This document shows, one piece after another, positions 1 to 64,000 of a stretch of DNA of 64,000 nucleotides (position 1 is the first letter of the stretch; each line of letters begins with the position of its first letter). The translations under genes and the position numbers were made by a program. The stretch is from Vampirovibrio chlorellavorus (GTDB lineage Bacteria; Cyanobacteriota; Vampirovibrionia; Vampirovibrionales; Vampirovibrionaceae), in NCBI GenBank assembly GCA_903866275.1, contig CAIPMU010000016.1:62001-126000 (forward strand), read 5' to 3'. A model generated the notes under the pieces. It had not been told where the DNA came from. It saw nothing but the letters and a program-made list of their open reading frames with translations, and searched no databases.

Positions 1-323
1 ATTTTATCCGCATCCATATCAATCCCGATAATTTCAATATTCGGGAATAACAAGGACAAGACGTTGGTAAACACCCCATCGCCGCAACCGATTTCAATGA
101 TCCGCCGCGAACGCGCGTCGGTGTGACGCACGATAAAATCAGGAATCAGCGGGCCATTCAACCATTTCCACGGGGGCAAATCATAATGCTTTAGGCGTGG
201 ATACAAATGCAGCAGCGCCTTTTCAATAAATAAGCGCTCGGTAGGTTTTAAACCCATCTCGCCGAGTTCGTCATCCATGAAGCCTAGCGCGCCCGTTGGA
301 TTCGAGTGTTTGTCTATCGACAC
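1..323 (-). CDS. SAM-dependent methyltransferase (partial, runs off left edge)
   Basis: Own translation of the minus strand: ...RRIIEIGCGDGVFTNVLSLLFPNIEIIGIDMDADK, a class I methyltransferase motif I (IEIGCGDG). Start is GTG at 323 or ATG at 278. Confidence 0.75.
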   Translation of the reverse strand, partial: MSIDKHSNPTGALGFMDDELGEMGLKPTERLFIEKALLHLYPRLKHYDLPPWKWLNGPLIPDFIVRHTDARSRRIIEIGCGDGVFTNVLSLLFPNIEIIGIDMDADK

Positions 324-686
324 ACTAACATCGCCTATAAAATCCACTCACCTGAGGCCCTTCAATTTATTTGAAAGACCTCCACTGATTGTAGCGGGGA
401 GCTCAGGGGGCTGCCCTCATCCAAATAAAGGGTTTGTGCATTGAGCCCGATGTAACCGGCAAGTCCCGTTGACCTGTAAGCCTGGCTGCACTGCTCCAGA
501 GGCGCTTCATGTGGCAGAGCATCGGTTCACACAAGGCATCAGCCGAAGCCGAAACACGCCACTCGGCCCAGCCCAATCCATGGATCAGGGGTTACTATAC
601 TGCGTTTTGAACAGCCCCTAAGCGCTGTTTACAGAACGCTCAACCGATGACCCAGCGTTCCCTGAACCCGCGATAATCTTGCAAAC

Positions 687-1481
687 TTAATCGGCGAGGG
701 GTTGTCCGCCATAGGCCACACTGCTCTCATTGGTGAGGGTGCTGCGCAGTTCCAGCAATTCCGGGAAGAAGCGGGTTTTTACGCCCTTTTGCAGCACCTG
801 ACTCGATAAGCCCTTCAGGGAGTTGGATTCCGCGCCAATGGTGCGGGCCACCAGCGCAAAGTGGTGCGCGCGCCACTTGTGAAAGAGATCGTCAAAATCC
901 ATCAGGGCTTCGGCCAAGGTGTGCATTTCGATATTTTTCTCGTAGTCCACGTAAATGGCCCGCAGATCCAGTTGTTGGCGCTGCATGAGGCCGGTAAAAT
1001 GTGCCCACAGCGAGGGGGCGGTTTCCAGCAGCCAGTTAAAGCCGGGGGATTCCATACCGCTGCCTTGCCCCAACACCGTGCGGATTTTGCCGTATTCCAC
1101 GATGCTGATATTGCGCGCAATGAGATCGACTTGCAGCATCAGCACTTGCACGCATTCATTCACCAGACGCAGGCAACGGCAAGCCATCAGGGGCTGATCA
1201 CTATCCATAAAGGCCAGCGCGCGCTTGAGTTCTATTAGCATCAGCTTCATCCACAGTTCTGAGGCCTGATGGGTGATTTGAAACAGGGGTTCTTCCGGGC
1301 TGATGGCTGATTCTACCGGGGTTTGCAGACTGAGAAGTTGCACGGTGTGCAGGTATTTTTCATAATCGGTCTTGCCTTCGCCAATGGGGAAACCCGGTAC
1401 ATAGTAGCGACCGGTCACATCGGGATGCGGCGAGGGCGTGGGGGTCTGGTACGCAGGTTCAGGTGCAGTCGAGTCATTCAC
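687..1481 (-). CDS. kynA: Tryptophan 2,3-dioxygenase family protein
   Basis: 264 aa; FQITHQASELWMKLMLIELKRA and the ...ESPGFNWLLETAPSLW region resemble TDO heme/substrate-binding segments. Confidence 0.8.
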   Translation of the reverse strand: MNDSTAPEPAYQTPTPSPHPDVTGRYYVPGFPIGEGKTDYEKYLHTVQLLSLQTPVESAISPEEPLFQITHQASELWMKLMLIELKRALAFMDSDQPLMACRCLRLVNECVQVLMLQVDLIARNISIVEYGKIRTVLGQGSGMESPGFNWLLETAPSLWAHFTGLMQRQQLDLRAIYVDYEKNIEMHTLAEALMDFDDLFHKWRAHHFALVARTIGAESNSLKGLSSQVLQKGVKTRFFPELLELRSTLTNESSVAYGGQPLAD

Positions 1482-1764
1482 GGCAAAGCCTTCCGGTTGA
1501 GGGCAGGGATCATGGCATCATTATGCGCTAAATATCATGCCACGCCAAGGTGATTTGGGGCGTAATCCAGTAAGCCTCACCATCAGCAACCATCCAGTTA
1601 CCCTCGTGCTAGATTCGCGTGTACAAGCACTCTGATTGCCAGCAAGGGTTTCCTCGACTTAATCTAGCCACCATTATTCCAATTCAACTAGCACCTTTTC
1701 AGCTGAGCCGTTTTATTACTAACAAGATTCGTTCCCAACCCTGAACCTTTGGCAGGATCCTCTC

Positions 1765-2850
1765 ATGCAGCAGACGCCTTTCTCGCCCAGCCCGCTCTAT
1801 GCTCCATATATTCAACCCGCGTTGCCCATGAGACAAACCCTGCCGCTGCGCCCCATGCTGCCCCCTGCGTTGCAACAGCCCTTGGCGCCTTTGCCAGCCT
1901 TTCCGCAAAACCAAATTGCAGCACTGCCTTATGTCTACACGGGACAACCCGCCGCATGGCCCAATACCGCTCCGATGAATTTGGCGCCCCCGATGGGCTT
2001 GCAACCCCCAATGCCTTCGGCAATGAGCGCCCCTATGAACGCATTCACCGCGCCCAGCTTCGGGAACGCGATTCCTGATGCCGAACTGGTCAAAAGCAAA
2101 CTGACAATGGGTCAAGGGCTGAAAGAAGGCCTGAAAAGCGGCGCACTATTCAGCCTGATTGCCGGCGTTCCCATCTGGTTAATTGAAAAATTTCGGAATG
2201 ACGAAAGCCTGATTCACATGCTATCCAAAGTGATTGAAGCACCAATCAGGCGATTCAAAGGCTCTGATGAATTAAAATTCACGGATCGCATTGCAGCATT
2301 GCCCCATTTTGCACAAAGCATGGGCAGTACAGTACTAATAGGCTTAATGGCTGGCTCGGCGCTCGGGCCTTGGATCGTCAGCAGCACCAAGAAAAAATTG
2401 ATCGATATCAATCAAATGAAAACCGATCAACAGCAAGGGACATTTAAACCCAAACGCCTCAGTGTGTTACAAGCCTTGGGGTTGCAGAAAAAACCCAGCA
2501 ATGACCCGGATCAGGATTATCAAAATGTATTGCAAAATAACTTAAACAGCGATCATGCCTTTAAACAAGGCGCTACAACCGTACTCCTCGCCAAAGTCAT
2601 TCCCGGCCTCGCCAGTTTAGGCTTAACGTTAGCTTGTATTTATGGCACCCGTCGTTGGGGAAGTGACGCCGTGAAAACACAACTTCAACACATGTCGCCG
2701 GCGGGTCAAAAAATAGAAGAATATCTCAAAGAAACCATGCTACACCCAGTCATGTTGGCCAAAATGGCGGCGCTCCCGATTATGGGTGGATTTATTGCCC
2801 AGCAAACGGTGCCCTGGATGAAGCGGCAGATTGGCATTGAGAATCAATAA
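1765..2850 (+). CDS. Hypothetical membrane protein with Pro-rich N-terminus
   Basis: 361 aa; about 100 aa Pro/Ala-rich N-terminus, then several hydrophobic segments (GALFSLIAGVPIWLI, STVLIGLMAGSALGPWIV, LASLGLTLACIYG). Confidence 0.65.
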   Translation: MQQTPFSPSPLYAPYIQPALPMRQTLPLRPMLPPALQQPLAPLPAFPQNQIAALPYVYTGQPAAWPNTAPMNLAPPMGLQPPMPSAMSAPMNAFTAPSFGNAIPDAELVKSKLTMGQGLKEGLKSGALFSLIAGVPIWLIEKFRNDESLIHMLSKVIEAPIRRFKGSDELKFTDRIAALPHFAQSMGSTVLIGLMAGSALGPWIVSSTKKKLIDINQMKTDQQQGTFKPKRLSVLQALGLQKKPSNDPDQDYQNVLQNNLNSDHAFKQGATTVLLAKVIPGLASLGLTLACIYGTRRWGSDAVKTQLQHMSPAGQKIEEYLKETMLHPVMLAKMAALPIMGGFIAQQTVPWMKRQIGIENQ

Positions 2851-2864
2851 AACGCGCGCTTTGC

Positions 2865-5426
2865 TTAACCGCTGCCCAGTACGCTGAAGACATCGTTGGT
2901 TTTCTGATAAACCATGTCAAACAATTGTGGGTGCTGGGGCAAGTAATCTGGATTGGCGGCGATGGCGAAGGCAGACTCGCGGGCTTTTTCCAGGATGGCT
3001 TTGTCTTCAATCAAATCGGCCAGCACAAAATCCGGCAGACCACTTTGGCGGGTGCCCAGAAACTCGCCCGGCCCGCGCAATTCCAGATCCTTCTCGGAGA
3101 TATAAAAGCCGTCTTCGCTCTCGGTCAAAATGCTCAGGCGAGTTAACGTGGCATCGGCCTTGCTATCCGATACCAGCACGCAATAGGACTGAAAACTGCT
3201 CCGGCCCACCCGACCGCGCAATTGATGCAACTGAGACAATCCAAAGCGATCGGCGTTTTCAATCACCATCACGGTGGCGTTCGGCACGTCCACGCCCACT
3301 TCCACCACGGTGGTGCTGACTAAAATTTGCAGCTCCCCGGCGGCAAAGCGCTGCATGATGGCGTCTTTTTCCTCAGGGCGCATTTTGCCGTGCAACAACC
3401 CAATGCGCAACTCCGGGAAAACCTCCTGCTGAAGGCGCTCGGCCTCGGTGGTGGCAGCTTTGGCGGCCAGCGTTTCCGATTCCTCAATCAGCGGGAAGAC
3501 CACATAGGCCTGATGCCCGCGCACGATTTCTTGCCGAATCAGGTTATAGGCCTTGGAAATTTGATTGTGTGTGAGCAGGTTGGTAATAATCGGCGAGCGG
3601 CCCGGCGGCAGCTCATCCAGAATGGAGACATCCAGATCGCCGTGCAGGGTCATGGCCAGCGAGCGGGGAATGGGCGTGGCCGTCATGGTCAACATTTCCG
3701 GGTGATTGCCCTTGCTTTTGAGCAAGGTGCGCTGGCGCACCCCGAAGCGGTGCTGTTCATCCACCACCACCACGCCGAGATTGGCGAACTCCACATCGTC
3801 CTGAATCAGCGCGTGGGTGCCCACGGCAATGTGAATTTGCCCGTTTAGCAAATTCTGGCGCAGCAGCTTACGCTCCTTCGCCCCGGACTTGCCCACAAAC
3901 AGACCCGCCTTCAGGCCCAGCGGGGTGAGCCATTCGATACACTTGCGGTAATGCTGCTCGGCCAGAATTTCGGTGGGGGCCATCAGCGCGCCCTGATAAC
4001 CGTTCTCCACGGCGGCCAACAAGGCGAGAATGGCCACAATGGTTTTTCCGCTACCCACATCGCCTTGCAGCATCCGGTACATGGGCTCATCCGAAGCAAT
4101 GTCTTTCGAAATCTCCGCCCAGACCCGCTGTTGGGCCCCCGTTAGTGCAAAGGGCAGCATGTTCTTGAGTTGCTCGGCGTACCCGCCCGCGTGATAAACC
4201 AGCGAGAGCCCCTTGACCGTGCGCTTGTACTGCTGGCGAATCAGGGCCAGCCGCAGCTGCACATAAAAGAGTTCATCAAAGACCAACCGCTCCCGTGCGG
4301 CGGTGGATTGCGCCTTGCTCTCCGGGAAATGAATTTGCTGCAAGGCCCCTTGCAGAGGCATCAGCCCGTAGCGTTTCAGAATTTCCGGCGGCATGGGATC
4401 GAGAATCGTACCCAGATAATCACTCAGGGCCTGATAGATGGCCTTGCGCAAAAAGCGCAGGCTCAAGCCTTCCGTCAGGGCGTAGATAGGCACCATGCGG
4501 CCCGCATGGAGCGAGTCCGCCTCTTGTGCGCCGCTGGCGTCCTGATAGCTCAGGATTTCAATCTGGGGGCGGTCAATGGCGGGAATGTTCTTGTAACTGT
4601 CCCACTTCACCTTGCCGGAAATCATCACGTCCGCGCCCTTGGCGTAGCGGCTCTTATAGTTTTCCAAAACAGCCTGACTGGAGCGACCGTAGAACCAGTT
4701 GGCGGTCATGGTGCCGGTTTCATCGCCAATGGTCAGGCTCACGATGGCCATATTGCCGCTTTTGGCGTTGTAGGCATTCACCGAGCGAATCACGCCGATC
4801 ACCGTGACATCCTGCCCCTGCTCCAGCTCGATAATCTTGACCCGGTTATTGTAATCCAGGTAGCGCCGGGGGAAGTAGTAGAGCAAGTTTTCCACGGTGT
4901 GAATGCCCACCTGATTGAGCAATTGCCCCTGACGCGGCCCCACGCCTTTCAGGTATTGCACCTCCATTTCAGAGATGGATTTCGCGCCAATCAGCGGTTT
5001 TTCAGTGGTCACTTTGCGCTGGGGCGGCGGGCCTTTGGCCGCCTGAATCAAATACTGCTCAATGGTTTCTATGGCGGTCATGCGCCCGCTGAGATCCATA
5101 AACCGATAGTTCTCAAACTTGCGGCGCAGGCTTTCCACCGCATCGGCGGAATCGCCCAGACTGACCGAGCCCAGCTCTTTCAGGGTGTCGCAGACAAAGC
5201 GCGAGAACGTTTTCTTGCGGCCTTGCACGTCAATGTAGCGGTGTTCTTTCTCGTAGGAAAGGGCCTGCCGCAAGTCTTTCAGTTTGAGTTGGGCCTCTTC
5301 TAGGGACAGCAAAGCGAAAACATCCTGACGTGATTCAAAAACGCGGGAACCAAGCGGGTCAAGGAAAGTCCCGCACGTGTCCGTATTATATACCAACCCC
5401 TCCCCAAGATTGCAGCGCATTCCCAA
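2865..5426 (-). CDS. recG: ATP-dependent DNA helicase RecG
   Basis: 853 aa; wedge/OB domain, MLQGDVGSGKTIVA, VVVDEQHRFGVRQR, MTATPIPRSLAMT, QLHQLRGRVGRS motifs. Confidence 0.96.
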   Translation of the reverse strand: MGMRCNLGEGLVYNTDTCGTFLDPLGSRVFESRQDVFALLSLEEAQLKLKDLRQALSYEKEHRYIDVQGRKKTFSRFVCDTLKELGSVSLGDSADAVESLRRKFENYRFMDLSGRMTAIETIEQYLIQAAKGPPPQRKVTTEKPLIGAKSISEMEVQYLKGVGPRQGQLLNQVGIHTVENLLYYFPRRYLDYNNRVKIIELEQGQDVTVIGVIRSVNAYNAKSGNMAIVSLTIGDETGTMTANWFYGRSSQAVLENYKSRYAKGADVMISGKVKWDSYKNIPAIDRPQIEILSYQDASGAQEADSLHAGRMVPIYALTEGLSLRFLRKAIYQALSDYLGTILDPMPPEILKRYGLMPLQGALQQIHFPESKAQSTAARERLVFDELFYVQLRLALIRQQYKRTVKGLSLVYHAGGYAEQLKNMLPFALTGAQQRVWAEISKDIASDEPMYRMLQGDVGSGKTIVAILALLAAVENGYQGALMAPTEILAEQHYRKCIEWLTPLGLKAGLFVGKSGAKERKLLRQNLLNGQIHIAVGTHALIQDDVEFANLGVVVVDEQHRFGVRQRTLLKSKGNHPEMLTMTATPIPRSLAMTLHGDLDVSILDELPPGRSPIITNLLTHNQISKAYNLIRQEIVRGHQAYVVFPLIEESETLAAKAATTEAERLQQEVFPELRIGLLHGKMRPEEKDAIMQRFAAGELQILVSTTVVEVGVDVPNATVMVIENADRFGLSQLHQLRGRVGRSSFQSYCVLVSDSKADATLTRLSILTESEDGFYISEKDLELRGPGEFLGTRQSGLPDFVLADLIEDKAILEKARESAFAIAANPDYLPQHPQLFDMVYQKTNDVFSVLGSG

Positions 5427-5726
5427 CTCACAAAGACCTTGAAGCTTGCCTATTCAGCAGCAGGGCGCTTTTTATGGCCTGACCAGAAGCGCTCTTTGGA
5501 TATTTGAGGTATATTGAAGGTTGAAGACCAATGAAGCGGCCCACAGGTTGTCCACGGGATCAAGAGTGATTCAGGCGTGGATCAGGACTTTTTTGAACTG
5601 AACCATTGTGCCATCATAACGTCATTCGCTTTAACGGTTCGTTTTATCCGTGATTTTGATAGAGAGTTCAACGCACGCATTTTTCAGCGAATCAGTGCAT
5701 TGAGTTAATTTAAAGGCAAAGGTTCC

Positions 5727-6692
5727 GTGATGCAAAACGCATTTAAACCCCAACGATTCCTGCTCCCCCTCCTATCGGCCGCATCGGTGGCCCTGATGCT
5801 GAGCGCTAACCCCGCTCAGGCCCAATACTCCCCGGACGCCGTGCGTCAGTACAATCAGGGGATTGAATCCTACAGTCAGGGACATGCCAGCGAGGCTTTA
5901 AAACACTTCAACAAAGCAGTGCAAATCGATCCCGGCTACGGGGACGCGTATTACAACATGGGCTCCATTTACTACCAAAGCAAGCAGTTCGCCGAAGCCT
6001 CAGACATGTTTCAAAAAGCAGTCCGGATGAACCCCACGGATGGGCAGGCCAAATACAATCTGGCCCTGACGCTGGAAAAACTGCAACGCAATGAAGAAGC
6101 CGTGGCCATTCTGGGCAAAATCCCGGCCAGCGATCCCAAATATGCGCAAGCCCGCATGAAAATGGACGAGCTGCGCCCCACTTTAAAACCGCAATCGGCG
6201 GGGGCCACCCAACCGGCGCTGGTCAAAACACCGACCACCCCCAGCACGGCGCAAAAACCGCTGGTGAGTCCGGCCAAACCGGCCACCGCAGCTGCCAGCA
6301 CCAAACTGACCGCGCAAGCGTTCTCCAAGGGCTATGATGGCCCCACCGGCATTGCCATCGGGCCCGGCGGATTTATGTATGTGGCCAACTACTCCAAAAA
6401 CATTGTTTACCGCGTGGGTGCTGGCGGCGAAAAAACCGTGTTTGCTCAGGGTGAAGGCCTTAAAGGCCCCATCGGCCTGATTTACAACGGCAAGGCCAAC
6501 GAGCTGTATGTGGCCAACTACCTGCTGGGTAGCGTGTCCCGCATCAACAGCACGGGCAAGGTCAGCACCCTGGTGAGTGGGTTGAACAAGCCTTACAACC
6601 TATTTCTGGATACGGTAAACAACACGCTCTATATTTCCGAGCAGGATCCCGCCAACCAGATTTCTCGGGTAGTGTTGCCCACGACACCTTAA
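5727..6692 (+). CDS. Exported TPR protein with C-terminal NHL-like beta-propeller repeats
   Basis: Signal peptide (LLPLLSAASVALMLSANPAQAQ), TPR units (YYNMGSIYYQSKQFAEASDMFQKAVRMNP), then GPTGIAIGPGGFMYVANYSKN-type repeats. Confidence 0.8.
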   Translation: MMQNAFKPQRFLLPLLSAASVALMLSANPAQAQYSPDAVRQYNQGIESYSQGHASEALKHFNKAVQIDPGYGDAYYNMGSIYYQSKQFAEASDMFQKAVRMNPTDGQAKYNLALTLEKLQRNEEAVAILGKIPASDPKYAQARMKMDELRPTLKPQSAGATQPALVKTPTTPSTAQKPLVSPAKPATAAASTKLTAQAFSKGYDGPTGIAIGPGGFMYVANYSKNIVYRVGAGGEKTVFAQGEGLKGPIGLIYNGKANELYVANYLLGSVSRINSTGKVSTLVSGLNKPYNLFLDTVNNTLYISEQDPANQISRVVLPTTP

Positions 6693-6781
6693 AAATACGC
6701 TATAATTAAAACCCGCTTTTACCCCAGCCGCATTTTGAATGCTGTGCTGGGGTAATCCATATCCAGGCTCTCAACAAACCC

Positions 6782-6811
6782 AAAAAAAAGCCGAGAGGCA
6801 TCCCTCCCGGC
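6782..6811 (-). terminator. Rho-independent terminator on the minus strand
   Basis: Minus strand GCCGGGAGG-gatg-CCTCTCGGC followed by T8. Confidence 0.65.
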
Positions 6812-6882
6812 CGAATAGTGATTATTCCTGACCTCAACCTGGCAAGCCCTTGGAAGCAAACCCGGCATTCAATCAGAGACAG

Positions 6883-7164
6883 TCACACGGTATGACACAG
6901 GGACCTGCACAAGGCAACAGGACCCGTTTTTCTCCCCTTCAAGAAACCCAACAAAAAAGCAAACATAAACCCAAATTCCGACCCAACCTCGCCCAGTCTG
7001 TTCCATCGCCCGGCGTTGACCATATACTGATCATGCGACAGCTTTTCATCCAGCCAGCGATTCGCATCACCTTGCGCCTCGCCCCGGAGGAAATCAGCCA
7101 CCGAAGCCACTACCCCCAGGGGTTGAAGCGCGATGAATCTCAGATAGGATTTTCGGTCGGTCAT
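6883..7164 (-). CDS. Small hypothetical protein
   Basis: 93 aa ORF followed by a minus-strand terminator at 6782-6811; preferred over the antisense ORF 6850..7218. Confidence 0.45.
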   Translation of the reverse strand: MTDRKSYLRFIALQPLGVVASVADFLRGEAQGDANRWLDEKLSHDQYMVNAGRWNRLGEVGSEFGFMFAFLLGFLKGRKTGPVALCRSLCHTV

Positions 7165-7454
7165 TCTTCTTTTCTCTATGCCAGCGCAAAGACAACATTG
7201 GCATCACAACGATGCTAACAATGTTTTCTTCACCTGAAACCCACTTGAATTGCTATTCTCTTTACACCCGCACTAATGAGGGTCAATTTGGTTTGTTGCT
7301 AGCTTGTTAAGAAACTGTTACAAAAAGAGGTGACTGCCTCACACGAAAGCCATCAACGACCCCGGCAAAGACCACTCATAGCCCATGTTACACCCACATG
7401 ACAATAGACCCAGTCGAAAACACACATTAAATCGATGATGAACGAAAATGAGCC

Positions 7455-9296
7455 CTACATTTTCTCCGGGGCAGAAACACCCAAAAGTTCCAGCCCCTGG
7501 GCCAACACGCTCTGGATAGCACGCACCAGCATGAGGCGCACGGTGGTGACAGCCGGATCAGGCGTCAGGATGCGGCACACATTATAAAAGGAGTGAAACT
7601 GAGCAGCCACATCCATGAGGGCTTGCGTGATGAAATGGGGCGCTCTCAGTCGAGCGGCATCTTTCACCGTGTCTTCAAAACTATCCAGAATCAACAACAG
7701 GTTGCCCAGTACCGCCCGATCACGGGGCTCGGCCAGAGAGTCGAACAGAAGCGCCAGTTTTTCTGGCGTGAGTTGAGCCTCAAATTCGGTCAAGGCTTCG
7801 GCTTGCACAAACGGCGGGTTCAGTTCGCCCGTGTCCACATTGGGCGCAGACTCCACGGCGTTACGCAGAATACTGCAGCACCGGGCGTGGGCATACTGCA
7901 CATAAAACACGGGGTTCTCACTGGTGGAAGATGCCGCCAGGTCCACGTCAAAATCGAGGGCGCTGTCGGCGGACTTAGACACCATCCAGAACCGGGTGGC
8001 ATCCACGCCCACTTCATCAATCACATCCTGAAGCGTCAGCATTTTGCGACGCTTACCCATGCGGGTGCGCTCGCCATCCACAATCAGGTTGACCAGCTGG
8101 CCCAGCAACACTTCAAACTGATCCGCGTTATGGCCGAGGGCCTGAATGGCGCCACGCATGCGGGGAATGTAGCCGTGGTGATCCGCGCCCCAGATGTCCA
8201 GAATCAGGTTATAGCCTTCCGGGCGATTAAACTTGTCGTGGTGATAGGCAATATCCGGGGTCAGATAGGTAAAACTGCCATCAGACTTGCGCAGCACCCG
8301 GTCTTTTTCATCCCCGAACTCGGTGGATTTGAACCACAGGGCATCATCCGCCTCATAAGTAAAGCCCTGCTCGCTCAATCGCTGCAAGGAAGGTGTAATC
8401 ACATCCCGATCGTACAGGTAGGCCTTTTCCGAAATCCAGCTCTCGAAGGTCACCCGCATGGTGTCCAGCAAGGCGCGTTGCACACTCAACATCCGGTCGC
8501 GCGTGAGCGTCATAATGGACTTCAGCAGGTCTGTCGGCACACTATCGCTGTGCATCGCCCACAAAATGGGACCTTCCGGGTTTGCCTGCAACAACGCTTG
8601 CCAGAATGCCAGAATCTGAGCGTTCAACTCGGGCTGATCGTCCAGTAGCTCACGCACAATGTCGGATACATAATCACCCGGATAGGGCACTTCAGCCTCC
8701 ACCCGTTGAATGTCTGCGGATAATTTTTCACGCTCCAACAACACTTCACGGGCGCGGAGCAATACGGAGAGCGCAATGTTACGCATCTGCACCCCGGCAT
8801 CGTTAATATAAAACTCGGCGGTCACCTGAGCGCCACAATGCCGCAAAATACGAACCAGCGTATCGCCCAGCGCAGCCCAGCGGCCATGCCCAATATGCAA
8901 CGGACCGGTAGGGTTGGCGGATACATACTCCACCAGAATGACTTCGCCCAGCAGGCTGGCATTTTTACCCGGCTCCGATTCTTTGAGCAACGCAGTCAAG
9001 GCCTCGCAGAATACCGTCTCACTCAGACGAAGATTGAGATAGCCACCCACCACGCTCGCCGACAGCGAAGGATCGGTCCAATGCGCCGCAATGGTTTCAG
9101 CGATTTTAGGCGGAGCCATTTTGGTGTGTCGGGCCAGAAAGGAGACATTGACGGCGTAATCGCCATGCTCCGGATTGCGAGGCCGCTCCAAGCGAAGGCC
9201 CGCCAGTACGGCGTCATCGACGCTCAGGGCGTTAAGTTGGGGCGCTGCATGCCGAAGGGCGATGCTCAATTGGTCAAGAATGCGTGTACGAATCAT
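7455..9296 (-). CDS. argS: Arginyl-tRNA synthetase
   Basis: 613 aa; VEYVSANPTGPLHIGHGR signature, GADHHGYIPRMRGAIQALG, C-terminal DALR anticodon-binding region. Confidence 0.96.
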   Translation of the reverse strand: MIRTRILDQLSIALRHAAPQLNALSVDDAVLAGLRLERPRNPEHGDYAVNVSFLARHTKMAPPKIAETIAAHWTDPSLSASVVGGYLNLRLSETVFCEALTALLKESEPGKNASLLGEVILVEYVSANPTGPLHIGHGRWAALGDTLVRILRHCGAQVTAEFYINDAGVQMRNIALSVLLRAREVLLEREKLSADIQRVEAEVPYPGDYVSDIVRELLDDQPELNAQILAFWQALLQANPEGPILWAMHSDSVPTDLLKSIMTLTRDRMLSVQRALLDTMRVTFESWISEKAYLYDRDVITPSLQRLSEQGFTYEADDALWFKSTEFGDEKDRVLRKSDGSFTYLTPDIAYHHDKFNRPEGYNLILDIWGADHHGYIPRMRGAIQALGHNADQFEVLLGQLVNLIVDGERTRMGKRRKMLTLQDVIDEVGVDATRFWMVSKSADSALDFDVDLAASSTSENPVFYVQYAHARCCSILRNAVESAPNVDTGELNPPFVQAEALTEFEAQLTPEKLALLFDSLAEPRDRAVLGNLLLILDSFEDTVKDAARLRAPHFITQALMDVAAQFHSFYNVCRILTPDPAVTTVRLMLVRAIQSVLAQGLELLGVSAPEKM

Positions 9297-9328
9297 TTCC
9301 CCACTCTAGCAGAAAAATATCCCGGTAA

Positions 9329-9362
9329 AAAGAACGCCCCCATAAAATCAGGGGCGTTCTTT
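9329..9362 (-). terminator. Rho-independent terminator for the 9446-9811 gene
   Basis: aaagaacgcccc/ggggcgttcttt 12-bp stem; on the minus strand followed by a T-rich run. Confidence 0.75.
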
Positions 9363-9445
9363 CATCGTTTCCGACCGGTTCTGACAGTCACACCAGACAA
9401 TCTCAATCCGGCAAAAACAAAACCAAAAAGGTCAGCCCAACAGCG

Positions 9446-9811
9446 CTAACCCTCTATCTCATCCACCGGGGCCGAACTGGCGTCCAGCACAGAGCCTTCC
9501 AGATAGAGCAGGATCGGCTCCTCATCTGTGTCTACCGGCATATCATCCGACGAGAGATAGGACACCTTGAGCTCCAGCTCCGACAAGTGACGACCACCTA
9601 CCGAAAATTCGGTGATGGTGTCCAGCGTGATGGTCCACAACTCCTCTTCGGAGCCATCCTTCTTATAGGATTGAATTTGCAGGCTATCCTCATCCACAGC
9701 CATCAGTTTACCTTCATAATACCGGTTGAAGGCGCCTTGGCGAACGAAGACAAACCTTTTCAACAAAGGCAGCAGCTTACGATACATTCCAGAGGTCTCC
9801 ATATAGCTCAC
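9446..9811 (-). CDS. Hypothetical protein
   Basis: 121 aa ORF with its own terminator downstream; GKLMAVDEDSLQIQSYKKDG...WTITLDTITEF is beta-strand-rich, possibly Sm/SH3-like. Confidence 0.65.
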   Translation of the reverse strand: MSYMETSGMYRKLLPLLKRFVFVRQGAFNRYYEGKLMAVDEDSLQIQSYKKDGSEEELWTITLDTITEFSVGGRHLSELELKVSYLSSDDMPVDTDEEPILLYLEGSVLDASSAPVDEIEG

Positions 9812-10143
9812 TTTCCATTCTTACGCAGGGTGGCGTCGCGATTCCAAACACTTGGTTTGATACTAGTCTCTAACTAACGAGGAGTAAACGCTGAAAGCTC
9901 AGCGGTAATTTATTTCTCAGGTTCTCAGGAGAGTAAAACACCCATTATTCCTATTATACATCAAGTTTTAAAGAGACTCTAGCCCCCAAGCCCAAGGATC
10001 CTCCAAGGCACCGATCAGGTAGACCTGTCAAAAACCAGGGCGCTCTTCTATGGTTAAAACAGATCGGGCAAGCCCACCCCCTATGAGCGGTTAAATAAAG
10101 GCCTGTCATAATTTTAAGCTCATGCATTCGCGAATCATAAGAC

Positions 10144-10172
10144 TGGACGGAATTAAGCCTTCCCCCTATAAT
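10144..10172 (+). promoter_or_regulatory. Candidate sigma70-like promoter of the NarL-type regulator
   Basis: tggacg-N17-tataat upstream of the 10234 ORF; perfect -10, weak -35. Confidence 0.35.
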
Positions 10173-10233
10173 GGCGGCATGTTCTATAAGTAGTAGCAGT
10201 AGTAGTAGGTTAGTGAAGTAGGCAGGTTTAACA

Positions 10234-10920
10234 ATGTCGCAATTATCACCTCAGTTAGAAACTGGCATTATTCGGCTGGTGTTGGTCGAAGATTACAAAC
10301 TGGTCCGTATCGGTCTGCGCTCCGTGCTGAACGAAGATCCTCGCATTCAAGTGGTAGGAGAGGCCGAAACCGGCGAACAGGGCATCGAGATGATCCGCAC
10401 CCTGAAGCCGGATCTGGTTATTCTGGATTTAGGATTACCAGGCATTGACGGCATCGAAGTGACCAAGATGATCAAGGAATTTGATGACAGCATTAAAATT
10501 GTCATTCTGACCTCTCATGAGGTGGAGGACGAGGTGCTGGCCGCCCTGTCGGCAGGGGCCAATGCCTACTGCCTGAAGGAAATTACCTCCAGCCGACTGA
10601 TTGAAGTCGTGAAGTCAGTCTTTGAAGGGGCAGCCTGGCTGGATCCCGCAATTGCGGGGATGGCGCTGGAGATGTTCTCCAGTACCGGCATGAAGTCCAG
10701 AGCGAACGCACAGGGCGCTAAAAACGAATGGCAGCTTACCGAACGGGAAAATCAGGTGCTCACCCTGCTGGTTGAAGGCAAAAGCAACTCTGAAATCGCC
10801 GACTGCCTCTCCGTGAGCGTTCATACCGCCAAGGCCCATGTGTGCAGCATTCTGCAAAAGCTATCGGTGCATGACCGGGTGCAAGCTGCCGTCAAGGCGG
10901 TCAAGGAGAATCTGGTGTAA
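10234..10920 (+). CDS. NarL/FixJ-family response regulator (REC + LuxR HTH)
   Basis: REC domain (DLVILDLGLPGIDGIE) and LuxR HTH (LTERENQVLTLLVEGKSNSEIADCLSVSVHTAKAHVCSILQKL). Confidence 0.93.
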   Translation: MSQLSPQLETGIIRLVLVEDYKLVRIGLRSVLNEDPRIQVVGEAETGEQGIEMIRTLKPDLVILDLGLPGIDGIEVTKMIKEFDDSIKIVILTSHEVEDEVLAALSAGANAYCLKEITSSRLIEVVKSVFEGAAWLDPAIAGMALEMFSSTGMKSRANAQGAKNEWQLTERENQVLTLLVEGKSNSEIADCLSVSVHTAKAHVCSILQKLSVHDRVQAAVKAVKENLV

Positions 10921-11133
10921 TCCCTGCGTTGGCAGCCAGAACATCTTTCCTTGCCACCGCGCCCAGAAGCCGGTGAAATCCTGGCCCCAAAATCCATGTC
11001 TCCGGGGTAACTGGGCCAGCTTTTACCACATCATATCGGATAACACTATGACTCATCGGGCAATAGCTTACGGCCTACTCGACGGAGTATCATTTTAAGC
11101 TGCGCCATTCCAAAAGCATGATACTGTTCAGCA

Positions 11134-11649
11134 TTGGCAAACCCAGCAGGCACGCCCATGAATCACACAGGAACAATCCCATTGCAACGTCCAATCAAGA
11201 GCACAAAAATTTATAACATCCTGCTTGCAGATGACGACCCTGACGATCGCTTGCTCACCAGTGAAGCGTTATCCACCACGGAACTCCCCCTTCGACTCTC
11301 TTATGTAGAAAATGGGGAAGACCTGATGCAATACCTGCAGCACACGGGAGCCTATCAAAACCCTTCTCCGGCCCGGCCCGATTTAATTCTTCTGGATTTA
11401 AGCATGCCGCAAAAAAATGGCTTTGAAGCGTTGCAAGCGATCAAATCCGATCCCAAGTTGCGACAAATTCCGGTGATTGTGCTCAGCACCTCCCGGAGCC
11501 AGGAGGACATTGGGCGATCGTATGCACTGGGGGCAAACTCCTATGTGACAAAACCCCAGAACTATGGTTCTCTAATTCATACAATACAAACGTTGGGGAA
11601 ATATTGGCTTGAAGTTGTCCAGCTGCCTTCAGATCGAAACGTCTACTGA
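11134..11649 (+). CDS. Rcp1-type single-domain response regulator
   Basis: LLADDDPDDRLLTSEAL...PDLILLDLSMPQKNGFEALQAIK...IPVIVLSTSRSQEDIGRSYALGANSYVTKP. Start may be the internal ATG at 11158. Confidence 0.9.
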   Translation: MANPAGTPMNHTGTIPLQRPIKSTKIYNILLADDDPDDRLLTSEALSTTELPLRLSYVENGEDLMQYLQHTGAYQNPSPARPDLILLDLSMPQKNGFEALQAIKSDPKLRQIPVIVLSTSRSQEDIGRSYALGANSYVTKPQNYGSLIHTIQTLGKYWLEVVQLPSDRNVY

Positions 11650-12775
11650 CACCGAACAGGCACCCATCCGGGTGTTATTGGTGGATGATGATGAAGATGA
11701 GTACATTATTACTCGTCGAATTATTGCTGAAGTTGAGGGACGCAAGCACACGCTGGACTGGGCATCCAGCTATGAGGAAGGGTTGGCCATCATTGAGGAA
11801 GGCCGCCATGATATTTATCTGATTGATTACCAGCTGGATGAAAAAAACGGCCTGGATCTCCTTCGGGAAGCCATTAGCGATGGGTGCACCCAGCCCATGA
11901 TTCTGCTCACCGGACAAGAGGACCGGGAAGTGGATATTCAGGCCATGAAACTGGGCGCCTGGGATTATCTGGTCAAGGGACGGATCGATGCGTCCGCGCT
12001 GGAGCGGGCCATTCGCTATACGCTGGAACATAAAAAAGTGGTGGACGTGCTGCTGGAAGTCCAAAAACAGCGCGAAAAATTTGTCGCCACCCTAACGCAC
12101 GATTTAAAGACCCCCATTAAAGCCGAGTTCCGAATCTTTGAGTTGCTGATGCAAGAGCGTTTTGGCCCACTCACAGAAGATCAGCAGTTGGTCATTCACG
12201 AAATGCTGCGCTCCAACCGGTTTATGTACCAAATGGTTGATAATTTACTGACCGCCTTCAAGTTTGAAGAGGGCCAAATGGTGCTGCGGATGGAAACCCT
12301 GGACCTGAACGAACTGGTCTCGGATGCCATATCGATTGATCTCAGCGGGCTGGCGCAAGAAAAAGATCAGATTCTGACACTGTCCTTGCAGCCCGGCATC
12401 CCGTTAATTCCGGCGGATGCACTGGAAGTGAAGCGCGTGATTTACAATCTGGTGCAGAACGCCATTAATTTCACCCCCAAAAAGGGAAAAATTAAAATCA
12501 ACACCGAATTCAGGGATCATAAAGTCTTTGTGAGTGTGGAAGACACCGGCCCCGGCATTGAAGAGGTGATTCAAAAAAATCTCTTTGCCCCGTATGCCTC
12601 GATGTCCAAACGGTATCGCCATATTGGCACAGGTCTGGGTCTCTACATCTCCAAAAAAATTGTGGAAGCCCATCAGGGTGAGTTAACAGTAGACAGCCGA
12701 CTGGGTGAGGGCAGCCGCTTTACGTTCACCTTGCCCGATCAGCAGAGTGAAAAAAGTCGTCAGGTCAGCCTGTAA
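11609..12775 (+). CDS. REC-HisKA-HATPase hybrid histidine kinase
   Basis: N-terminal REC (VLLVDDDEDEY), H-box FVATLTHDLKTPIKAE, HATPase N/G boxes (NLVQNAINFTPKKG, VEDTGPGIE, GTGLGLYISKKIVEAHQG). TTG start overlaps the upstream gene by 41 bp. Confidence 0.9.
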   Translation: MKLSSCLQIETSTDTEQAPIRVLLVDDDEDEYIITRRIIAEVEGRKHTLDWASSYEEGLAIIEEGRHDIYLIDYQLDEKNGLDLLREAISDGCTQPMILLTGQEDREVDIQAMKLGAWDYLVKGRIDASALERAIRYTLEHKKVVDVLLEVQKQREKFVATLTHDLKTPIKAEFRIFELLMQERFGPLTEDQQLVIHEMLRSNRFMYQMVDNLLTAFKFEEGQMVLRMETLDLNELVSDAISIDLSGLAQEKDQILTLSLQPGIPLIPADALEVKRVIYNLVQNAINFTPKKGKIKINTEFRDHKVFVSVEDTGPGIEEVIQKNLFAPYASMSKRYRHIGTGLGLYISKKIVEAHQGELTVDSRLGEGSRFTFTLPDQQSEKSRQVSL

Positions 12776-13114
12776 AGCAGCTGAGCCCCCTCATTCGCCG
12801 CGACATCGCCATCAAGGGCCCCTGAGCTCAACGCCAGAGTTAACAGAGAAACGCGCTCTAGCCAGCGTCCATCTAAAAACCGCTGCAGGTTCGTGTCAAA
12901 CAACACCAGGTGGCTAGCATGACTTTCCCTCCAATGGGGAATAGTGAGGCTATTTATGAGTTGTTATATTAATCACTGAAGGGATAAACATCCCCTCTCT
13001 TTATCACAGAGAACGATGTACTGATTTTTTGCTTCAGACGATTCAAAACGTTTGCCCTGAAGCTCCAACAACCTACGCGAGTGACTTTGTAACCACCCAA
13101 ACGGAGGCCAATTT

Positions 13115-13357
13115 GTGATGTCCATGTCGAATATCGAATACTCTTCCCTGAAAAAGAAAGCCGGATTGCATAATCGAGGCTACATTTCCCCACAACAGGA
13201 ATTTGACTTTGATGTAGACACGTTCGAGGCCGCCGGTTCTGACAAAAGCGATGCGGACAGCATCGATCTGGAAAACAGCTTTATTGGAGGCTCTCCAGAA
13301 CTGTTACACCAGAATGGGTTTGGCGAGTATTACGCCTTACAGGATTATGAAGAATAA
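13115..13357 (+). CDS. Small acidic hypothetical protein
   Basis: 80 aa ORF followed by a weak terminator-like hairpin (ccttc..gaagg-ctttttc) at about 13383-13407. Confidence 0.5.
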   Translation: MMSMSNIEYSSLKKKAGLHNRGYISPQQEFDFDVDTFEAAGSDKSDADSIDLENSFIGGSPELLHQNGFGEYYALQDYEE

Positions 13358-13426
13358 TCCCCCAGATTTTACTGAAAAATACCTTCCTTATATATAGAAG
13401 GCTTTTTCACGATACAAGCCAACCGG

Positions 13427-13465
13427 ACAGGCCAGTGAAATGCGACAGGCAGGACACTGGCCTGT
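13427..13465. terminator. Inverted repeat between convergent transcripts
   Basis: acaggccagtg (13427-13437) / cactggcctgt (13455-13465), 11-bp perfect stem; U-tract poor. Confidence 0.4.
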
Positions 13466-13484
13466 TTGCATTCTTATCTCAAAA

Positions 13485-13800
13485 TTACAGCAGGCGAATG
13501 GTTTCAAAGACCGCAACAGGTTCTAATCGACCCTTGAGCCTCACCATCCCACACGAACGGTGCAATACGATCCTTAACCTATCTATATGTGCTGACCGAG
13601 ATCAGAATCTGCGAGCCAAACTCCCGATTGAGGCTTTCCAGTCGGACGGCCACGTTCACCGCATCGCCAATAACCGTCAAGTCCATAAAATCATCGGACC
13701 CAATGTGGCCAACCGTGACCGGACCAATGTTGATCCCCATCCCGATACTGATGGGCTAAGCGCCTTCCTGTTGAAGCCAATGCTTCTGCTACCGTTTTTT
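13485..13800 (-). pseudogene. Decayed class III adenylate/guanylate cyclase catalytic domain (C-terminal part only)
   Basis: Minus strand reads QKHWLQQEGA*PISIGMGINIGPVTVGHIGSDDFMDLTVIGDAVNVAVRLESLNREFGSQILISVSTYR*, then in another frame VRLKGRLEPVAVFETIRLL*. In-frame stops and a frameshift. Confidence 0.85.
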
Positions 13801-13972
13801 TGAACTCTACAGTGTGGAGGTACCGGTAAAAGCCCGGAAAACAGGCTCCCAGACTAAACACAGGACAAATAAGATTTCAGGCAGATTAGTCAGCCATCAG
13901 GACACGCTATCCTCCATCGTGAAAAATCTCGATTTTACCCTTGCCTCTGCAGCCCCCTTGAAAAGAACGCCC

Positions 13973-15355
13973 TTACCGGGGATACCAATCCAGATAACCC
14001 TGATGATAGGCTTTGGCCACCGTTTGGGCAAAGTTCCGGGGCTTCTTCCAGTACCAGCTGTGCGCGTTAATAAACGTCGCGCCACCCCCCAGATAGAGGT
14101 AGTTCTCCACAAAGCCCCCGTTTAACACTGGCGGCTTCGCCAGCCGGGTGCTCATCACACTCAGGATTCTGGCCTTATTGGGCATGGGGAGGGCAATAAA
14201 GTCATCCCAATGGTTTACATGCAACCACACCATATTGTGAGACAACATGTAACTCACCATGCTGGAGACCAGATAGCTCTCATCTTTCTCCGGGTTCGCC
14301 ACCAAGGAATAAAACAAAGCCAACGGGCTCCCAAAAGTAACCATCCCGCGCACTTTGTTTTCCGGTAAACAGTACTGTCGGGTATAATCGGGCAGACTGG
14401 TCATCCAGTTCCGGCGATAAATCGCCAGCAGGTCCGGGGGAATTTGTGGCTCAATCCCGGAGAAAAAAGGCGCCAACTTGCCCTGTGCATCATAACGAAT
14501 GCCGGAAGAACTCAACAGGGCTTCCAGGCAGGTGTACTGCTCACCTTTCTCTTGCAATTGGGCCATCACCACGGGATCAGCCCGCAAATCCCTGGCGAAA
14601 TCCTGAATATTCAGGTACGGCAAACGATACATCAGAAAATCGAAGGCCACCAGTGAACCTGCACTATGGCCCATCAGCATGATCGGTTGATGACCAGTGT
14701 GGCTGACCGCATCAAACAGCTCACCCACAATGGCTTTCTTGTTGGTTTGTTGCTCCACCCAAATCGCATCATGCAGAGTATAAGCCAATTTCTCTCGGGC
14801 CCGTTCGCCCAACCTTAACCATCCTCGACTCAGCAACGGATTGGCAATATTTCGTTTTACAGCGGCAATGGACAAATGACTTTTATCCCCCCAAAAGAAG
14901 TTAATTGTCTGTGGTGAAATGCCCAGGGTGCCCTTCTCTAAAAGATGTTCACTGGCCAAGGGTTCTTTGATCAGCGCCGCCCGAATGTAAGGGTGCAGTT
15001 TGGTCACCCGCCCATTAAAAGCATCCTGACTGGTGGGCGAATTCTGGTTGGTGCCGTGAATATACACAAACTGCAGTTCCTCTGCATACACACCAACTGC
15101 TCCAAAACTTAAAAACGCCCCAACCAGCATTCCCAACCCGGCCCGGACTTGATTCCACCTACTGAATCTCCTCACAGCGAAACCCCTCTCATTGATCACC
15201 CTCTGAATCCCACAGGCTAATGCAAAGTCCGAGCCAACGCCATTCCACAGGCTGGCATCCATCCTAATCACTCGACCACTGGACAAGCCCAAACCACCAG
15301 CCAAAATGCCTGCAGGCGGGACGCAGCGCCAACGCATACTGGTTTTTCTGTTCAA
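13973..15355 (-). CDS. Secreted alpha/beta-hydrolase (lipase/esterase-like)
   Basis: FVYIHGTNQNSP, nucleophile elbow LMGHSAGSLVAFDF, later HVNHWDD. Signal-peptide-like segment suggests a start nearer VRRFSRWNQVRAGLGMLVGAFLS. Confidence 0.7.
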   Translation of the reverse strand: MNRKTSMRWRCVPPAGILAGGLGLSSGRVIRMDASLWNGVGSDFALACGIQRVINERGFAVRRFSRWNQVRAGLGMLVGAFLSFGAVGVYAEELQFVYIHGTNQNSPTSQDAFNGRVTKLHPYIRAALIKEPLASEHLLEKGTLGISPQTINFFWGDKSHLSIAAVKRNIANPLLSRGWLRLGERAREKLAYTLHDAIWVEQQTNKKAIVGELFDAVSHTGHQPIMLMGHSAGSLVAFDFLMYRLPYLNIQDFARDLRADPVVMAQLQEKGEQYTCLEALLSSSGIRYDAQGKLAPFFSGIEPQIPPDLLAIYRRNWMTSLPDYTRQYCLPENKVRGMVTFGSPLALFYSLVANPEKDESYLVSSMVSYMLSHNMVWLHVNHWDDFIALPMPNKARILSVMSTRLAKPPVLNGGFVENYLYLGGGATFINAHSWYWKKPRNFAQTVAKAYHQGYLDWYPR

Positions 15356-15403
15356 AAAGCGTTACACTGGGCAAAGTCTTGAGATTGGCGAAAGGGAGGG
15401 GTC

Positions 15404-15775
15404 ATGGCACCCAAAAAAACCAGCGACGATAGCTCCAAAGCAGGCACAAAAAAGTCGGTGAATATTGAGCCACAATCCGATAGCGGTTTTGTGCAGAAAC
15501 AAGGCTCTGCCCAACGTCAAAAAAAACGCTTTGAAAGCGATCTGGCAGCCGAGATTATTGATGAACTCTACCCCTTGCTACTGGATAACTGCACCGATGA
15601 AGACGACGAAGTAGACACACAGGCAGTCTTTGAGAGCCTGGCGGGGTTATTGGGTCTCTTTATCGCGGATTATCACGAGGGGTATGGCCCCCAAAAAGCA
15701 CAGGCGGCCTTTCAGGATCTGATCGATCTGGCCGTGAATTTATATGAAGAACGCGTTGCCAACGCCACTGAATAA
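15404..15775 (+). CDS. Hypothetical acidic protein
   Basis: 123 aa ORF, divergent from the hydrolase, plausible codon use. Confidence 0.6.
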   Translation: MAPKKTSDDSSKAGTKKSVNIEPQSDSGFVQKQGSAQRQKKRFESDLAAEIIDELYPLLLDNCTDEDDEVDTQAVFESLAGLLGLFIADYHEGYGPQKAQAAFQDLIDLAVNLYEERVANATE

Positions 15776-15807
15776 ACCGCCCCAGTTCTGAATTGAACAA
15801 TTGACCT

Positions 15808-16848
15808 TCAGCCAACTGAATCCAGCGATTTACCCGAATAAAACGCGCGCTTCTCAAACAGGGGCGATCGATACAGACTCTCAACCGTCACGGTTTTGAT
15901 TGGGTCCACGTGCGGCACCTCTTCCTGCAGCACTGTAGGATGCTGTTTGGCAATATGTCTTAACATCGGATGAATATTAATCACTGCAGGCTCAAACAAA
16001 TGATCGATGGCCTCAATGACTTTAGCCGGATCATAACTACCAATTTTAGCAGCGACCACATTCATCAACACCCATTTATTGCAATTTAAACTATTTCTAG
16101 AATTATAGGTCGTCACTAAATTATAATCCCGGGTGAAGTATAACTGTTTGTATTGACCTTTCAGCATCGCCTCTCGCATAGCCTTACGCAGTTTAAGTTC
16201 CGGAATCATCACCAGTGCATCCCAGTCATAATTGGGCTGTGAGTAGAAAAAATCCACCGGATCATTACGCCATAAATCCGCGCGCTGTGGATAAGCGCAA
16301 TCATTATTGACGAGATCATAAATTACCCAGCGTTTGAGCTTGGGATCATAGATCAGAATCCCCGCATGCTCCATATAGGTGCGATCCTGCGTTTTTGTTT
16401 GCCAGGTCCCACCACGGGCAACCACGGCCACGGAAACCTTTTGCTTCTGCATTTCGGAGATCAACCAGTCAGAGAGTTGCTGAGCCATTTCCAGCTTTTT
16501 TTTGTCTGTTCTTTGCACCACCCTGAACGCCAGTGGTTCATCCGGATCCAGAGACAGCGGCATTGGACATGGCTTTTTAAGCTGCAGATTTTTGATGGCA
16601 AAACTGATTGGCGCCAGCGCCTCCAGAAAACGCTGTTTCAGATCAAAACCACCGTTACCCATGCCATGCGGCTGTACCTGCCAACGTCTGGCATGGACCA
16701 ACTGATTGGGCACCTCCTGCGATAAGGCAGCCCGCCTGACATGCGTATCTCCTATCACGCCAGGCGTTACTCTGGAACGCGGTGTGCTCTCCGCTTTTTT
16801 TGCAAACACGAAAGCGGGAGATTGAGTAGAACAGATCGATGCTATCAC
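15808..16848 (-). CDS. Exported hypothetical protein, DUF2145-like (papain-fold-like) region
   Basis: RGGTWQTKTQDRTYMEHAGILIYDPKLKRWVIYDLVNNDCAYPQRADLWRNDPVDFFY ... NSLNCNKWVLMNVVA: H and C spacing recalls DUF2145. Confidence 0.5.
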   Translation of the reverse strand: MIASICSTQSPAFVFAKKAESTPRSRVTPGVIGDTHVRRAALSQEVPNQLVHARRWQVQPHGMGNGGFDLKQRFLEALAPISFAIKNLQLKKPCPMPLSLDPDEPLAFRVVQRTDKKKLEMAQQLSDWLISEMQKQKVSVAVVARGGTWQTKTQDRTYMEHAGILIYDPKLKRWVIYDLVNNDCAYPQRADLWRNDPVDFFYSQPNYDWDALVMIPELKLRKAMREAMLKGQYKQLYFTRDYNLVTTYNSRNSLNCNKWVLMNVVAAKIGSYDPAKVIEAIDHLFEPAVINIHPMLRHIAKQHPTVLQEEVPHVDPIKTVTVESLYRSPLFEKRAFYSGKSLDSVG

Positions 16849-17152
16849 CCTAACTCTCCTTATAGAAACCCTGGCATCGAAACCCTATTGAATCACTTGA
16901 ATTTGAAGATGGCTTGATTATATATCAATATCCAGAAAAATGAAGGCCTCAATATCAAAAAAATATAAACAATTATTATTGTGCTTCCAATTTAATTGTT
17001 GATAGAACCATTTGACACTATCACGTGAAACCTATACAATAACTGAATTAATTTTATTTCATGACATGCACTCAGTCTATCTACAATTCAAGTGACTCAA
17101 GTGGGTAATCGACATACAAAATTGAATAGGTAGCTTCTTTTAAGGGGGTTTC

Positions 17153-17983
17153 ATGCCGTTAAGATTGCTTTCTGCTCCAACAAGAGCAGGCATTAGTGAT
17201 TCCAAAAATAATCTAGCCAGCAGCAAGCCTGTGCCGACACGTCCAAAATTGTTGCAAGGTTTAAAAAAATCTGCCCATGCACATCCCAAACATCATTTCA
17301 GTCGGCACGCCCAGCCACCCAGCTGTACCATCAGTTACGATGAAGCAGAACTATTGGCCAATCATGCCATTCTGGATGCCCCGCTCGACAACAAGCAGGA
17401 TATTTTCGCCCGGATTGAATCCCCCTCTGATATTTTAAGATCCAATCTGGCAGCAGCAAACTTACTAGAGGTAATCAATCAGGGCGCCACCGAAGAAGAG
17501 CAACGCCGCAATCAGCTTAAAGCACTCTTCCTATGGGATAAGGTGGGCCAGGCTGTTGTCAATGAAACCTTGAAAACATGGCAAGATAAAATCAACTGCG
17601 CCAAAGAAATTATCCAGTGCTTGCCCGAAGAAATGGCCAGCCTGGTTAAGCCCAAGCCGCCCAAAAATCTAACACCTTTGAGCAAGCATGACGCCTACCT
17701 GTTGGCAGAAAGCATCCTGCTCAAAACACCGCTCGAAAACGCCCCGGCCATTCTGAGACAGGTTGTTTCGGCACGAGATCTGGTGAAGGTTGATATTGCG
17801 GCCACCAAAATACTGGCCAAAATGAACGAAAACAAATCAGAAGACGAGATACGGGTAAACAATTTACGCTATTTGTTTCTGATGCATAAAATTGGGGTGC
17901 AGGTCACAGAAACCATGCTCACCACCTGTGAGGACTACCGCATGTATGCCGTGCATCTTTTCAAGACAATCATCGGTAAATAA
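17153..17983 (+). CDS. Hypothetical protein with two tandem ~100-aa repeats
   Basis: Repeat 1 SYDEAELLANHAILDAPLDN...RNQLKALFLWDKVG; repeat 2 SKHDAYLLAESILLKTPLEN...VNNLRYLFLMHKIG. Confidence 0.7.
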   Translation: MPLRLLSAPTRAGISDSKNNLASSKPVPTRPKLLQGLKKSAHAHPKHHFSRHAQPPSCTISYDEAELLANHAILDAPLDNKQDIFARIESPSDILRSNLAAANLLEVINQGATEEEQRRNQLKALFLWDKVGQAVVNETLKTWQDKINCAKEIIQCLPEEMASLVKPKPPKNLTPLSKHDAYLLAESILLKTPLENAPAILRQVVSARDLVKVDIAATKILAKMNENKSEDEIRVNNLRYLFLMHKIGVQVTETMLTTCEDYRMYAVHLFKTIIGK

Positions 17984-18246
17984 TTCTCAGTGTTCCGCTT
18001 TTATTTCTTATAGTCCTCTCTAAAATTCAATGGTTTCATATCATTCAGATATTTTTCTGACGAAAAATATTGCGCCTCAATCAATCAGCAGCTGCCGAAG
18101 GATGATTCTGACGTGTCAAACAAACCCTTAAACCAGCCAAAATGGCGCAGTGTCAACCCTGATACGCTTCATAGAACCTGGCATACTACCGCCTGGTGGA
18201 CTCGTGGGGTCAGCCGAATGATGCGGCTCAGGATAGGGCGCTAGAA

Positions 18247-19344
18247 ATGCCGCTTTCCCTGAAGCCAGTCTCTGCAGCTTTACACAAGCCCGGTCAGGCA
18301 GTGTCTCGATCAGTCCTACACAGGGCCTCGCTGACCCCACCCAAAATTACCGATCGCTTTGTATCCAGCGCCAGAAAAACCCAAAGCGCGATACAATCCA
18401 GCGCGCCACATGCAGAATTTGCCACCACATATCCACCTTTCAGTAAAGCAACTTTACCCCGACTAAAAGAATGGCCGGGGAAAAAAATGATTCCATCCAT
18501 CCAGGCCCCCCTTCGTCATCACGAAGATGGCCAGTTGGAGGAATTGAGCCATGAACTGGCCAGTCACTACCAGTTACATCTGGCCGGAGCGCACCAACAA
18601 ATGACCGAGTTGCTGGGATCTTATGGCACGGTCACCGGTCGCGCCAAAACCGCAGACTCCATTTTAGATAAACTGACAGATTGGCACGTCAGCCCACCTC
18701 CAAAAAACGCCCCCTTAATTTCCGATGGTATTGGTACACGGCTGATTCTATCCCACGGGCATCCCGGAAAGGTGGAGGCCGTTGTGCAAAAAATCAGCCA
18801 GGCCGTGCAAAGCGGAAAACTGAAAATTAAATCCATCCATAATTATCGGGGAAAACACACCGAAGCCTATCTCCAGCCGGAACAAATCCAAAGCTTAATC
18901 AAAGCCACCCAACACGCCAAGCAGGAACGTCACTTCATCGGCGTCAACAATGGCCCCGAGGCAATAAAAGCATCGGGTTACACGGCACTGCAGCTGAAAC
19001 TCATCTATCACAATGGCATCCACGGTGAGCTACAGGTTCGTGGGCCTCTGGTGAACGCCGTCGCGGAGCGGGAGCATCAACTCTACGCCATTCGGGAAGG
19101 TAAAACGCAACAGCCGGCCAACCCGTTTCGCACCACCCGCCCGCTGGAAAAAACGCTCCAGCAGCTTTCATCGAGTGAACAGGCCGATTACCTCTCCTAC
19201 ATACATCAACATTACGAAAATGCCCGCAAACTGGAAATGGGGCCGGTTATCGTGGAAACGCCGCAGTTTCCCAAATCACTCAGCCATACCCCCGCTCTCC
19301 AGTGGACAGAAACCTTGCCTGTCAGAGCAAGCCATCGACGCTGA
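18247..19344 (+). CDS. RelA/SpoT synthetase-domain-like nucleotidyltransferase (standalone)
   Basis: GRAKTADSILDKL, ISDGIGTRLIL, ASGYTALQLKLIYHNGIHGELQVRGPLVNAVAEREHQLY match the order of (p)ppGpp synthetase motifs. ATG at 18247 (track start GTG at 18196). Confidence 0.7.
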   Translation: MPLSLKPVSAALHKPGQAVSRSVLHRASLTPPKITDRFVSSARKTQSAIQSSAPHAEFATTYPPFSKATLPRLKEWPGKKMIPSIQAPLRHHEDGQLEELSHELASHYQLHLAGAHQQMTELLGSYGTVTGRAKTADSILDKLTDWHVSPPPKNAPLISDGIGTRLILSHGHPGKVEAVVQKISQAVQSGKLKIKSIHNYRGKHTEAYLQPEQIQSLIKATQHAKQERHFIGVNNGPEAIKASGYTALQLKLIYHNGIHGELQVRGPLVNAVAEREHQLYAIREGKTQQPANPFRTTRPLEKTLQQLSSSEQADYLSYIHQHYENARKLEMGPVIVETPQFPKSLSHTPALQWTETLPVRASHRR

Positions 19345-19577
19345 AAGGATTGGCACGGGCTCACCATGGTGTAACGTTCACGTTACACTATCGGCTTAAA
19401 CAGGAAATACTTGCCAGCCTTTTACTTTTTATGTATTTACTAGTAACAGTACGTTATACAGGTTTTTTATCCGAATGAACTTTGAATTAGTCATCAGCGT
19501 TTGTTGTACGGGCCTCTTCCGGAAGGACAGGCCAGATTGCTGTACGAATTAAATCCCTGATCACTGAATCAAACAGC

Positions 19578-19617
19578 AAAAGAGTCGACCTTCCGTAAGA
19601 GGCCGACTCTTTTGTTT
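19578..19617 (+). terminator. Intrinsic-terminator-like hairpin immediately upstream of the 19645 ORF
   Basis: aaaagagtcg (19578-19587) / cgactctttt (19604-19613) with T-rich tail, and no plus-strand gene ending just before it. Confidence 0.7.
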
Positions 19618-19644
19618 TACCTGCTTTTTAGGACTTCTATCGCC

Positions 19645-21162
19645 ATGTCAGTAGCTCCCACGCTTCCAGTATCACCCGGACCCACGCACTACCGTTCTCT
19701 CCAGAGCGCAACACAGCCAGCCCAGTCACGCCATCGCGAGGTGCAATTTCAGGGGGTGGGTGATGCAGTGTCCTCTTTTATCAGCCTGATTGACCGAAAT
19801 CGGGCCATAGAATTGGCGGCTTCTGACGGGTTGGGCATGCTGGCCCCGAGAACCGCAATGGCCACAGGGTTTCGCGGCGTTGATGATGGCCGGGAAACCC
19901 TGATTCGGGAAGGGGCGGGCCTGTTCTGCGTGGCCCTGCTGGCGGGGGTGAGCAACCAGTTCATGACCCGTGTTCTGGGGAATCGGGTGAATTTTTACAA
20001 TCCCCACGGCACGCCAGCCAGAGCCTGGATTGGCGCCAAAACCCTGAACATATACAGCCAACTCTATCATCAGGCCCTCCAGACAGCTCAATCACCACAG
20101 GATGCGCGCGCGACTTTTATTGAAAGCGTTCTTAACGGCTTAGAATCCGGCGATCGACAATTAAGCATCGATGGCGTATTAAGCAACCTCAAAACACTGA
20201 GCCAGAAACCCGAAAACAAAGGCATCGTGGAAAAAGCCATGACCCAGATGCTCACCGCGAGCGACGGCAAACCCGTTGCTCCAACCGTGCTAGAGGCCCA
20301 CTTCAACGCCCTCACCGAAGGAAAAACGACAACCCTGCGCGACACCTTACTGACAAAGGGCTGGGGAGAACTCAGCCAAACGGGCAAGCAGGAACTGCGG
20401 CAATGGTTCCAGCCCATAAACCCCAAGAGCGACCCATTGAAAGGAACGCAAAATTTTGACTGTCAAGCCTGGGAACGCATTGCCGAATTGGAACAACAAC
20501 AGCCTCTGGCCAATCGTGATGCAAAATTTATTGAAGAGCGCCTCAAACTCAGCCTGACACATTTGGGCAGCGAAGACGCACGTTTCATCAAAGCGGTTGA
20601 TGAACTGGCTCTGAATCACGGGCTGACCAGCGTGGTGCATTTAAAAAGAACCCCGCATGCTGAGGCAAACGCGACGAAACATGGAGAAAAAACAGTCCTG
20701 CTGGCGGAGCAATCGCGACAAACTTTGCTGAAGGAGCTGAAATATTTTCTGGAACACTTTGTAGATCGGGCCAGTGATGTGGCCCAAACCGCACAACCCC
20801 AGTGGGCCCAGCAACGGGCGCTGATTCAACAAACCCTGTTTGCACCCGCCAAATCAGGATGGCGGGGGTTGATTCCCCACGCTGAGGAGGGGCTGGTCAC
20901 TGCCGCACTCAAGAGCAAAACGGGCTATACGGTCATTCCCATTGGCATTGCGATTGCAGCCAACTTCATCACCACGTTCATGAACAACTACATCACGCAG
21001 AAAAAACATTTTGGACGCGTCTTCTTCCCCGGCGAAGAGGCGGCACTGAAGTTATCCACTCAGATGACCAACGCCCTCAGCAGCCACAACGTGAATCCAT
21101 TCTCCGGGATTTCCCAGACCCCCTTCAATCCTGCGCTTTCCCAGAAAGGTTTTATCGCATGA
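19645..21162 (+). CDS. Hypothetical membrane protein A of a coupled pair
   Basis: ORF track starts at TTG 19612 inside the terminator; ATG 19645 preferred (MSVAPTLPVSPG). Hydrophobic GLFCVALLAGVSNQF and C-terminal VIPIGIAIAANFITTFMNNYITQKK. Confidence 0.7.
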   Translation: MSVAPTLPVSPGPTHYRSLQSATQPAQSRHREVQFQGVGDAVSSFISLIDRNRAIELAASDGLGMLAPRTAMATGFRGVDDGRETLIREGAGLFCVALLAGVSNQFMTRVLGNRVNFYNPHGTPARAWIGAKTLNIYSQLYHQALQTAQSPQDARATFIESVLNGLESGDRQLSIDGVLSNLKTLSQKPENKGIVEKAMTQMLTASDGKPVAPTVLEAHFNALTEGKTTTLRDTLLTKGWGELSQTGKQELRQWFQPINPKSDPLKGTQNFDCQAWERIAELEQQQPLANRDAKFIEERLKLSLTHLGSEDARFIKAVDELALNHGLTSVVHLKRTPHAEANATKHGEKTVLLAEQSRQTLLKELKYFLEHFVDRASDVAQTAQPQWAQQRALIQQTLFAPAKSGWRGLIPHAEEGLVTAALKSKTGYTVIPIGIAIAANFITTFMNNYITQKKHFGRVFFPGEEAALKLSTQMTNALSSHNVNPFSGISQTPFNPALSQKGFIA

Positions 21163-22079
21163 GTACCCTGACACCCTGGTCATCGGCCAAGAACATGCAG
21201 CGAACGCCCGCATTACCGGCTGCAGGCGCCCTTAAAACCGGCCATGCAGACGTTAAGTTCGGAGGATTAGCCCCACACGTCAGCCCGGTTCAAGCCCGAC
21301 AGTGGGTAGAACATCTCGACTTTACCAGCCTTGGGACCTCGCCGGTCAAACAGATTGGCCTGATTTTTTCCAGCCTAATCACCTGGCGGTTACTGGCCGC
21401 CAATGAACGCCGCCGGGCCAGCGTATCCAAACGCTGGAACGAATTGCGCGAAAACCTGATGCGCGACCTGTTAAGTTTCGCCTTCTGGTTTTTGGGCGTG
21501 CCTGTTTTGCAACGCCTGTATTTGCGCACCGTGGCCAAGCGAAATCCCCAACTGCAGAATATCTTAATTCAGCGAAGCCAGGCGCAAGCCACAAATGGCA
21601 AAGGGGCACTTCACTGGTTAAAATCCAACAACCCCATTCATAACTGGTACATCCCCAGCAGCCAGCAGGTCAAGGATCAAATGCATCAGGCCCTGCAAAC
21701 GCTCAGCAAGGCAGGGGTCAAACCGGAAGCCGACGTCTATCGCCAGACTGAAGCCACTTACCTCAACCTCATCAAACACCGGAATTTGGCCACGGCGTTG
21801 GGGTTGGGTTCTACCATTCTCCTGTTGGGCGTGGGCATTAACCTGCTGAATTTTTACCTGACCCAGAAAAATATTATTCAGAATCAACAAGGCCCACAAC
21901 CCTTTCCCCCAGCCACTTTACCAACGATGCCAAAAGCACTAGTTCCACAACCCTTGTTTTCCCAGCAATTTAGCGGCCAGTCCGCCACCCCGTTGACGCC
22001 CCGGCCCGCCCTTGCCTTTTCGGCCCAGGCGTTAACGGGGACTTTTGTCCCCCCGGTCAATCCCTTTCTGCGACGGTAA
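21159..22079 (+). CDS. Hypothetical membrane protein B of a coupled pair
   Basis: ATGA overlap with the upstream stop; LLSFAFWFLGVPVLQRLYL and TILLLGVGINLLNFYLTQK segments. Confidence 0.7.
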   Translation: MSTLTPWSSAKNMQRTPALPAAGALKTGHADVKFGGLAPHVSPVQARQWVEHLDFTSLGTSPVKQIGLIFSSLITWRLLAANERRRASVSKRWNELRENLMRDLLSFAFWFLGVPVLQRLYLRTVAKRNPQLQNILIQRSQAQATNGKGALHWLKSNNPIHNWYIPSSQQVKDQMHQALQTLSKAGVKPEADVYRQTEATYLNLIKHRNLATALGLGSTILLLGVGINLLNFYLTQKNIIQNQQGPQPFPPATLPTMPKALVPQPLFSQQFSGQSATPLTPRPALAFSAQALTGTFVPPVNPFLRR

Positions 22080-22395
22080 ACTGTTGTTGAACTACGAATT
22101 TAATTGTTCGACTTCAGTATGACTGGCTTCCTCAGAGGTTGGGCATTGCCCAGTTTTTGGCCAGCAGGATAGAGAAATCAAAGAGAAAACTCAATCCGTC
22201 AGACTGATGGAAATTTAAATTATTCCAACCTGTCAGCCAACAATGATTTAATCAACAAAGTATCATTCTGTTTATTATAGGGTACGATTTGCCTGACAGG
22301 TCAATGAATAAATAGGTACTGAAAATAATTAAGTTGCTCAATCCCAAATCCATCGGTATACTGAGCAGGTGAGTGTCTAGATTAGGTGAGTGAGC

Positions 22396-23355
22396 ATGCA
22401 GAAACCCTCCCTTCAGAATATAGCCAAGATCATGGCTTGCCTGATATTTTCAGTGGCTTTGTGTGTTTCTGTATTGGCCTGCTTTAGTGTTGGGAATGCG
22501 AAGTTTGAATTACTGTGTCACTTCAAAATGCATTATTTTATTCTGAGTTTAATGCTATTAGTCATTTCACTATTCAAGAGAAAACCCGCTTGGATTGTGG
22601 TTGCTTTGTCATGGTTCATTTTCAACACACTGCCCGTCATTCCTTATTATCTACCTGTAAAGCCCGCTGAAACAGCCTTGCACCGCAAGATAAAACTCAT
22701 GCAGCTCAATGTGTTACTGACGAATCAGAGTCATGACAAAGTCCTCGCCCTGATTCAAAAAGAAAAACCCGATATTATTGGGCTGGAAGAATTCACCTTT
22801 CAATGGGCGGCAAAGCTAAAACCCATTGAACAAGAATACCCCTACCATGTCATTGAGCCTCAGAATTGGGCTTTTGGCGTTGCTCTATATAGCAAATTTC
22901 CCTTAACCGATACGCATATTAAAAACTTTGGCCCAGTCTTGAAAAATCTGCCCGCAAAGATACCCTCAATCGTGACATCGTTTCAATTGGAGAAACAACC
23001 CGTAACACTCATTGTCACCCATCCGGTTCCACCCACACTGTTTGACTTGAGAAACAGCGAACTTGACGGTATGGGGCAAGCCAGAAGCCGATTCAATAAA
23101 AATCTGATCATCATGGGGGATCTGAATTCAACCCAATGGTCGCCTTACTTTCAGAAGTTACTCCAGCAAACCGGACTGCGGGATAGCCAGCTTGGTTTTG
23201 GGGTTCAGCCCTCCTGGCAATCCACGGACTGGTTATTGCGCATCCCGATTGATCACATTTTAATCAGCCCCAATATCGCCGTCCTCAATCGATATATCGG
23301 CCCTTCCATCGATTCGGATCACTTGCCTGTTTTCGCGGAAATTGCCTTAAAATAA
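22396..23355 (+). CDS. Endonuclease/exonuclease/phosphatase family protein with N-terminal membrane segments
   Basis: MQLNVL, KPDIIGLEEF, IIMGDLNST, SDHLPVFAEI motifs of the EEP superfamily; hydrophobic N-terminus. Confidence 0.85.
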   Translation: MQKPSLQNIAKIMACLIFSVALCVSVLACFSVGNAKFELLCHFKMHYFILSLMLLVISLFKRKPAWIVVALSWFIFNTLPVIPYYLPVKPAETALHRKIKLMQLNVLLTNQSHDKVLALIQKEKPDIIGLEEFTFQWAAKLKPIEQEYPYHVIEPQNWAFGVALYSKFPLTDTHIKNFGPVLKNLPAKIPSIVTSFQLEKQPVTLIVTHPVPPTLFDLRNSELDGMGQARSRFNKNLIIMGDLNSTQWSPYFQKLLQQTGLRDSQLGFGVQPSWQSTDWLLRIPIDHILISPNIAVLNRYIGPSIDSDHLPVFAEIALK

Positions 23356-23375
23356 GCAGCTTTCCCAGTCATCTG

Positions 23376-23831
23376 CTAAAACTGTTGAATTAAAAACACG
23401 CCACCCATCACCAGAACGGCGCCCAGAAAACGCAATAGCGACAGCGGATGCTGGGGAAAACCCAACACCCCAAAGTGATCAAAAATCAGCGATGCCAGCA
23501 TTTGCCCGGCAATCACCAGGCTTAACATGGTAGTCGCACCCAGTCGAGGCGCTAATAATACCAGTGAGGTCACAAACAGCGCGCCAAAAAAACCACCCGT
23601 CCACATCCACCAGGGAATCCCTGCCAAACGGGAAGCTGAAGGCCAAACGGTGGGATTGATCAGGGTAAATACACCCACGGACAATAAACCAATCGAAAAG
23701 GACGCCAGACTGGCCAGATACGGCTCGCCCAGATTTTTGCCCAATTGGGAATTCAGGCCCGCTTGCGTGGGAACCGTCATGCCCACCAGAATAGCCGCCA
23801 GCATTAATCCGTAAAGCCCTGTTGATTCCAC
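23376..23831 (-). CDS. DMT-family transporter, YdcZ/DUF606-like
   Basis: 151 aa, four or five hydrophobic helices; MTVPTQAGLNSQLGKNLGEPYLASLASFSIGL. Confidence 0.8.
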   Translation of the reverse strand: MESTGLYGLMLAAILVGMTVPTQAGLNSQLGKNLGEPYLASLASFSIGLLSVGVFTLINPTVWPSASRLAGIPWWMWTGGFFGALFVTSLVLLAPRLGATTMLSLVIAGQMLASLIFDHFGVLGFPQHPLSLLRFLGAVLVMGGVFLIQQF

Positions 23832-24092
23832 GCAATTTGTCCTTAATCATCAGTGTCGTCAGGCTATTGTAGTACAGACAAGCTGCGCTTCAAAGTCCCT
23901 TTCAGGCAGATTGACTTTGCACTGGTTTATTTATACGATACATGGGCCTTTCGAGCACGATTAAAACAACTTTACTGGTAAAAATGGGTTTCAAAAAGAG
24001 CAATTATTCACTAACCAGCCCTAACCCTGCTTTCTCCACACCCAGCCGACACGACCAGAAATTCCAGCGACATTCGCCTGAGGAGGCCCGAA

Positions 24093-25646
24093 GTGATTGA
24101 GCATTTAAAAGATAACTGGCAGGCTGAACGCTTGCAATCGTTGACCGCGACCCTTCAGCAGGCAGCCTCTGAGACGAGCAAGCCGATTGTGGTTCAGAAT
24201 TTTATTGACGGAAAATGGCTGCCTTCACGGGGTCAGGAAACCGTGGAAATCATCAACCCGGCCAATGGCGCTGTTTTGGGCTATACCCCATTGGGCACCG
24301 CTGAAGATATTGAATTGGCCGTGCAAGCGGCTAAAAAAGCATTCAAAACATGGCGTGAAACCCCCGTGATTGATCGGGTCCAAGTACTCTTCCGCCTGAA
24401 AACCCTGCTGGAAGCGCATGTGGAAGAACTCGCCGAACTCATCACTTTAGAGAACGGGAAAACCATCGGGGAGGCCCGTGGTGATATTCGCCGGGGGATT
24501 CAAATGGTGGAAACCGCTTGCGGCATGCCGCTCATGCTCAAAGGGCAGGTTTCGGAAGACATAGCAGCCGGGATCGACTGCCACGCCATTCGTCGCCCGA
24601 TGGGGGTTTTTGCGGCCATTACCCCCTTTAACTTTCCGGCGATGGTGCCCTTCTGGTTCTGGCCTTATGCCATTGCCTCGGGCAACACGTTTGTGCTAAA
24701 ACCCAGCGAGCGCGTGCCTCTCACCCAAGTTCGCCTGTTTGAACTCATCGAGCAGGCGGGCATGCCCAAGGGCGTGCTCAATATGGTTCAAGGCGGTAAA
24801 GACACCGTCAACGCGCTCATCGCTCACCCGGACATTTCTGGAATCTCCTTTGTGGGCTCCACGCCGGTTGCCAAATATGTCTACCAGACCGCATCCGCAA
24901 ACGGCAAACGGGTACAAGCCCTGGGCGGAGCCAAAAACTTTATGGTGGTACTCCCCGATGCCCAAATGGACGCAGCGGTACGCACCGTGCTGGATTCCTG
25001 CATTGGTTGTGCCGGTCAGCGTTGCCTGGCGGGCTCGCTCATTTTAAGCGTGGCCGAAGCGTATCCTGCCATTGAAGCCGGTATTATCAACACCGCCAAA
25101 CACATTCAGGTGGGTAATGGACTGGATCCCGCCACCGGCGTGGGGCCGCTCATCTCCCAAGCAGCGCTGGATCGGGTGAAAGGGCTCATTCAATCCGCCA
25201 TTGATGAAGGTGCCACGGTGCTGGTGGATGGTCGCCATTCGGAGAATCTCCCAAACCAAGGCTACTACCTTGGCCCGACGGTGATCACGGGCATTCAACC
25301 CCATATGCGGATTGCTCAGGAAGAAGTCTTCGGGCCGGTCATCCTATTGGGCCAAGTCGGCACGCTGGATGAGGCCATTCACTGGCTGAACAGCTCCGAG
25401 TTTGCCAACACCACGACCCTCTTTACCGCGTCCGGCGCGGCGGCCCGCAAGTTCTCCTACGAAGTCGATCCCAGCATGATCGGCATCAATATTGGCGTGC
25501 CCGCCCCGATGGCCTTTTTCTCCTTCGGGGGGAGCAAGCACTCCTTCTTTGGGGACATCAAGGCACACGGGCAAGCGTCCGTGGACTTTTACACCGACAC
25601 CAAGGTCACGGTAGAACGCTGGTTCAAGGATTCCAGTATCTGGTAA
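24093..25646 (+). CDS. mmsA: CoA-acylating (methyl)malonate-semialdehyde dehydrogenase
   Basis: ALDH family; ITPFNFPAMVPFWFWPYAIASGNTFVLKPSE, ALGGAKNFMVVLPDA, GCAGQRCLAGS, IGINIGVPAPMAFFSFGGSKHSFFGD. Confidence 0.93.
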   Translation: MIEHLKDNWQAERLQSLTATLQQAASETSKPIVVQNFIDGKWLPSRGQETVEIINPANGAVLGYTPLGTAEDIELAVQAAKKAFKTWRETPVIDRVQVLFRLKTLLEAHVEELAELITLENGKTIGEARGDIRRGIQMVETACGMPLMLKGQVSEDIAAGIDCHAIRRPMGVFAAITPFNFPAMVPFWFWPYAIASGNTFVLKPSERVPLTQVRLFELIEQAGMPKGVLNMVQGGKDTVNALIAHPDISGISFVGSTPVAKYVYQTASANGKRVQALGGAKNFMVVLPDAQMDAAVRTVLDSCIGCAGQRCLAGSLILSVAEAYPAIEAGIINTAKHIQVGNGLDPATGVGPLISQAALDRVKGLIQSAIDEGATVLVDGRHSENLPNQGYYLGPTVITGIQPHMRIAQEEVFGPVILLGQVGTLDEAIHWLNSSEFANTTTLFTASGAAARKFSYEVDPSMIGINIGVPAPMAFFSFGGSKHSFFGDIKAHGQASVDFYTDTKVTVERWFKDSSIW

Positions 25647-25693
25647 ACTATTCCCCGAAAGCATCTAAAATTCATGAGAAGAGGTAGTTTCGC

Positions 25694-27127
25694 ATGACCA
25701 CTCGCACCTTACTCATTCAAAATGGAACCGTCGTGACCGCCACCGAGCACATGGTGGCCGATGTCTACATCGTGGGCGAGACGGTGCAAGCCATCGGGCG
25801 GCAGCTCCCAATCGCACCCGAACAGGTCGATACAGTGATTGACGCCACCGGGCATTACCTCTTTCCGGGCGGGATTGACGCGCACACGCACATGGAACTA
25901 CCCTTTATGGGCACCTTTGCCAGCGACACCTTTGAAACCGGCACGCTGGCGGGCCTCCATGGCGGCACCACCACCATCGTGGATTTTGCCATTCAGCGGC
26001 AGGGCGATTCGCTCAATGCAGCGCTGGATGATTGGCATCGCAAGGCCGATGGCCACGCGGTGTGCGATTATGCGTTCCATCTGGGGGTGACTGATTTTAA
26101 CCCCAACACCCGCGCGGAAATTAAAGACATTATTACCCGGCGCGGTGTAAGCTCTTTTAAAACCTTTATGGCCTACAAAGGCGCCCTGATGGTGGATGAT
26201 CGCCAGATGCTTAGCCTGATGAACGAGGCCGGGCAGTTTGGCGGCATGGTCACCGCCCACTGTGAAAACGGCGATATGATTGATGAACTGGTCACGCAGC
26301 ACCGCGCAGCCGGGCATACCGCCCCTCGCTATCACGCCATTTGTCACCCGGAAATCGCCGAAACTGAAGCGACGGGCCGCTTTATTGATCTGGCCTGGCA
26401 AGGAAAGCACCCCTGCTATGTGGTGCATTTAACTTGTGAAGGCGCGTTAAACCGAGTGCGGGAAGCCACCCGTCGCAATCAGCAAGTGAACGTGGAAACC
26501 TGTATTCAGTACCTATTACTGGATGACAGCCTCTACGACAAGCCCGGTTTTGAAGGCGCGAAATGGGTATTCAGCCCGCCCTTGCGTAAACCAAAAGACC
26601 AGGAAGCCCTGTGGAGCGGCATTCAGCAAGGTTTAATTCACCATGTGGCCACCGATCACTGCCCCTTCTGCATGGATCAAAAACGCATGGGTGAAGCGGA
26701 TTTCAGCAAAATTCCCAACGGCGCACCGGGCATTGAAAACCGGGTCGAATTGCTCTATTCCGAAGGCGTGGCCAAAGGTCGCATTTCGCTGAATACCTTT
26801 GTGGATTTAATGTCCACGCGCGCCGCCAAAATATTCGGCATGTTCCCCAAAAAGGGTACCATTGCGGTGGGTTCGGATGCCGACATTGTGATTTTTAATC
26901 CCGACGTGCAGCATACACTGTCAGTCAAAACTCAGCACATGAACGTGGATTATAACGCCTATGAAGGCTGGCCCGTCCAAGGCAAAGTCCGCACGGTGCT
27001 GCTGCGTGGCACCGTGGCGATTGATCAGGGTGAGGCCAAAATCGGCAAAGGATTTGGTCAGTATATTGCCAGAGCACCCTACCAGCAGGCATTAAGCAAT
27101 CCCTTGCAGGTGCTGACACCGGCCTGA
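25694..27127 (+). CDS. hydA: Dihydropyrimidinase
   Basis: FPGGIDAHTHMELPFMGT, SSFKTFMAYKGALMVDD, VATDHCPFCMDQKRMG, HTLSVKTQHMNVDYNAYEG. Confidence 0.95.
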   Translation: MTTRTLLIQNGTVVTATEHMVADVYIVGETVQAIGRQLPIAPEQVDTVIDATGHYLFPGGIDAHTHMELPFMGTFASDTFETGTLAGLHGGTTTIVDFAIQRQGDSLNAALDDWHRKADGHAVCDYAFHLGVTDFNPNTRAEIKDIITRRGVSSFKTFMAYKGALMVDDRQMLSLMNEAGQFGGMVTAHCENGDMIDELVTQHRAAGHTAPRYHAICHPEIAETEATGRFIDLAWQGKHPCYVVHLTCEGALNRVREATRRNQQVNVETCIQYLLLDDSLYDKPGFEGAKWVFSPPLRKPKDQEALWSGIQQGLIHHVATDHCPFCMDQKRMGEADFSKIPNGAPGIENRVELLYSEGVAKGRISLNTFVDLMSTRAAKIFGMFPKKGTIAVGSDADIVIFNPDVQHTLSVKTQHMNVDYNAYEGWPVQGKVRTVLLRGTVAIDQGEAKIGKGFGQYIARAPYQQALSNPLQVLTPA

Positions 27128-27232
27128 TAGTTAATCACAGCGCCATCCAAACTTTGAAGATAAAAAACATACACCCAATGATTTAATGATTTGAATTAAA
27201 CTAATTCACAACTTTCCGAAGGAGTACCCCGA

Positions 27233-28099
27233 ATGTCCAGAATGGTTCGAGCCGCCGTCATTCAACTCGCCAACCGCCTCCCCGCTGAGGCCGCTTGCGA
27301 GGAACATCGTGAAGCGATGATTGCGGCGCATTTACCCTACATCGAGCAGGCTGCCCAGCAGGGCGTACAGATGCTCTGCTTTCAGGAAATTTTCACGGGC
27401 CCCTATTTTTGCCCGTCGCAGGACACCAAGTGGTACGGGCTGGCCGAGGCCATTCCCGACGGCCCCACCACGCAGCTCATGATGAAGCTGGCCAAGCAGC
27501 ACAACATGGTCATTATCGTTCCCATTTACGAAATGGAAATGACGGGGGTCTATTACAACACCGCCGCCGTGATCGACGCCGATGGGACGTATCTGGGTAA
27601 ATATCGCAAAAATCACATTCCTCAGGTGCAAGGCTTCTGGGAGAAGTTTTTCTTTAAGCCCGGAAATTTGGGCTATCCGGTCTTTAACACCCGCTACGGG
27701 AAAGTCGGGGTTTATATTTGCTACGATCGCCACTTCCCGGATGGCGCGCGTTGCCTGGGATTAAACGGAGCCGAAATTGTATTTAATCCTTCAGCCACCG
27801 TGGCAGGATTATCCGAGTATTTATGGAAAGTGGAGCAGCCCGCGCACGCTGTAGCCAATGGTTATTTTGTCGCCGCCATTAACCGGGTCGGCACTGAGGC
27901 TCCTTGGGGCATTGGCGAATTTTACGGGCAATCGTATTTCGTGGGGCCGCGCGGCAATATGATTCAACAGGCCTCCCGCGATCAGGATGAATTATTAATT
28001 GCCGATCTTGATTTCGATGAAATTAAAGAAGTCCGTGACCTGTGGCAATTCTACCGGGATCGCCGCCCCGAAACTTACAAAGAATTGGTGGCACTCTAA
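27233..28099 (+). CDS. Beta-ureidopropionase (nitrilase superfamily)
   Basis: Nitrilase triad context: CFQEIFTGPYFCP, KYRKNHIPQ, GVYICYDRHFPDGAR; operon context. Confidence 0.92.
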   Translation: MSRMVRAAVIQLANRLPAEAACEEHREAMIAAHLPYIEQAAQQGVQMLCFQEIFTGPYFCPSQDTKWYGLAEAIPDGPTTQLMMKLAKQHNMVIIVPIYEMEMTGVYYNTAAVIDADGTYLGKYRKNHIPQVQGFWEKFFFKPGNLGYPVFNTRYGKVGVYICYDRHFPDGARCLGLNGAEIVFNPSATVAGLSEYLWKVEQPAHAVANGYFVAAINRVGTEAPWGIGEFYGQSYFVGPRGNMIQQASRDQDELLIADLDFDEIKEVRDLWQFYRDRRPETYKELVAL

Positions 28100-28183
28100 C
28101 CCAATAGTTATGACTAAAAAATTGTCTTAATTAAAATTCAATCGAACTCAGTATTTTAACCCACCCAACTGAAGGAGTCCGCG

Positions 28184-29539
28184 ATGAGTCTCGCAGCAGA
28201 GCCCGGAACCCATAAGCCACTGGATATAATTGAATCCAACGAGCAGTTGCTGGCCACCCGAAAAGCGCATTTTCCACCCACAGCGGTGCATTATTACCAG
28301 AAACCGCTGCATTTGGTGCGCGCCAAAGGCTGTAACGTCTACGATGAACAGGGCCGGGAATATCTGGATGTGATTGGGGGCATCGTCTGCATTTCAGCGG
28401 GACATAATCACCCCAAAATTCAACAGCGTATGCTAGCGATGATTCAAAACGACGAAATCCAGCACACCACCACGTTATACCTGAATCGCTACGCCACGCG
28501 CCTGGCCGAAAAATTAGCGCAAGCCGCGCCAGCGGGCATCGATAAAGTTGCATTCACCAACTCAGGCTCCGAGGCCAATGAGGTGGCCCTGATGGCCGCT
28601 CGACATGCCACGGGCGAAACCACCGTGATGAGCCTGCAACACGGCTATCACGGCGGCACACTGGGTACTTTGGCACATTGCGGTCATGCCTCCTGGCGAT
28701 TTAAAGCGCAACCGGTCGCACACACGGTGGCGGCGCTGGCGCCCAACTGCTACCGCTGCCCGTTTAAACAGGAGCCCACCACTTGCCATTTGGAATGCGC
28801 CACGCATGTGGAAGAAACCATCCAGACCACCACGCACGGCAAGCTGGCCGCCTTCATCGCGGAACCCGTGATGGGTGTGGGCGGCTTTATCACCCCGCCC
28901 GAGGCCTATTTTCACCAGGTCGCGAAAATTGTAAAAAAATACGGCGCCAAATATATCAGTGATGAAGTGCAAACCGGCGCAGGTCGCTGCGGGGAAGCTT
29001 TTCTGGCTACAAAATCCATGCAGATTGACGCGGACATTATCACCATGGCCAAGGGCTTTGGCAACGGGGCCGCTGCAGGGGCCACCCTCATGCGCGACGA
29101 GATTGCAGCTTCGCTCAGTGGAAAATTCCACTTCAACACCTTTGCTGGCGACCCGTTTCAGGCCATGCAAGCACTGACCACCATGGAAATTATTGAAGAT
29201 GAACAGTTAATTGAAAACGCACGGGCAATGGGAGAATATCTCATTGAACAACTGAAGGCACTACAAAGCCGTCACCCACTGATTGGGGATGTGCGGGGCC
29301 GTGGTTTATTAATCGGCGTGGAACTGGTCAAAGACCGCATTACCAAAGACTATGCCACCGCCGAAACCAACCAGCTCATGGAATTAACCCAAGAGCGCGG
29401 CGTCTTAATTGGGAAAGGCGGCCTGTTTGGCAACGTGGTCCGCATTGCGCCTGCGTTATCCATTAGCCGAACACAATGCGATCAGCTGGTTCAGGCTCTG
29501 GATGAATCGCTCACCGTGATTGAAAAGAGCAACGCATGA
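28184..29539 (+). CDS. Class III PLP aminotransferase (beta-alanine/alanine-glyoxylate transaminase-like)
   Basis: FTNSGSEANEVALMAARHATG, SDEVQTGAGRCGEAF, IITMAKGFGNGAAAGA. Confidence 0.92.
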   Translation: MSLAAEPGTHKPLDIIESNEQLLATRKAHFPPTAVHYYQKPLHLVRAKGCNVYDEQGREYLDVIGGIVCISAGHNHPKIQQRMLAMIQNDEIQHTTTLYLNRYATRLAEKLAQAAPAGIDKVAFTNSGSEANEVALMAARHATGETTVMSLQHGYHGGTLGTLAHCGHASWRFKAQPVAHTVAALAPNCYRCPFKQEPTTCHLECATHVEETIQTTTHGKLAAFIAEPVMGVGGFITPPEAYFHQVAKIVKKYGAKYISDEVQTGAGRCGEAFLATKSMQIDADIITMAKGFGNGAAAGATLMRDEIAASLSGKFHFNTFAGDPFQAMQALTTMEIIEDEQLIENARAMGEYLIEQLKALQSRHPLIGDVRGRGLLIGVELVKDRITKDYATAETNQLMELTQERGVLIGKGGLFGNVVRIAPALSISRTQCDQLVQALDESLTVIEKSNA

Positions 29540-31110
29540 ACGCCCGTTACGATGTGGAATTGACCAATCACGACCTGATGCCTGTTCCGCCAGCGGGGCG
29601 CACCTGGTCGGTGCTGCACTTTATGTCGCTCTGGATTGGCATGTGCATTTGCATTCCCTCCTACATGATTGCCTCCTCCCTGATTGAAGGCGGTATGAAC
29701 GTCCCTCAGGCGCTGTTCACCGTATTTCTGGGGAATGTGATTGTGTTGATTCCCATGATTTTAAATGGGCATGTGGGCGTAAAATACGGCATTCCATTTC
29801 CCATTTATGCGCGGTTGAGTTTTGGGGTTAAAGGGGCGAATATTCCAGCCTTGCTGCGTGCCATTGTGGCCTGTGGCTGGTTTGGCATTCAATGCTGGAT
29901 TGGCGGTACGGCCTTGTGCGCCATGCTGATCGCGATTTGGCCACAGGCGGCCAATTTACCCACCATTTTGCCCGAATGGATGGGCGTGAAGTTATTGCCC
30001 TTCCTCTGCTTTTTTGGCTTTTGGGGCATTAATTTATGGCTGATTCACAAGGGCATTGAATCGATTAAAAAACTGGAGAGCTTCTGCGCGCCCGTCTTGA
30101 TTCTCAGCGGATTGGGCCTGTTGATTTGGGCGGGAAATGCAGCAGGCGGTTTTCAAAGCATGCTGAGTGCGCCGTCCCAATTTAAAACCTCCGCTGAATT
30201 CTGGGCCTTTTTCATCCCCTCGCTCACAGGGATGGTCGGCTTTTGGGCCACTTTGAGTTTAAACATTCCCGATTTCACCCGCTACGCCAAAGATCAACGG
30301 TCGCAAATCTGGGGACAGGCACTCGGTTTGCCCACCACCATGACCCTCATCGCCTTTATTGGCGTAGCCGTGACCAGCGCCAGTTTTCATATTTTCGGCA
30401 CCCGCATTTGGGATCCCATTGCGCTAGTGGGAAAATTTGAAAACCCACTCATTATTTTTAGCGCGATGCTCTTAATTGGCGTGGCCACATTGGCCATGAA
30501 TGTGGCTGCAAACGTGGTCGCCCCAGCCAATGATTTCGCCAATTTAGCCCCCCGGCACATTGATTTTAAACGCGGCGGCACCCTCACAGCCCTGATTGGC
30601 TTAGTGATTATGCCCTGGAAACTGATCGCCGATCCCACAGGCTATATTTTCACCTGGCTGGTGGGCTATTCGGCTTTACTGGGGCCAGTAGCAGGCATTC
30701 TGCTCACGGATTATTTCTGGGTGCGGCGCTCGCAAGTGAATGTAGACGATCTTTATCGTCAAGTGGGTCAATATACTTACGTCAATGGCTACAATCCCGT
30801 CGCGCTGGTGGCATTGGCTGCGGGTGTTCTACCTAACATTCCCGGCTTTTTGGTCCAAATTAATGCATTAAATGCGTCTTTAGTACCCGGATTTTTCATT
30901 GAACTGTATCACTATGCCTGGTTCGCAGGATTGGCCATCGCGGGGCTGTTCTATGCCCTATTGATGAAACCGCAGCATCAACCCGCTCCCACATTCAACG
31001 CCAATTTAGCGGAACAAACGCTGCCTTTTGAATTAAGCCCCAGCGGGTTACCTGCATTGAACGCTTCGCAAGAACCCTGTCCCGTGGAGATTCACCATGC
31101 CCCAGAATAA
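29536..31110 (+). CDS. NCS1-family nucleobase transporter
   Basis: Twelve-helix-like hydrophobic pattern; VKYGIPFPIYARLSFGVKGANIPALLRAIVACGWFGIQCWIGG, LSLNIPDFTRYAKDQRSQIWGQALGLP. Confidence 0.93.
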   Translation: MNARYDVELTNHDLMPVPPAGRTWSVLHFMSLWIGMCICIPSYMIASSLIEGGMNVPQALFTVFLGNVIVLIPMILNGHVGVKYGIPFPIYARLSFGVKGANIPALLRAIVACGWFGIQCWIGGTALCAMLIAIWPQAANLPTILPEWMGVKLLPFLCFFGFWGINLWLIHKGIESIKKLESFCAPVLILSGLGLLIWAGNAAGGFQSMLSAPSQFKTSAEFWAFFIPSLTGMVGFWATLSLNIPDFTRYAKDQRSQIWGQALGLPTTMTLIAFIGVAVTSASFHIFGTRIWDPIALVGKFENPLIIFSAMLLIGVATLAMNVAANVVAPANDFANLAPRHIDFKRGGTLTALIGLVIMPWKLIADPTGYIFTWLVGYSALLGPVAGILLTDYFWVRRSQVNVDDLYRQVGQYTYVNGYNPVALVALAAGVLPNIPGFLVQINALNASLVPGFFIELYHYAWFAGLAIAGLFYALLMKPQHQPAPTFNANLAEQTLPFELSPSGLPALNASQEPCPVEIHHAPE

Positions 31111-32497
31111 TGCACTACTGACGCCCCTTGATGTGGAAACACTGACTACCCAGTTTACAGCTATCAAGCCGCCCATGAGTAGCAATGAGGCGCTGATTGA
31201 AGCTTCCCGCTGCCTGTTTTGCCATGATGCGCCCTGTACGATTGCCTGCCCGTCGGATATTGATATTCCCATGTTTATTCGCCAGATTGCCAGTCAAAAT
31301 ACGCAAGGCGCGGCCAAAACGATTTTCACACAGAATATTTTAGGCAAGAGTTGCGCCACCGTTTGCCCCACGGAAGTGCTCTGCGAGGGCAGTTGCGTCT
31401 ATCACGGCCTCAACGAAAAGCCGATTGACATTGGGCGCTTGCAAGGTTACGCCACCGATTTCGCCATTGAACACAATATTCGCTTTTTTAAAGCCGGTCA
31501 ATCCACCGGAAAAAAAGTGGCCGTGATTGGCGGCGGCCCGGCGGGTTTAAGCTGCGCTCACGAATTAACCCGGCTGGGGCATGCCGTGGTGGTCTTTGAA
31601 GGTAGCCCGGCAGCGGGCGGATTAAATCGCTACGGGGTTGCACCGTATAAGTTCAGCAACGCCGATGTTGAACGCGAAGTCGATTATGTTTCAGAAATTG
31701 GTTTTGAGATACGAACCGGCACTCGGGTGCTCACCGAGCGCAGCTCCGAAAGCAATGCAACTCAGCCTTTACTCAGCGAACTGGAATCAAAATTTGACGC
31801 TCTGTTCCTCAGTATCGGCTTGGGACAATCCCACCGGCCGGGCATTCCGGGCGAGCAGTTGCCTGAAGTACAAGGCGCTGCGGAATTTATCTACCAATTG
31901 CGCGAGCAGAATATACGGGTGCCCGTGGGTCGCCGCGTGGTGGTGGTCGGTGCTGGGAATACGGCCATTGATGCCGCCGTGGAATGCGCCAAACTGGGCG
32001 CAGAAGTAACTGTGATTTACCGCCGTCGTCCCGAAGATCAATCGGCGTATGGGTTTGAAGTGGACCACGCTAAATTGGCCGGGGTGAACTTTCTTTACCT
32101 AACCAGCCCGGTGGAAATTGTTGGCGAGCAGCATGTGGAAGGCCTGCGCTGCGTACACAATGAAGTCAGTTCAACCACCACTCCTGACGCAAACCTCTTC
32201 TCATCCCCTCCCGGAAAAGTGGACATTCAACCCATTGCGAATTCAGAATTCATCTTGCCTTGCGATATGGTAATTTTTGCCACGGGACAGGAAAAAATGG
32301 TGGACTTTTATAGCCAAATTCCCGGCCTCAAGCTGGAGCGAGGCAAAGTGGACGTGAACGCCCAATTTCAAACCGGCAACCCCAAATATTTTGCCGGTGG
32401 CGATTGCGTAAATGGCGGCAAAGAAGTGGTCAATGCCGTGGCCCACGGCCGTGATGCGGCACGCGGCATCGATCAGTTTTTAATGGGAGGAGCCTAA
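31097..32497 (+). CDS. preT: NAD-dependent dihydropyrimidine dehydrogenase subunit PreT
   Basis: Cys cluster CLFCHDAPCTIACPSDIDIPMFIRQI, FAD/NAD motifs VAVIGGGPAGLSCAHEL and VVVVGAGNTAIDAAVECAKLGAEVTVIYRR. Confidence 0.94.
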   Translation: MPQNNALLTPLDVETLTTQFTAIKPPMSSNEALIEASRCLFCHDAPCTIACPSDIDIPMFIRQIASQNTQGAAKTIFTQNILGKSCATVCPTEVLCEGSCVYHGLNEKPIDIGRLQGYATDFAIEHNIRFFKAGQSTGKKVAVIGGGPAGLSCAHELTRLGHAVVVFEGSPAAGGLNRYGVAPYKFSNADVEREVDYVSEIGFEIRTGTRVLTERSSESNATQPLLSELESKFDALFLSIGLGQSHRPGIPGEQLPEVQGAAEFIYQLREQNIRVPVGRRVVVVGAGNTAIDAAVECAKLGAEVTVIYRRRPEDQSAYGFEVDHAKLAGVNFLYLTSPVEIVGEQHVEGLRCVHNEVSSTTTPDANLFSSPPGKVDIQPIANSEFILPCDMVIFATGQEKMVDFYSQIPGLKLERGKVDVNAQFQTGNPKYFAGGDCVNGGKEVVNAVAHGRDAARGIDQFLMGGA

Positions 32498-32499
32498 AA

Positions 32500-33762
32500 A
32501 TGGCGGATTTAAGGGTCAACTTCGCAGGTATTGATGCCCCGAACCCATTTTGGCTGGCCTCCGCGCCGCCAACGAACACCGGTTATCAGGTGCAAAATGC
32601 CTTTCGGGCGGGCTGGGGTGGCGCGGTCTGGAAGACTTTAGGGCAGCCCATTGTCAACGTGTCCAGCCGCTATGGGGCGATGCGCTATAAAAATATGCGC
32701 ATTGCCGGGCTGAATAACATTGAGCTGATCACCGATCGCTCGCTGGAAACCAATTTAGCCGAGATGAAAACGGTGAAGGAAAACTTCCCCAACCACGCGC
32801 TGATTGCCTCCATGATGTGGGAAACGCGCGAGGAGTGGCACCACGGCGTGAAAGCCTGCGAGGACATTGGGGTCGATGGATTTGAACTCAATTTTGGTTG
32901 CCCCCACGGCATGTGTGAACGCGGCATGGGCTCCGCGGTAGGGCAGAATCCAGCGGTGGCGGAACGCATTACCGGCTGGGTGAAAGAAGTGGCCACCAAG
33001 CCGGTCATCGTCAAATTAACCCCCAATATCACGGATATTACAGTAGCCGGATTGGCGGCCCAGCGGGGTGGCGCGGACGCGGTTTCGTTGATCAACACCA
33101 TCAATTCCGTGACCGGCATTAATTTGGACACCATGACCCCCAACCCTTCAGTGGATGGACTTTCCAGTCACGGGGGCTATTGCGGCCCGGCGGTTAAACC
33201 CATTGCCTTGAATATGGTTTCGGAGCTTTACAATCATCCGGATTTTCACCTGCCTATTTCAGGAATAGGCGGGATTGAAACCTGGCAAGACGCTTCCGAG
33301 TTCTTGTTAATGGGCGCATCCTCGGTGCAAGTGTGTACAGCGGTCATGCATTACGGTTACCGCATTGTGGATGAATTAATCTCGGGGCTCAGCAATTATC
33401 TGGATCAGCAGGGCATGCAGACCCCTACGGATTTAACGGGCATCGCGGCCCGAAAATTGCGCCGCTGGGAACAACTGGATTTAAATTACAAAGTCATCGC
33501 GGCCATTGATGCTGAGAAATGCATTGGCTGCCAGCTTTGTTATATTGCCTGCGAAGACGGGGCGCATCAGTCGATTGCCCTGCAAGCACATACTCGAGTG
33601 CCCAAAATTAAGGAAGACGACTGCGTGGGATGTAACTTATGCAGTCTGGTTTGCCCGGTGGATGAGTGCATCACCATGACTCCGGTTCCCCAAGGCAACG
33701 GGCAACTCACCTGGCCGGAGCACCCCGCCAACCCCAACCGTAAACAAGCCGCACTGCATTAA
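32500..33762 (+). CDS. preA: NAD-dependent dihydropyrimidine dehydrogenase subunit PreA
   Basis: DHOD-like barrel (NPFWLASAPPTNTGYQVQNAFRAGWGGAVWKT) plus two 4Fe-4S motifs (CIGCQLCYIAC, CVGCNLCSLVCP). Confidence 0.95.
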   Translation: MADLRVNFAGIDAPNPFWLASAPPTNTGYQVQNAFRAGWGGAVWKTLGQPIVNVSSRYGAMRYKNMRIAGLNNIELITDRSLETNLAEMKTVKENFPNHALIASMMWETREEWHHGVKACEDIGVDGFELNFGCPHGMCERGMGSAVGQNPAVAERITGWVKEVATKPVIVKLTPNITDITVAGLAAQRGGADAVSLINTINSVTGINLDTMTPNPSVDGLSSHGGYCGPAVKPIALNMVSELYNHPDFHLPISGIGGIETWQDASEFLLMGASSVQVCTAVMHYGYRIVDELISGLSNYLDQQGMQTPTDLTGIAARKLRRWEQLDLNYKVIAAIDAEKCIGCQLCYIACEDGAHQSIALQAHTRVPKIKEDDCVGCNLCSLVCPVDECITMTPVPQGNGQLTWPEHPANPNRKQAALH

Positions 33763-33828
33763 AGAAAAAGAATTCCTCAATAAGCTTTGAATTCAAGCTG
33801 AAATAATTTTGGTTTATCGAGTTTGAAG

Positions 33829-34536
33829 CTAAGGCACATGATCGTCGGGGCAATTAAAACGTAAATAAATGCGGTCGCCCGCGCCCACCAAAACGTTGTT
33901 GTAATGATACTGTTCGATAAACGAATCGGTTGTAATGTCCGGAATAACATTCTCTCGAATGCCCAGCATGGATGCCCAAACGGAGCGATCCGTGCCAAGG
34001 CGGCGCTGAACCATGTTATTCAACAGGCGCGTGGAACGCGATAAAGACACTTGCCAAACAGACGTGTTCGCATCCTGAGGCAACAGCCAGCCCCCTTCGG
34101 TATCGGGCGCTGCCCACACGGGGATCACACCGACATCCAGCGTGCTGGCCTTGGTGAACTGAATCCGGATTTTACCGGGAGGGCCGGTGCGCTCTCCCAC
34201 TTTAACGCCCGTCACCCGGCCTTGCAGCATGGTGCCCGAGGGCAACGTCAGGGCTTCATTCAGCGCCAGCGGATGCTCCAGTACGCCCTGAACCGGTTCG
34301 CCCAAACGGTACAACCGGGAAGAAAGGGGCGTGGACATCAACACGCCCGCCCGCTGCGGCAAGCACTCAGCAAAAGCTTGCCCGGCCCAAAGCACCATTA
34401 AACACAAACCCGGCAACAATCCGATCAAGCATCCGCGAAAGACCGCCAGCCAACCCCAGTCAGGCTGAGCCGATGTGCTTCGATTGATCAAAATCCGATC
34501 AACATACATGCCCAACCGCTCCTTCTGCAAACGCAA
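33829..34536 (-). CDS. Exported/membrane-anchored hypothetical protein
   Basis: 235 aa; hydrophobic signal GCLIGLLPGLCLMVLWAGQAFA. Confidence 0.6.
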   Translation of the reverse strand: MRLQKERLGMYVDRILINRSTSAQPDWGWLAVFRGCLIGLLPGLCLMVLWAGQAFAECLPQRAGVLMSTPLSSRLYRLGEPVQGVLEHPLALNEALTLPSGTMLQGRVTGVKVGERTGPPGKIRIQFTKASTLDVGVIPVWAAPDTEGGWLLPQDANTSVWQVSLSRSTRLLNNMVQRRLGTDRSVWASMLGIRENVIPDITTDSFIEQYHYNNVLVGAGDRIYLRFNCPDDHVP

Positions 34537-34660
34537 TGATTCACTTATTCCGCAAAACCAGTTTCATCGTAAAGCAATTGCAGTCATTCGCCAAGCTTAG
34601 GCCCAAGAAACTGAACCGTTCACGCCCAGCAGAATACACTCGCTGCCACCGCTCAAACTC

Positions 34661-34708
34661 ACTGTTGGCCATCTCATCTCAACAAGTGGAAATGAGATGG
34701 CCAACAGT
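34661..34708. repeat. 17-bp perfect inverted repeat in divergent intergenic region
   Basis: actgttggccatctcat (34661-34677) / atgagatggccaacagt (34692-34708), 14-nt loop, followed on + by ccaactttttcg. Confidence 0.85.
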
Positions 34709-34733
34709 CCAACTTTTTCGATATGATTACGGC

Positions 34734-35030
34734 ATGAGCCTCACAGACATCCCACAGGAATATCACGCGTTTTACCAGAGCCTTAGCCCGCTGGAACAGT
34801 CAGCTTGGCATCGTTTGTATGCTGTCTTTCAATGCGTGCAACCTCAAAAACCGGAAAAAGGGATCAAAACCCTGATTTTACGAGCCCGCGACATGGCCAG
34901 CCAGCAAAACATTGCGTTGGCTATCGCACTGGAAAGCATACTGGCCGGGGCCACCGAGCGCACTGAACGGCGGGTTCAACTGCTAAAACAGTGCCGCTTA
35001 AAAGCAGCACCCGCTAACGATTTGAATTAA
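34734..35030 (+). CDS. Hypothetical protein
   Basis: ATG at 34734 (MSLTDIPQEYHAFYQSLSPLEQSAWHRLYAVFQ); the longer track ORF from 34536 would read through the hairpin. Confidence 0.6.
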   Translation: MSLTDIPQEYHAFYQSLSPLEQSAWHRLYAVFQCVQPQKPEKGIKTLILRARDMASQQNIALAIALESILAGATERTERRVQLLKQCRLKAAPANDLN

Positions 35031-35070
35031 AGCCCCCTGCTCAACTATTTTATGAATTCATGGAAAATTC

Positions 35071-35421
35071 GTGATGGATCTCAATAAATTACTCGCCGCA
35101 CTGAAAGCCCCCACGACCATTCAGGAACACCCGGACTGGGCTGAATTTAAAACGCGCAAATTTCCCAAAACGGTCAGCTTCTATTACACCACTCAGGACG
35201 GTCAGGAAGCCTACTGGGATCAGGCCCGGATTATTAAACTCGATTTAAAGCGGCTGCACCTGATTATTGAAGGGGCGCATCAGGATCCCCTCAAGTTTGA
35301 AATCTCCAAGATCATGCACTGCAAAGACGCGCAAACCGGCGAAAAAGTGCAGGATATTTTCTTTGAACTCACGCGCATGTGGCGAGAAGTCTATGAACCA
35401 GCAATGGACGAATTGCCCTAG
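35071..35421 (+). CDS. Hypothetical protein
   Basis: 116 aa ORF followed by a strong terminator. Confidence 0.65.
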   Translation: MMDLNKLLAALKAPTTIQEHPDWAEFKTRKFPKTVSFYYTTQDGQEAYWDQARIIKLDLKRLHLIIEGAHQDPLKFEISKIMHCKDAQTGEKVQDIFFELTRMWREVYEPAMDELP

Positions 35422-35460
35422 AAAAACCCTTGGCACAAGCTCTGAAATTTACGCTCCAAA

Positions 35461-35495
35461 AATGAATGGCTCCGTTAATAACGGAGCCATTCATT
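35461..35495. terminator. Bidirectional Rho-independent terminator between convergent genes
   Basis: aatgaatggctccgtt-aat-aacggagccattcatt followed by T-rich sequence. Confidence 0.85.
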
Positions 35496-35517
35496 TTATC
35501 CGTTTTTTTATGCGGTT

Positions 35518-35970
35518 CTAATCGCCATCCCCATCCCAATCGCGGTGGTGTCCATGGCCATAGTGGTGCCCTCGGCCATGTCGGCCATATCCGGGATTTC
35601 CATAAAATCCCTGATTCCTATAATTACCCGCGTTGTTATACCTGGGTGCATAACCGCCATAACGATTCTGAGAGGTGAGATACTGATACCCCACGCCTGC
35701 CGCACTGCCCAGCAAGGCCCCTTTCACCCCGGCTCCAACGGGATCACGTCGCGACAATAGCCCACCGGCCACCGCCCCGATACCACCACCTATCAACGCT
35801 TTTTGAATATATGGATGGTAGTTAGACCCATAACCTCCCTGATCCCGATAGGGGTAATAACGCGCCTGGGCAGGCATCATGCCAAGGGTGTTCGCAGCGA
35901 GGAGCAAGCCCAAAAGCCCCCACGCCATCCGGGCTCTGATTTGAATAAACGGTTGCATCAAAGCATTCAT
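35518..35970 (-). CDS. Exported glycine-zipper protein with Gly/Tyr/His-rich tail
   Basis: Signal peptide (WGLLGLLLAANTLGMMPAQA), ALIGGGIGAVAGGLLSRRDPVGAGVKGALLGSAAGVGYQY glycine zipper, HGRGHHYGHGHHRDWDGDGD tail. Confidence 0.75.
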   Translation of the reverse strand: MNALMQPFIQIRARMAWGLLGLLLAANTLGMMPAQARYYPYRDQGGYGSNYHPYIQKALIGGGIGAVAGGLLSRRDPVGAGVKGALLGSAAGVGYQYLTSQNRYGGYAPRYNNAGNYRNQGFYGNPGYGRHGRGHHYGHGHHRDWDGDGD

Positions 35971-36278
35971 GATTTTAAACCTCCGATTTCAGTGTGCTGC
36001 AATAACATGGGGTCAGAACAACCAACCTGACGGTGTCGTGTGATTTTTTTATTCTCTTTTGGTTCAGATTACTGCCAGTAGACGCGAAGCTCTGATATAA
36101 GTTCCGGCACAGTTTATGTAACGAAACTGGCGCTTATAGGGCTCTCTAAAAGTTATCCTACGTTATCCATTTTCATGCAGCATGACAAGCCTGTTTCTTG
36201 ACCAAAACCAGAAGTCAGTCAACAATAGGGACAACTGCCAAAACTCAAAACTTCAGCCCGCAATATGGACGATGAATC

Positions 36279-36890
36279 ATGGGCCGAAAAAAAATACTCC
36301 ACAACCGGGACAGTCTCATTTTAGATGCGGCCTGCTTGCTGTTCTCCAAAACCAGCTATGAGCGAACCACGCTGGATGACATCGCATTTCAGGCGGGCAT
36401 TAGCAAAGGCAGCATTTATCTGGAATTTCCAAGTAAAGAGGAAATTCTGTACCAGTTGTTGCAACGCTTTAAAGCACAAGAGCTGGCCGACATGCGTCGC
36501 ATTGCGGCCAAAAAATCAGGCTCACCGCTGGGCCAGCTGAAAACCATGCTCGTTCATAACATGGGCACCATTTACGATTCCATGCAGCAAACCCAACTCA
36601 GCATGGAGGATCTCATGCAGAGCCGCGAACATTTGTATGAGAGACTAAAACCCTTTATTGAGGCGCGCCTGAGCCTGATTGAAAGCCTGCTGGAACGCGC
36701 CGAAACAGCCGGAGAAATTCCCCCACTCAATGGGCAGCAGGCTCATAAAGCCCATCTGATCATGTTGGCCCTGCGCGGGGTTTTACCGCCCTATCGCGAG
36801 GGCACTCCACGGAATCATTTACAAGCCGAAGGCGCTGAATTACTCGATTTAGTTTTGAATGGACTACGACATCATGCCGCAACCGTATAA
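36279..36890 (+). CDS. TetR/AcrR-family regulator
   Basis: DAACLLFSKTSYERTTLDDIAFQAGISKGSIYLEFPSKEEILYQLL HTH. Confidence 0.92.
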   Translation: MGRKKILHNRDSLILDAACLLFSKTSYERTTLDDIAFQAGISKGSIYLEFPSKEEILYQLLQRFKAQELADMRRIAAKKSGSPLGQLKTMLVHNMGTIYDSMQQTQLSMEDLMQSREHLYERLKPFIEARLSLIESLLERAETAGEIPPLNGQQAHKAHLIMLALRGVLPPYREGTPRNHLQAEGAELLDLVLNGLRHHAATV

Positions 36891-38232
36891 TGGGTCGCAA
36901 AGCAATCAATCACCGAGCACCAGTTCCGGTGGGAAGGCCTCTCGCTGGCTGTTGGCGGTCGTGCTGCTTTCAATACTGGGGCTGATTTACTGGTTTTTTC
37001 ATCAACCCACCACACCGGAAGCCCAACCGGGACAGGCCAAAAAGCCACCCACCCCGGTCGTCTTAACCCCGGTAACCACACAAACGGCTCCGTTGGAACT
37101 CAAAACCATCGGCAACGTGGAAAGCATTTCATCCGTCAGCCTAAAATCTCAAATAGACGGCATTATTACCAGCATTCGCATTAAAGAAGGCGATTCGGTT
37201 CAGCGGGGTCAATTGCTGTTTACACTCGATACCCGCCCGGTTGAGGCTGAGATTGCCCAAGCACAAGCCACGGTCAGCAAAGATCAGGCACAAGTGGCCC
37301 AGGCTCAGGCACAACTCAGCAAGGATGAGGCGCAAGTGCGTCAGGCCCGAGCCAACATCCGGCGCGATCAGGCGCAAGAAGAATTTGCCCACGCACAGGA
37401 AAAACGCTACGCCTCCCTGCTGGCTCAGCAGTTTGTTTCATCGAGTGAAGCCGAACAGGCCGTCGCCGCTAGCCGTTCCGCCGAACAGACCGTGGTGGCC
37501 GATCGCGCCGCGCTACAAAACAGCAAGGCCATTCTGGATGCGGACAAGGCGGCCATTGCCAGCGCCCAAGCCACGGTTCAGGCCGATCAAGCCAATCTGG
37601 AGAGCAGCAGGATCAAGCTGACCTACTGCTATATTCGCGCGCCGTTTAGCGGACGCACGGGCAGTTTAAAAGTCCATGTGGGCGATACAGTTCAGACCAA
37701 CAGCACCCCGCTGCTGATGCTATCCCAGTTAAACCCCATCGAAGTCGGCTTTTCCATCCCGGAGCAAGCCATCGAAAGCATCCGCAATCACGCCAAAGGC
37801 AAGCCCTTCCCGGTTTCCGTGATCACCCGCGAGAACCCGCCCACTCGGCTGACGGGTTATTTAAAATTCGTGGAAAACAGCGTCGATACCAGCACCGGCA
37901 CCTTGCGACTCAAGGCCATCTTTGCCAATGAAAACCACCTGTGGCCGGGGCAGTTCGTGGACGTCAGCCTGCAACTGGCCCAACAGCCCAACGCGCTGGT
38001 CATTCCATCCCAGGCAATTCAGAATGGACAAAAAGGTGATTACGTCTTTATCAATCAGGGTGGCAAGGCCGTGATGCGTGCCGTGATTGTGGATCGGGTA
38101 GTCAACGACATGGCCGTCATTCGCGCCGGTCTTTCGCTGGGAGATTCCGTAGTGACCGACGGGCAATTCCAGCTCACGCCCAATGCGCCCATTCGGCCAA
38201 CCGGTAGCCCCGGCCGAGGACAATCGCGATGA
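36859..38232 (+). CDS. RND efflux periplasmic adaptor (MdtA-like)
   Basis: N-terminal TM, VSLKSQIDGIITSIRIKEGDSVQRGQLLFTLD, long coiled coil, IRAPFSGRTGSLKVHVGDTV; overlaps tetR end. Confidence 0.92.
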   Translation: MDYDIMPQPYNGSQSNQSPSTSSGGKASRWLLAVVLLSILGLIYWFFHQPTTPEAQPGQAKKPPTPVVLTPVTTQTAPLELKTIGNVESISSVSLKSQIDGIITSIRIKEGDSVQRGQLLFTLDTRPVEAEIAQAQATVSKDQAQVAQAQAQLSKDEAQVRQARANIRRDQAQEEFAHAQEKRYASLLAQQFVSSSEAEQAVAASRSAEQTVVADRAALQNSKAILDADKAAIASAQATVQADQANLESSRIKLTYCYIRAPFSGRTGSLKVHVGDTVQTNSTPLLMLSQLNPIEVGFSIPEQAIESIRNHAKGKPFPVSVITRENPPTRLTGYLKFVENSVDTSTGTLRLKAIFANENHLWPGQFVDVSLQLAQQPNALVIPSQAIQNGQKGDYVFINQGGKAVMRAVIVDRVVNDMAVIRAGLSLGDSVVTDGQFQLTPNAPIRPTGSPGRGQSR

Positions 38233-41200
38233 ACTTTACCCGGCTCTTTATCAGTCGACCGATCATGACCACGCTGGTGATGGTGGGCATTCTGCTGTTT
38301 GGCCTGCTCGGCTACCGGCAGCTCCCCGTGAGCGATTTGCCCAACGTGGACTTTCCCACCATTGTGATCAGTGCCAGCCTGCCCGGCGCCAGCCCGGATA
38401 CCATGGCTTCTTCGGTGGCCACGCCGCTGGAACAGCAATTTACCACTATCGCGGGCATCGACAGCATGAGCTCGTCTAGCGCGCTGGGGAGTACGTCGAT
38501 CACCCTGCAATTTAACCTGACCCGCAGCATTGACGCCGCCGCGCAAGACGTACAAGCCGCCATCTCCACGGCCCTGCGCAAACTACCCAAGGACATGCCC
38601 ACCCCGCCCTCCCTGCGCAAGGTCAACCCCGCCGATCAACCCATCATCTATCTGGCGCTTAGCTCCAGCTATCTGCCGCTGTCTAAAGTGGATGAATACG
38701 CGGAGCAAGTGATAGCCCAACGAATTTCGATGGTAAACGGCGTGGCGCAAGTCTCCGTGTTTGGTTCCCAAAAGTATGCCGTGCGCATTCAGGCTGACCC
38801 CAAGGCGCTCTTCAGCCGAAACATTGGGCTGGATGAACTGGCCACAGTGATTGCCTCCAGCAACGTGAACTTACCCACGGGCGTGTTGTATGGGACACAT
38901 CGTACCTTTACAGTTAAAGCCAACGGCCAGCTCATGGACGCGGCGGCCTATAATCCCTTGCTCATCGCTTATCGCAACGGCTCGCCGGTGTATCTTCGCG
39001 ATTTGGCCACGGTGACGGATAGCGTTGAAAATAATAAAGTCGCCAGCTGGTTCAACGGCACCCGAGGCATTATTCTGGCCGTGCAGCGCCAACCGGGCAC
39101 CAACACCATCGCCATCACCGATCAAATCAAGGCGCTCTTGCCCGACTTTCAAAGCATCCTCCCCTCCGGCGTCAAACTGGATGTGCTGTTCGATCGCTCC
39201 GCGGGCGTGCGCCGCTCAGTGGACGATGTGCAATTCACGCTCGGGCTGACCGTGACGTTGGTCATTTTGGTGATCATGCTCTTTCTACGCAGTGGGCGCG
39301 CCACCATTATTTCCGGTCTGGCGCTGCCGATGTCCATCATTGGTACTTTTGCGGTGATGGCCATGCTGGGCTACAGTCTGGACAACTTATCTCTGATGGC
39401 CATGACACTGGCCACCGGCTTTGTGGTCGATGACGCCATCGTGGTATTGGAAAACATCACCCGCCACATGGAGATGGGCAAACCGGCCCTGGAGGCGGCC
39501 ATTGCAGGGGCCACCGAAATCAGTTTTACCGTGCTCTCCATGACCATTTCGCTGGTGGCCGTGTTCATCCCCATTCTGTTTATGGGCGGCCTCATCGGGC
39601 GGCTATTCAACGAGTTCGCCATGACCATCACCATTTCCATCCTCATCTCCGGCTTTATCTCGTTGAGCCTGACGCCCATGCTGTGCAGCCGTTTTTTGAA
39701 AGTGGAGCACGGAGCCAGCAAGAATCCCATTTTCCAGTTATCCGAACGCTTTTTTGACGGCATGACCAACCTCTACCGCTGGACGCTGGAGCAGGCGCTG
39801 GCCATGCGTCCCCTGATTCTGGGGCTGTTTTTTGCGTTGGTGCTGTTGACCGGATTCATGTTTAATGTGGTGCAAAAAGGCTTTATGCCCACCGAGGACA
39901 CCGGTCAGCTGTTCGGGGCCACCGAAGGCCCACAGGGGATCTCGTTTGACGATATGGTTCGCCATCAGCAGAAACTGGCCGCCATTGTGGCCAAAAACCC
40001 CAATGTATTCTCGGTGATGTCCAGCGTGGATAACGGCAACACGGGCCGCATTTTTGCCGTCCTCAAACCATTTTCCGAACGCAAGGAACGGGTGCCCCAA
40101 ATCATTCAGGCATTACGCCCCAAGCTGGGCCGAGTGCCGGGCATCCGCATTTATCTGCAAGCGCCGCCTTCGATTCGCATGGGCGGACAACTGACCAAAA
40201 GTCTTTACCAGTTCACGCTGCAAAGCCCGGATACAAAAGCGCTGTATCAGGCCACCAACGCCCTGAAAGACAAAATGGACACCATCCCCGGCTTGCAGGA
40301 TGTGAACTCAGATTTGCAGATCACCAACCCGCAGCTCAACGTGGATATCGATCGCGACAAGGCAGCCAGTCTGGGCGTCACCCCGGAACAAATTGAACTG
40401 GCGCTCAGCAACGCCTACGGCACGCGGCAAATTTCCACGATTTACGGCCCCAACAATTACTATCAGGTCATTTTAGAACTTCTACCCCAATACCAAAAGG
40501 ACATTCAGGATCTCACCACGATTTATGTGCGCGGCACCGGGGGCAGCCTCGTTCCGCTGAACGCGGTAGCCCGCATGGTACGCGCCGTGGGGCCGCTTTC
40601 CGTCAACCATTTGGGGCAGTTCCCGGCCACGACCATTTCCTTCAACCTGCAACCCGGCGTTTCACTGGGCCAAAAAACGCAGGAGATCCAGCAACTGGCC
40701 CAATCGCTCTTGCCGCCGTCAGTCAAGAGCAGTTTTCAGGGGAGCGCCCAGGCGTTTCAATCGTCCACCCAAGGGATGGGCTTCCTGCTGATCGTGGCCA
40801 TTCTGGTGATTTATCTGGTGCTGGGCATGTTGTACGAAAGCTTTATTCATCCGGTCACCATTCTCTCCGGCTTGCCCCCCGCCGGACTGGGCGCCTTGCT
40901 CACCCTCTACCTCTTCCACAAGGATTTGGATATTTACGGGTTTCTGGGGCTGATCATGCTGATTGGGATCGTCAAGAAGAACGCCATAATGATGATCGAC
41001 TTCGCGCTGGATGCCCAACGGCAACAGCAAAAAACCGCGGAAGCCGCGATTTATGAAGCCTGTCTGGTTCGGTTCAGACCCATTATGATGACCACTCTGG
41101 CCGCCCTGATGGGGGCGCTCCCATTGGCCATCGGGCTGGGGGCCGGATCGGAATCCCGACAAACCTTAGGCTTGGCCGTCTTTGGTGGCCTGCTGGTGTC

Positions 41201-41309
41201 CCAGTTGCTCACGCTATACATTACCCCGGTCCTTTATATTTATCTGGATCATCTGGGTCAGCGTTTCTCACGCCCATCGAAACGCATGATGGCCGCTGTT
41301 CAGCCTTAA
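38229..41309 (+). CDS. RND multidrug efflux permease (MdtB/MdtC/AcrB family)
   Basis: 1026 aa; FISRPIMTTLVMVGILLFGLLGYRQLPVSDLPNVDFPTI, VDDAIVVLENI, LIGIVKKNAIMMIDFALD. Confidence 0.95.
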   Translation: MNFTRLFISRPIMTTLVMVGILLFGLLGYRQLPVSDLPNVDFPTIVISASLPGASPDTMASSVATPLEQQFTTIAGIDSMSSSSALGSTSITLQFNLTRSIDAAAQDVQAAISTALRKLPKDMPTPPSLRKVNPADQPIIYLALSSSYLPLSKVDEYAEQVIAQRISMVNGVAQVSVFGSQKYAVRIQADPKALFSRNIGLDELATVIASSNVNLPTGVLYGTHRTFTVKANGQLMDAAAYNPLLIAYRNGSPVYLRDLATVTDSVENNKVASWFNGTRGIILAVQRQPGTNTIAITDQIKALLPDFQSILPSGVKLDVLFDRSAGVRRSVDDVQFTLGLTVTLVILVIMLFLRSGRATIISGLALPMSIIGTFAVMAMLGYSLDNLSLMAMTLATGFVVDDAIVVLENITRHMEMGKPALEAAIAGATEISFTVLSMTISLVAVFIPILFMGGLIGRLFNEFAMTITISILISGFISLSLTPMLCSRFLKVEHGASKNPIFQLSERFFDGMTNLYRWTLEQALAMRPLILGLFFALVLLTGFMFNVVQKGFMPTEDTGQLFGATEGPQGISFDDMVRHQQKLAAIVAKNPNVFSVMSSVDNGNTGRIFAVLKPFSERKERVPQIIQALRPKLGRVPGIRIYLQAPPSIRMGGQLTKSLYQFTLQSPDTKALYQATNALKDKMDTIPGLQDVNSDLQITNPQLNVDIDRDKAASLGVTPEQIELALSNAYGTRQISTIYGPNNYYQVILELLPQYQKDIQDLTTIYVRGTGGSLVPLNAVARMVRAVGPLSVNHLGQFPATTISFNLQPGVSLGQKTQEIQQLAQSLLPPSVKSSFQGSAQAFQSSTQGMGFLLIVAILVIYLVLGMLYESFIHPVTILSGLPPAGLGALLTLYLFHKDLDIYGFLGLIMLIGIVKKNAIMMIDFALDAQRQQQKTAEAAIYEACLVRFRPIMMTTLAALMGALPLAIGLGAGSESRQTLGLAVFGGLLVSQLLTLYITPVLYIYLDHLGQRFSRPSKRMMAAVQP

Positions 41310-41548
41310 TCCATGTTTCGCCTCATTATATACTGGACAGCTTGAGCAGACCTCTCTATCATTTGTATAAATTATGTTTAAAACCTAATCTCTGCACTGT
41401 AACAAAAGCCCACATAAAACTTGACCTTAGTTCTTCAGACGATATTATTTAATGGAATCCTTAAACTCGTCCATCTTTTAAGTTCGTTTTTTACCATCCG
41501 TCATATATCTTAAATGCCACAATTTAATATAAGGGATATTCCAAACCA

Positions 41549-42289
41549 ATGTCTCTACTCGACGTCGCCGCGCCACAAATCCGGCTGAAAACGCCATTAG
41601 TTGATCCATTTATCAATGAACAACTTCGCCAGAACGAAGATCCTTATCAACTCTCCCGCGAACTGAACTGTTCTGTGGATAAGCCTATTCAATGGTTTTT
41701 TAAACGGGTGCTGGATTACAGCCTGGGCCTGACCGCTTTGCTCCTATCCGCGCCCCTGTTGCTGCTCATCGCCATTGGCATCAAGCTGGATTCCCCCGGC
41801 CCCATTCTGTTTAAACAGACCCGCATCGGCATGAACGGTCGCCGGTTCGATATGTTCAAATTCCGCAGCATGTACACCGATGCGGAACAACGGCTTGAAA
41901 AGCTGATGGCTCAGAACGAATCGGGCAATGGTATGTTCAAAATGGCCAACGATCCCCGCGTGACCCGCTTGGGCAACGTCCTGCGCAAATTCAGCCTGGA
42001 TGAACTGCCACAGATTTTCAACGTGCTGCGCGGCGAGATGAGTCTGGTCGGCCCCCGTCCGCCCCTGCTGCGCGAACTAGAATTCTACGAACCGTGGCAC
42101 TACGTCCGTTTCGGTTCACTACCCGGCATGACCGGCCTGTGGCAAGTCAGCGGGCGCTCCAACATCAAAAACTTCGATCAAGTGGTGCAACTCGATTACC
42201 AATACATCAGCCAATGGCACTTCCCGCTGGATTTGAAACTCATCCTGAAAACCATCCCGGCGGTGCTTTTTGCCAAGGGCGCGCATTAA
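41549..42289 (+). CDS. Undecaprenyl-phosphate sugar phosphotransferase (bacterial sugar transferase family)
   Basis: [73 protein letters not shown]. Confidence 0.94.
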
Positions 42290-42330
42290 TCAAATCGTAT
42301 TGAGTCAATTTTTGAATGACTCCCATCTTT

Positions 42331-42368
42331 ATTGCTGAACGCCCTCGGAGTGGATGGCGTTCAGCAAT
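42331..42368. repeat. 13-bp perfect inverted repeat between the sugar transferase and WecG-family genes
   Basis: attgctgaacgcc (42331-42343) / ggcgttcagcaat (42356-42368). Confidence 0.85.
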
Positions 42369-42410
42369 CCCAATTTATTAACCCGCCAATTAATGAATCA
42401 GAGAGTACCG

Positions 42411-43265
42411 ATGTCGATCCTCACGCCTATCGCCCCGCCCAAACCCCAGGAAGAATTGAAAGTCGCCCCGAAAGCCCGTCAGGTGATGATTGAATCCATC
42501 CCGGTGACGGATTACCCCACCCGCGAAGCGTTACTGCAAGCCATTGTGGACGAGGCCAAGCGGCCTGGCACGAGCGTGTGCCTGGGCATGAACGCCCACA
42601 ACGCCAACATGGCGCACAAAAATCTCTTCCTGAAAAAACTCTACCAGCGCGCGGAAATTGTGTATTGCGATGGGGCGGGCGTCATTTTGGCCTCCAAACT
42701 GCTGGGCGATAAAATCCCGGTGCGCTATGCCAACGGGGACTGGTTCTTTGAAATGTGGGATTATTTTGCCGCGCAAAACTGCACCACCTATTATCTGGGC
42801 AGCGCGCCGGGCATTGCCCTGAAGGGGCTGAATATGTACGAGGCCACCCGCAGCAAGCACACCGTGCTGGGCGTGCATCACGGCTATGTGCTGAACGATC
42901 CCGAACTGGAAGCGCAAGTGATTGCCGAAATTAACGCCCTAAAACCGGATGTGCTTTTTGTCGGTTTTGGCTGCCCCTTGCAAGAAGAATGGATTGCCAA
43001 GCACTTGCATGAGCTGAACGTAGGCCTGTGCTACGCCATTGGGGCCAGCATGGATTACGTGGTGGGCGTGAAACCGCGCCCACCCGAGTGGCTGGGCAAT
43101 ATCGGCGGCGAATGGCTGTTCCGCCTCTTCTGCGAACCCAAACGCCTGTACCACCGATATTTGGTGGGCAACCCCTGGTTTCTGGGCCGCGTGGCCCTCA
43201 GCGCCGTAGGACAAAAATTAACGGGCAGCATCAAAGCGCCACTCACCCCCGCCGCTCGCCATTAA
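42411..43265 (+). CDS. WecG/TagA/CpsF-family glycosyltransferase
   Basis: AEIVYCDGAGVILASKLLG, YYLGSAPGIA, LFVGFGCPLQEEWI, GVKPRPPEWLGNIGGEWLFRLFCEPKRLYHRYLVG. Start 42411 or 42393 rather than 42354, which lies in the hairpin. Confidence 0.93.
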   Translation: MSILTPIAPPKPQEELKVAPKARQVMIESIPVTDYPTREALLQAIVDEAKRPGTSVCLGMNAHNANMAHKNLFLKKLYQRAEIVYCDGAGVILASKLLGDKIPVRYANGDWFFEMWDYFAAQNCTTYYLGSAPGIALKGLNMYEATRSKHTVLGVHHGYVLNDPELEAQVIAEINALKPDVLFVGFGCPLQEEWIAKHLHELNVGLCYAIGASMDYVVGVKPRPPEWLGNIGGEWLFRLFCEPKRLYHRYLVGNPWFLGRVALSAVGQKLTGSIKAPLTPAARH

Positions 43266-43312
43266 CGGGCCCATTCAGCGCTTAACGCGGTTCAAAACAT
43301 TTAACCATTACC

Positions 43313-43346
43313 AAACAGGATGCAGCCCAAGTTGCATCCTGTTTTT
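43313..43346 (+). terminator. Rho-independent terminator
   Basis: aaacaggatgca/tgcatcctgttt stem followed by T run, after the WecG-family gene. Confidence 0.85.
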
Positions 43347-43576
43347 GATGAGTCCACCAATCGTGCGGCATCATTGGGCTTGATATGCTGAAAAATCATT
43401 GTTTTACTTCGCTATGCTTTCAATCAATGCAATGTTAAATTGGCCTGAGGGCTTCATAATTGAATTTTATAAAAACTACGAATTTTAAAATCTCCATTTT
43501 TAAAATCGCCACTTTATAATTCATACTCAGGTAGCCTCCGCACCTTACCCCACAAAAAAGGAAAAGGTCTGTCAGC

Positions 43577-44140
43577 TTGAAGCGTTTCAATGACCAAAAT
43601 CAACCCATCCAACCGCTGCCACTTCGCCAAATTGCAATTGGCAATGCGGCTGAATTTGAACGCTACAAACCCGGCATTCAAGCCTTGCTCGCCATTTACC
43701 AAAAGGTGCTATTGGATGATTTCTGCAATCCCAATCCGACGTTATTGGTAGACAATGTGGGCACTTATGTCCCCTGGTTGTGGATTTTAGCAGATGCGAA
43801 TGAGCGCGTTTACGCCATTGGGGGCTTGAGCCCTATTATTCCCGGCCGCCATGCCTATGTGCATGGGGTGAGCCACCCCGACAGCCGAAGACACCCCGCC
43901 GTGCGAGCCTTGGGAGAATGGATTTTAAACGTGGCTTTTACCGAATTAAACGTCCATAAAGTCAAAGCCGAAATAGAGGCGACTAATTGGGGGGCCAAAG
44001 GGTTTTGCCGCCGCATGGGCTTTATCCGCGAGGCGCACTTTCGCCGCGACAACCTCGTCAACGGCCAGTGGCAGGATGTGCTGATTTACTCGCTCTTTGC
44101 CGAACAGTGGCAGTCCCATAGGTCGCCAGTAGCCAGATAG
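43577..44140 (+). CDS. GNAT-family N-acetyltransferase (RimJ/RimL-like)
   Basis: VHGVSHPDSRRHPAVRALGEWILNVAFTELNVHKVKAEIEATNWGAKGFCRRMGFIREAHFRRDNLVNGQWQDVLIYSL. Confidence 0.82.
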   Translation: MKRFNDQNQPIQPLPLRQIAIGNAAEFERYKPGIQALLAIYQKVLLDDFCNPNPTLLVDNVGTYVPWLWILADANERVYAIGGLSPIIPGRHAYVHGVSHPDSRRHPAVRALGEWILNVAFTELNVHKVKAEIEATNWGAKGFCRRMGFIREAHFRRDNLVNGQWQDVLIYSLFAEQWQSHRSPVAR

Positions 44141-44290
44141 AGCCAGCTAGATCAATCAGCAGCATGTTCACCCTTACGCCATTAAGTTTGCCGGGCCGCC
44201 TAATCACCTTTACACGGAAACCGGGCTTTGCTACAGTAGACGCAGGATTTGCCCCTTTCCAGAAACTTCCCAGAACTTGAGCCTGCGACT

Positions 44291-44983
44291 ATGTCCTCCC
44301 CCGCCCAGCCCACTCAGCCTTATCTTGCCCCCGAAGCGATGGCCGCCACTCCGTTGGCCCTGCGCCAAAGCGTGGCAGAAGCCGCGCGCACCATGCACGC
44401 CTGGGGCTGCACACCGGCCACTAGTTCCAATTTTTCGGCCCGCGAAATGGGGAGCGCGCACTTTGCCATCTCAGTCTCAGGGCTGCACAAAAGCAAATTA
44501 ACCGCCGAAGACTTCCTGGAAGTGGACTTCCAAGGGACGATCCTCAACCCGGAGCAAGCCCATTTACGTCCTTCCGCCGAAACCTTGCTGCATGCGCTAG
44601 TGTACCAGCAATTCCCGGAAACCCAAACGGTGCTGCACAGCCATTCGGTCAATTGCACGGTGCTATCCAAGCTCTACGAAGCCGACGGTGGCGTGTGGCT
44701 GAAGCAATTTGAACTGCTCAAGGCCTTTGAAGGCATCACCACGCACGATATCGCGCTATGGCTGCCCATTTTCCCCAATAGCCAGGATATGCCTGCGCTG
44801 GCGCAAACAGTTCGCACCGCTCTGCCAGAGTGCCTGCCGGTTTACGGTTTTCTGCTGGCGGGCCACGGGCTGTACACCTGGGGAGCGTCCCCGGCCCAAG
44901 CCCTGCGCCACGCGGAAGCCTTCGAGTTCCTGTTTGAATCCATCCTGAAATTGAGGTCTCATGGCTACGCTGACTATTCCTGA
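44291..44983 (+). CDS. mtnB: Methylthioribulose-1-phosphate dehydratase
   Basis: Class II aldolase-like; WGCTPATSSNFSARE, VLHSHSVNCTVLS, LLAGHGLYTWGASPAQALRHAEAFEFL; neighbours mtnD and mtnC. Confidence 0.92.
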   Translation: MSSPAQPTQPYLAPEAMAATPLALRQSVAEAARTMHAWGCTPATSSNFSAREMGSAHFAISVSGLHKSKLTAEDFLEVDFQGTILNPEQAHLRPSAETLLHALVYQQFPETQTVLHSHSVNCTVLSKLYEADGGVWLKQFELLKAFEGITTHDIALWLPIFPNSQDMPALAQTVRTALPECLPVYGFLLAGHGLYTWGASPAQALRHAEAFEFLFESILKLRSHGYADYS

Positions 44984-45509
44984 TCAACAAAGCACCCTCA
45001 CCGCGTTTGAAGACATTCGCGCTTATTTGGCCGCACGCGGCGTGTGGATCGATCGCTGGACTGCCAGCCATCCCTTTGCCGATGATGCCAGTCAGGATGA
45101 GATTTTGGCGGCATACGCGCATGTGTTGCAGCCCTTGATGGCCCAGCACGGCTACCAGACCGCCGATGTCATTTCGGTGCATGCCCAAACGCCTAATTTG
45201 CCCGAAATTCGGGCCAAGTTTTTGCGAGAGCACACCCACACCGAAGACGAAGTGCGCTTTTTCGTGGACGGACAAGGCTACTTCTGGTTTAACCTGCCGG
45301 AAGCTGAGAACGGCCCGGAGCCGGTATTTTGCGTGAAGTGCGAGGCCGGAGATATTTTATCAGTGCCCGCCAACGTGAAACACTGGTTTGATTTAGGCCC
45401 GGTCGCCTTTGTAAAAACCATCCGCATTTTCACGGATTCATCAGGCTGGACGCCCCATTACACCGATTCGGGTGTAGATGCCCGTTATCTGGGCGCTGCC
45501 GTAGGTTAG
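44961..45509 (+). CDS. mtnD: Acireductone dioxygenase
   Basis: REHTHTEDEVRFFVDGQGYFWF, VPANVKHWFDLGP cupin metal ligands. Confidence 0.95.
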   Translation: MATLTIPDQQSTLTAFEDIRAYLAARGVWIDRWTASHPFADDASQDEILAAYAHVLQPLMAQHGYQTADVISVHAQTPNLPEIRAKFLREHTHTEDEVRFFVDGQGYFWFNLPEAENGPEPVFCVKCEAGDILSVPANVKHWFDLGPVAFVKTIRIFTDSSGWTPHYTDSGVDARYLGAAVG

Positions 45510-45674
45510 CCGTATTCACTGTTTAAATTCATTGAATTAAAATAGTGAAAACTGAAAACGTTAAATTGAAGATGGTTTGAATAAAGCACTAAAATGAACC
45601 CCTTCAATTTCCTCATCGAACATTATATTTAAACACCCTGAGAAACCGACTGACTTTAAAGGACGCCCGCGCGC

Positions 45675-46376
45675 ATGATTCGCTTTATTTTGACGGATAT
45701 TGAAGGCACCACCACCGAGATCAACTTTGTGCATCAGGTGCTGTTTCCCTATGCCGCAGAGCGCTTGGCCGATTTTGTGAACGCGCATGCCCACGACCCG
45801 GCGGTGCAGCAATGCCTCACCCGCGTGAAAGAAACGGTAGAGGCCGAGGATCAGCGGCCCATTGGCAAGGCGGAAGCCATTGAAACCCTACTACACTGGA
45901 TTCAAACGGATCGCAAGCACACCGCGCTCAAGCTCTTGCAAGGCATGATCTGGAAAACAGGATTTGAGGAAGGACACTACCAAGGACACCTCTACCCGGA
46001 TGTCCCCGTGGCGCTGGAACGCTGGAAGCAACAAGGTTTGGGGCTGGGCATTTATTCCTCCGGTTCGGTGCAGGCCCAGCAGTTGCTGTTTGCCCATTCC
46101 GTGGCTGGCGATTTAACCCCTTATTTCTCGCATTATTTTGATACCGAAGTGGGCGGCAAAAAAGAGGTGCTCTCTTATCAGAATATCGCCCAAACGCTCA
46201 ATTTAGCGCCGCAGGAAATTCTATTTCTCTCCGATGTGGTGGCCGAACTCGATGCCGCCAAAGCCGCCGAGTTTCAGGTCACCCAACTGGTGCGGGAGTG
46301 CAACATGCAAACCGGCGCTCACCCCACAGCCAGCGATTTTTCCAACTTGCTGGCGACCCCGGCCAATTCCATTTAA
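45675..46376 (+). CDS. mtnC: Acireductone synthase (enolase-phosphatase E1)
   Basis: FILTDIEGTTTEINFVHQVLFPYA, YSSGSVQAQQLLFAHS, FLSDVVAELDAAKAAEFQ (HAD). Confidence 0.94.
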   Translation: MIRFILTDIEGTTTEINFVHQVLFPYAAERLADFVNAHAHDPAVQQCLTRVKETVEAEDQRPIGKAEAIETLLHWIQTDRKHTALKLLQGMIWKTGFEEGHYQGHLYPDVPVALERWKQQGLGLGIYSSGSVQAQQLLFAHSVAGDLTPYFSHYFDTEVGGKKEVLSYQNIAQTLNLAPQEILFLSDVVAELDAAKAAEFQVTQLVRECNMQTGAHPTASDFSNLLATPANSI

Positions 46377-46413
46377 TTGAGATCCACTGAACTGAAAATT
46401 AACGACAAAATAA

Positions 46414-47352
46414 CTAACCCGCTTCGCGGGAAATATCGCCGGGGGAGAACATGTTTTTAATGATATGCCAGGCCAGCGCCGGGTTTTCTTTCAGGCGGCG
46501 CAGGGAATAGGCGTACCATTGCTGGCCAAAGGGCACATAAACGCGCAATCGATGCCCGCCATCCAGAATAATATTGCGCAATTCAGGATCCACACCCAAC
46601 AGCATCTGGAATTCGTATTCCTCTTTTTTGGAATGATGCAGATCAATCAGGCGCATAGCCTCCCAGACCAGTTCTTCGTTGTGGGTGGCGATGCCCACAT
46701 AGGCGCGGTTCTTCAGCATGTCTTCCAGAATCAGGGTGTAATTTTTATTGATCAACGCGTGATCTTTAAAGGCAATTTGCCGGGGCTCCACATAAATGCC
46801 CTTGCACAGCCGGAAGTTGGCTTTCACGCCCAGCCGTTCCAGATCGTTGCACACTTGGCGGGTATCGCCCAGAGTGCGGCGCAAATAGGCTTGCAGCACC
46901 ACGCCCACGTTATCGTACTTGCGGCGCAGTTTTAAATAAATATTCAAAGTGTCCGAGGTGCAGGCGGAATCTTCCATGTCGATGCGCACAAAATTCCGAT
47001 ACTTCGCCGCCGTGGAGACCAGGTCTTCCATAATTTCGATGCACAGCGTTTGATCCAACAGCAGGCCCATTTGCGAGAGCTTGACCGAAATGTTGGCATC
47101 GAGCCCTTCTTTGGCCAAGGCCCCCAGAATGGATTTATACTCCTGAGCCGCTTGCAGGGCCTCTTCCCGGTGATGAATAAACTCGCCCAACACATCCACG
47201 GTGGCCAACATGCCCTGCTGATTCAGACGGCGCACGGTATCGAGCATCTGCGCCTGGGTTTCCCCGGCCACGTAACGCGCCGCAAAGCGCTTCACCAAGG
47301 GCTTGGGAGCCAAGGGCAACAACATCACCACCAACTGATTAAACCAATGCAC
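46414..47352 (-). CDS. Proline dehydrogenase
   Basis: ISVKLSQMGLLLDQ, VRIDMEDSACTSDTLNIYLKLR, KGIYVEPRQIAFKDHALINKNY, YVPFGQQWYAYSLRRLKENP. Confidence 0.93.
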   Translation of the reverse strand: MHWFNQLVVMLLPLAPKPLVKRFAARYVAGETQAQMLDTVRRLNQQGMLATVDVLGEFIHHREEALQAAQEYKSILGALAKEGLDANISVKLSQMGLLLDQTLCIEIMEDLVSTAAKYRNFVRIDMEDSACTSDTLNIYLKLRRKYDNVGVVLQAYLRRTLGDTRQVCNDLERLGVKANFRLCKGIYVEPRQIAFKDHALINKNYTLILEDMLKNRAYVGIATHNEELVWEAMRLIDLHHSKKEEYEFQMLLGVDPELRNIILDGGHRLRVYVPFGQQWYAYSLRRLKENPALAWHIIKNMFSPGDISREAG

Positions 47353-47453
47353 AACAGGCCTCTATCTCTAACGTTCCATCACCACGGCAATTGCACTCAT
47401 CATACCTAAAAAACCACGAACTGGGCACCAAGCCGTGCAAAATCACTCTAGAC

Positions 47454-47481
47454 TGTGATTCCCGTTAAATCGGGAATCACA
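47454..47481 (-). terminator. Candidate hairpin downstream of an acyl-CoA dehydrogenase
   Basis: tgtgattcccg-ttaaat-cgggaatcaca, 11-bp stem; no clear U tract. Confidence 0.4.
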
Positions 47482-47514
47482 ATCCATTAATGCAATTGAA
47501 CGCTGAACGCCCTG

Positions 47515-48717
47515 CTAGCTGCGGGCCGAGAGGCGCTCAATGGGGGTCATGGGGCTGCCAGGGCCGTTGGCCGGACGAATCCCCAACTCATCCTGAGACA
47601 GTATGATGCGGTGGATCTGGCTAGTACCCTCGTACAGGTTTAACACGCGGCCATCGCGGTAATAGCGCGCCGCCGGGTATTCCTCGGAGAAGCCGTAGCC
47701 GCCGAAGATCTGCACCGCACTGTTGGTGGCCCGAATGGCCGCCTCAGAGCAGAATAGTTTGGCCATCGAGGTTTCCCGAGTGTTGCGCACGCCCTTGTCT
47801 TTTAAATGGGCCGCGCGGAGGACTAAAAAGCGTCCCGCTTCGCAGTCGGCGGCCATATCGGCGATCATGTGCTGAATCATCTGGAATTCGCCGATTTTCT
47901 GGCCAAAGGCTTCGCGCTCCATGGCATACTTGGTAGAAATATCGATACAGGCCTGATTCACGCCCACCGCGCCCGCAGCGACGCTAAAGCGCCCTTGATC
48001 CAGGCTGTACATGGCGATTTTAAAACCATCGCCAAACTTGCCCAGCATTTGCGATTTATGCACCCGCACGTTGTCAAAAAACAGCTCGGAGGTCACTGAG
48101 GCATGCAGGCCCAGCTTGGGTTTAATCTCGCGGGTGGTGAAGCCAGGTGTATCCGTCTCCACCAGAAAGGCGCAGATCCCTTTGTGACCCTTGGACTTAT
48201 CGGCTTGGGCAATGACCAGCGCCAATTGGGAGATACACCCGTTGGAAATCCAGGTTTTCTGCCCGTTGAGGACATAATAATCGCCGTCTTCGGTGGCGGT
48301 GGTTTGCTGATTCCCGGCATCGCTGCCCGCGTTGGGCTCGGTCAGGCCAAAGCAGCCAATCAGTTCACCCGTGGCCATGCGGGGCAGGTACTTCATCTTC
48401 TGTTCTTCAGTGCCGTATTCCAGAATGGGTTTTTCCACCAGCGAAATTTGCACCGAAAACAGGGTGCGCGTGGATGAGCAAACCCGCGCGATTTCCTCGG
48501 TCATCAAGGCGTAAGAGATGTGATCAATGCCCTGTCCGCCATATTTTTCGGGCAAAATGGCGCTGAAAAAGCCTTGCTCGCCGATTTTTTTGAGCAGGTC
48601 AAAGTCAAACCGGCAAGCCTGATCGTTGGCCGCAGCCACGGGGGCAATCTCGCTATCGGCAAAATCCTTGGCCCACTGCCAAATCTGCCGTTGCTCCTCG
48701 GTTAAATCAAAATTCAT
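47515..48717 (-). CDS. Acyl-CoA dehydrogenase
   Basis: IGCFGLTEPNAGSDAGNQQTTA, GQKTWISNG, AVQIFGGYGFSEEYPAARYYRDGRVLNLYEGTSQIHR. Confidence 0.95.
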   Translation of the reverse strand: MNFDLTEEQRQIWQWAKDFADSEIAPVAAANDQACRFDFDLLKKIGEQGFFSAILPEKYGGQGIDHISYALMTEEIARVCSSTRTLFSVQISLVEKPILEYGTEEQKMKYLPRMATGELIGCFGLTEPNAGSDAGNQQTTATEDGDYYVLNGQKTWISNGCISQLALVIAQADKSKGHKGICAFLVETDTPGFTTREIKPKLGLHASVTSELFFDNVRVHKSQMLGKFGDGFKIAMYSLDQGRFSVAAGAVGVNQACIDISTKYAMEREAFGQKIGEFQMIQHMIADMAADCEAGRFLVLRAAHLKDKGVRNTRETSMAKLFCSEAAIRATNSAVQIFGGYGFSEEYPAARYYRDGRVLNLYEGTSQIHRIILSQDELGIRPANGPGSPMTPIERLSARS

Positions 48718-49115
48718 GATGATGGCCCCCTATGCACTACTATATTTTCCACCTGTACGCCATTGGATAAATTTTTTGGATGATTTTTACTTTCCTCTCC
48801 AAATTATAGCCAAAAAAAGCAAAGGGTGTATAGGAATCTACCTGCAAAACCCCGACCTTCAGGCACAGCCAACCTCCATCTCATCCAGTCCCTTCATGGG
48901 AATGGGCGCTGATGAACCCCATCCGCGATTTCTGAATATCGGAAACCGCCCTCCACAGATCGGAGGAGGAAGCCCCCTGCGAAATCCGTTAGTCTGAAGA
49001 AGGTTCCAGAGAAGATCTCAAAAGTAGATCTCAAAAGAAGTTAAAAACCGGTTCATTCAGAGATTCATCACATCAGAAATTCATCAGATGTTTCATTCAA
49101 TGAAGGTGTATACGC

Positions 49116-50039
49116 ATGGATTTTTCAACCATTCTGGGCCTTGGTCTGGGGCTGGCGATTCTCATATCGGCCCTGTGCCTCGGGCACGTCCCCTACAGCA
49201 CATTGCTCAACCCGGAAGCCTTGCTGATTGTGTTTGGTGGCACGTTGACCGCCACCACGGTCAGCTTTAGCCAAAGCACCCTGTTGCAAACCATTGGTGC
49301 GCTTAAGGGCGGCAACGCGGAAAGCCGTCTGGACCCGCGCGATACCATTCATTACATTATGGACGTGGTGGGCTTTGTGCGCGATGCAGGCATTTTAGCC
49401 CTGCAACCCATGCTGGACAGCGTGGAAATCCCCTTCTTTAAAAAGGGCCTGAATCTGGTGCTGGACAACCGCACCGAAAAATTCATCCGGGACAGTTTAT
49501 CCACCGAGATCGAAGTGATCTATCGCCAAACCATGGATTACGCCCGCGTGTTTGAAACCGCCGGGGGCTTTGCGCCCACCATGGGTATCATTGGCGCGGT
49601 GATTGGCCTGATTCACACCGTGGATGCCTTCCATGACCCCACCCGGTTAGGCAGTGGCGTGGCCAGCGCCTTTAGTGCGACCTTGTATGGCGTGGCCTTC
49701 GCCAATTTATTTTTACTGCCGCTGGCGGGCAAAATGCGCCAACGGGCCCGCGATGAATGGTTCATGCGCACCCTACTCCTAGAAGCCGTGCTGAGCATCC
49801 GCTCCGGGGAGCATCCCATGCTGATTGAAGAACGCCTGAACGCCTTTATTCAACTGCCCGGCGAGCAGGACGAAGAGTATGCCGAGCTGCCCACAAAGGC
49901 GCAAAAACAATACGCCAGCAATCCGGGGCAGGCCCATCAGGCACCAGAAGCCACTCGCCAGCACCGCCATACCGCCATTCTCCCCACCAAGGCCATCTTT
50001 CAGGAAGATTACCTGCAAGTCGGCAACCGCAACTATTAA
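49116..50039 (+). CDS. motA: Flagellar motor stator protein MotA
   Basis: MotA/ExbB family; AGGFAPTMGIIGAVIGLIHT, GVASAFSATLYGVAFANLFLLPLAGKM. Confidence 0.9.
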   Translation: MDFSTILGLGLGLAILISALCLGHVPYSTLLNPEALLIVFGGTLTATTVSFSQSTLLQTIGALKGGNAESRLDPRDTIHYIMDVVGFVRDAGILALQPMLDSVEIPFFKKGLNLVLDNRTEKFIRDSLSTEIEVIYRQTMDYARVFETAGGFAPTMGIIGAVIGLIHTVDAFHDPTRLGSGVASAFSATLYGVAFANLFLLPLAGKMRQRARDEWFMRTLLLEAVLSIRSGEHPMLIEERLNAFIQLPGEQDEEYAELPTKAQKQYASNPGQAHQAPEATRQHRHTAILPTKAIFQEDYLQVGNRNY

Positions 50040-50193
50040 GGCGGTAAATTGCTCTCCTTGCCACTGATATTACCACTCCCATTAACGATTCTGTCATGCC
50101 TGCGAACGCAGACACCCATCGCGCCTGTTACCTGAAATAGGCCACGCCCCTTTTATTGATTGGCCGAGCCTGGCCGCACCGGAGGTCTGAACG

Positions 50194-51078
50194 TTGCCAA
50201 CCCGCACCCCCATAAAACCATCCGCCACTTGCCCGGAAGAAACTTCCACACAATCAAGCGTGCGCCAGCTCATGCAAAAACTGGAAAGTCTGGAGCAGGG
50301 GTCGGATAGTCATGGGCATCAGGGGCACAACCGCTGGATGGTGCCCTACGCCGATTTACTTACCCTGCTGCTAGGCCTATTTTTGGTGTTGTTCAGCGCG
50401 GCCCCCAAGCCCACCGGGGCCATCGCGGGGCCAGCGGCCAAACCCAACAAGCCGTCCACGCAAGCGCAACCTGCAGTCGCTGCTCAGATTGCAAATCAGC
50501 AGAGCAAAACCAGCAACGCGCGAGATTTGGCACTGGCTAAGCAACTCCAGCAGAAGATGAGCGCCCATGTGCCCATGCAGGGCATTGAAATCCGTCAGCA
50601 GGAACGCGGCGTGGTGATTTCTTTGAAAGATAGCATTTTATTCACCCCCGGCAACGCCGAGTTAAGTCCCGCCGCCCGCCATACGCTGGATGGATTAATG
50701 CAACAACTTCAGAAGGCCTTAGGGGGAGAATCTCGTGCGATCAGAGTAGAAGGGCACACTGACAACAGCCCCATCGCCACCCGCAAATTCCCCTCCAACT
50801 GGGAGCTTTCCACCGCGCGCGCCACAACCATCGTGCGCGCCATGATCAGCAGCCACCGCTTCCCGCCACAAATGCTCTCTGCAGCGGGTTACGGCGAATT
50901 CAAACCAGTGAAAGACAATTACTCCATCGAAGGGAAACAGAAAAACCGCCGAGTCGATATAGTAGTATTGAAGCCCGATTTGGCTCAACAGGAGCCTCCG
51001 GCCCTGAATGACCCCACCGCCCCAAACGGCGGCCCGGTCGAGCAGCAAGCAGCACCGGTATACATAACAAAGGATTAA
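50194..51078 (+). CDS. motB: Flagellar motor stator protein MotB (OmpA-like)
   Basis: RWMVPYADLLTLLLGLFLVLFS (plug/TM Asp) and OmpA domain IRVEGHTDNSPI...NWELSTARATTIVR. Confidence 0.92.
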   Translation: MPTRTPIKPSATCPEETSTQSSVRQLMQKLESLEQGSDSHGHQGHNRWMVPYADLLTLLLGLFLVLFSAAPKPTGAIAGPAAKPNKPSTQAQPAVAAQIANQQSKTSNARDLALAKQLQQKMSAHVPMQGIEIRQQERGVVISLKDSILFTPGNAELSPAARHTLDGLMQQLQKALGGESRAIRVEGHTDNSPIATRKFPSNWELSTARATTIVRAMISSHRFPPQMLSAAGYGEFKPVKDNYSIEGKQKNRRVDIVVLKPDLAQQEPPALNDPTAPNGGPVEQQAAPVYITKD

Positions 51079-51084
51079 GCGCCA

Positions 51085-51837
51085 ATGGCCAAGCCCACCA
51101 AGCCCAAAGATTTAAAGCCTAAAGTGGAAGGCGAAATTGCCGATGCGCCCACAGCAGCAGGCGGTGGCGGCGGTGGGCTGGATATTAAATTTATCATTAT
51201 GATCGTGGTGGTTCTGGTCGCCACAATAGCAGGCTCCATTGGTTCAGCCTACCTGATGACCACCATGTTTGTGGTGCCCGAAATTGGCAAAATCGCCAAA
51301 ACGGCGGGTGCAGCCCATGCAGAAGGCGGAGAGCCCACTGGCACCGATCCGGCCTCCACCGAAACACCGGCCAATGCCGTGGGCATGAACCTGGAACTCG
51401 ACGAATTTACGGTCAATCTCAAATCCGATCCCAACACAGACGGCAGCCAGTACCTGCGCGCCAAAATGGCCCTGAGCATTGAAGTGCCTGAAAAGGAAAA
51501 CTGCTATCTGGAACCGCACAAAGCCATGCTGCCAGACGAAATGGTACCGGGCGGTAAAGTGGTTGGTGCCGCCGTCTCCGTGGATCGCACCCTGATTGCG
51601 GAAGAAAGCGCAGGCCCCTCCTGCGAGCAAATTTTCAAAAATAATATGTCCAAGTATGTGCCCACCATTCGGGACGTGATCAACGCGGCCCTGATGAAAC
51701 GCACCGCCAACTCGCTGGCCACCCTCGAAGGTCAGGAGTCCCTGAAAGATGAGATCAAGGACCAGCTCAGCCAGATTCTGGCCCCCAACTATAAAGTGCT
51801 ACGGGTCAACTTCCAGGACTTCATCATCCAGAAGTAA
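51085..51837 (+). CDS. fliL: Flagellar basal-body protein FliL
   Basis: Single TM, LDEFTVNLKS...YLRAKMALSIEV, IRDVINAALMKRTANSLATLEGQESLKDEIKDQLSQILAPNYKVLRVNFQDFIIQ; cluster context. Confidence 0.88.
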   Translation: MAKPTKPKDLKPKVEGEIADAPTAAGGGGGGLDIKFIIMIVVVLVATIAGSIGSAYLMTTMFVVPEIGKIAKTAGAAHAEGGEPTGTDPASTETPANAVGMNLELDEFTVNLKSDPNTDGSQYLRAKMALSIEVPEKENCYLEPHKAMLPDEMVPGGKVVGAAVSVDRTLIAEESAGPSCEQIFKNNMSKYVPTIRDVINAALMKRTANSLATLEGQESLKDEIKDQLSQILAPNYKVLRVNFQDFIIQK

Positions 51838-52091
51838 AGCCCACCCGTTCATTGGGGTGAGTGAAACCCAACCTTATCCCAGGTCAAACGCAAGCAGAAG
51901 GGTTATTCAGGATTGATCCCCTGCCAATCCGGGAATAATAAACCAACAGCATCCAGAAGACCCCAAGTAAGCAGCAGGAAAAAGAGAGTTTAAGCCAACT
52001 GATTCAAGGCATCGGCCATGCGGGTTGCAGATTGCCCCCTGAATCAGACCGTAACCCAGATTAACCCTATTCCGAGGTTCATTGACGCAGT

Positions 52092-53141
52092 ATGTTATCG
52101 CAAGAAGAAATTGATAGCCTACTATCCTCCCTATCCGTAGGGCTGGATGCGCCAGCTGCCGCCCCCAAACCGGCGCAGACGGAGAGCACCTCGAAGCAAA
52201 CCAAGGCTGAACCGCCAGCGGAAAAAAAGAATTACAAACTTTATAACTTTCGCCGTCCGGACAAATTCTCCAAAGATCACCTGCGCGCCTTGCAAACCAT
52301 CCACGAGGGGTTTGCCCGTCAATTGGGCCTAGTGCTGACCGCTTACTTGCGAATGACCGTAGAAATCGACGTGGTTTCCGTTGACCAGCTCACCTATGAC
52401 GAATTTATCCGATCCATGCCCAGCCCCATGACGGTTGGCATTATCGAACTGGATCCCTTGCCGGGACAAATCCTGTTCGGGCTGGGACACGAAGTCACCT
52501 CCAGCATCATCGACCGTATGCTAGGCGGTTCAGGAACCTCGGAAACCCGCCCCAGAGAACTGACAGACATCGAGCAATCCCTGATTCGCCGGGTGATCGA
52601 TCGCTCCAACGTTTGCCTGGAAGAAGCCTGGCAATCCGTGATGAACGTGAACATCAACATGGTCGGCATGGAAGAGAGCTACGCCCTGATTCAGGTGGCC
52701 ACACCCGGCGAAATCGTCGCGCTAATCACCTTTGAAGTCACCGTAGGCGCAAAAAACTCCGGCCTGATCAGCCTGTGCCTCCCTTACCCCGTTCTGGAAG
52801 GTGTGATTAGCCAACTCAGCGCCCAGCATATCTTCCACCGCCAACAGGCCACGGTTCCGTTTGAAGAGCAGGAAAAGATTCTCAGAAAACTCAACTACGC
52901 CAAGGTTCCCATTCAGGTACTGCTTGGCGGCACAACGCTTTGCGTCAGGGACTTACTCGATTTAAGTCCGGGAGACGTGATCCGCCTGGATCGAAAAGCA
53001 TCGGATAATTTGCTGGCATGCGTCAACGGCCTCCCCAAGTTCTACTGCCGTCCCGGCAGAGTGAGAGACAAACTGGCCGTGTATGTCTATGAGAATGTAG
53101 AGAATATGGAATCGATAGAGGGATTTGGCCTAGATGACTAA
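52092..53141 (+). CDS. fliM: Flagellar motor switch protein FliM
   Basis: MLSQEEIDSLL, YNFRRPDKFSKDHLRALQTIHEGFARQL, SpoA domain at the C-terminus. Confidence 0.95.
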   Translation: MLSQEEIDSLLSSLSVGLDAPAAAPKPAQTESTSKQTKAEPPAEKKNYKLYNFRRPDKFSKDHLRALQTIHEGFARQLGLVLTAYLRMTVEIDVVSVDQLTYDEFIRSMPSPMTVGIIELDPLPGQILFGLGHEVTSSIIDRMLGGSGTSETRPRELTDIEQSLIRRVIDRSNVCLEEAWQSVMNVNINMVGMEESYALIQVATPGEIVALITFEVTVGAKNSGLISLCLPYPVLEGVISQLSAQHIFHRQQATVPFEEQEKILRKLNYAKVPIQVLLGGTTLCVRDLLDLSPGDVIRLDRKASDNLLACVNGLPKFYCRPGRVRDKLAVYVYENVENMESIEGFGLDD

Positions 53142-54234
53142 CCAGAATGACGACGCATTACAAAGCGCCTTGCTAACCCCTGAAGAACGCGACACCGTTT
53201 GCGAAATGACCAGTATCGCAATGGGCGCGGCCGGTTCCACCCTGAGCATGATGCTGGGCAATGAAGTGGATGTCCCCACACCGGAAATCCACGAGTACGG
53301 TAGCCTGGCCGAAATGGATGTCCCTTTTGGGGAAAATCCCAAAATGTTGGTCGCGGTCAACTTTGGCAAAGGAATCAAGGCCACATCGCTGTTTATTATT
53401 CAGGATTCGGCCAGCCGGGCCCTGGCCAGCAGCATGATGGGCGGCGCGGAATCCAAGGAAGGCGAACCGCTGACCGAGCTGGAATCCGGCGCACTGGGCG
53501 AACTGATGAACCAGATGATGAATGCGGCAGCCACCGGACTGGCTTCCATCATTCAGGAACCTGTAGATGCACAAAGCCCTCAGGTGATTCCCTACACCAG
53601 TGACGCACTGGCGGAAGCCATGCCCCAGATGCTCACAGAACCCTTTATCGGCATTCATATCAAGCTAAAAAGCGGCGATATGACCCCCATCGAGCTGATT
53701 GAACTACGCATGACCAGTGAAATCAAGACGCATGTGGCCAAGCTGATGTCCCTGCAACCCGACAGCACCGAAATTGATCTCGGCCTGTCCCAGGAACTGA
53801 GCGAAACCATGAGTCTGGACGATCTGATGGCCAGCTTTGCCGAACCCGCCATGGCCGGTGCTGGTGCAACGTCTTCAGCCAGAGAGGCCCACGGCAATCA
53901 GGTAGACCCGGTCACTGTGCGCCCCGTGGAGTTCGCCTCATTTGATCAGCAACCCCATATTTTTGGCGAGGAAAACAAAAACCTGGCCCTGGTCATGGAT
54001 GTACACCTGAACCTGAGCGTTGAACTGGGCAAAACCGATCTCTCCATCAAGGAAGTCCTGGAGCTCACCCGAGGGTCAGTGATTGAACTGGACCGCATTG
54101 CGGGAGAGCCCGTAGACTTGATGGCCAACGGCAAGCTCATCGCCAAGGGCGAGGTCGTGGTTATCGAAGACAACTTTGGACTGCGGATCACCAGCATCGT
54201 CTCCCCAGCCGACCGCTTGCGCGGCTTACAGTAA
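53134..54234 (+). CDS. fliY: Flagellar motor switch protein FliY (CheC-like + FliN/SpoA domain)
   Basis: Two CheC-like motifs (RDTVCEMTSIAMG...P and GALGELMNQMMNAAATG...P) and C-terminal VELGKTDLSIKEVLELTRGSVIELDRIAGEPVDLMANGKLIAKGEVVVIEDNFGLRIT. Confidence 0.92.
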   Translation: MTNQNDDALQSALLTPEERDTVCEMTSIAMGAAGSTLSMMLGNEVDVPTPEIHEYGSLAEMDVPFGENPKMLVAVNFGKGIKATSLFIIQDSASRALASSMMGGAESKEGEPLTELESGALGELMNQMMNAAATGLASIIQEPVDAQSPQVIPYTSDALAEAMPQMLTEPFIGIHIKLKSGDMTPIELIELRMTSEIKTHVAKLMSLQPDSTEIDLGLSQELSETMSLDDLMASFAEPAMAGAGATSSAREAHGNQVDPVTVRPVEFASFDQQPHIFGEENKNLALVMDVHLNLSVELGKTDLSIKEVLELTRGSVIELDRIAGEPVDLMANGKLIAKGEVVVIEDNFGLRITSIVSPADRLRGLQ

Positions 54235-54295
54235 GCCTCTGGTTCAGATTTCGCAAACGTATTAAGCAATCAGGAAAGCTGCTCACCCCGAAGCT

Positions 54296-55633
54296 TTAAT
54301 CCGGGCAAGGCAGATCTTTGGCCTGATAATACGCCTTCACCAGAGGCAGTTCGGCGGTGTAAGCACGCCATATATCCACATAACCGTTTTTAGGAAGACG
54401 CGGCCAGGGGGCCCGAGGCAAAATCTGGAAGTACTCATAGGGCGCCAGTGGAATCGTCTTCCCCAGATTAATCAGTGTCTGCGGCAAGCCGGTTTCCTGC
54501 AAGGGCGAATGCTGATCGTGGGCATGCGCCACCCAGACTCGTTGGGTTTTGTCCTGAACATAATAGGTCCACCAAAGCTTACCATCGCGGGAAGCGTACA
54601 CTTCCCCCCGCAGATTGCCGTATAGACTATTTTTCAACCCATACGCCATGGCCTGATAGCGAAAATTCGGCATCGCCTCCTCAGGCAAGCTAAACCGCTC
54701 CGGCGGAAAGGGAAACATAACCGGAGAATCAATGCGAGCCCCAGGGTACAAATGCTCCAGACGCATACTGGCGTGGTGCGATGCATGCACACAAGCCAAC
54801 GCATTCTCCCGGTGACGATTTAAAACCAGCCCGGACCATGCCTTCACCGCCGCCATCGGATCCTTTTTCACGGCCTCATTTTCAAGCGGCTTCTGTCCAG
54901 CCGGAAAATCGCGCTCTATCCAGTTAGCCTGTTGCTCAACTTCATCCTGAGCTTCTCTCATGGCCAAAAACTGCTGGATCATCGGTGACAAGGCCGTCTC
55001 GGTCTTGCCTCGCCCCCCCATGCCCTTCCCCAGATAATCCAAGGTCCAGGCCAAAGTCCGGGGGTCCGTGGTGTGCTGCACGAAGTTGGGGGCCTGCCAA
55101 CTGCCATGCGAACTGCTCTGGTAAATGGGGCAGGGCACATAATGGCCCAGCCGGGCAGGAACGTACATGACCCGCCCAATCCGCTCCGGGGTAATCTGAA
55201 TCGCTCGGGAAAATAATAGTGGCAATTTCAAATCCAAGAGTTGCAAGGCCGACTCAGGCAATAATGCCAGCCGCTTTAAATCGTCATACTGGACCTGCTG
55301 GACTTTCCCCCACAAGGGCACCGCCCCTCGCAAAGGCCGCAATGAAACCTGAAAGGGAGAAAGGCTGAAAGCAGGATCCACCCCGGGCCACGCCTTTCCC
55401 ACGGTGTCTGGCGTCTGTGCCGATAAAACAACAGGCGCGTTGCGTCGGGACATGGAAAAGGAATCCATGCCAGCGCCCCAGACATGCACCCCTGTCGCCA
55501 AACCCACGCCATCCAATCCAGCCGGTAAATGCCGTTTGGGCCTGTGAATACCCAATCGATAAGCCTTGGACTGCTGCCAGGCTGAAATTGCCGGAGTCTG
55601 CGATCCTTGAACCACGAAATGAACCCACTCCAA
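54296..55633 (-). CDS. Hypothetical protein
   Basis: 445 aa ORF on minus strand, no recognised domain; start uncertain. Confidence 0.6.
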   Translation of the reverse strand: MEWVHFVVQGSQTPAISAWQQSKAYRLGIHRPKRHLPAGLDGVGLATGVHVWGAGMDSFSMSRRNAPVVLSAQTPDTVGKAWPGVDPAFSLSPFQVSLRPLRGAVPLWGKVQQVQYDDLKRLALLPESALQLLDLKLPLLFSRAIQITPERIGRVMYVPARLGHYVPCPIYQSSSHGSWQAPNFVQHTTDPRTLAWTLDYLGKGMGGRGKTETALSPMIQQFLAMREAQDEVEQQANWIERDFPAGQKPLENEAVKKDPMAAVKAWSGLVLNRHRENALACVHASHHASMRLEHLYPGARIDSPVMFPFPPERFSLPEEAMPNFRYQAMAYGLKNSLYGNLRGEVYASRDGKLWWTYYVQDKTQRVWVAHAHDQHSPLQETGLPQTLINLGKTIPLAPYEYFQILPRAPWPRLPKNGYVDIWRAYTAELPLVKAYYQAKDLPCPD

Positions 55634-55875
55634 TTACTACAACACTAAAAATTATTTCACCACAAACAACGCCCCTGAAAAGCCATCATTTGTTTTTCAA
55701 AGAAACAGCTCACTCACATCAGGCTCAAAAACCACTCAGGAATACACAGCACGCGGGTAACATGACACAGCAAGCGGACTGACTAGCGGACCAGACACAC
55801 CCTACACGCCCAATGGCCTGTCCTCGCACAGAAAGAGAGAACAGGCCAGTCAGACGTTTGAAATGTTCAGGTTTT

Positions 55876-56706
55876 CTAGAAGCCCATGATATGGAAACCA
55901 GCATCCACGTGCAGCACTTCACCGGTAATACCGCGAGACAGCGGGCTGGCCAGGAACAGGGCCGTATCGCCCACTTCGGCGGCTTCCACGTTGCGGCGCA
56001 TGGGGGTATGCTCTTCCATATAGCCCAGAATATTGCTAAACCCGGAAATACCACGGGCAGCCAGCGTTTTGATGGGACCAGCGGAAATGGCGTTCACGCG
56101 GATATTCTTCGCGCCCAGATCGGCCGCCAGATAACGCACGCTCATCTCGAGGGCGGCTTTGGCCACGCCCATCACGTTGTAATTTTCCACCACGCGCTCC
56201 CCACCCAGATAGGTCAGGGTGATCACGCTGCCGCCACCGGCTTTTTCAAAGAGGGGCAGAGCGCCACGGGTCAAGACGGTTAAAGAGTAAGAGCTGATGT
56301 CCTGAGCCAGCAGGTAGCCATCGCGGGAGGTGTCTACAAAAGCGCCAGCCAGATCTTCTTTTTTGGCAAAGGCCACACTGTGCACCAGGGTGTCCAGCCG
56401 ACCGAACTCGCTGCCGACTTCATCGTAGACGGCTTGCACTTCGGCATCGTTGGTCACATCGCAAGGCAAAATCAAGGAGCCTTCCAGCGTTTCGGCCAGC
56501 TCGCGCACGTTCTTTTCCAGACGCTCGCCCTGATAGGTAAAGGCCAAACGCATTCCTGCATTCGACAAGGCCTGAGCAATGGCCCAGGCGATACTGGTTT
56601 TATGGGCCACACCAAAAATCAGACCGGTTTTACCAGCCAATAAGCCTTTGCAAGCCAGTTGAGTCGATTCCTGAAGATCGGTATTAGGCAGTTCAGTCAC
56701 GGGCAT
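55876..56706 (-). CDS. fabI: Enoyl-[acyl-carrier-protein] reductase (NADH)
   Basis: LIFGVAHKTSIAWAIAQAL, LVHSVAFAKKEDLAGAF, TLTYLGGERVVENYNVMGVAKAALE, RVNAISAGPIKTLAARGI. Confidence 0.96.
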   Translation of the reverse strand: MPVTELPNTDLQESTQLACKGLLAGKTGLIFGVAHKTSIAWAIAQALSNAGMRLAFTYQGERLEKNVRELAETLEGSLILPCDVTNDAEVQAVYDEVGSEFGRLDTLVHSVAFAKKEDLAGAFVDTSRDGYLLAQDISSYSLTVLTRGALPLFEKAGGGSVITLTYLGGERVVENYNVMGVAKAALEMSVRYLAADLGAKNIRVNAISAGPIKTLAARGISGFSNILGYMEEHTPMRRNVEAAEVGDTALFLASPLSRGITGEVLHVDAGFHIMGF

Positions 56707-56809
56707 TGTGCATCCTTTCCTGCGGTCACTGATAAAATTTCTAAAACTTGTAACAGGCTAGCCGGAACACAGCGTTTTTTCAATGCCAGCCACTGGCTTC
56801 CAGCCTATA

Positions 56810-57577
56810 CTAGTCAGCAGACTGCAAGGGCTTGCCAAACTCGGGGAAGGCCCCGTAATCTCCCGCTTCGGGCGACAGATAACCCTCATCCTCGTTGCCC
56901 TCTTCTGCAACGGGCTCAAAGGGGAGCGCCGGGGCGGCAAGCACAGACTGCAGGGTCTGCCAGGCCTTATCCCGCCCCAAATGGGTTTCGGCGGAGTAGG
57001 TAATCACGTCCTCGGGCGTGGTATCCAGCAGACGGGCCGTTTGGGCCACGGATTTAGCGATTTCGTTCTTGGAGAGCTTATCAATCTTGGTGAGCACCAC
57101 TTGCACCCGCCGCCCGTGGAACTGTAACCACTCGTGCATCTGAATATCGTTGTTCTGCGGGCCATGACGCCCATCGATCATCTGAATCACCAGACGAATG
57201 CTGGCCCGTTTGCCCAGATAGGCTTCCAGATTCTGGCGCCACTTCTCCTGCTCCGCCTTGGAGATTTTGGCGTAGCCATAACCGGGCAAATCCACAAAGA
57301 GGAGTTTATCCGAGCCCGATTTACCGTACACAATGCTGTAAAAGTTGATATAACGGGTTTTCCCCGGGGTGTTGCTGGTGCGGGCCAGGTTTTTGCGCTG
57401 GGTCATGCTGTTGATAAACGACGACTTACCCACATTAGAACGCCCCACCAGCACCATCTCGGGTGTCCCCTGAAAATCGGGGCATTCCTTCAGGCTGGGG
57501 GCACTGGTGATATAATCGGCGGTAAAAATTTTCACGGGCGAGGGGCTTTCCAGAATAGAGGCAAGTAAAATGGACAC
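56810..57577 (-). CDS. engB: Ribosome-biogenesis GTP-binding protein EngB/YsxC
   Basis: VLVGRSNVGKSSFINSM, TPGKTRYINFY, FVDLPGYGYAKIS, LTKIDKLSKNE. GTG at 57577 preferred; the 57730 start adds about 51 residues with no family similarity. Confidence 0.94.
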   Translation of the reverse strand: MSILLASILESPSPVKIFTADYITSAPSLKECPDFQGTPEMVLVGRSNVGKSSFINSMTQRKNLARTSNTPGKTRYINFYSIVYGKSGSDKLLFVDLPGYGYAKISKAEQEKWRQNLEAYLGKRASIRLVIQMIDGRHGPQNNDIQMHEWLQFHGRRVQVVLTKIDKLSKNEIAKSVAQTARLLDTTPEDVITYSAETHLGRDKAWQTLQSVLAAPALPFEPVAEEGNEDEGYLSPEAGDYGAFPEFGKPLQSAD

Positions 57578-57855
57578 GATACAGCCAGAACCGCCGGGGT
57601 CAGCATACCCGACACAGGGGCTTCGGGTTTGATCTCCCCTAGCTAATGGTAGCCTGCACAAGGGCCACAAGGCATAATGGGAGAATCCAGACACAACGCA
57701 CAACGCAATGGCTGACGACCATAGTAGCAAGCCCCCAGCCAGAAGTCGATCATTCCAGCCAAACTGAACTTTAGCCCAATCTGAACTTTACAAAAAATGG
57801 ATCGTCATCCTGATCCAAAGCCCCATTTCATAAGGCCAATTTCATAAGGTTTTTT

Positions 57856-58788
57856 ATGCCACAAGACCCTTGCAATCAACCCCAAACCACCAACGTGCCC
57901 TTTGCCAGACGGCCTTTCCGGCTCATTGGCGGCTTGAGTCTGGCGCTGAGTGGGCTACTGCTCACCGGCTTTTGCCTGGAGGCCATCACCTGTCCGCCCA
58001 GCGCGCAGGCCCAACTGAGCAGCTTCGGCTTTGCCCCGCAACGGTACAAGGACGGAGTCAACTACGGAAACGGCATTTACTTTGCCCCTTACGTCTTCAG
58101 CATTTACAGCGAGCCCAGCGAGCATTCGCCGCTGATTGGCGAGTTTCACTGGAGCCGAAAAACGAACAGCAGCAATATCGCGGTGAACACGGCCAACGCC
58201 GAACGCCGTAATATCAGCGCCGAGCAGGTTTTTTTCAGCTTTTACCCCCAACTGGACGTGGCCATGATGGCCGTGATCGGTGAAAACGGCGAAGGCTGGG
58301 TGGAAGTGATTTACGATCAGGCGCACAAGAAGTCCGGCTGGGTGCGATTAAAAGAGCAGCCAGAACCCAATCCGGCAAGCTCAAAACGCACCGGTCAAGC
58401 CGCATCATCCGACCACAACCCCACCAACCTGACCCCCTTGAGTGATAGTCACCCCGGTGACCCGCCACACTTTGGCGTGTACCAGACCTGGCCGGAATTT
58501 ATGAAGCTGAATGCCAAGGGCAACGGGATTTATTGGCTCAGCGGCGTGAAAGAGTACAACCGCACCATCCGCAGCTCGGATTCGGATGACGCCAAACTGT
58601 TGCCCGTGACGATTATCCGGCACATGACCGTCAAGCACCTGCGCGGCAACTGGCTGCTGGTGGAAGTGCTGGACTTTGAAAACAACACACCCATCGGCTG
58701 GATTCGCTGGCGCGACGATGACGGGAACCTCATGGCCTTCCCCAATATCAACCAGCAATACCACCCGGTGATCATGGGTAGTTTTTAG
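57856..58788 (+). CDS. Exported hypothetical protein (possible SH3-like repeats)
   Basis: 310 aa with signal-like N-terminus; YFAPYVFSIYSEPSEHSPLIGEFHW and VIYDQAHKKSGWVRLKEQ resemble bacterial SH3 segments. Confidence 0.65.
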   Translation: MPQDPCNQPQTTNVPFARRPFRLIGGLSLALSGLLLTGFCLEAITCPPSAQAQLSSFGFAPQRYKDGVNYGNGIYFAPYVFSIYSEPSEHSPLIGEFHWSRKTNSSNIAVNTANAERRNISAEQVFFSFYPQLDVAMMAVIGENGEGWVEVIYDQAHKKSGWVRLKEQPEPNPASSKRTGQAASSDHNPTNLTPLSDSHPGDPPHFGVYQTWPEFMKLNAKGNGIYWLSGVKEYNRTIRSSDSDDAKLLPVTIIRHMTVKHLRGNWLLVEVLDFENNTPIGWIRWRDDDGNLMAFPNINQQYHPVIMGSF

Positions 58789-58863
58789 TGGTTCTTCGGC
58801 AATCTCCTGATAAAAACCCTCACACTGGCAAAGGGGACACCTTATGGGGTGGTGGCTTTTTGA

Positions 58864-58947
58864 TTACCAGCTAAACCAGGAGGGATCATGACCGGAGGCC
58901 GGGCCATAGGTTCCTGAGGTACAAGTACTACTGGGTTTTAATTTATC
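58864..58947 (-). pseudogene. C-terminal fragment of a third prepilin
   Basis: Minus strand DKLKPSSTCTSGTYGPASGHDPSWFSW*, aligning with the C-terminus of the 59775-60320 prepilin (KVGTTSSCCSYGPLPAADPSWFSW*). Confidence 0.75.
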
Positions 58948-58978
58948 TCAATGCGTGAACAGAGAGAAGAGATAGGCT

Positions 58979-59632
58979 CTAAAAGCTAAACCAATCAGGG
59001 TCATCTGCTGTATTGTTTGTTCCAAAACAGCTATATGTTCTGGATCCGATGCGCCCTTCATAGGTTAGAGTTAATATTAATGAGTTTGGTACACCAGAAT
59101 AATAACCATCTGGATCCAGTACATAATTGACCAATCCGTTAGGCGGACAAGTTGCCGACTGTGCAGAAAAAGAGCTATTGATGGGAGCTAGAACAGCTCC
59201 ATTATGCAGTTTGATGCAATTCGCACAAGTAAATGAGGTAAGAACATGATTGGGGCGGTAATCTAGCACCGTAGCGAATGGAACAGGTGCCACATAATTC
59301 ATATACTGGGTTAAGTCTTGAGGTAGTGTGTTCGGACTAAGCGTGCCATTCAGTTTGGCAGCTTGATAAGCGTTGCTGATAGTAGCCATAGCCTCTTTGG
59401 CAATAGCGTTATAGTTTGAATTTCGTTGATTTTGAACAATTTTCGGGATGATAAACGTTGCAATCACGCCCAAAATGGCCAAACTGATCAACAACTCGGC
59501 CAGCGTGAAGCCTGCCAAGGCCCTTTTATGACAAGCCGATGGCAGCCAGCCCAAATCCCGGCGGGCTTTCTCCATCAGCCACGGACTGGGCTTCAGACAG
59601 AGTGAGGCGCAACAAGCCAGCCAAAGTCTCAT
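58979..59632 (-). CDS. Type IV pilin-like / pseudopilin protein
   Basis: Prepilin cleavage motif ALAG^FTLAELLISLAILGVIATF; true start may be the internal Met (MEKARRDLG). Confidence 0.85.
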   Translation of the reverse strand: MRLWLACCASLCLKPSPWLMEKARRDLGWLPSACHKRALAGFTLAELLISLAILGVIATFIIPKIVQNQRNSNYNAIAKEAMATISNAYQAAKLNGTLSPNTLPQDLTQYMNYVAPVPFATVLDYRPNHVLTSFTCANCIKLHNGAVLAPINSSFSAQSATCPPNGLVNYVLDPDGYYSGVPNSLILTLTYEGRIGSRTYSCFGTNNTADDPDWFSF

Positions 59633-59663
59633 ATCGATTGATGCGCCGGGGTTTGACGATTTC

Positions 59664-59676
59664 GGGGGGGGGGGGG
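59664..59676 (-). repeat. 13-nt homopolymer (G on +, C on -) just upstream of a prepilin ORF
   Basis: ttcGGGGGGGGGGGGGtaca. Confidence 0.9.
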
Positions 59677-59774
59677 TACATTAAACCGCTCCTGTGGTCA
59701 ATGGGCTACCTGTCTGTTATCGGATAGATTTCGGAAAACTTGAGGATTTAGATTCAACTCGCCTGACAACTGGC

Positions 59775-60320
59775 TTACCAGCTAAACCAGGAGGGATCGG
59801 CAGCAGGAAGAGGCCCGTAAGAGCAACAGCTACTGGTGGTACCGACTTTAACCTGACCACGGGTGGTTATAAATCCATTGAAATAAAGATCAAATTGTAC
59901 TCCCGATGGAGGGGGAGAACTACGAGCATTGGGAATAAAGTGAAACTCAATAGCGTTTAAATTGCTTGTGCCTGCGAAGTTATAGTTACTAAACCAAAGC
60001 AATCCACCATTATGTAGCCATATACAAGGTGAAGAGTTGTTACATGTTAGGGTATTAATTACAAGGCCAGATGTATCATACGTAAGATAATTTATATAGG
60101 GGCGTAAAGCCGCTGGCGTAGTCGATGAGGTAATGATGCCGTCATTTTGGGCTTTTTGATAGGCTGAGGTGATCATGGCAGCAATTTCGTGGGCTTGGGC
60201 GTTATATGAAGAGGTCTGCTGGCTGCCAATGAGCTTAACAATGGTGAATGTGGCAATCACACCCAGAATGGCCATACCAATCAACAATTCTGCCAGGGTA
60301 AAGCCTTTGGAGCGACGCAT
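59775..60320 (-). CDS. Type IV pilin-like / pseudopilin protein
   Basis: MRRSKGFTLAELLIGMAILGVIATFTIVKL N-methylation motif. Confidence 0.9.
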   Translation of the reverse strand: MRRSKGFTLAELLIGMAILGVIATFTIVKLIGSQQTSSYNAQAHEIAAMITSAYQKAQNDGIITSSTTPAALRPYINYLTYDTSGLVINTLTCNNSSPCIWLHNGGLLWFSNYNFAGTSNLNAIEFHFIPNARSSPPPSGVQFDLYFNGFITTRGQVKVGTTSSCCSYGPLPAADPSWFSW

Positions 60321-60587
60321 ACGTTTTCTCTACCTCGATGTTACTGCACACAACGAATCCATCTCAATCCGCTAGCGTGAATCATAAGAATATTATAGGG
60401 GACTTTTGATTCAAGCATTGATCCCAGCGCTATTATCGATCAGTTGTTTAAATACTTTTGAAGAGGGGTAAAACTGTAATATTTCTTAACTACAGTGATT
60501 TCACATCGAAACCTGCACTTCATGAACCTTACAGAACACCTATCTTGCGATGCCAGCACAAGATAGAAGCGAGCCGACAAACAGAAA

Positions 60588-61172
60588 TCAGGCGAGCCGG
60601 TTGAACACTTGTCCCACGGGGTGCAATGGCGTTGAGGCCAACAGTGGCACAGGCGTCAGCGCAGGCAATGGCCTCACATCACCCAATGGCGAGACGCCCA
60701 CATTGGGTTTGTACGCGCCCTGCATCGAGGTTGCTGGAGCCGAATCGCGGTTCTCCGAATTACTGTTGCTCCCCTGATTCAAGACATCCCGAATAACACG
60801 GGGGCCTTCGGTTTTTACCGGATCGACCAGTTCACTGGCGGCACCGCCAAGGGATTTATGCAGGGTATTTGCCATACTGGCCATTGCGGGTCGCGCCATC
60901 ATCCAGGTACTCGCATAAGCGGCAGGCGTTATCGAAGGCGGAGAGGATGCCGAAAAAGCGGCGGGTAAAGGTAAACCAGACGGTATCTGATTTTTTTGCG
61001 CCTGCAAGCGGTCTTCATCCGCATCGTCGGGCACACGAGGTAATAGATCCCCATTGAGCATATCGGGCGAGAGCGACTGCTGGGACAGGTTACGCCACTG
61101 ACGCTGGGCATCATCGGATAACGGCTTCACCGCATCGGTGATGGCATTCGTAATGGTGCTCTGAATGGTCAT
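60588..61172 (-). CDS. Hypothetical Pro/Ser-rich protein
   Basis: 194 aa ORF, low-complexity composition. Confidence 0.5.
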   Translation of the reverse strand: MTIQSTITNAITDAVKPLSDDAQRQWRNLSQQSLSPDMLNGDLLPRVPDDADEDRLQAQKNQIPSGLPLPAAFSASSPPSITPAAYASTWMMARPAMASMANTLHKSLGGAASELVDPVKTEGPRVIRDVLNQGSNSNSENRDSAPATSMQGAYKPNVGVSPLGDVRPLPALTPVPLLASTPLHPVGQVFNRLA

Positions 61173-61469
61173 AACGGCATACCTGATAGGTCATTGCATT
61201 GCGATGTCCCGGCGCTCGGGGTTTCCGGGCTAGTGGCCAGCGTTGATTCCAACAAAAAGGCCTACCCGTTCACCCGATTTTGCGAAGGCTCGCGTTGCTG
61301 GTTTAAAACCAGTGAAGTCCAAAAAGTGCTACCAGACACTCAAAAAACATCTCAAACTCAACACGAAAGCCCAATAGCAAAGCAATAGCCCGTTCCCCAA
61401 AGTCAAAGCCCTGACTCAAGACCAATGAGCCACTTGCATGGGCGCTGCCCAACACAGAATAGTCATTTG

Positions 61470-61766
61470 CTAAAACAGATAACCGTTCTGAATGCGTTGG
61501 GCCCGACGTTCCATCTCTTTCTTCTGGTTGCTCATCCCTGCATCCTGCATGGCCAGCCCCACTTCGTAGTTGGTTTTAGCCATTGCACTGTGCAGGGCCA
61601 ACGCTTTATCCTGCGCCGCAATGGACGCGATTTCGGCTGGCGTTTCGTTGCCAGTGACCTGATTGGCCAGGGCCACGCGCGCATCATCGTCGCCCATAAA
61701 GCCTGCCGCCGAATTAAAACTTAAACTGGCACCCGACATGCCACCAAAAACAGGACCAATCATCAC
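61470..61766 (-). CDS. Small hypothetical protein
   Basis: 98 aa ORF (MMIGPVFGGMSGASLSFNSAAGFMGDDDARVALANQVTG...). Confidence 0.55.
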   Translation of the reverse strand: MMIGPVFGGMSGASLSFNSAAGFMGDDDARVALANQVTGNETPAEIASIAAQDKALALHSAMAKTNYEVGLAMQDAGMSNQKKEMERRAQRIQNGYLF

Positions 61767-61987
61767 AATTTTCCTTCAGCAGCCCGTGCTACAAACAACA
61801 CAAAACGCAACATGCGCCTCGGTGATTCAGTCTTCCTATACTTCCCAAAAACCCGGCAGCATGCAAAATCACACTGCTTATGAGTCTCTATTGAGATAAA
61901 ACCCGCAACGGCTCAATTTGTGCTAATCCAAACGCAATTCAAGGGACTATTTTACAGAAGCCCGCCTACGGTCTATGATGAACCATG

Positions 61988-62361
61988 AAAAGAGACGGAC
62001 AGACGATCGCGGGCGCGCTGAAACGCGTCTGAGGAAAGTCCGGGCACCGTAGAGCATGTTGCCGGCTAACGCCCGGTGCGGGCGACCGCGAGGACAGTGC
62101 CACAGAAATGTTGACCGCCGATGGCCCCGAAATCTTTTAAGACAAGGAGCACAGGCAAGGGTGCAACGGTGGGGTAAGAGCCCACCGGCAAGGCCGAAAG
62201 ACCTTGGCCAGGTAAACCCCGACAGGTGCAAGGTGTGGAAGCCGTATTCAGTTACAAGGGCTGCTCGTCCGCTTCCCGTATCCCGCTAGAGCCTTTTGGA
62301 GACAAAAGGTCGAGACAGATGATCGTCCAGAACAGAACCCGGCTTACGGCCGTCTCTTTTC
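61988..62361 (+). ncRNA. rnpB: RNase P RNA, bacterial class A
   Basis: GAGGAAAGTCCGGGC, CACAGAAA, GGTAAACCCC, GAGACAGATGATCG, CAGAACCCGGCTTA conserved blocks; terminal P1 pairing aaaagagacgg/ccgtctctttt. Confidence 0.95.
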
Positions 62362-62428
62362 GCTGCCGACCGTTGGCACGAATTAGCCGGGCAACCTGAC
62401 CTTGCCCATCGGCTGAAACATTGCGAAA

Positions 62429-64000
62429 ATGGCCATATTGATGAAGACAGGGATAAATGCAGGGTTGGGCGTGAAAGCACGATTACAGACCTTCTATTAC
62501 GCGGGCTCGGCCTTTTGCGTGTGCTGGCTGGCGCTGGTGCCCGCGCAACTGGCCGACCCGGATCTTTGGGGACGGCTCTCTGTGGCGGCCTTATGGTTGG
62601 CCCGAGGGCAATTTCCTTATCAGGATGTCTTTTCCTTCACCGCCTATCATCACCCGTGGATTGACCACGAGTGGCTGGCAGGTGTGCTCTTTTACGCCGC
62701 ACTCTGGCTGGGCGGCGAATTCGGCCTGCACATGCTCAAGTACAGCCTGATCCTGAGCCTGTTTTACATGGTTTTTTCCCTGAGTCGCAGGGTGTTGCCC
62801 CGGCAGCCATTGGCCCCGTTGTTACTCTTTTGTGGACTGTTTCTGTTGTTTCCCATCTATGGCGATGCGTTTTATCCCACCGTGCGGGCGCAACTGTTTT
62901 CGCTGCTGGGTTTCGCCTGTTTTGTGCGGCAACTGGAACAAACGCGCCTGAATCAAAACCCCATTGAGCCTCTCAGCCTTCAGCCCCTCTGGGTTCTCCT
63001 GCCGTTGGGGGTACTCTGGGCCAATGCGCACGGCGGCTTTATTTTGGGGCTCATTTTACTGCTGCTTTACGCGCTGGGGGACGCTCTGGAAAGCAAAAAC
63101 ATCCGGGCCGCCCGACCCTATCTCCTCACCGCCGTGGGCATGACCCTGGCTATCGCCATTCTCAATCCCTACGGGCTGGCCTACTGGCCGTTTATCCTGC
63201 ATGCCCTGACCATGCCCCGGCCCTTTATCCCGGAATGGAACCCCCTGCCGCTTTTTTCAGCGGATTACTGGGAAACCAAACTGCTCATGCTGGCATTAGG
63301 CCTCGCACTCGTACTCACCGGCTGGCGACCATTCAAAACGCGGCAGGGGCAAACTGAGCGCCTCACGCCCGCGTTGGTGCTGGTGTTTTTAATCGGGCTA
63401 GCCCTCAAGGGAATACGCTTCAAGGCCTTTCTGGGGCTGGGCGCCCTGTTGTATCTGCCCAGCCTCCTGCAAGGCTGGCTCCAACCAGATTTTCCCAAGC
63501 CAGAAAACCAGTCATCCCCGCCCGATCGAATCTCCCGCTTACCGGGAGTCATTGGGGTGAGCGCCCTGCTGGTTTTGTTTACCTGCTACAACCCCTACTT
63601 CTTAGCCCGCACCGTCGTGCAGGATGGCCCGTTCGCTCAAACCCGGGGGCTGATTCCCTTTCCGCTGGCAGCCGTCCGCTATCTTCAGAAATCCCCCTAC
63701 CGGGGCAAGCTGATCAACCCGTTCACCTGGGGAGAGTTTCTGGCATGGGAGCTTTATCCCCGTTTTCAAATTGCCTGGGATGGCCGCTATGAAGAGGTTT
63801 ATACCAACGCCGAATTCACCCCCCTCACTGAGCTGTATGCTTTGCCGCATACCCACAACCCCGAGCACTTTCGGGCGCTGTTAAATCAAACCGGCGGCGA
63901 TTTCCTGTTGATTGAAGTCATCTCGCCCAATCAGTCCCTCATAACGAAATATCCCGATTGGCAACTGTTGTATCGTGACGACTTCTATTTTCTCTATGGT
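62429..64000 (+). CDS. Polytopic membrane protein (glycosyltransferase-like), partial at right edge
   Basis: Own translation from ATG 62429/62441 with no stop to the window end: ...QLADPDLWGRLSVAALWLARGQFPYQDVFSFTAYHHPWIDHEWLAGVLFY..., many TM segments. Confidence 0.8.
   Translation, partial: MAILMKTGINAGLGVKARLQTFYYAGSAFCVCWLALVPAQLADPDLWGRLSVAALWLARGQFPYQDVFSFTAYHHPWIDHEWLAGVLFYAALWLGGEFGLHMLKYSLILSLFYMVFSLSRRVLPRQPLAPLLLFCGLFLLFPIYGDAFYPTVRAQLFSLLGFACFVRQLEQTRLNQNPIEPLSLQPLWVLLPLGVLWANAHGGFILGLILLLLYALGDALESKNIRAARPYLLTAVGMTLAIAILNPYGLAYWPFILHALTMPRPFIPEWNPLPLFSADYWETKLLMLALGLALVLTGWRPFKTRQGQTERLTPALVLVFLIGLALKGIRFKAFLGLGALLYLPSLLQGWLQPDFPKPENQSSPPDRISRLPGVIGVSALLVLFTCYNPYFLARTVVQDGPFAQTRGLIPFPLAAVRYLQKSPYRGKLINPFTWGEFLAWELYPRFQIAWDGRYEEVYTNAEFTPLTELYALPHTHNPEHFRALLNQTGGDFLLIEVISPNQSLITKYPDWQLLYRDDFYFLYG

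What the first reader, a model, noticed from the sequence alone, without database searches (positions are those of the whole stretch)
18247..19344. Standalone RelA/SpoT-synthetase-like protein with a long disordered N-terminus
Seen: GRAKTADSILDKL, ISDGIGTRLIL, KIKSIHNYRG, SGYTALQLKLIYHNGIHGELQVRGP and AEREHQLY, in the order of the (p)ppGpp synthetase fold. The presumed catalytic Asp (D in DGIGTR) and Glu (E in GELQVR) are retained. The usual YxSLH is YTALQ and the usual QxRT is QVRG. There is no HD, TGS or ACT domain. About 120 residues of Ser/Pro/basic sequence precede the domain. It could be a small alarmone synthetase, a toxSAS-type toxin that modifies tRNA, or an exported effector.
Basis: partly seen in the sequence, partly recalled or inferred. 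Interest (0 to 1): 0.72.

Follow-up and report, generated by a model that had tools for sequence, protein, structure and literature searches.

The report
Divergent stand-alone RelA/SpoT-type alarmone synthetase
A predatory relative of the cyanobacteria (genus Vampirovibrio) carries an extra, apparently intact alarm-nucleotide-making enzyme from a large and so far undescribed family of its class, whose gut relatives often wear the same domain on giant proteins with a small partner gene next door.

Summary
In detail: 18247-19344 (+) encodes 365 aa with every motif named, in RelA/SpoT synthetase order. PF04607 matches below its cut-off (20.7 vs 27 bits), but relatives pass it. An AlphaFold2 model (domain pLDDT about 80) matches RelP, RelQ, CapRel, RelSeq and the exported synthetase SaEAS (prob 1.00). 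Residues 1-92 are predicted disordered. Across about 56 relatives the residues for ATP binding, catalysis and acceptor stacking are essentially invariant, so the enzyme is probably active. A 38-80-residue stretch with an invariant Tyr lies between the NY and SGYT motifs (about 10 residues in Rel) and marks a new clade, found here only in Vampirovibrionia (227 of 385 genomes). Most likely it is an accessory alarmone (ppNpp) synthetase beside the normal bifunctional Rel. Unexpected: in gut relatives the domain often sits on proteins of up to 4366 aa and is followed by a conserved ~140-aa partner gene (50 of 53 partner hits lie downstream of an enzyme domain); the window copy lacks it.

The parts
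18247..19344 (+). gene for the 365-aa RelA/SpoT-type synthetase (ATG start preferred; in-frame GTG at 18196 and ATG at 18487 are alternatives)
18247..18522 (+). residues 1-92, predicted disordered, Ser/Pro/Ala/Lys/Arg-rich, net charge +11, no hydrophobic signal-peptide core
   Evidence: pLDDT <50; composition
18523..19245 (+). residues 93-333, RelA/SpoT nucleotidyltransferase domain plus C-terminal helix
   Evidence: AlphaFold2, Foldseek, PF04607
18640..18672 (+). RAKTADSILDK: R132, K134, S138, K142, donor-ATP site; R and K invariant in all 56 aligned relatives
   Evidence: residue roles by analogy with FaRel2 (PMC11782079)
18724..18741 (+). DGIGTR: D160 (metal-binding) and R165; D invariant in relatives
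18841..18972 (+). NYRG...YLQPEQI... stretch between NY and SGYT (38-80 residues in the family, about 10 in the genome's own Rel) with invariant Tyr Y208 (18868-18870)
18973..18993 (+). SGYTALQ: acceptor-stacking Tyr Y245 invariant; the usual His is Gln in 46 of 56 relatives, His in 10
19027..19044 (+). ELQVRG: catalytic E261 and Q263 invariant; the usual Thr is Gly in 44 of 56
19063..19086 (+). AEREHQLY: conserved E/H/Y segment following the core
19171..19236 (+). C-terminal helix (309-330) with conserved Y315, Y318, Y323, R327, E330

Best explanation
The gene encodes an accessory, probably active RelA/SpoT-type 3'-pyrophosphokinase of a Vampirovibrionia clade. Steps inferred from the fold: R132/K134/K142 hold donor ATP, D160 and E261 hold Mg2+, the acceptor base stacks on Y245, and the beta-gamma pyrophosphate of ATP is moved to the acceptor's 3'-OH. 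The acceptor is most likely a guanine or adenine nucleotide, giving (p)ppGpp or (p)ppApp. The stretch with invariant Y208 between the NY and SGYT motifs probably shapes acceptor access or gates activity. The organism keeps a separate bifunctional Rel, so this is not its housekeeping stringent factor. Shown: domain, fold, motif retention, purifying selection in relatives, clade and distribution. Inferred: catalysis, acceptor, role of the insert, physiological role.
For: Motifs in order. PF04607 sub-threshold here, above cut-off in relatives. Family profile finds RelP 6fgk at 2.2e-9, then Rel/RelQ. Model matches RelA/SpoT synthetases, prob 1.00. R, K, D, Y and E active-site residues invariant in about 56 relatives. 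Basic residue at Tyr-4 (own Rel: K in PKSNLY) kept in 43 of 56. dN/dS 0.06-0.17 in relatives. Own genome has a 741-aa Rel with an HD hydrolase motif, read by eye.
Against: PF04607 score of the protein itself is below the curated cut-off. YxSLH is YTALQ and QIRT is QVRG, both in the acceptor region, so acceptor specificity may differ. The nearest relative is only 35% identical. Present in only 2 of 5 genomes of the genus. No biochemical evidence exists.
Confidence: 0.6

Rival explanations
1. toxSAS-type toxin: it pyrophosphorylates the 3'-CCA of tRNA, or makes (pp)pApp, and poisons the cell unless held by an antitoxin.
For: Same fold as CapRel and Tas1. Gut relatives have a conserved downstream ~140-aa partner gene that could be an antitoxin. 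One genome keeps a partner copy without an upstream enzyme gene.
Against: No partner family member was found in the window's genome or genus. The 17153 protein is not cognate. Profile scores for CapRel and Tas1 are far weaker than for RelP/RelQ. A basic residue at Tyr-4 is kept in most relatives, whereas the acceptor-site positive patch is reduced in tRNA-modifying FaRel2 (PMC11782079). No PADLOC hit.
Confidence: 0.15
2. Exported alarmone synthetase (EAS) or injected effector, delivered into algal prey or rival bacteria by way of the disordered N-terminus.
For: EAS enzymes on many secretion routes are known (PMC12691689). V. chlorellavorus is proposed to invade prey through a T4SS (PMC4451040). 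Relatives carry modular N-termini shared with other proteins. The relative in NCIMB 11383, which has three VirB4 genes, also has a Ser/Pro/basic N-terminus.
Against: No Sec-like signal. No VirB4 family match in this 97.7% complete genome. No secretion genes were recognised beside the gene. The N-terminal start is uncertain.
Confidence: 0.2
3. Catalytically dead or purely regulatory RelA/SpoT-like domain.
For: Altered acceptor motifs (YTALQ, QVRG).
Against: Metal- and donor-binding residues are invariant across about 56 relatives; purifying selection in relatives.
Confidence: 0.08

Closest known systems
Small alarmone synthetases RelP (SAS2) / RelQ (SAS1)
   Same: Stand-alone synthetase core without HD, TGS or ACT; best profile match (6fgk, 2.2e-9) and among the best structural matches.
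   Different: 38-80 residues between NY and SGYT, YTALQ for YxSLH, QVRG for QIRT, disordered N-terminal extension, 9-17% identity in the structural alignments; RelP/RelQ chains are 209-237 aa.
Exported alarmone synthetases (EAS; SaEAS, VpEAS, Apk1/Tas1; mBio 2025, PMC12691689)
   Same: Same catalytic fold (8vx3); not a housekeeping Rel; some relatives carry modular N-termini.
   Different: No Sec-like signal, and none of the five export domains listed there was recognised by Pfam; Cyanobacteria and Melainabacteria are not mentioned in that paper's main text.
toxSAS toxins (FaRel2, CapRel)
   Same: Same fold (7ztb); a partner gene exists in gut relatives.
   Different: No antitoxin here; weaker profile similarity; the partner of the gut relatives matches no Pfam family or PDB chain.
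TIGR04562/TIGR04552 RelA/SpoT-like family
   Same: Another divergent RelA/SpoT-like protein of the same genome, C16:134766-135977.
   Different: Distinct family; the window protein matches neither model.

Membership tests
RelA/SpoT synthetase domain (PF04607) | Profile match at or above gathering score | tested here: inconclusive
   20.7 vs 27 bits for this protein; three relatives at 29.5-32.2
RelA/SpoT synthetase domain (PF04607) | RxK, DxxGxR, Tyr acceptor motif and ExQ catalytic motif in order | tested here: met
RelA/SpoT synthetase domain (PF04607) | Synthetase fold | tested here: met
   AlphaFold2 and Foldseek
Small alarmone synthetase (RelP/RelQ) | No HD, TGS or ACT domain | tested here: met
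Small alarmone synthetase (RelP/RelQ) | Canonical YxSLH and EIQIRT acceptor motifs | tested here: not met
   SGYTALQ and ELQVRG
Small alarmone synthetase (RelP/RelQ) | (p)ppGpp synthesis | not testable with these tools
   needs an enzyme assay
toxSAS toxin-antitoxin | Adjacent cognate antitoxin or immunity gene | tested here: not met
   17153 protein found without the enzyme in G001 and G003 and unlinked in G004; the gut partner family is absent from the genus
toxSAS toxin-antitoxin | Toxicity and modification of tRNA or adenine nucleotides | not testable with these tools
   needs expression and assay
Exported alarmone synthetase | Sec signal peptide or known export domain | tested here: not met
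   no hydrophobic N-terminal core (SignalP itself not available); no export domain in the Pfam scan
Exported alarmone synthetase | Protein found outside the producing cell | not testable with these tools
   needs fractionation

The most novel reading that the evidence does not exclude
The window gene is the stripped-down member of a class-wide system of Vampirovibrionia: RelA/SpoT synthetase domains with a gated acceptor site, mounted on modular delivery proteins of up to 4366 aa and held by a dedicated ~140-aa partner of a new family, used by gut and predatory members against hosts, prey or rivals.
Probability: 0.25. Interest if true: 0.75.

Novelty: new variant of a known kind. Interest (0 to 1): 0.45.

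Why it matters
RelA/SpoT enzymes are split into housekeeping, toxic and exported kinds by a few acceptor-site features. This clade keeps the catalytic core, changes the acceptor motifs and adds a long stretch next to them, and is spread over more than half of the sampled Vampirovibrionia genomes, many with a conserved partner gene. It offers a new place to test what decides alarmone versus tRNA substrates, and a lead to how poorly cultured gut Melainabacteria interact with their neighbours.

Tried and rejected
17153 neighbour as antitoxin: rejected. Partner gene near the window copy: none. Phage, plasmid or viral origin: no tblastn or pattern relatives (one search gave one insignificant hit at E 0.7); BFVD fold matches include RelA/SpoT domains of uncultured phages but at large rmsd. 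PHROGs: nothing for the window protein beyond chance, one weak match for a relative. PADLOC: no hit for the window protein, one weak match for a relative. NCBIfam: none for the family. RNA elements: no Rfam hit in 12000-26000. A single-sequence PDB search with the full protein gave only antibody chance matches, aligned to the disordered N-terminus. Partner structure: single-sequence AlphaFold2 model unusable (pLDDT 47), so not searched. T4SS in the window genome: no VirB4, although NCIMB 11383 has three.

Full report
Observation.

Fold. Pfam PF04607 aligns over positions 1-106 of 113 but scores 20.7 bits against a cut-off of 27. Relatives in the same class reach 29.5, 29.8 and 32.2 bits. A profile of 15 sequences finds RelP (6fgk, E 2.2e-9), Rel and RelQ; CapRel (0.11) and Tas1 (1.7) are far weaker. 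AlphaFold2 with four sequences gives domain pLDDT near 80 and residues 1-92 below 50. Foldseek returns RelA/SpoT synthetases at the top, including RelP, RelQ, CapRel, RelSeq and the exported SaEAS, with probability 1.00; TM-scores normalised by the target reach 0.66, rmsd values are high (4.6-10 A), as expected from a model with a disordered tail.

Active site. Over about 56 aligned relatives R132, K134, D160, Y208, Y245, E261 and Q263 never change, and R165 changes once. The His of YxSLH is Gln in 46 and His in 10; the Thr of QIRT is Gly in 44, Ser in 7, Thr in 5. Four residues before the acceptor Tyr a Lys or Arg stands in 43 of 56, as in the genome's own Rel (PKSNLYQSLH). Between the NY motif and SGYT the family has 38-80 residues, Rel about 10. 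This stretch with an invariant Tyr is the mark of the clade. dN/dS among close relatives is 0.06-0.17. These counts include some near-identical sequences.

Distribution. With a four-sequence profile 227 of 385 Vampirovibrionia genomes match, most in one family coded f6. A phylum-wide draw of 294 genomes gave 101 matches, all in the class. A pattern scan of 85,462 species found only three loci, all from this class, but that scan reaches close relatives only, so presence in other phyla is not excluded. Within the genus 2 of 5 genomes have the gene, so it is accessory there.

Unexpected context in relatives. In gut members the domain lies on proteins of about 320 to 4366 aa, and the gene is often followed, 0-66 bp downstream where the gene end was seen, by a 138-149-aa gene of one family. 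A search with that family gave 53 hits in 195 genomes; 50 have an enzyme domain upstream on the same strand and contig (48-5266 bp from the domain end, the long distances being giant genes with an internal domain). Of the other three, G108 is at a contig start, G056 lies among genes that look flagellar (hook-length control) and is probably a false match, and G080:C2 is a partner with no enzyme gene upstream. Pfam and PDB do not recognise the partner. Its role (antitoxin, immunity protein, chaperone) is open. On a tree the partner's presence is clustered; the window protein pairs with the NCIMB 11383 protein (support 94) and both lack it. Deep branches are unresolved, rows from truncated giant genes were scored as partner-less, and the Rel outgroup row was poorly filled (18%).

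N-terminal modules. A hydrophobic module shared by L047 and L048 and a short helical module of the giant proteins both occur in other proteins of the class that differ in the rest of their sequence. This fits a modular repertoire of delivered or surface proteins; it is not proof of export.

Partners and export for the window gene. The 17153 protein, a two-repeat protein by eye, is limited to the genus in the genomes searched, occurs in G001 and G003 without the enzyme, and is on another contig in NCIMB 11383. No Sec-like hydrophobic core is present. VirB4 (PF03135) is absent from this genome and present three times in NCIMB 11383, whose T4SS was proposed as the predation device (PMC4451040).

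Interpretation. The protein works like a RelA/SpoT pyrophosphokinase with high probability. Alarmone synthesis is favoured over tRNA modification by profile kinship and the retained basic residue at Tyr-4, but the acceptor motifs are altered, so specificity is open. It is not filed as RelP/RelQ, toxSAS or EAS, because a defining feature of each was tested and not met. It is placed as a new clade of the RelA/SpoT synthetase superfamily. Literature searches found no description of it, within an open-access library only.

Noticed in passing
L060:6413-6844, L049:5069-5488, L048:2501-2947 and about 20 other loci: Conserved ~140-aa partner gene directly downstream of the RelA/SpoT-like gene in gut relatives; no Pfam or PDB match.
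   Followed up: partly
L129:4652-5047 (G080:C2): Orphan copy of the partner gene with no enzyme gene upstream, followed by a 302-aa gene and an acetyltransferase gene whose likenesses lie downstream of complete pairs elsewhere.
   Followed up: partly
L004:8766-9977 (C16:134766-135977): Another divergent RelA/SpoT-like protein (TIGR04562/TIGR04552, E 1.7e-90) about 54 kb from the window gene.
   Followed up: partly
window 19645-21159 and 21159-22076; several relatives and partners: Recurrent short N-terminal motif of the type VxFxG / NF[KR]G (VQFQG, VKFGG, NFKG); modest excess in the first 40 residues over later blocks, with a loose pattern that also catches unrelated segments.
   Followed up: partly
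L135-L142, L146, L148-L150: Two N-terminal modules of the enzyme's giant or mid-size relatives recur on otherwise different Vampirovibrionia proteins.
   Followed up: partly
window 17153-17983: Genus-restricted 276-aa protein that appears to hold two copies of a ~100-aa helical repeat; its homologue in NCIMB 11383 lies beside an endonuclease/exonuclease/phosphatase-like gene, as a similar gene lies at 22390-23355 here.
   Followed up: partly
BFVD A0A6J5S4E3, A0A6J5Q8J2, A0A6J5MFM5: Fold matches to RelA/SpoT domains of long phage proteins, some annotated with other domains such as ART-PolyVal; large rmsd, relation not established.
   Followed up: no
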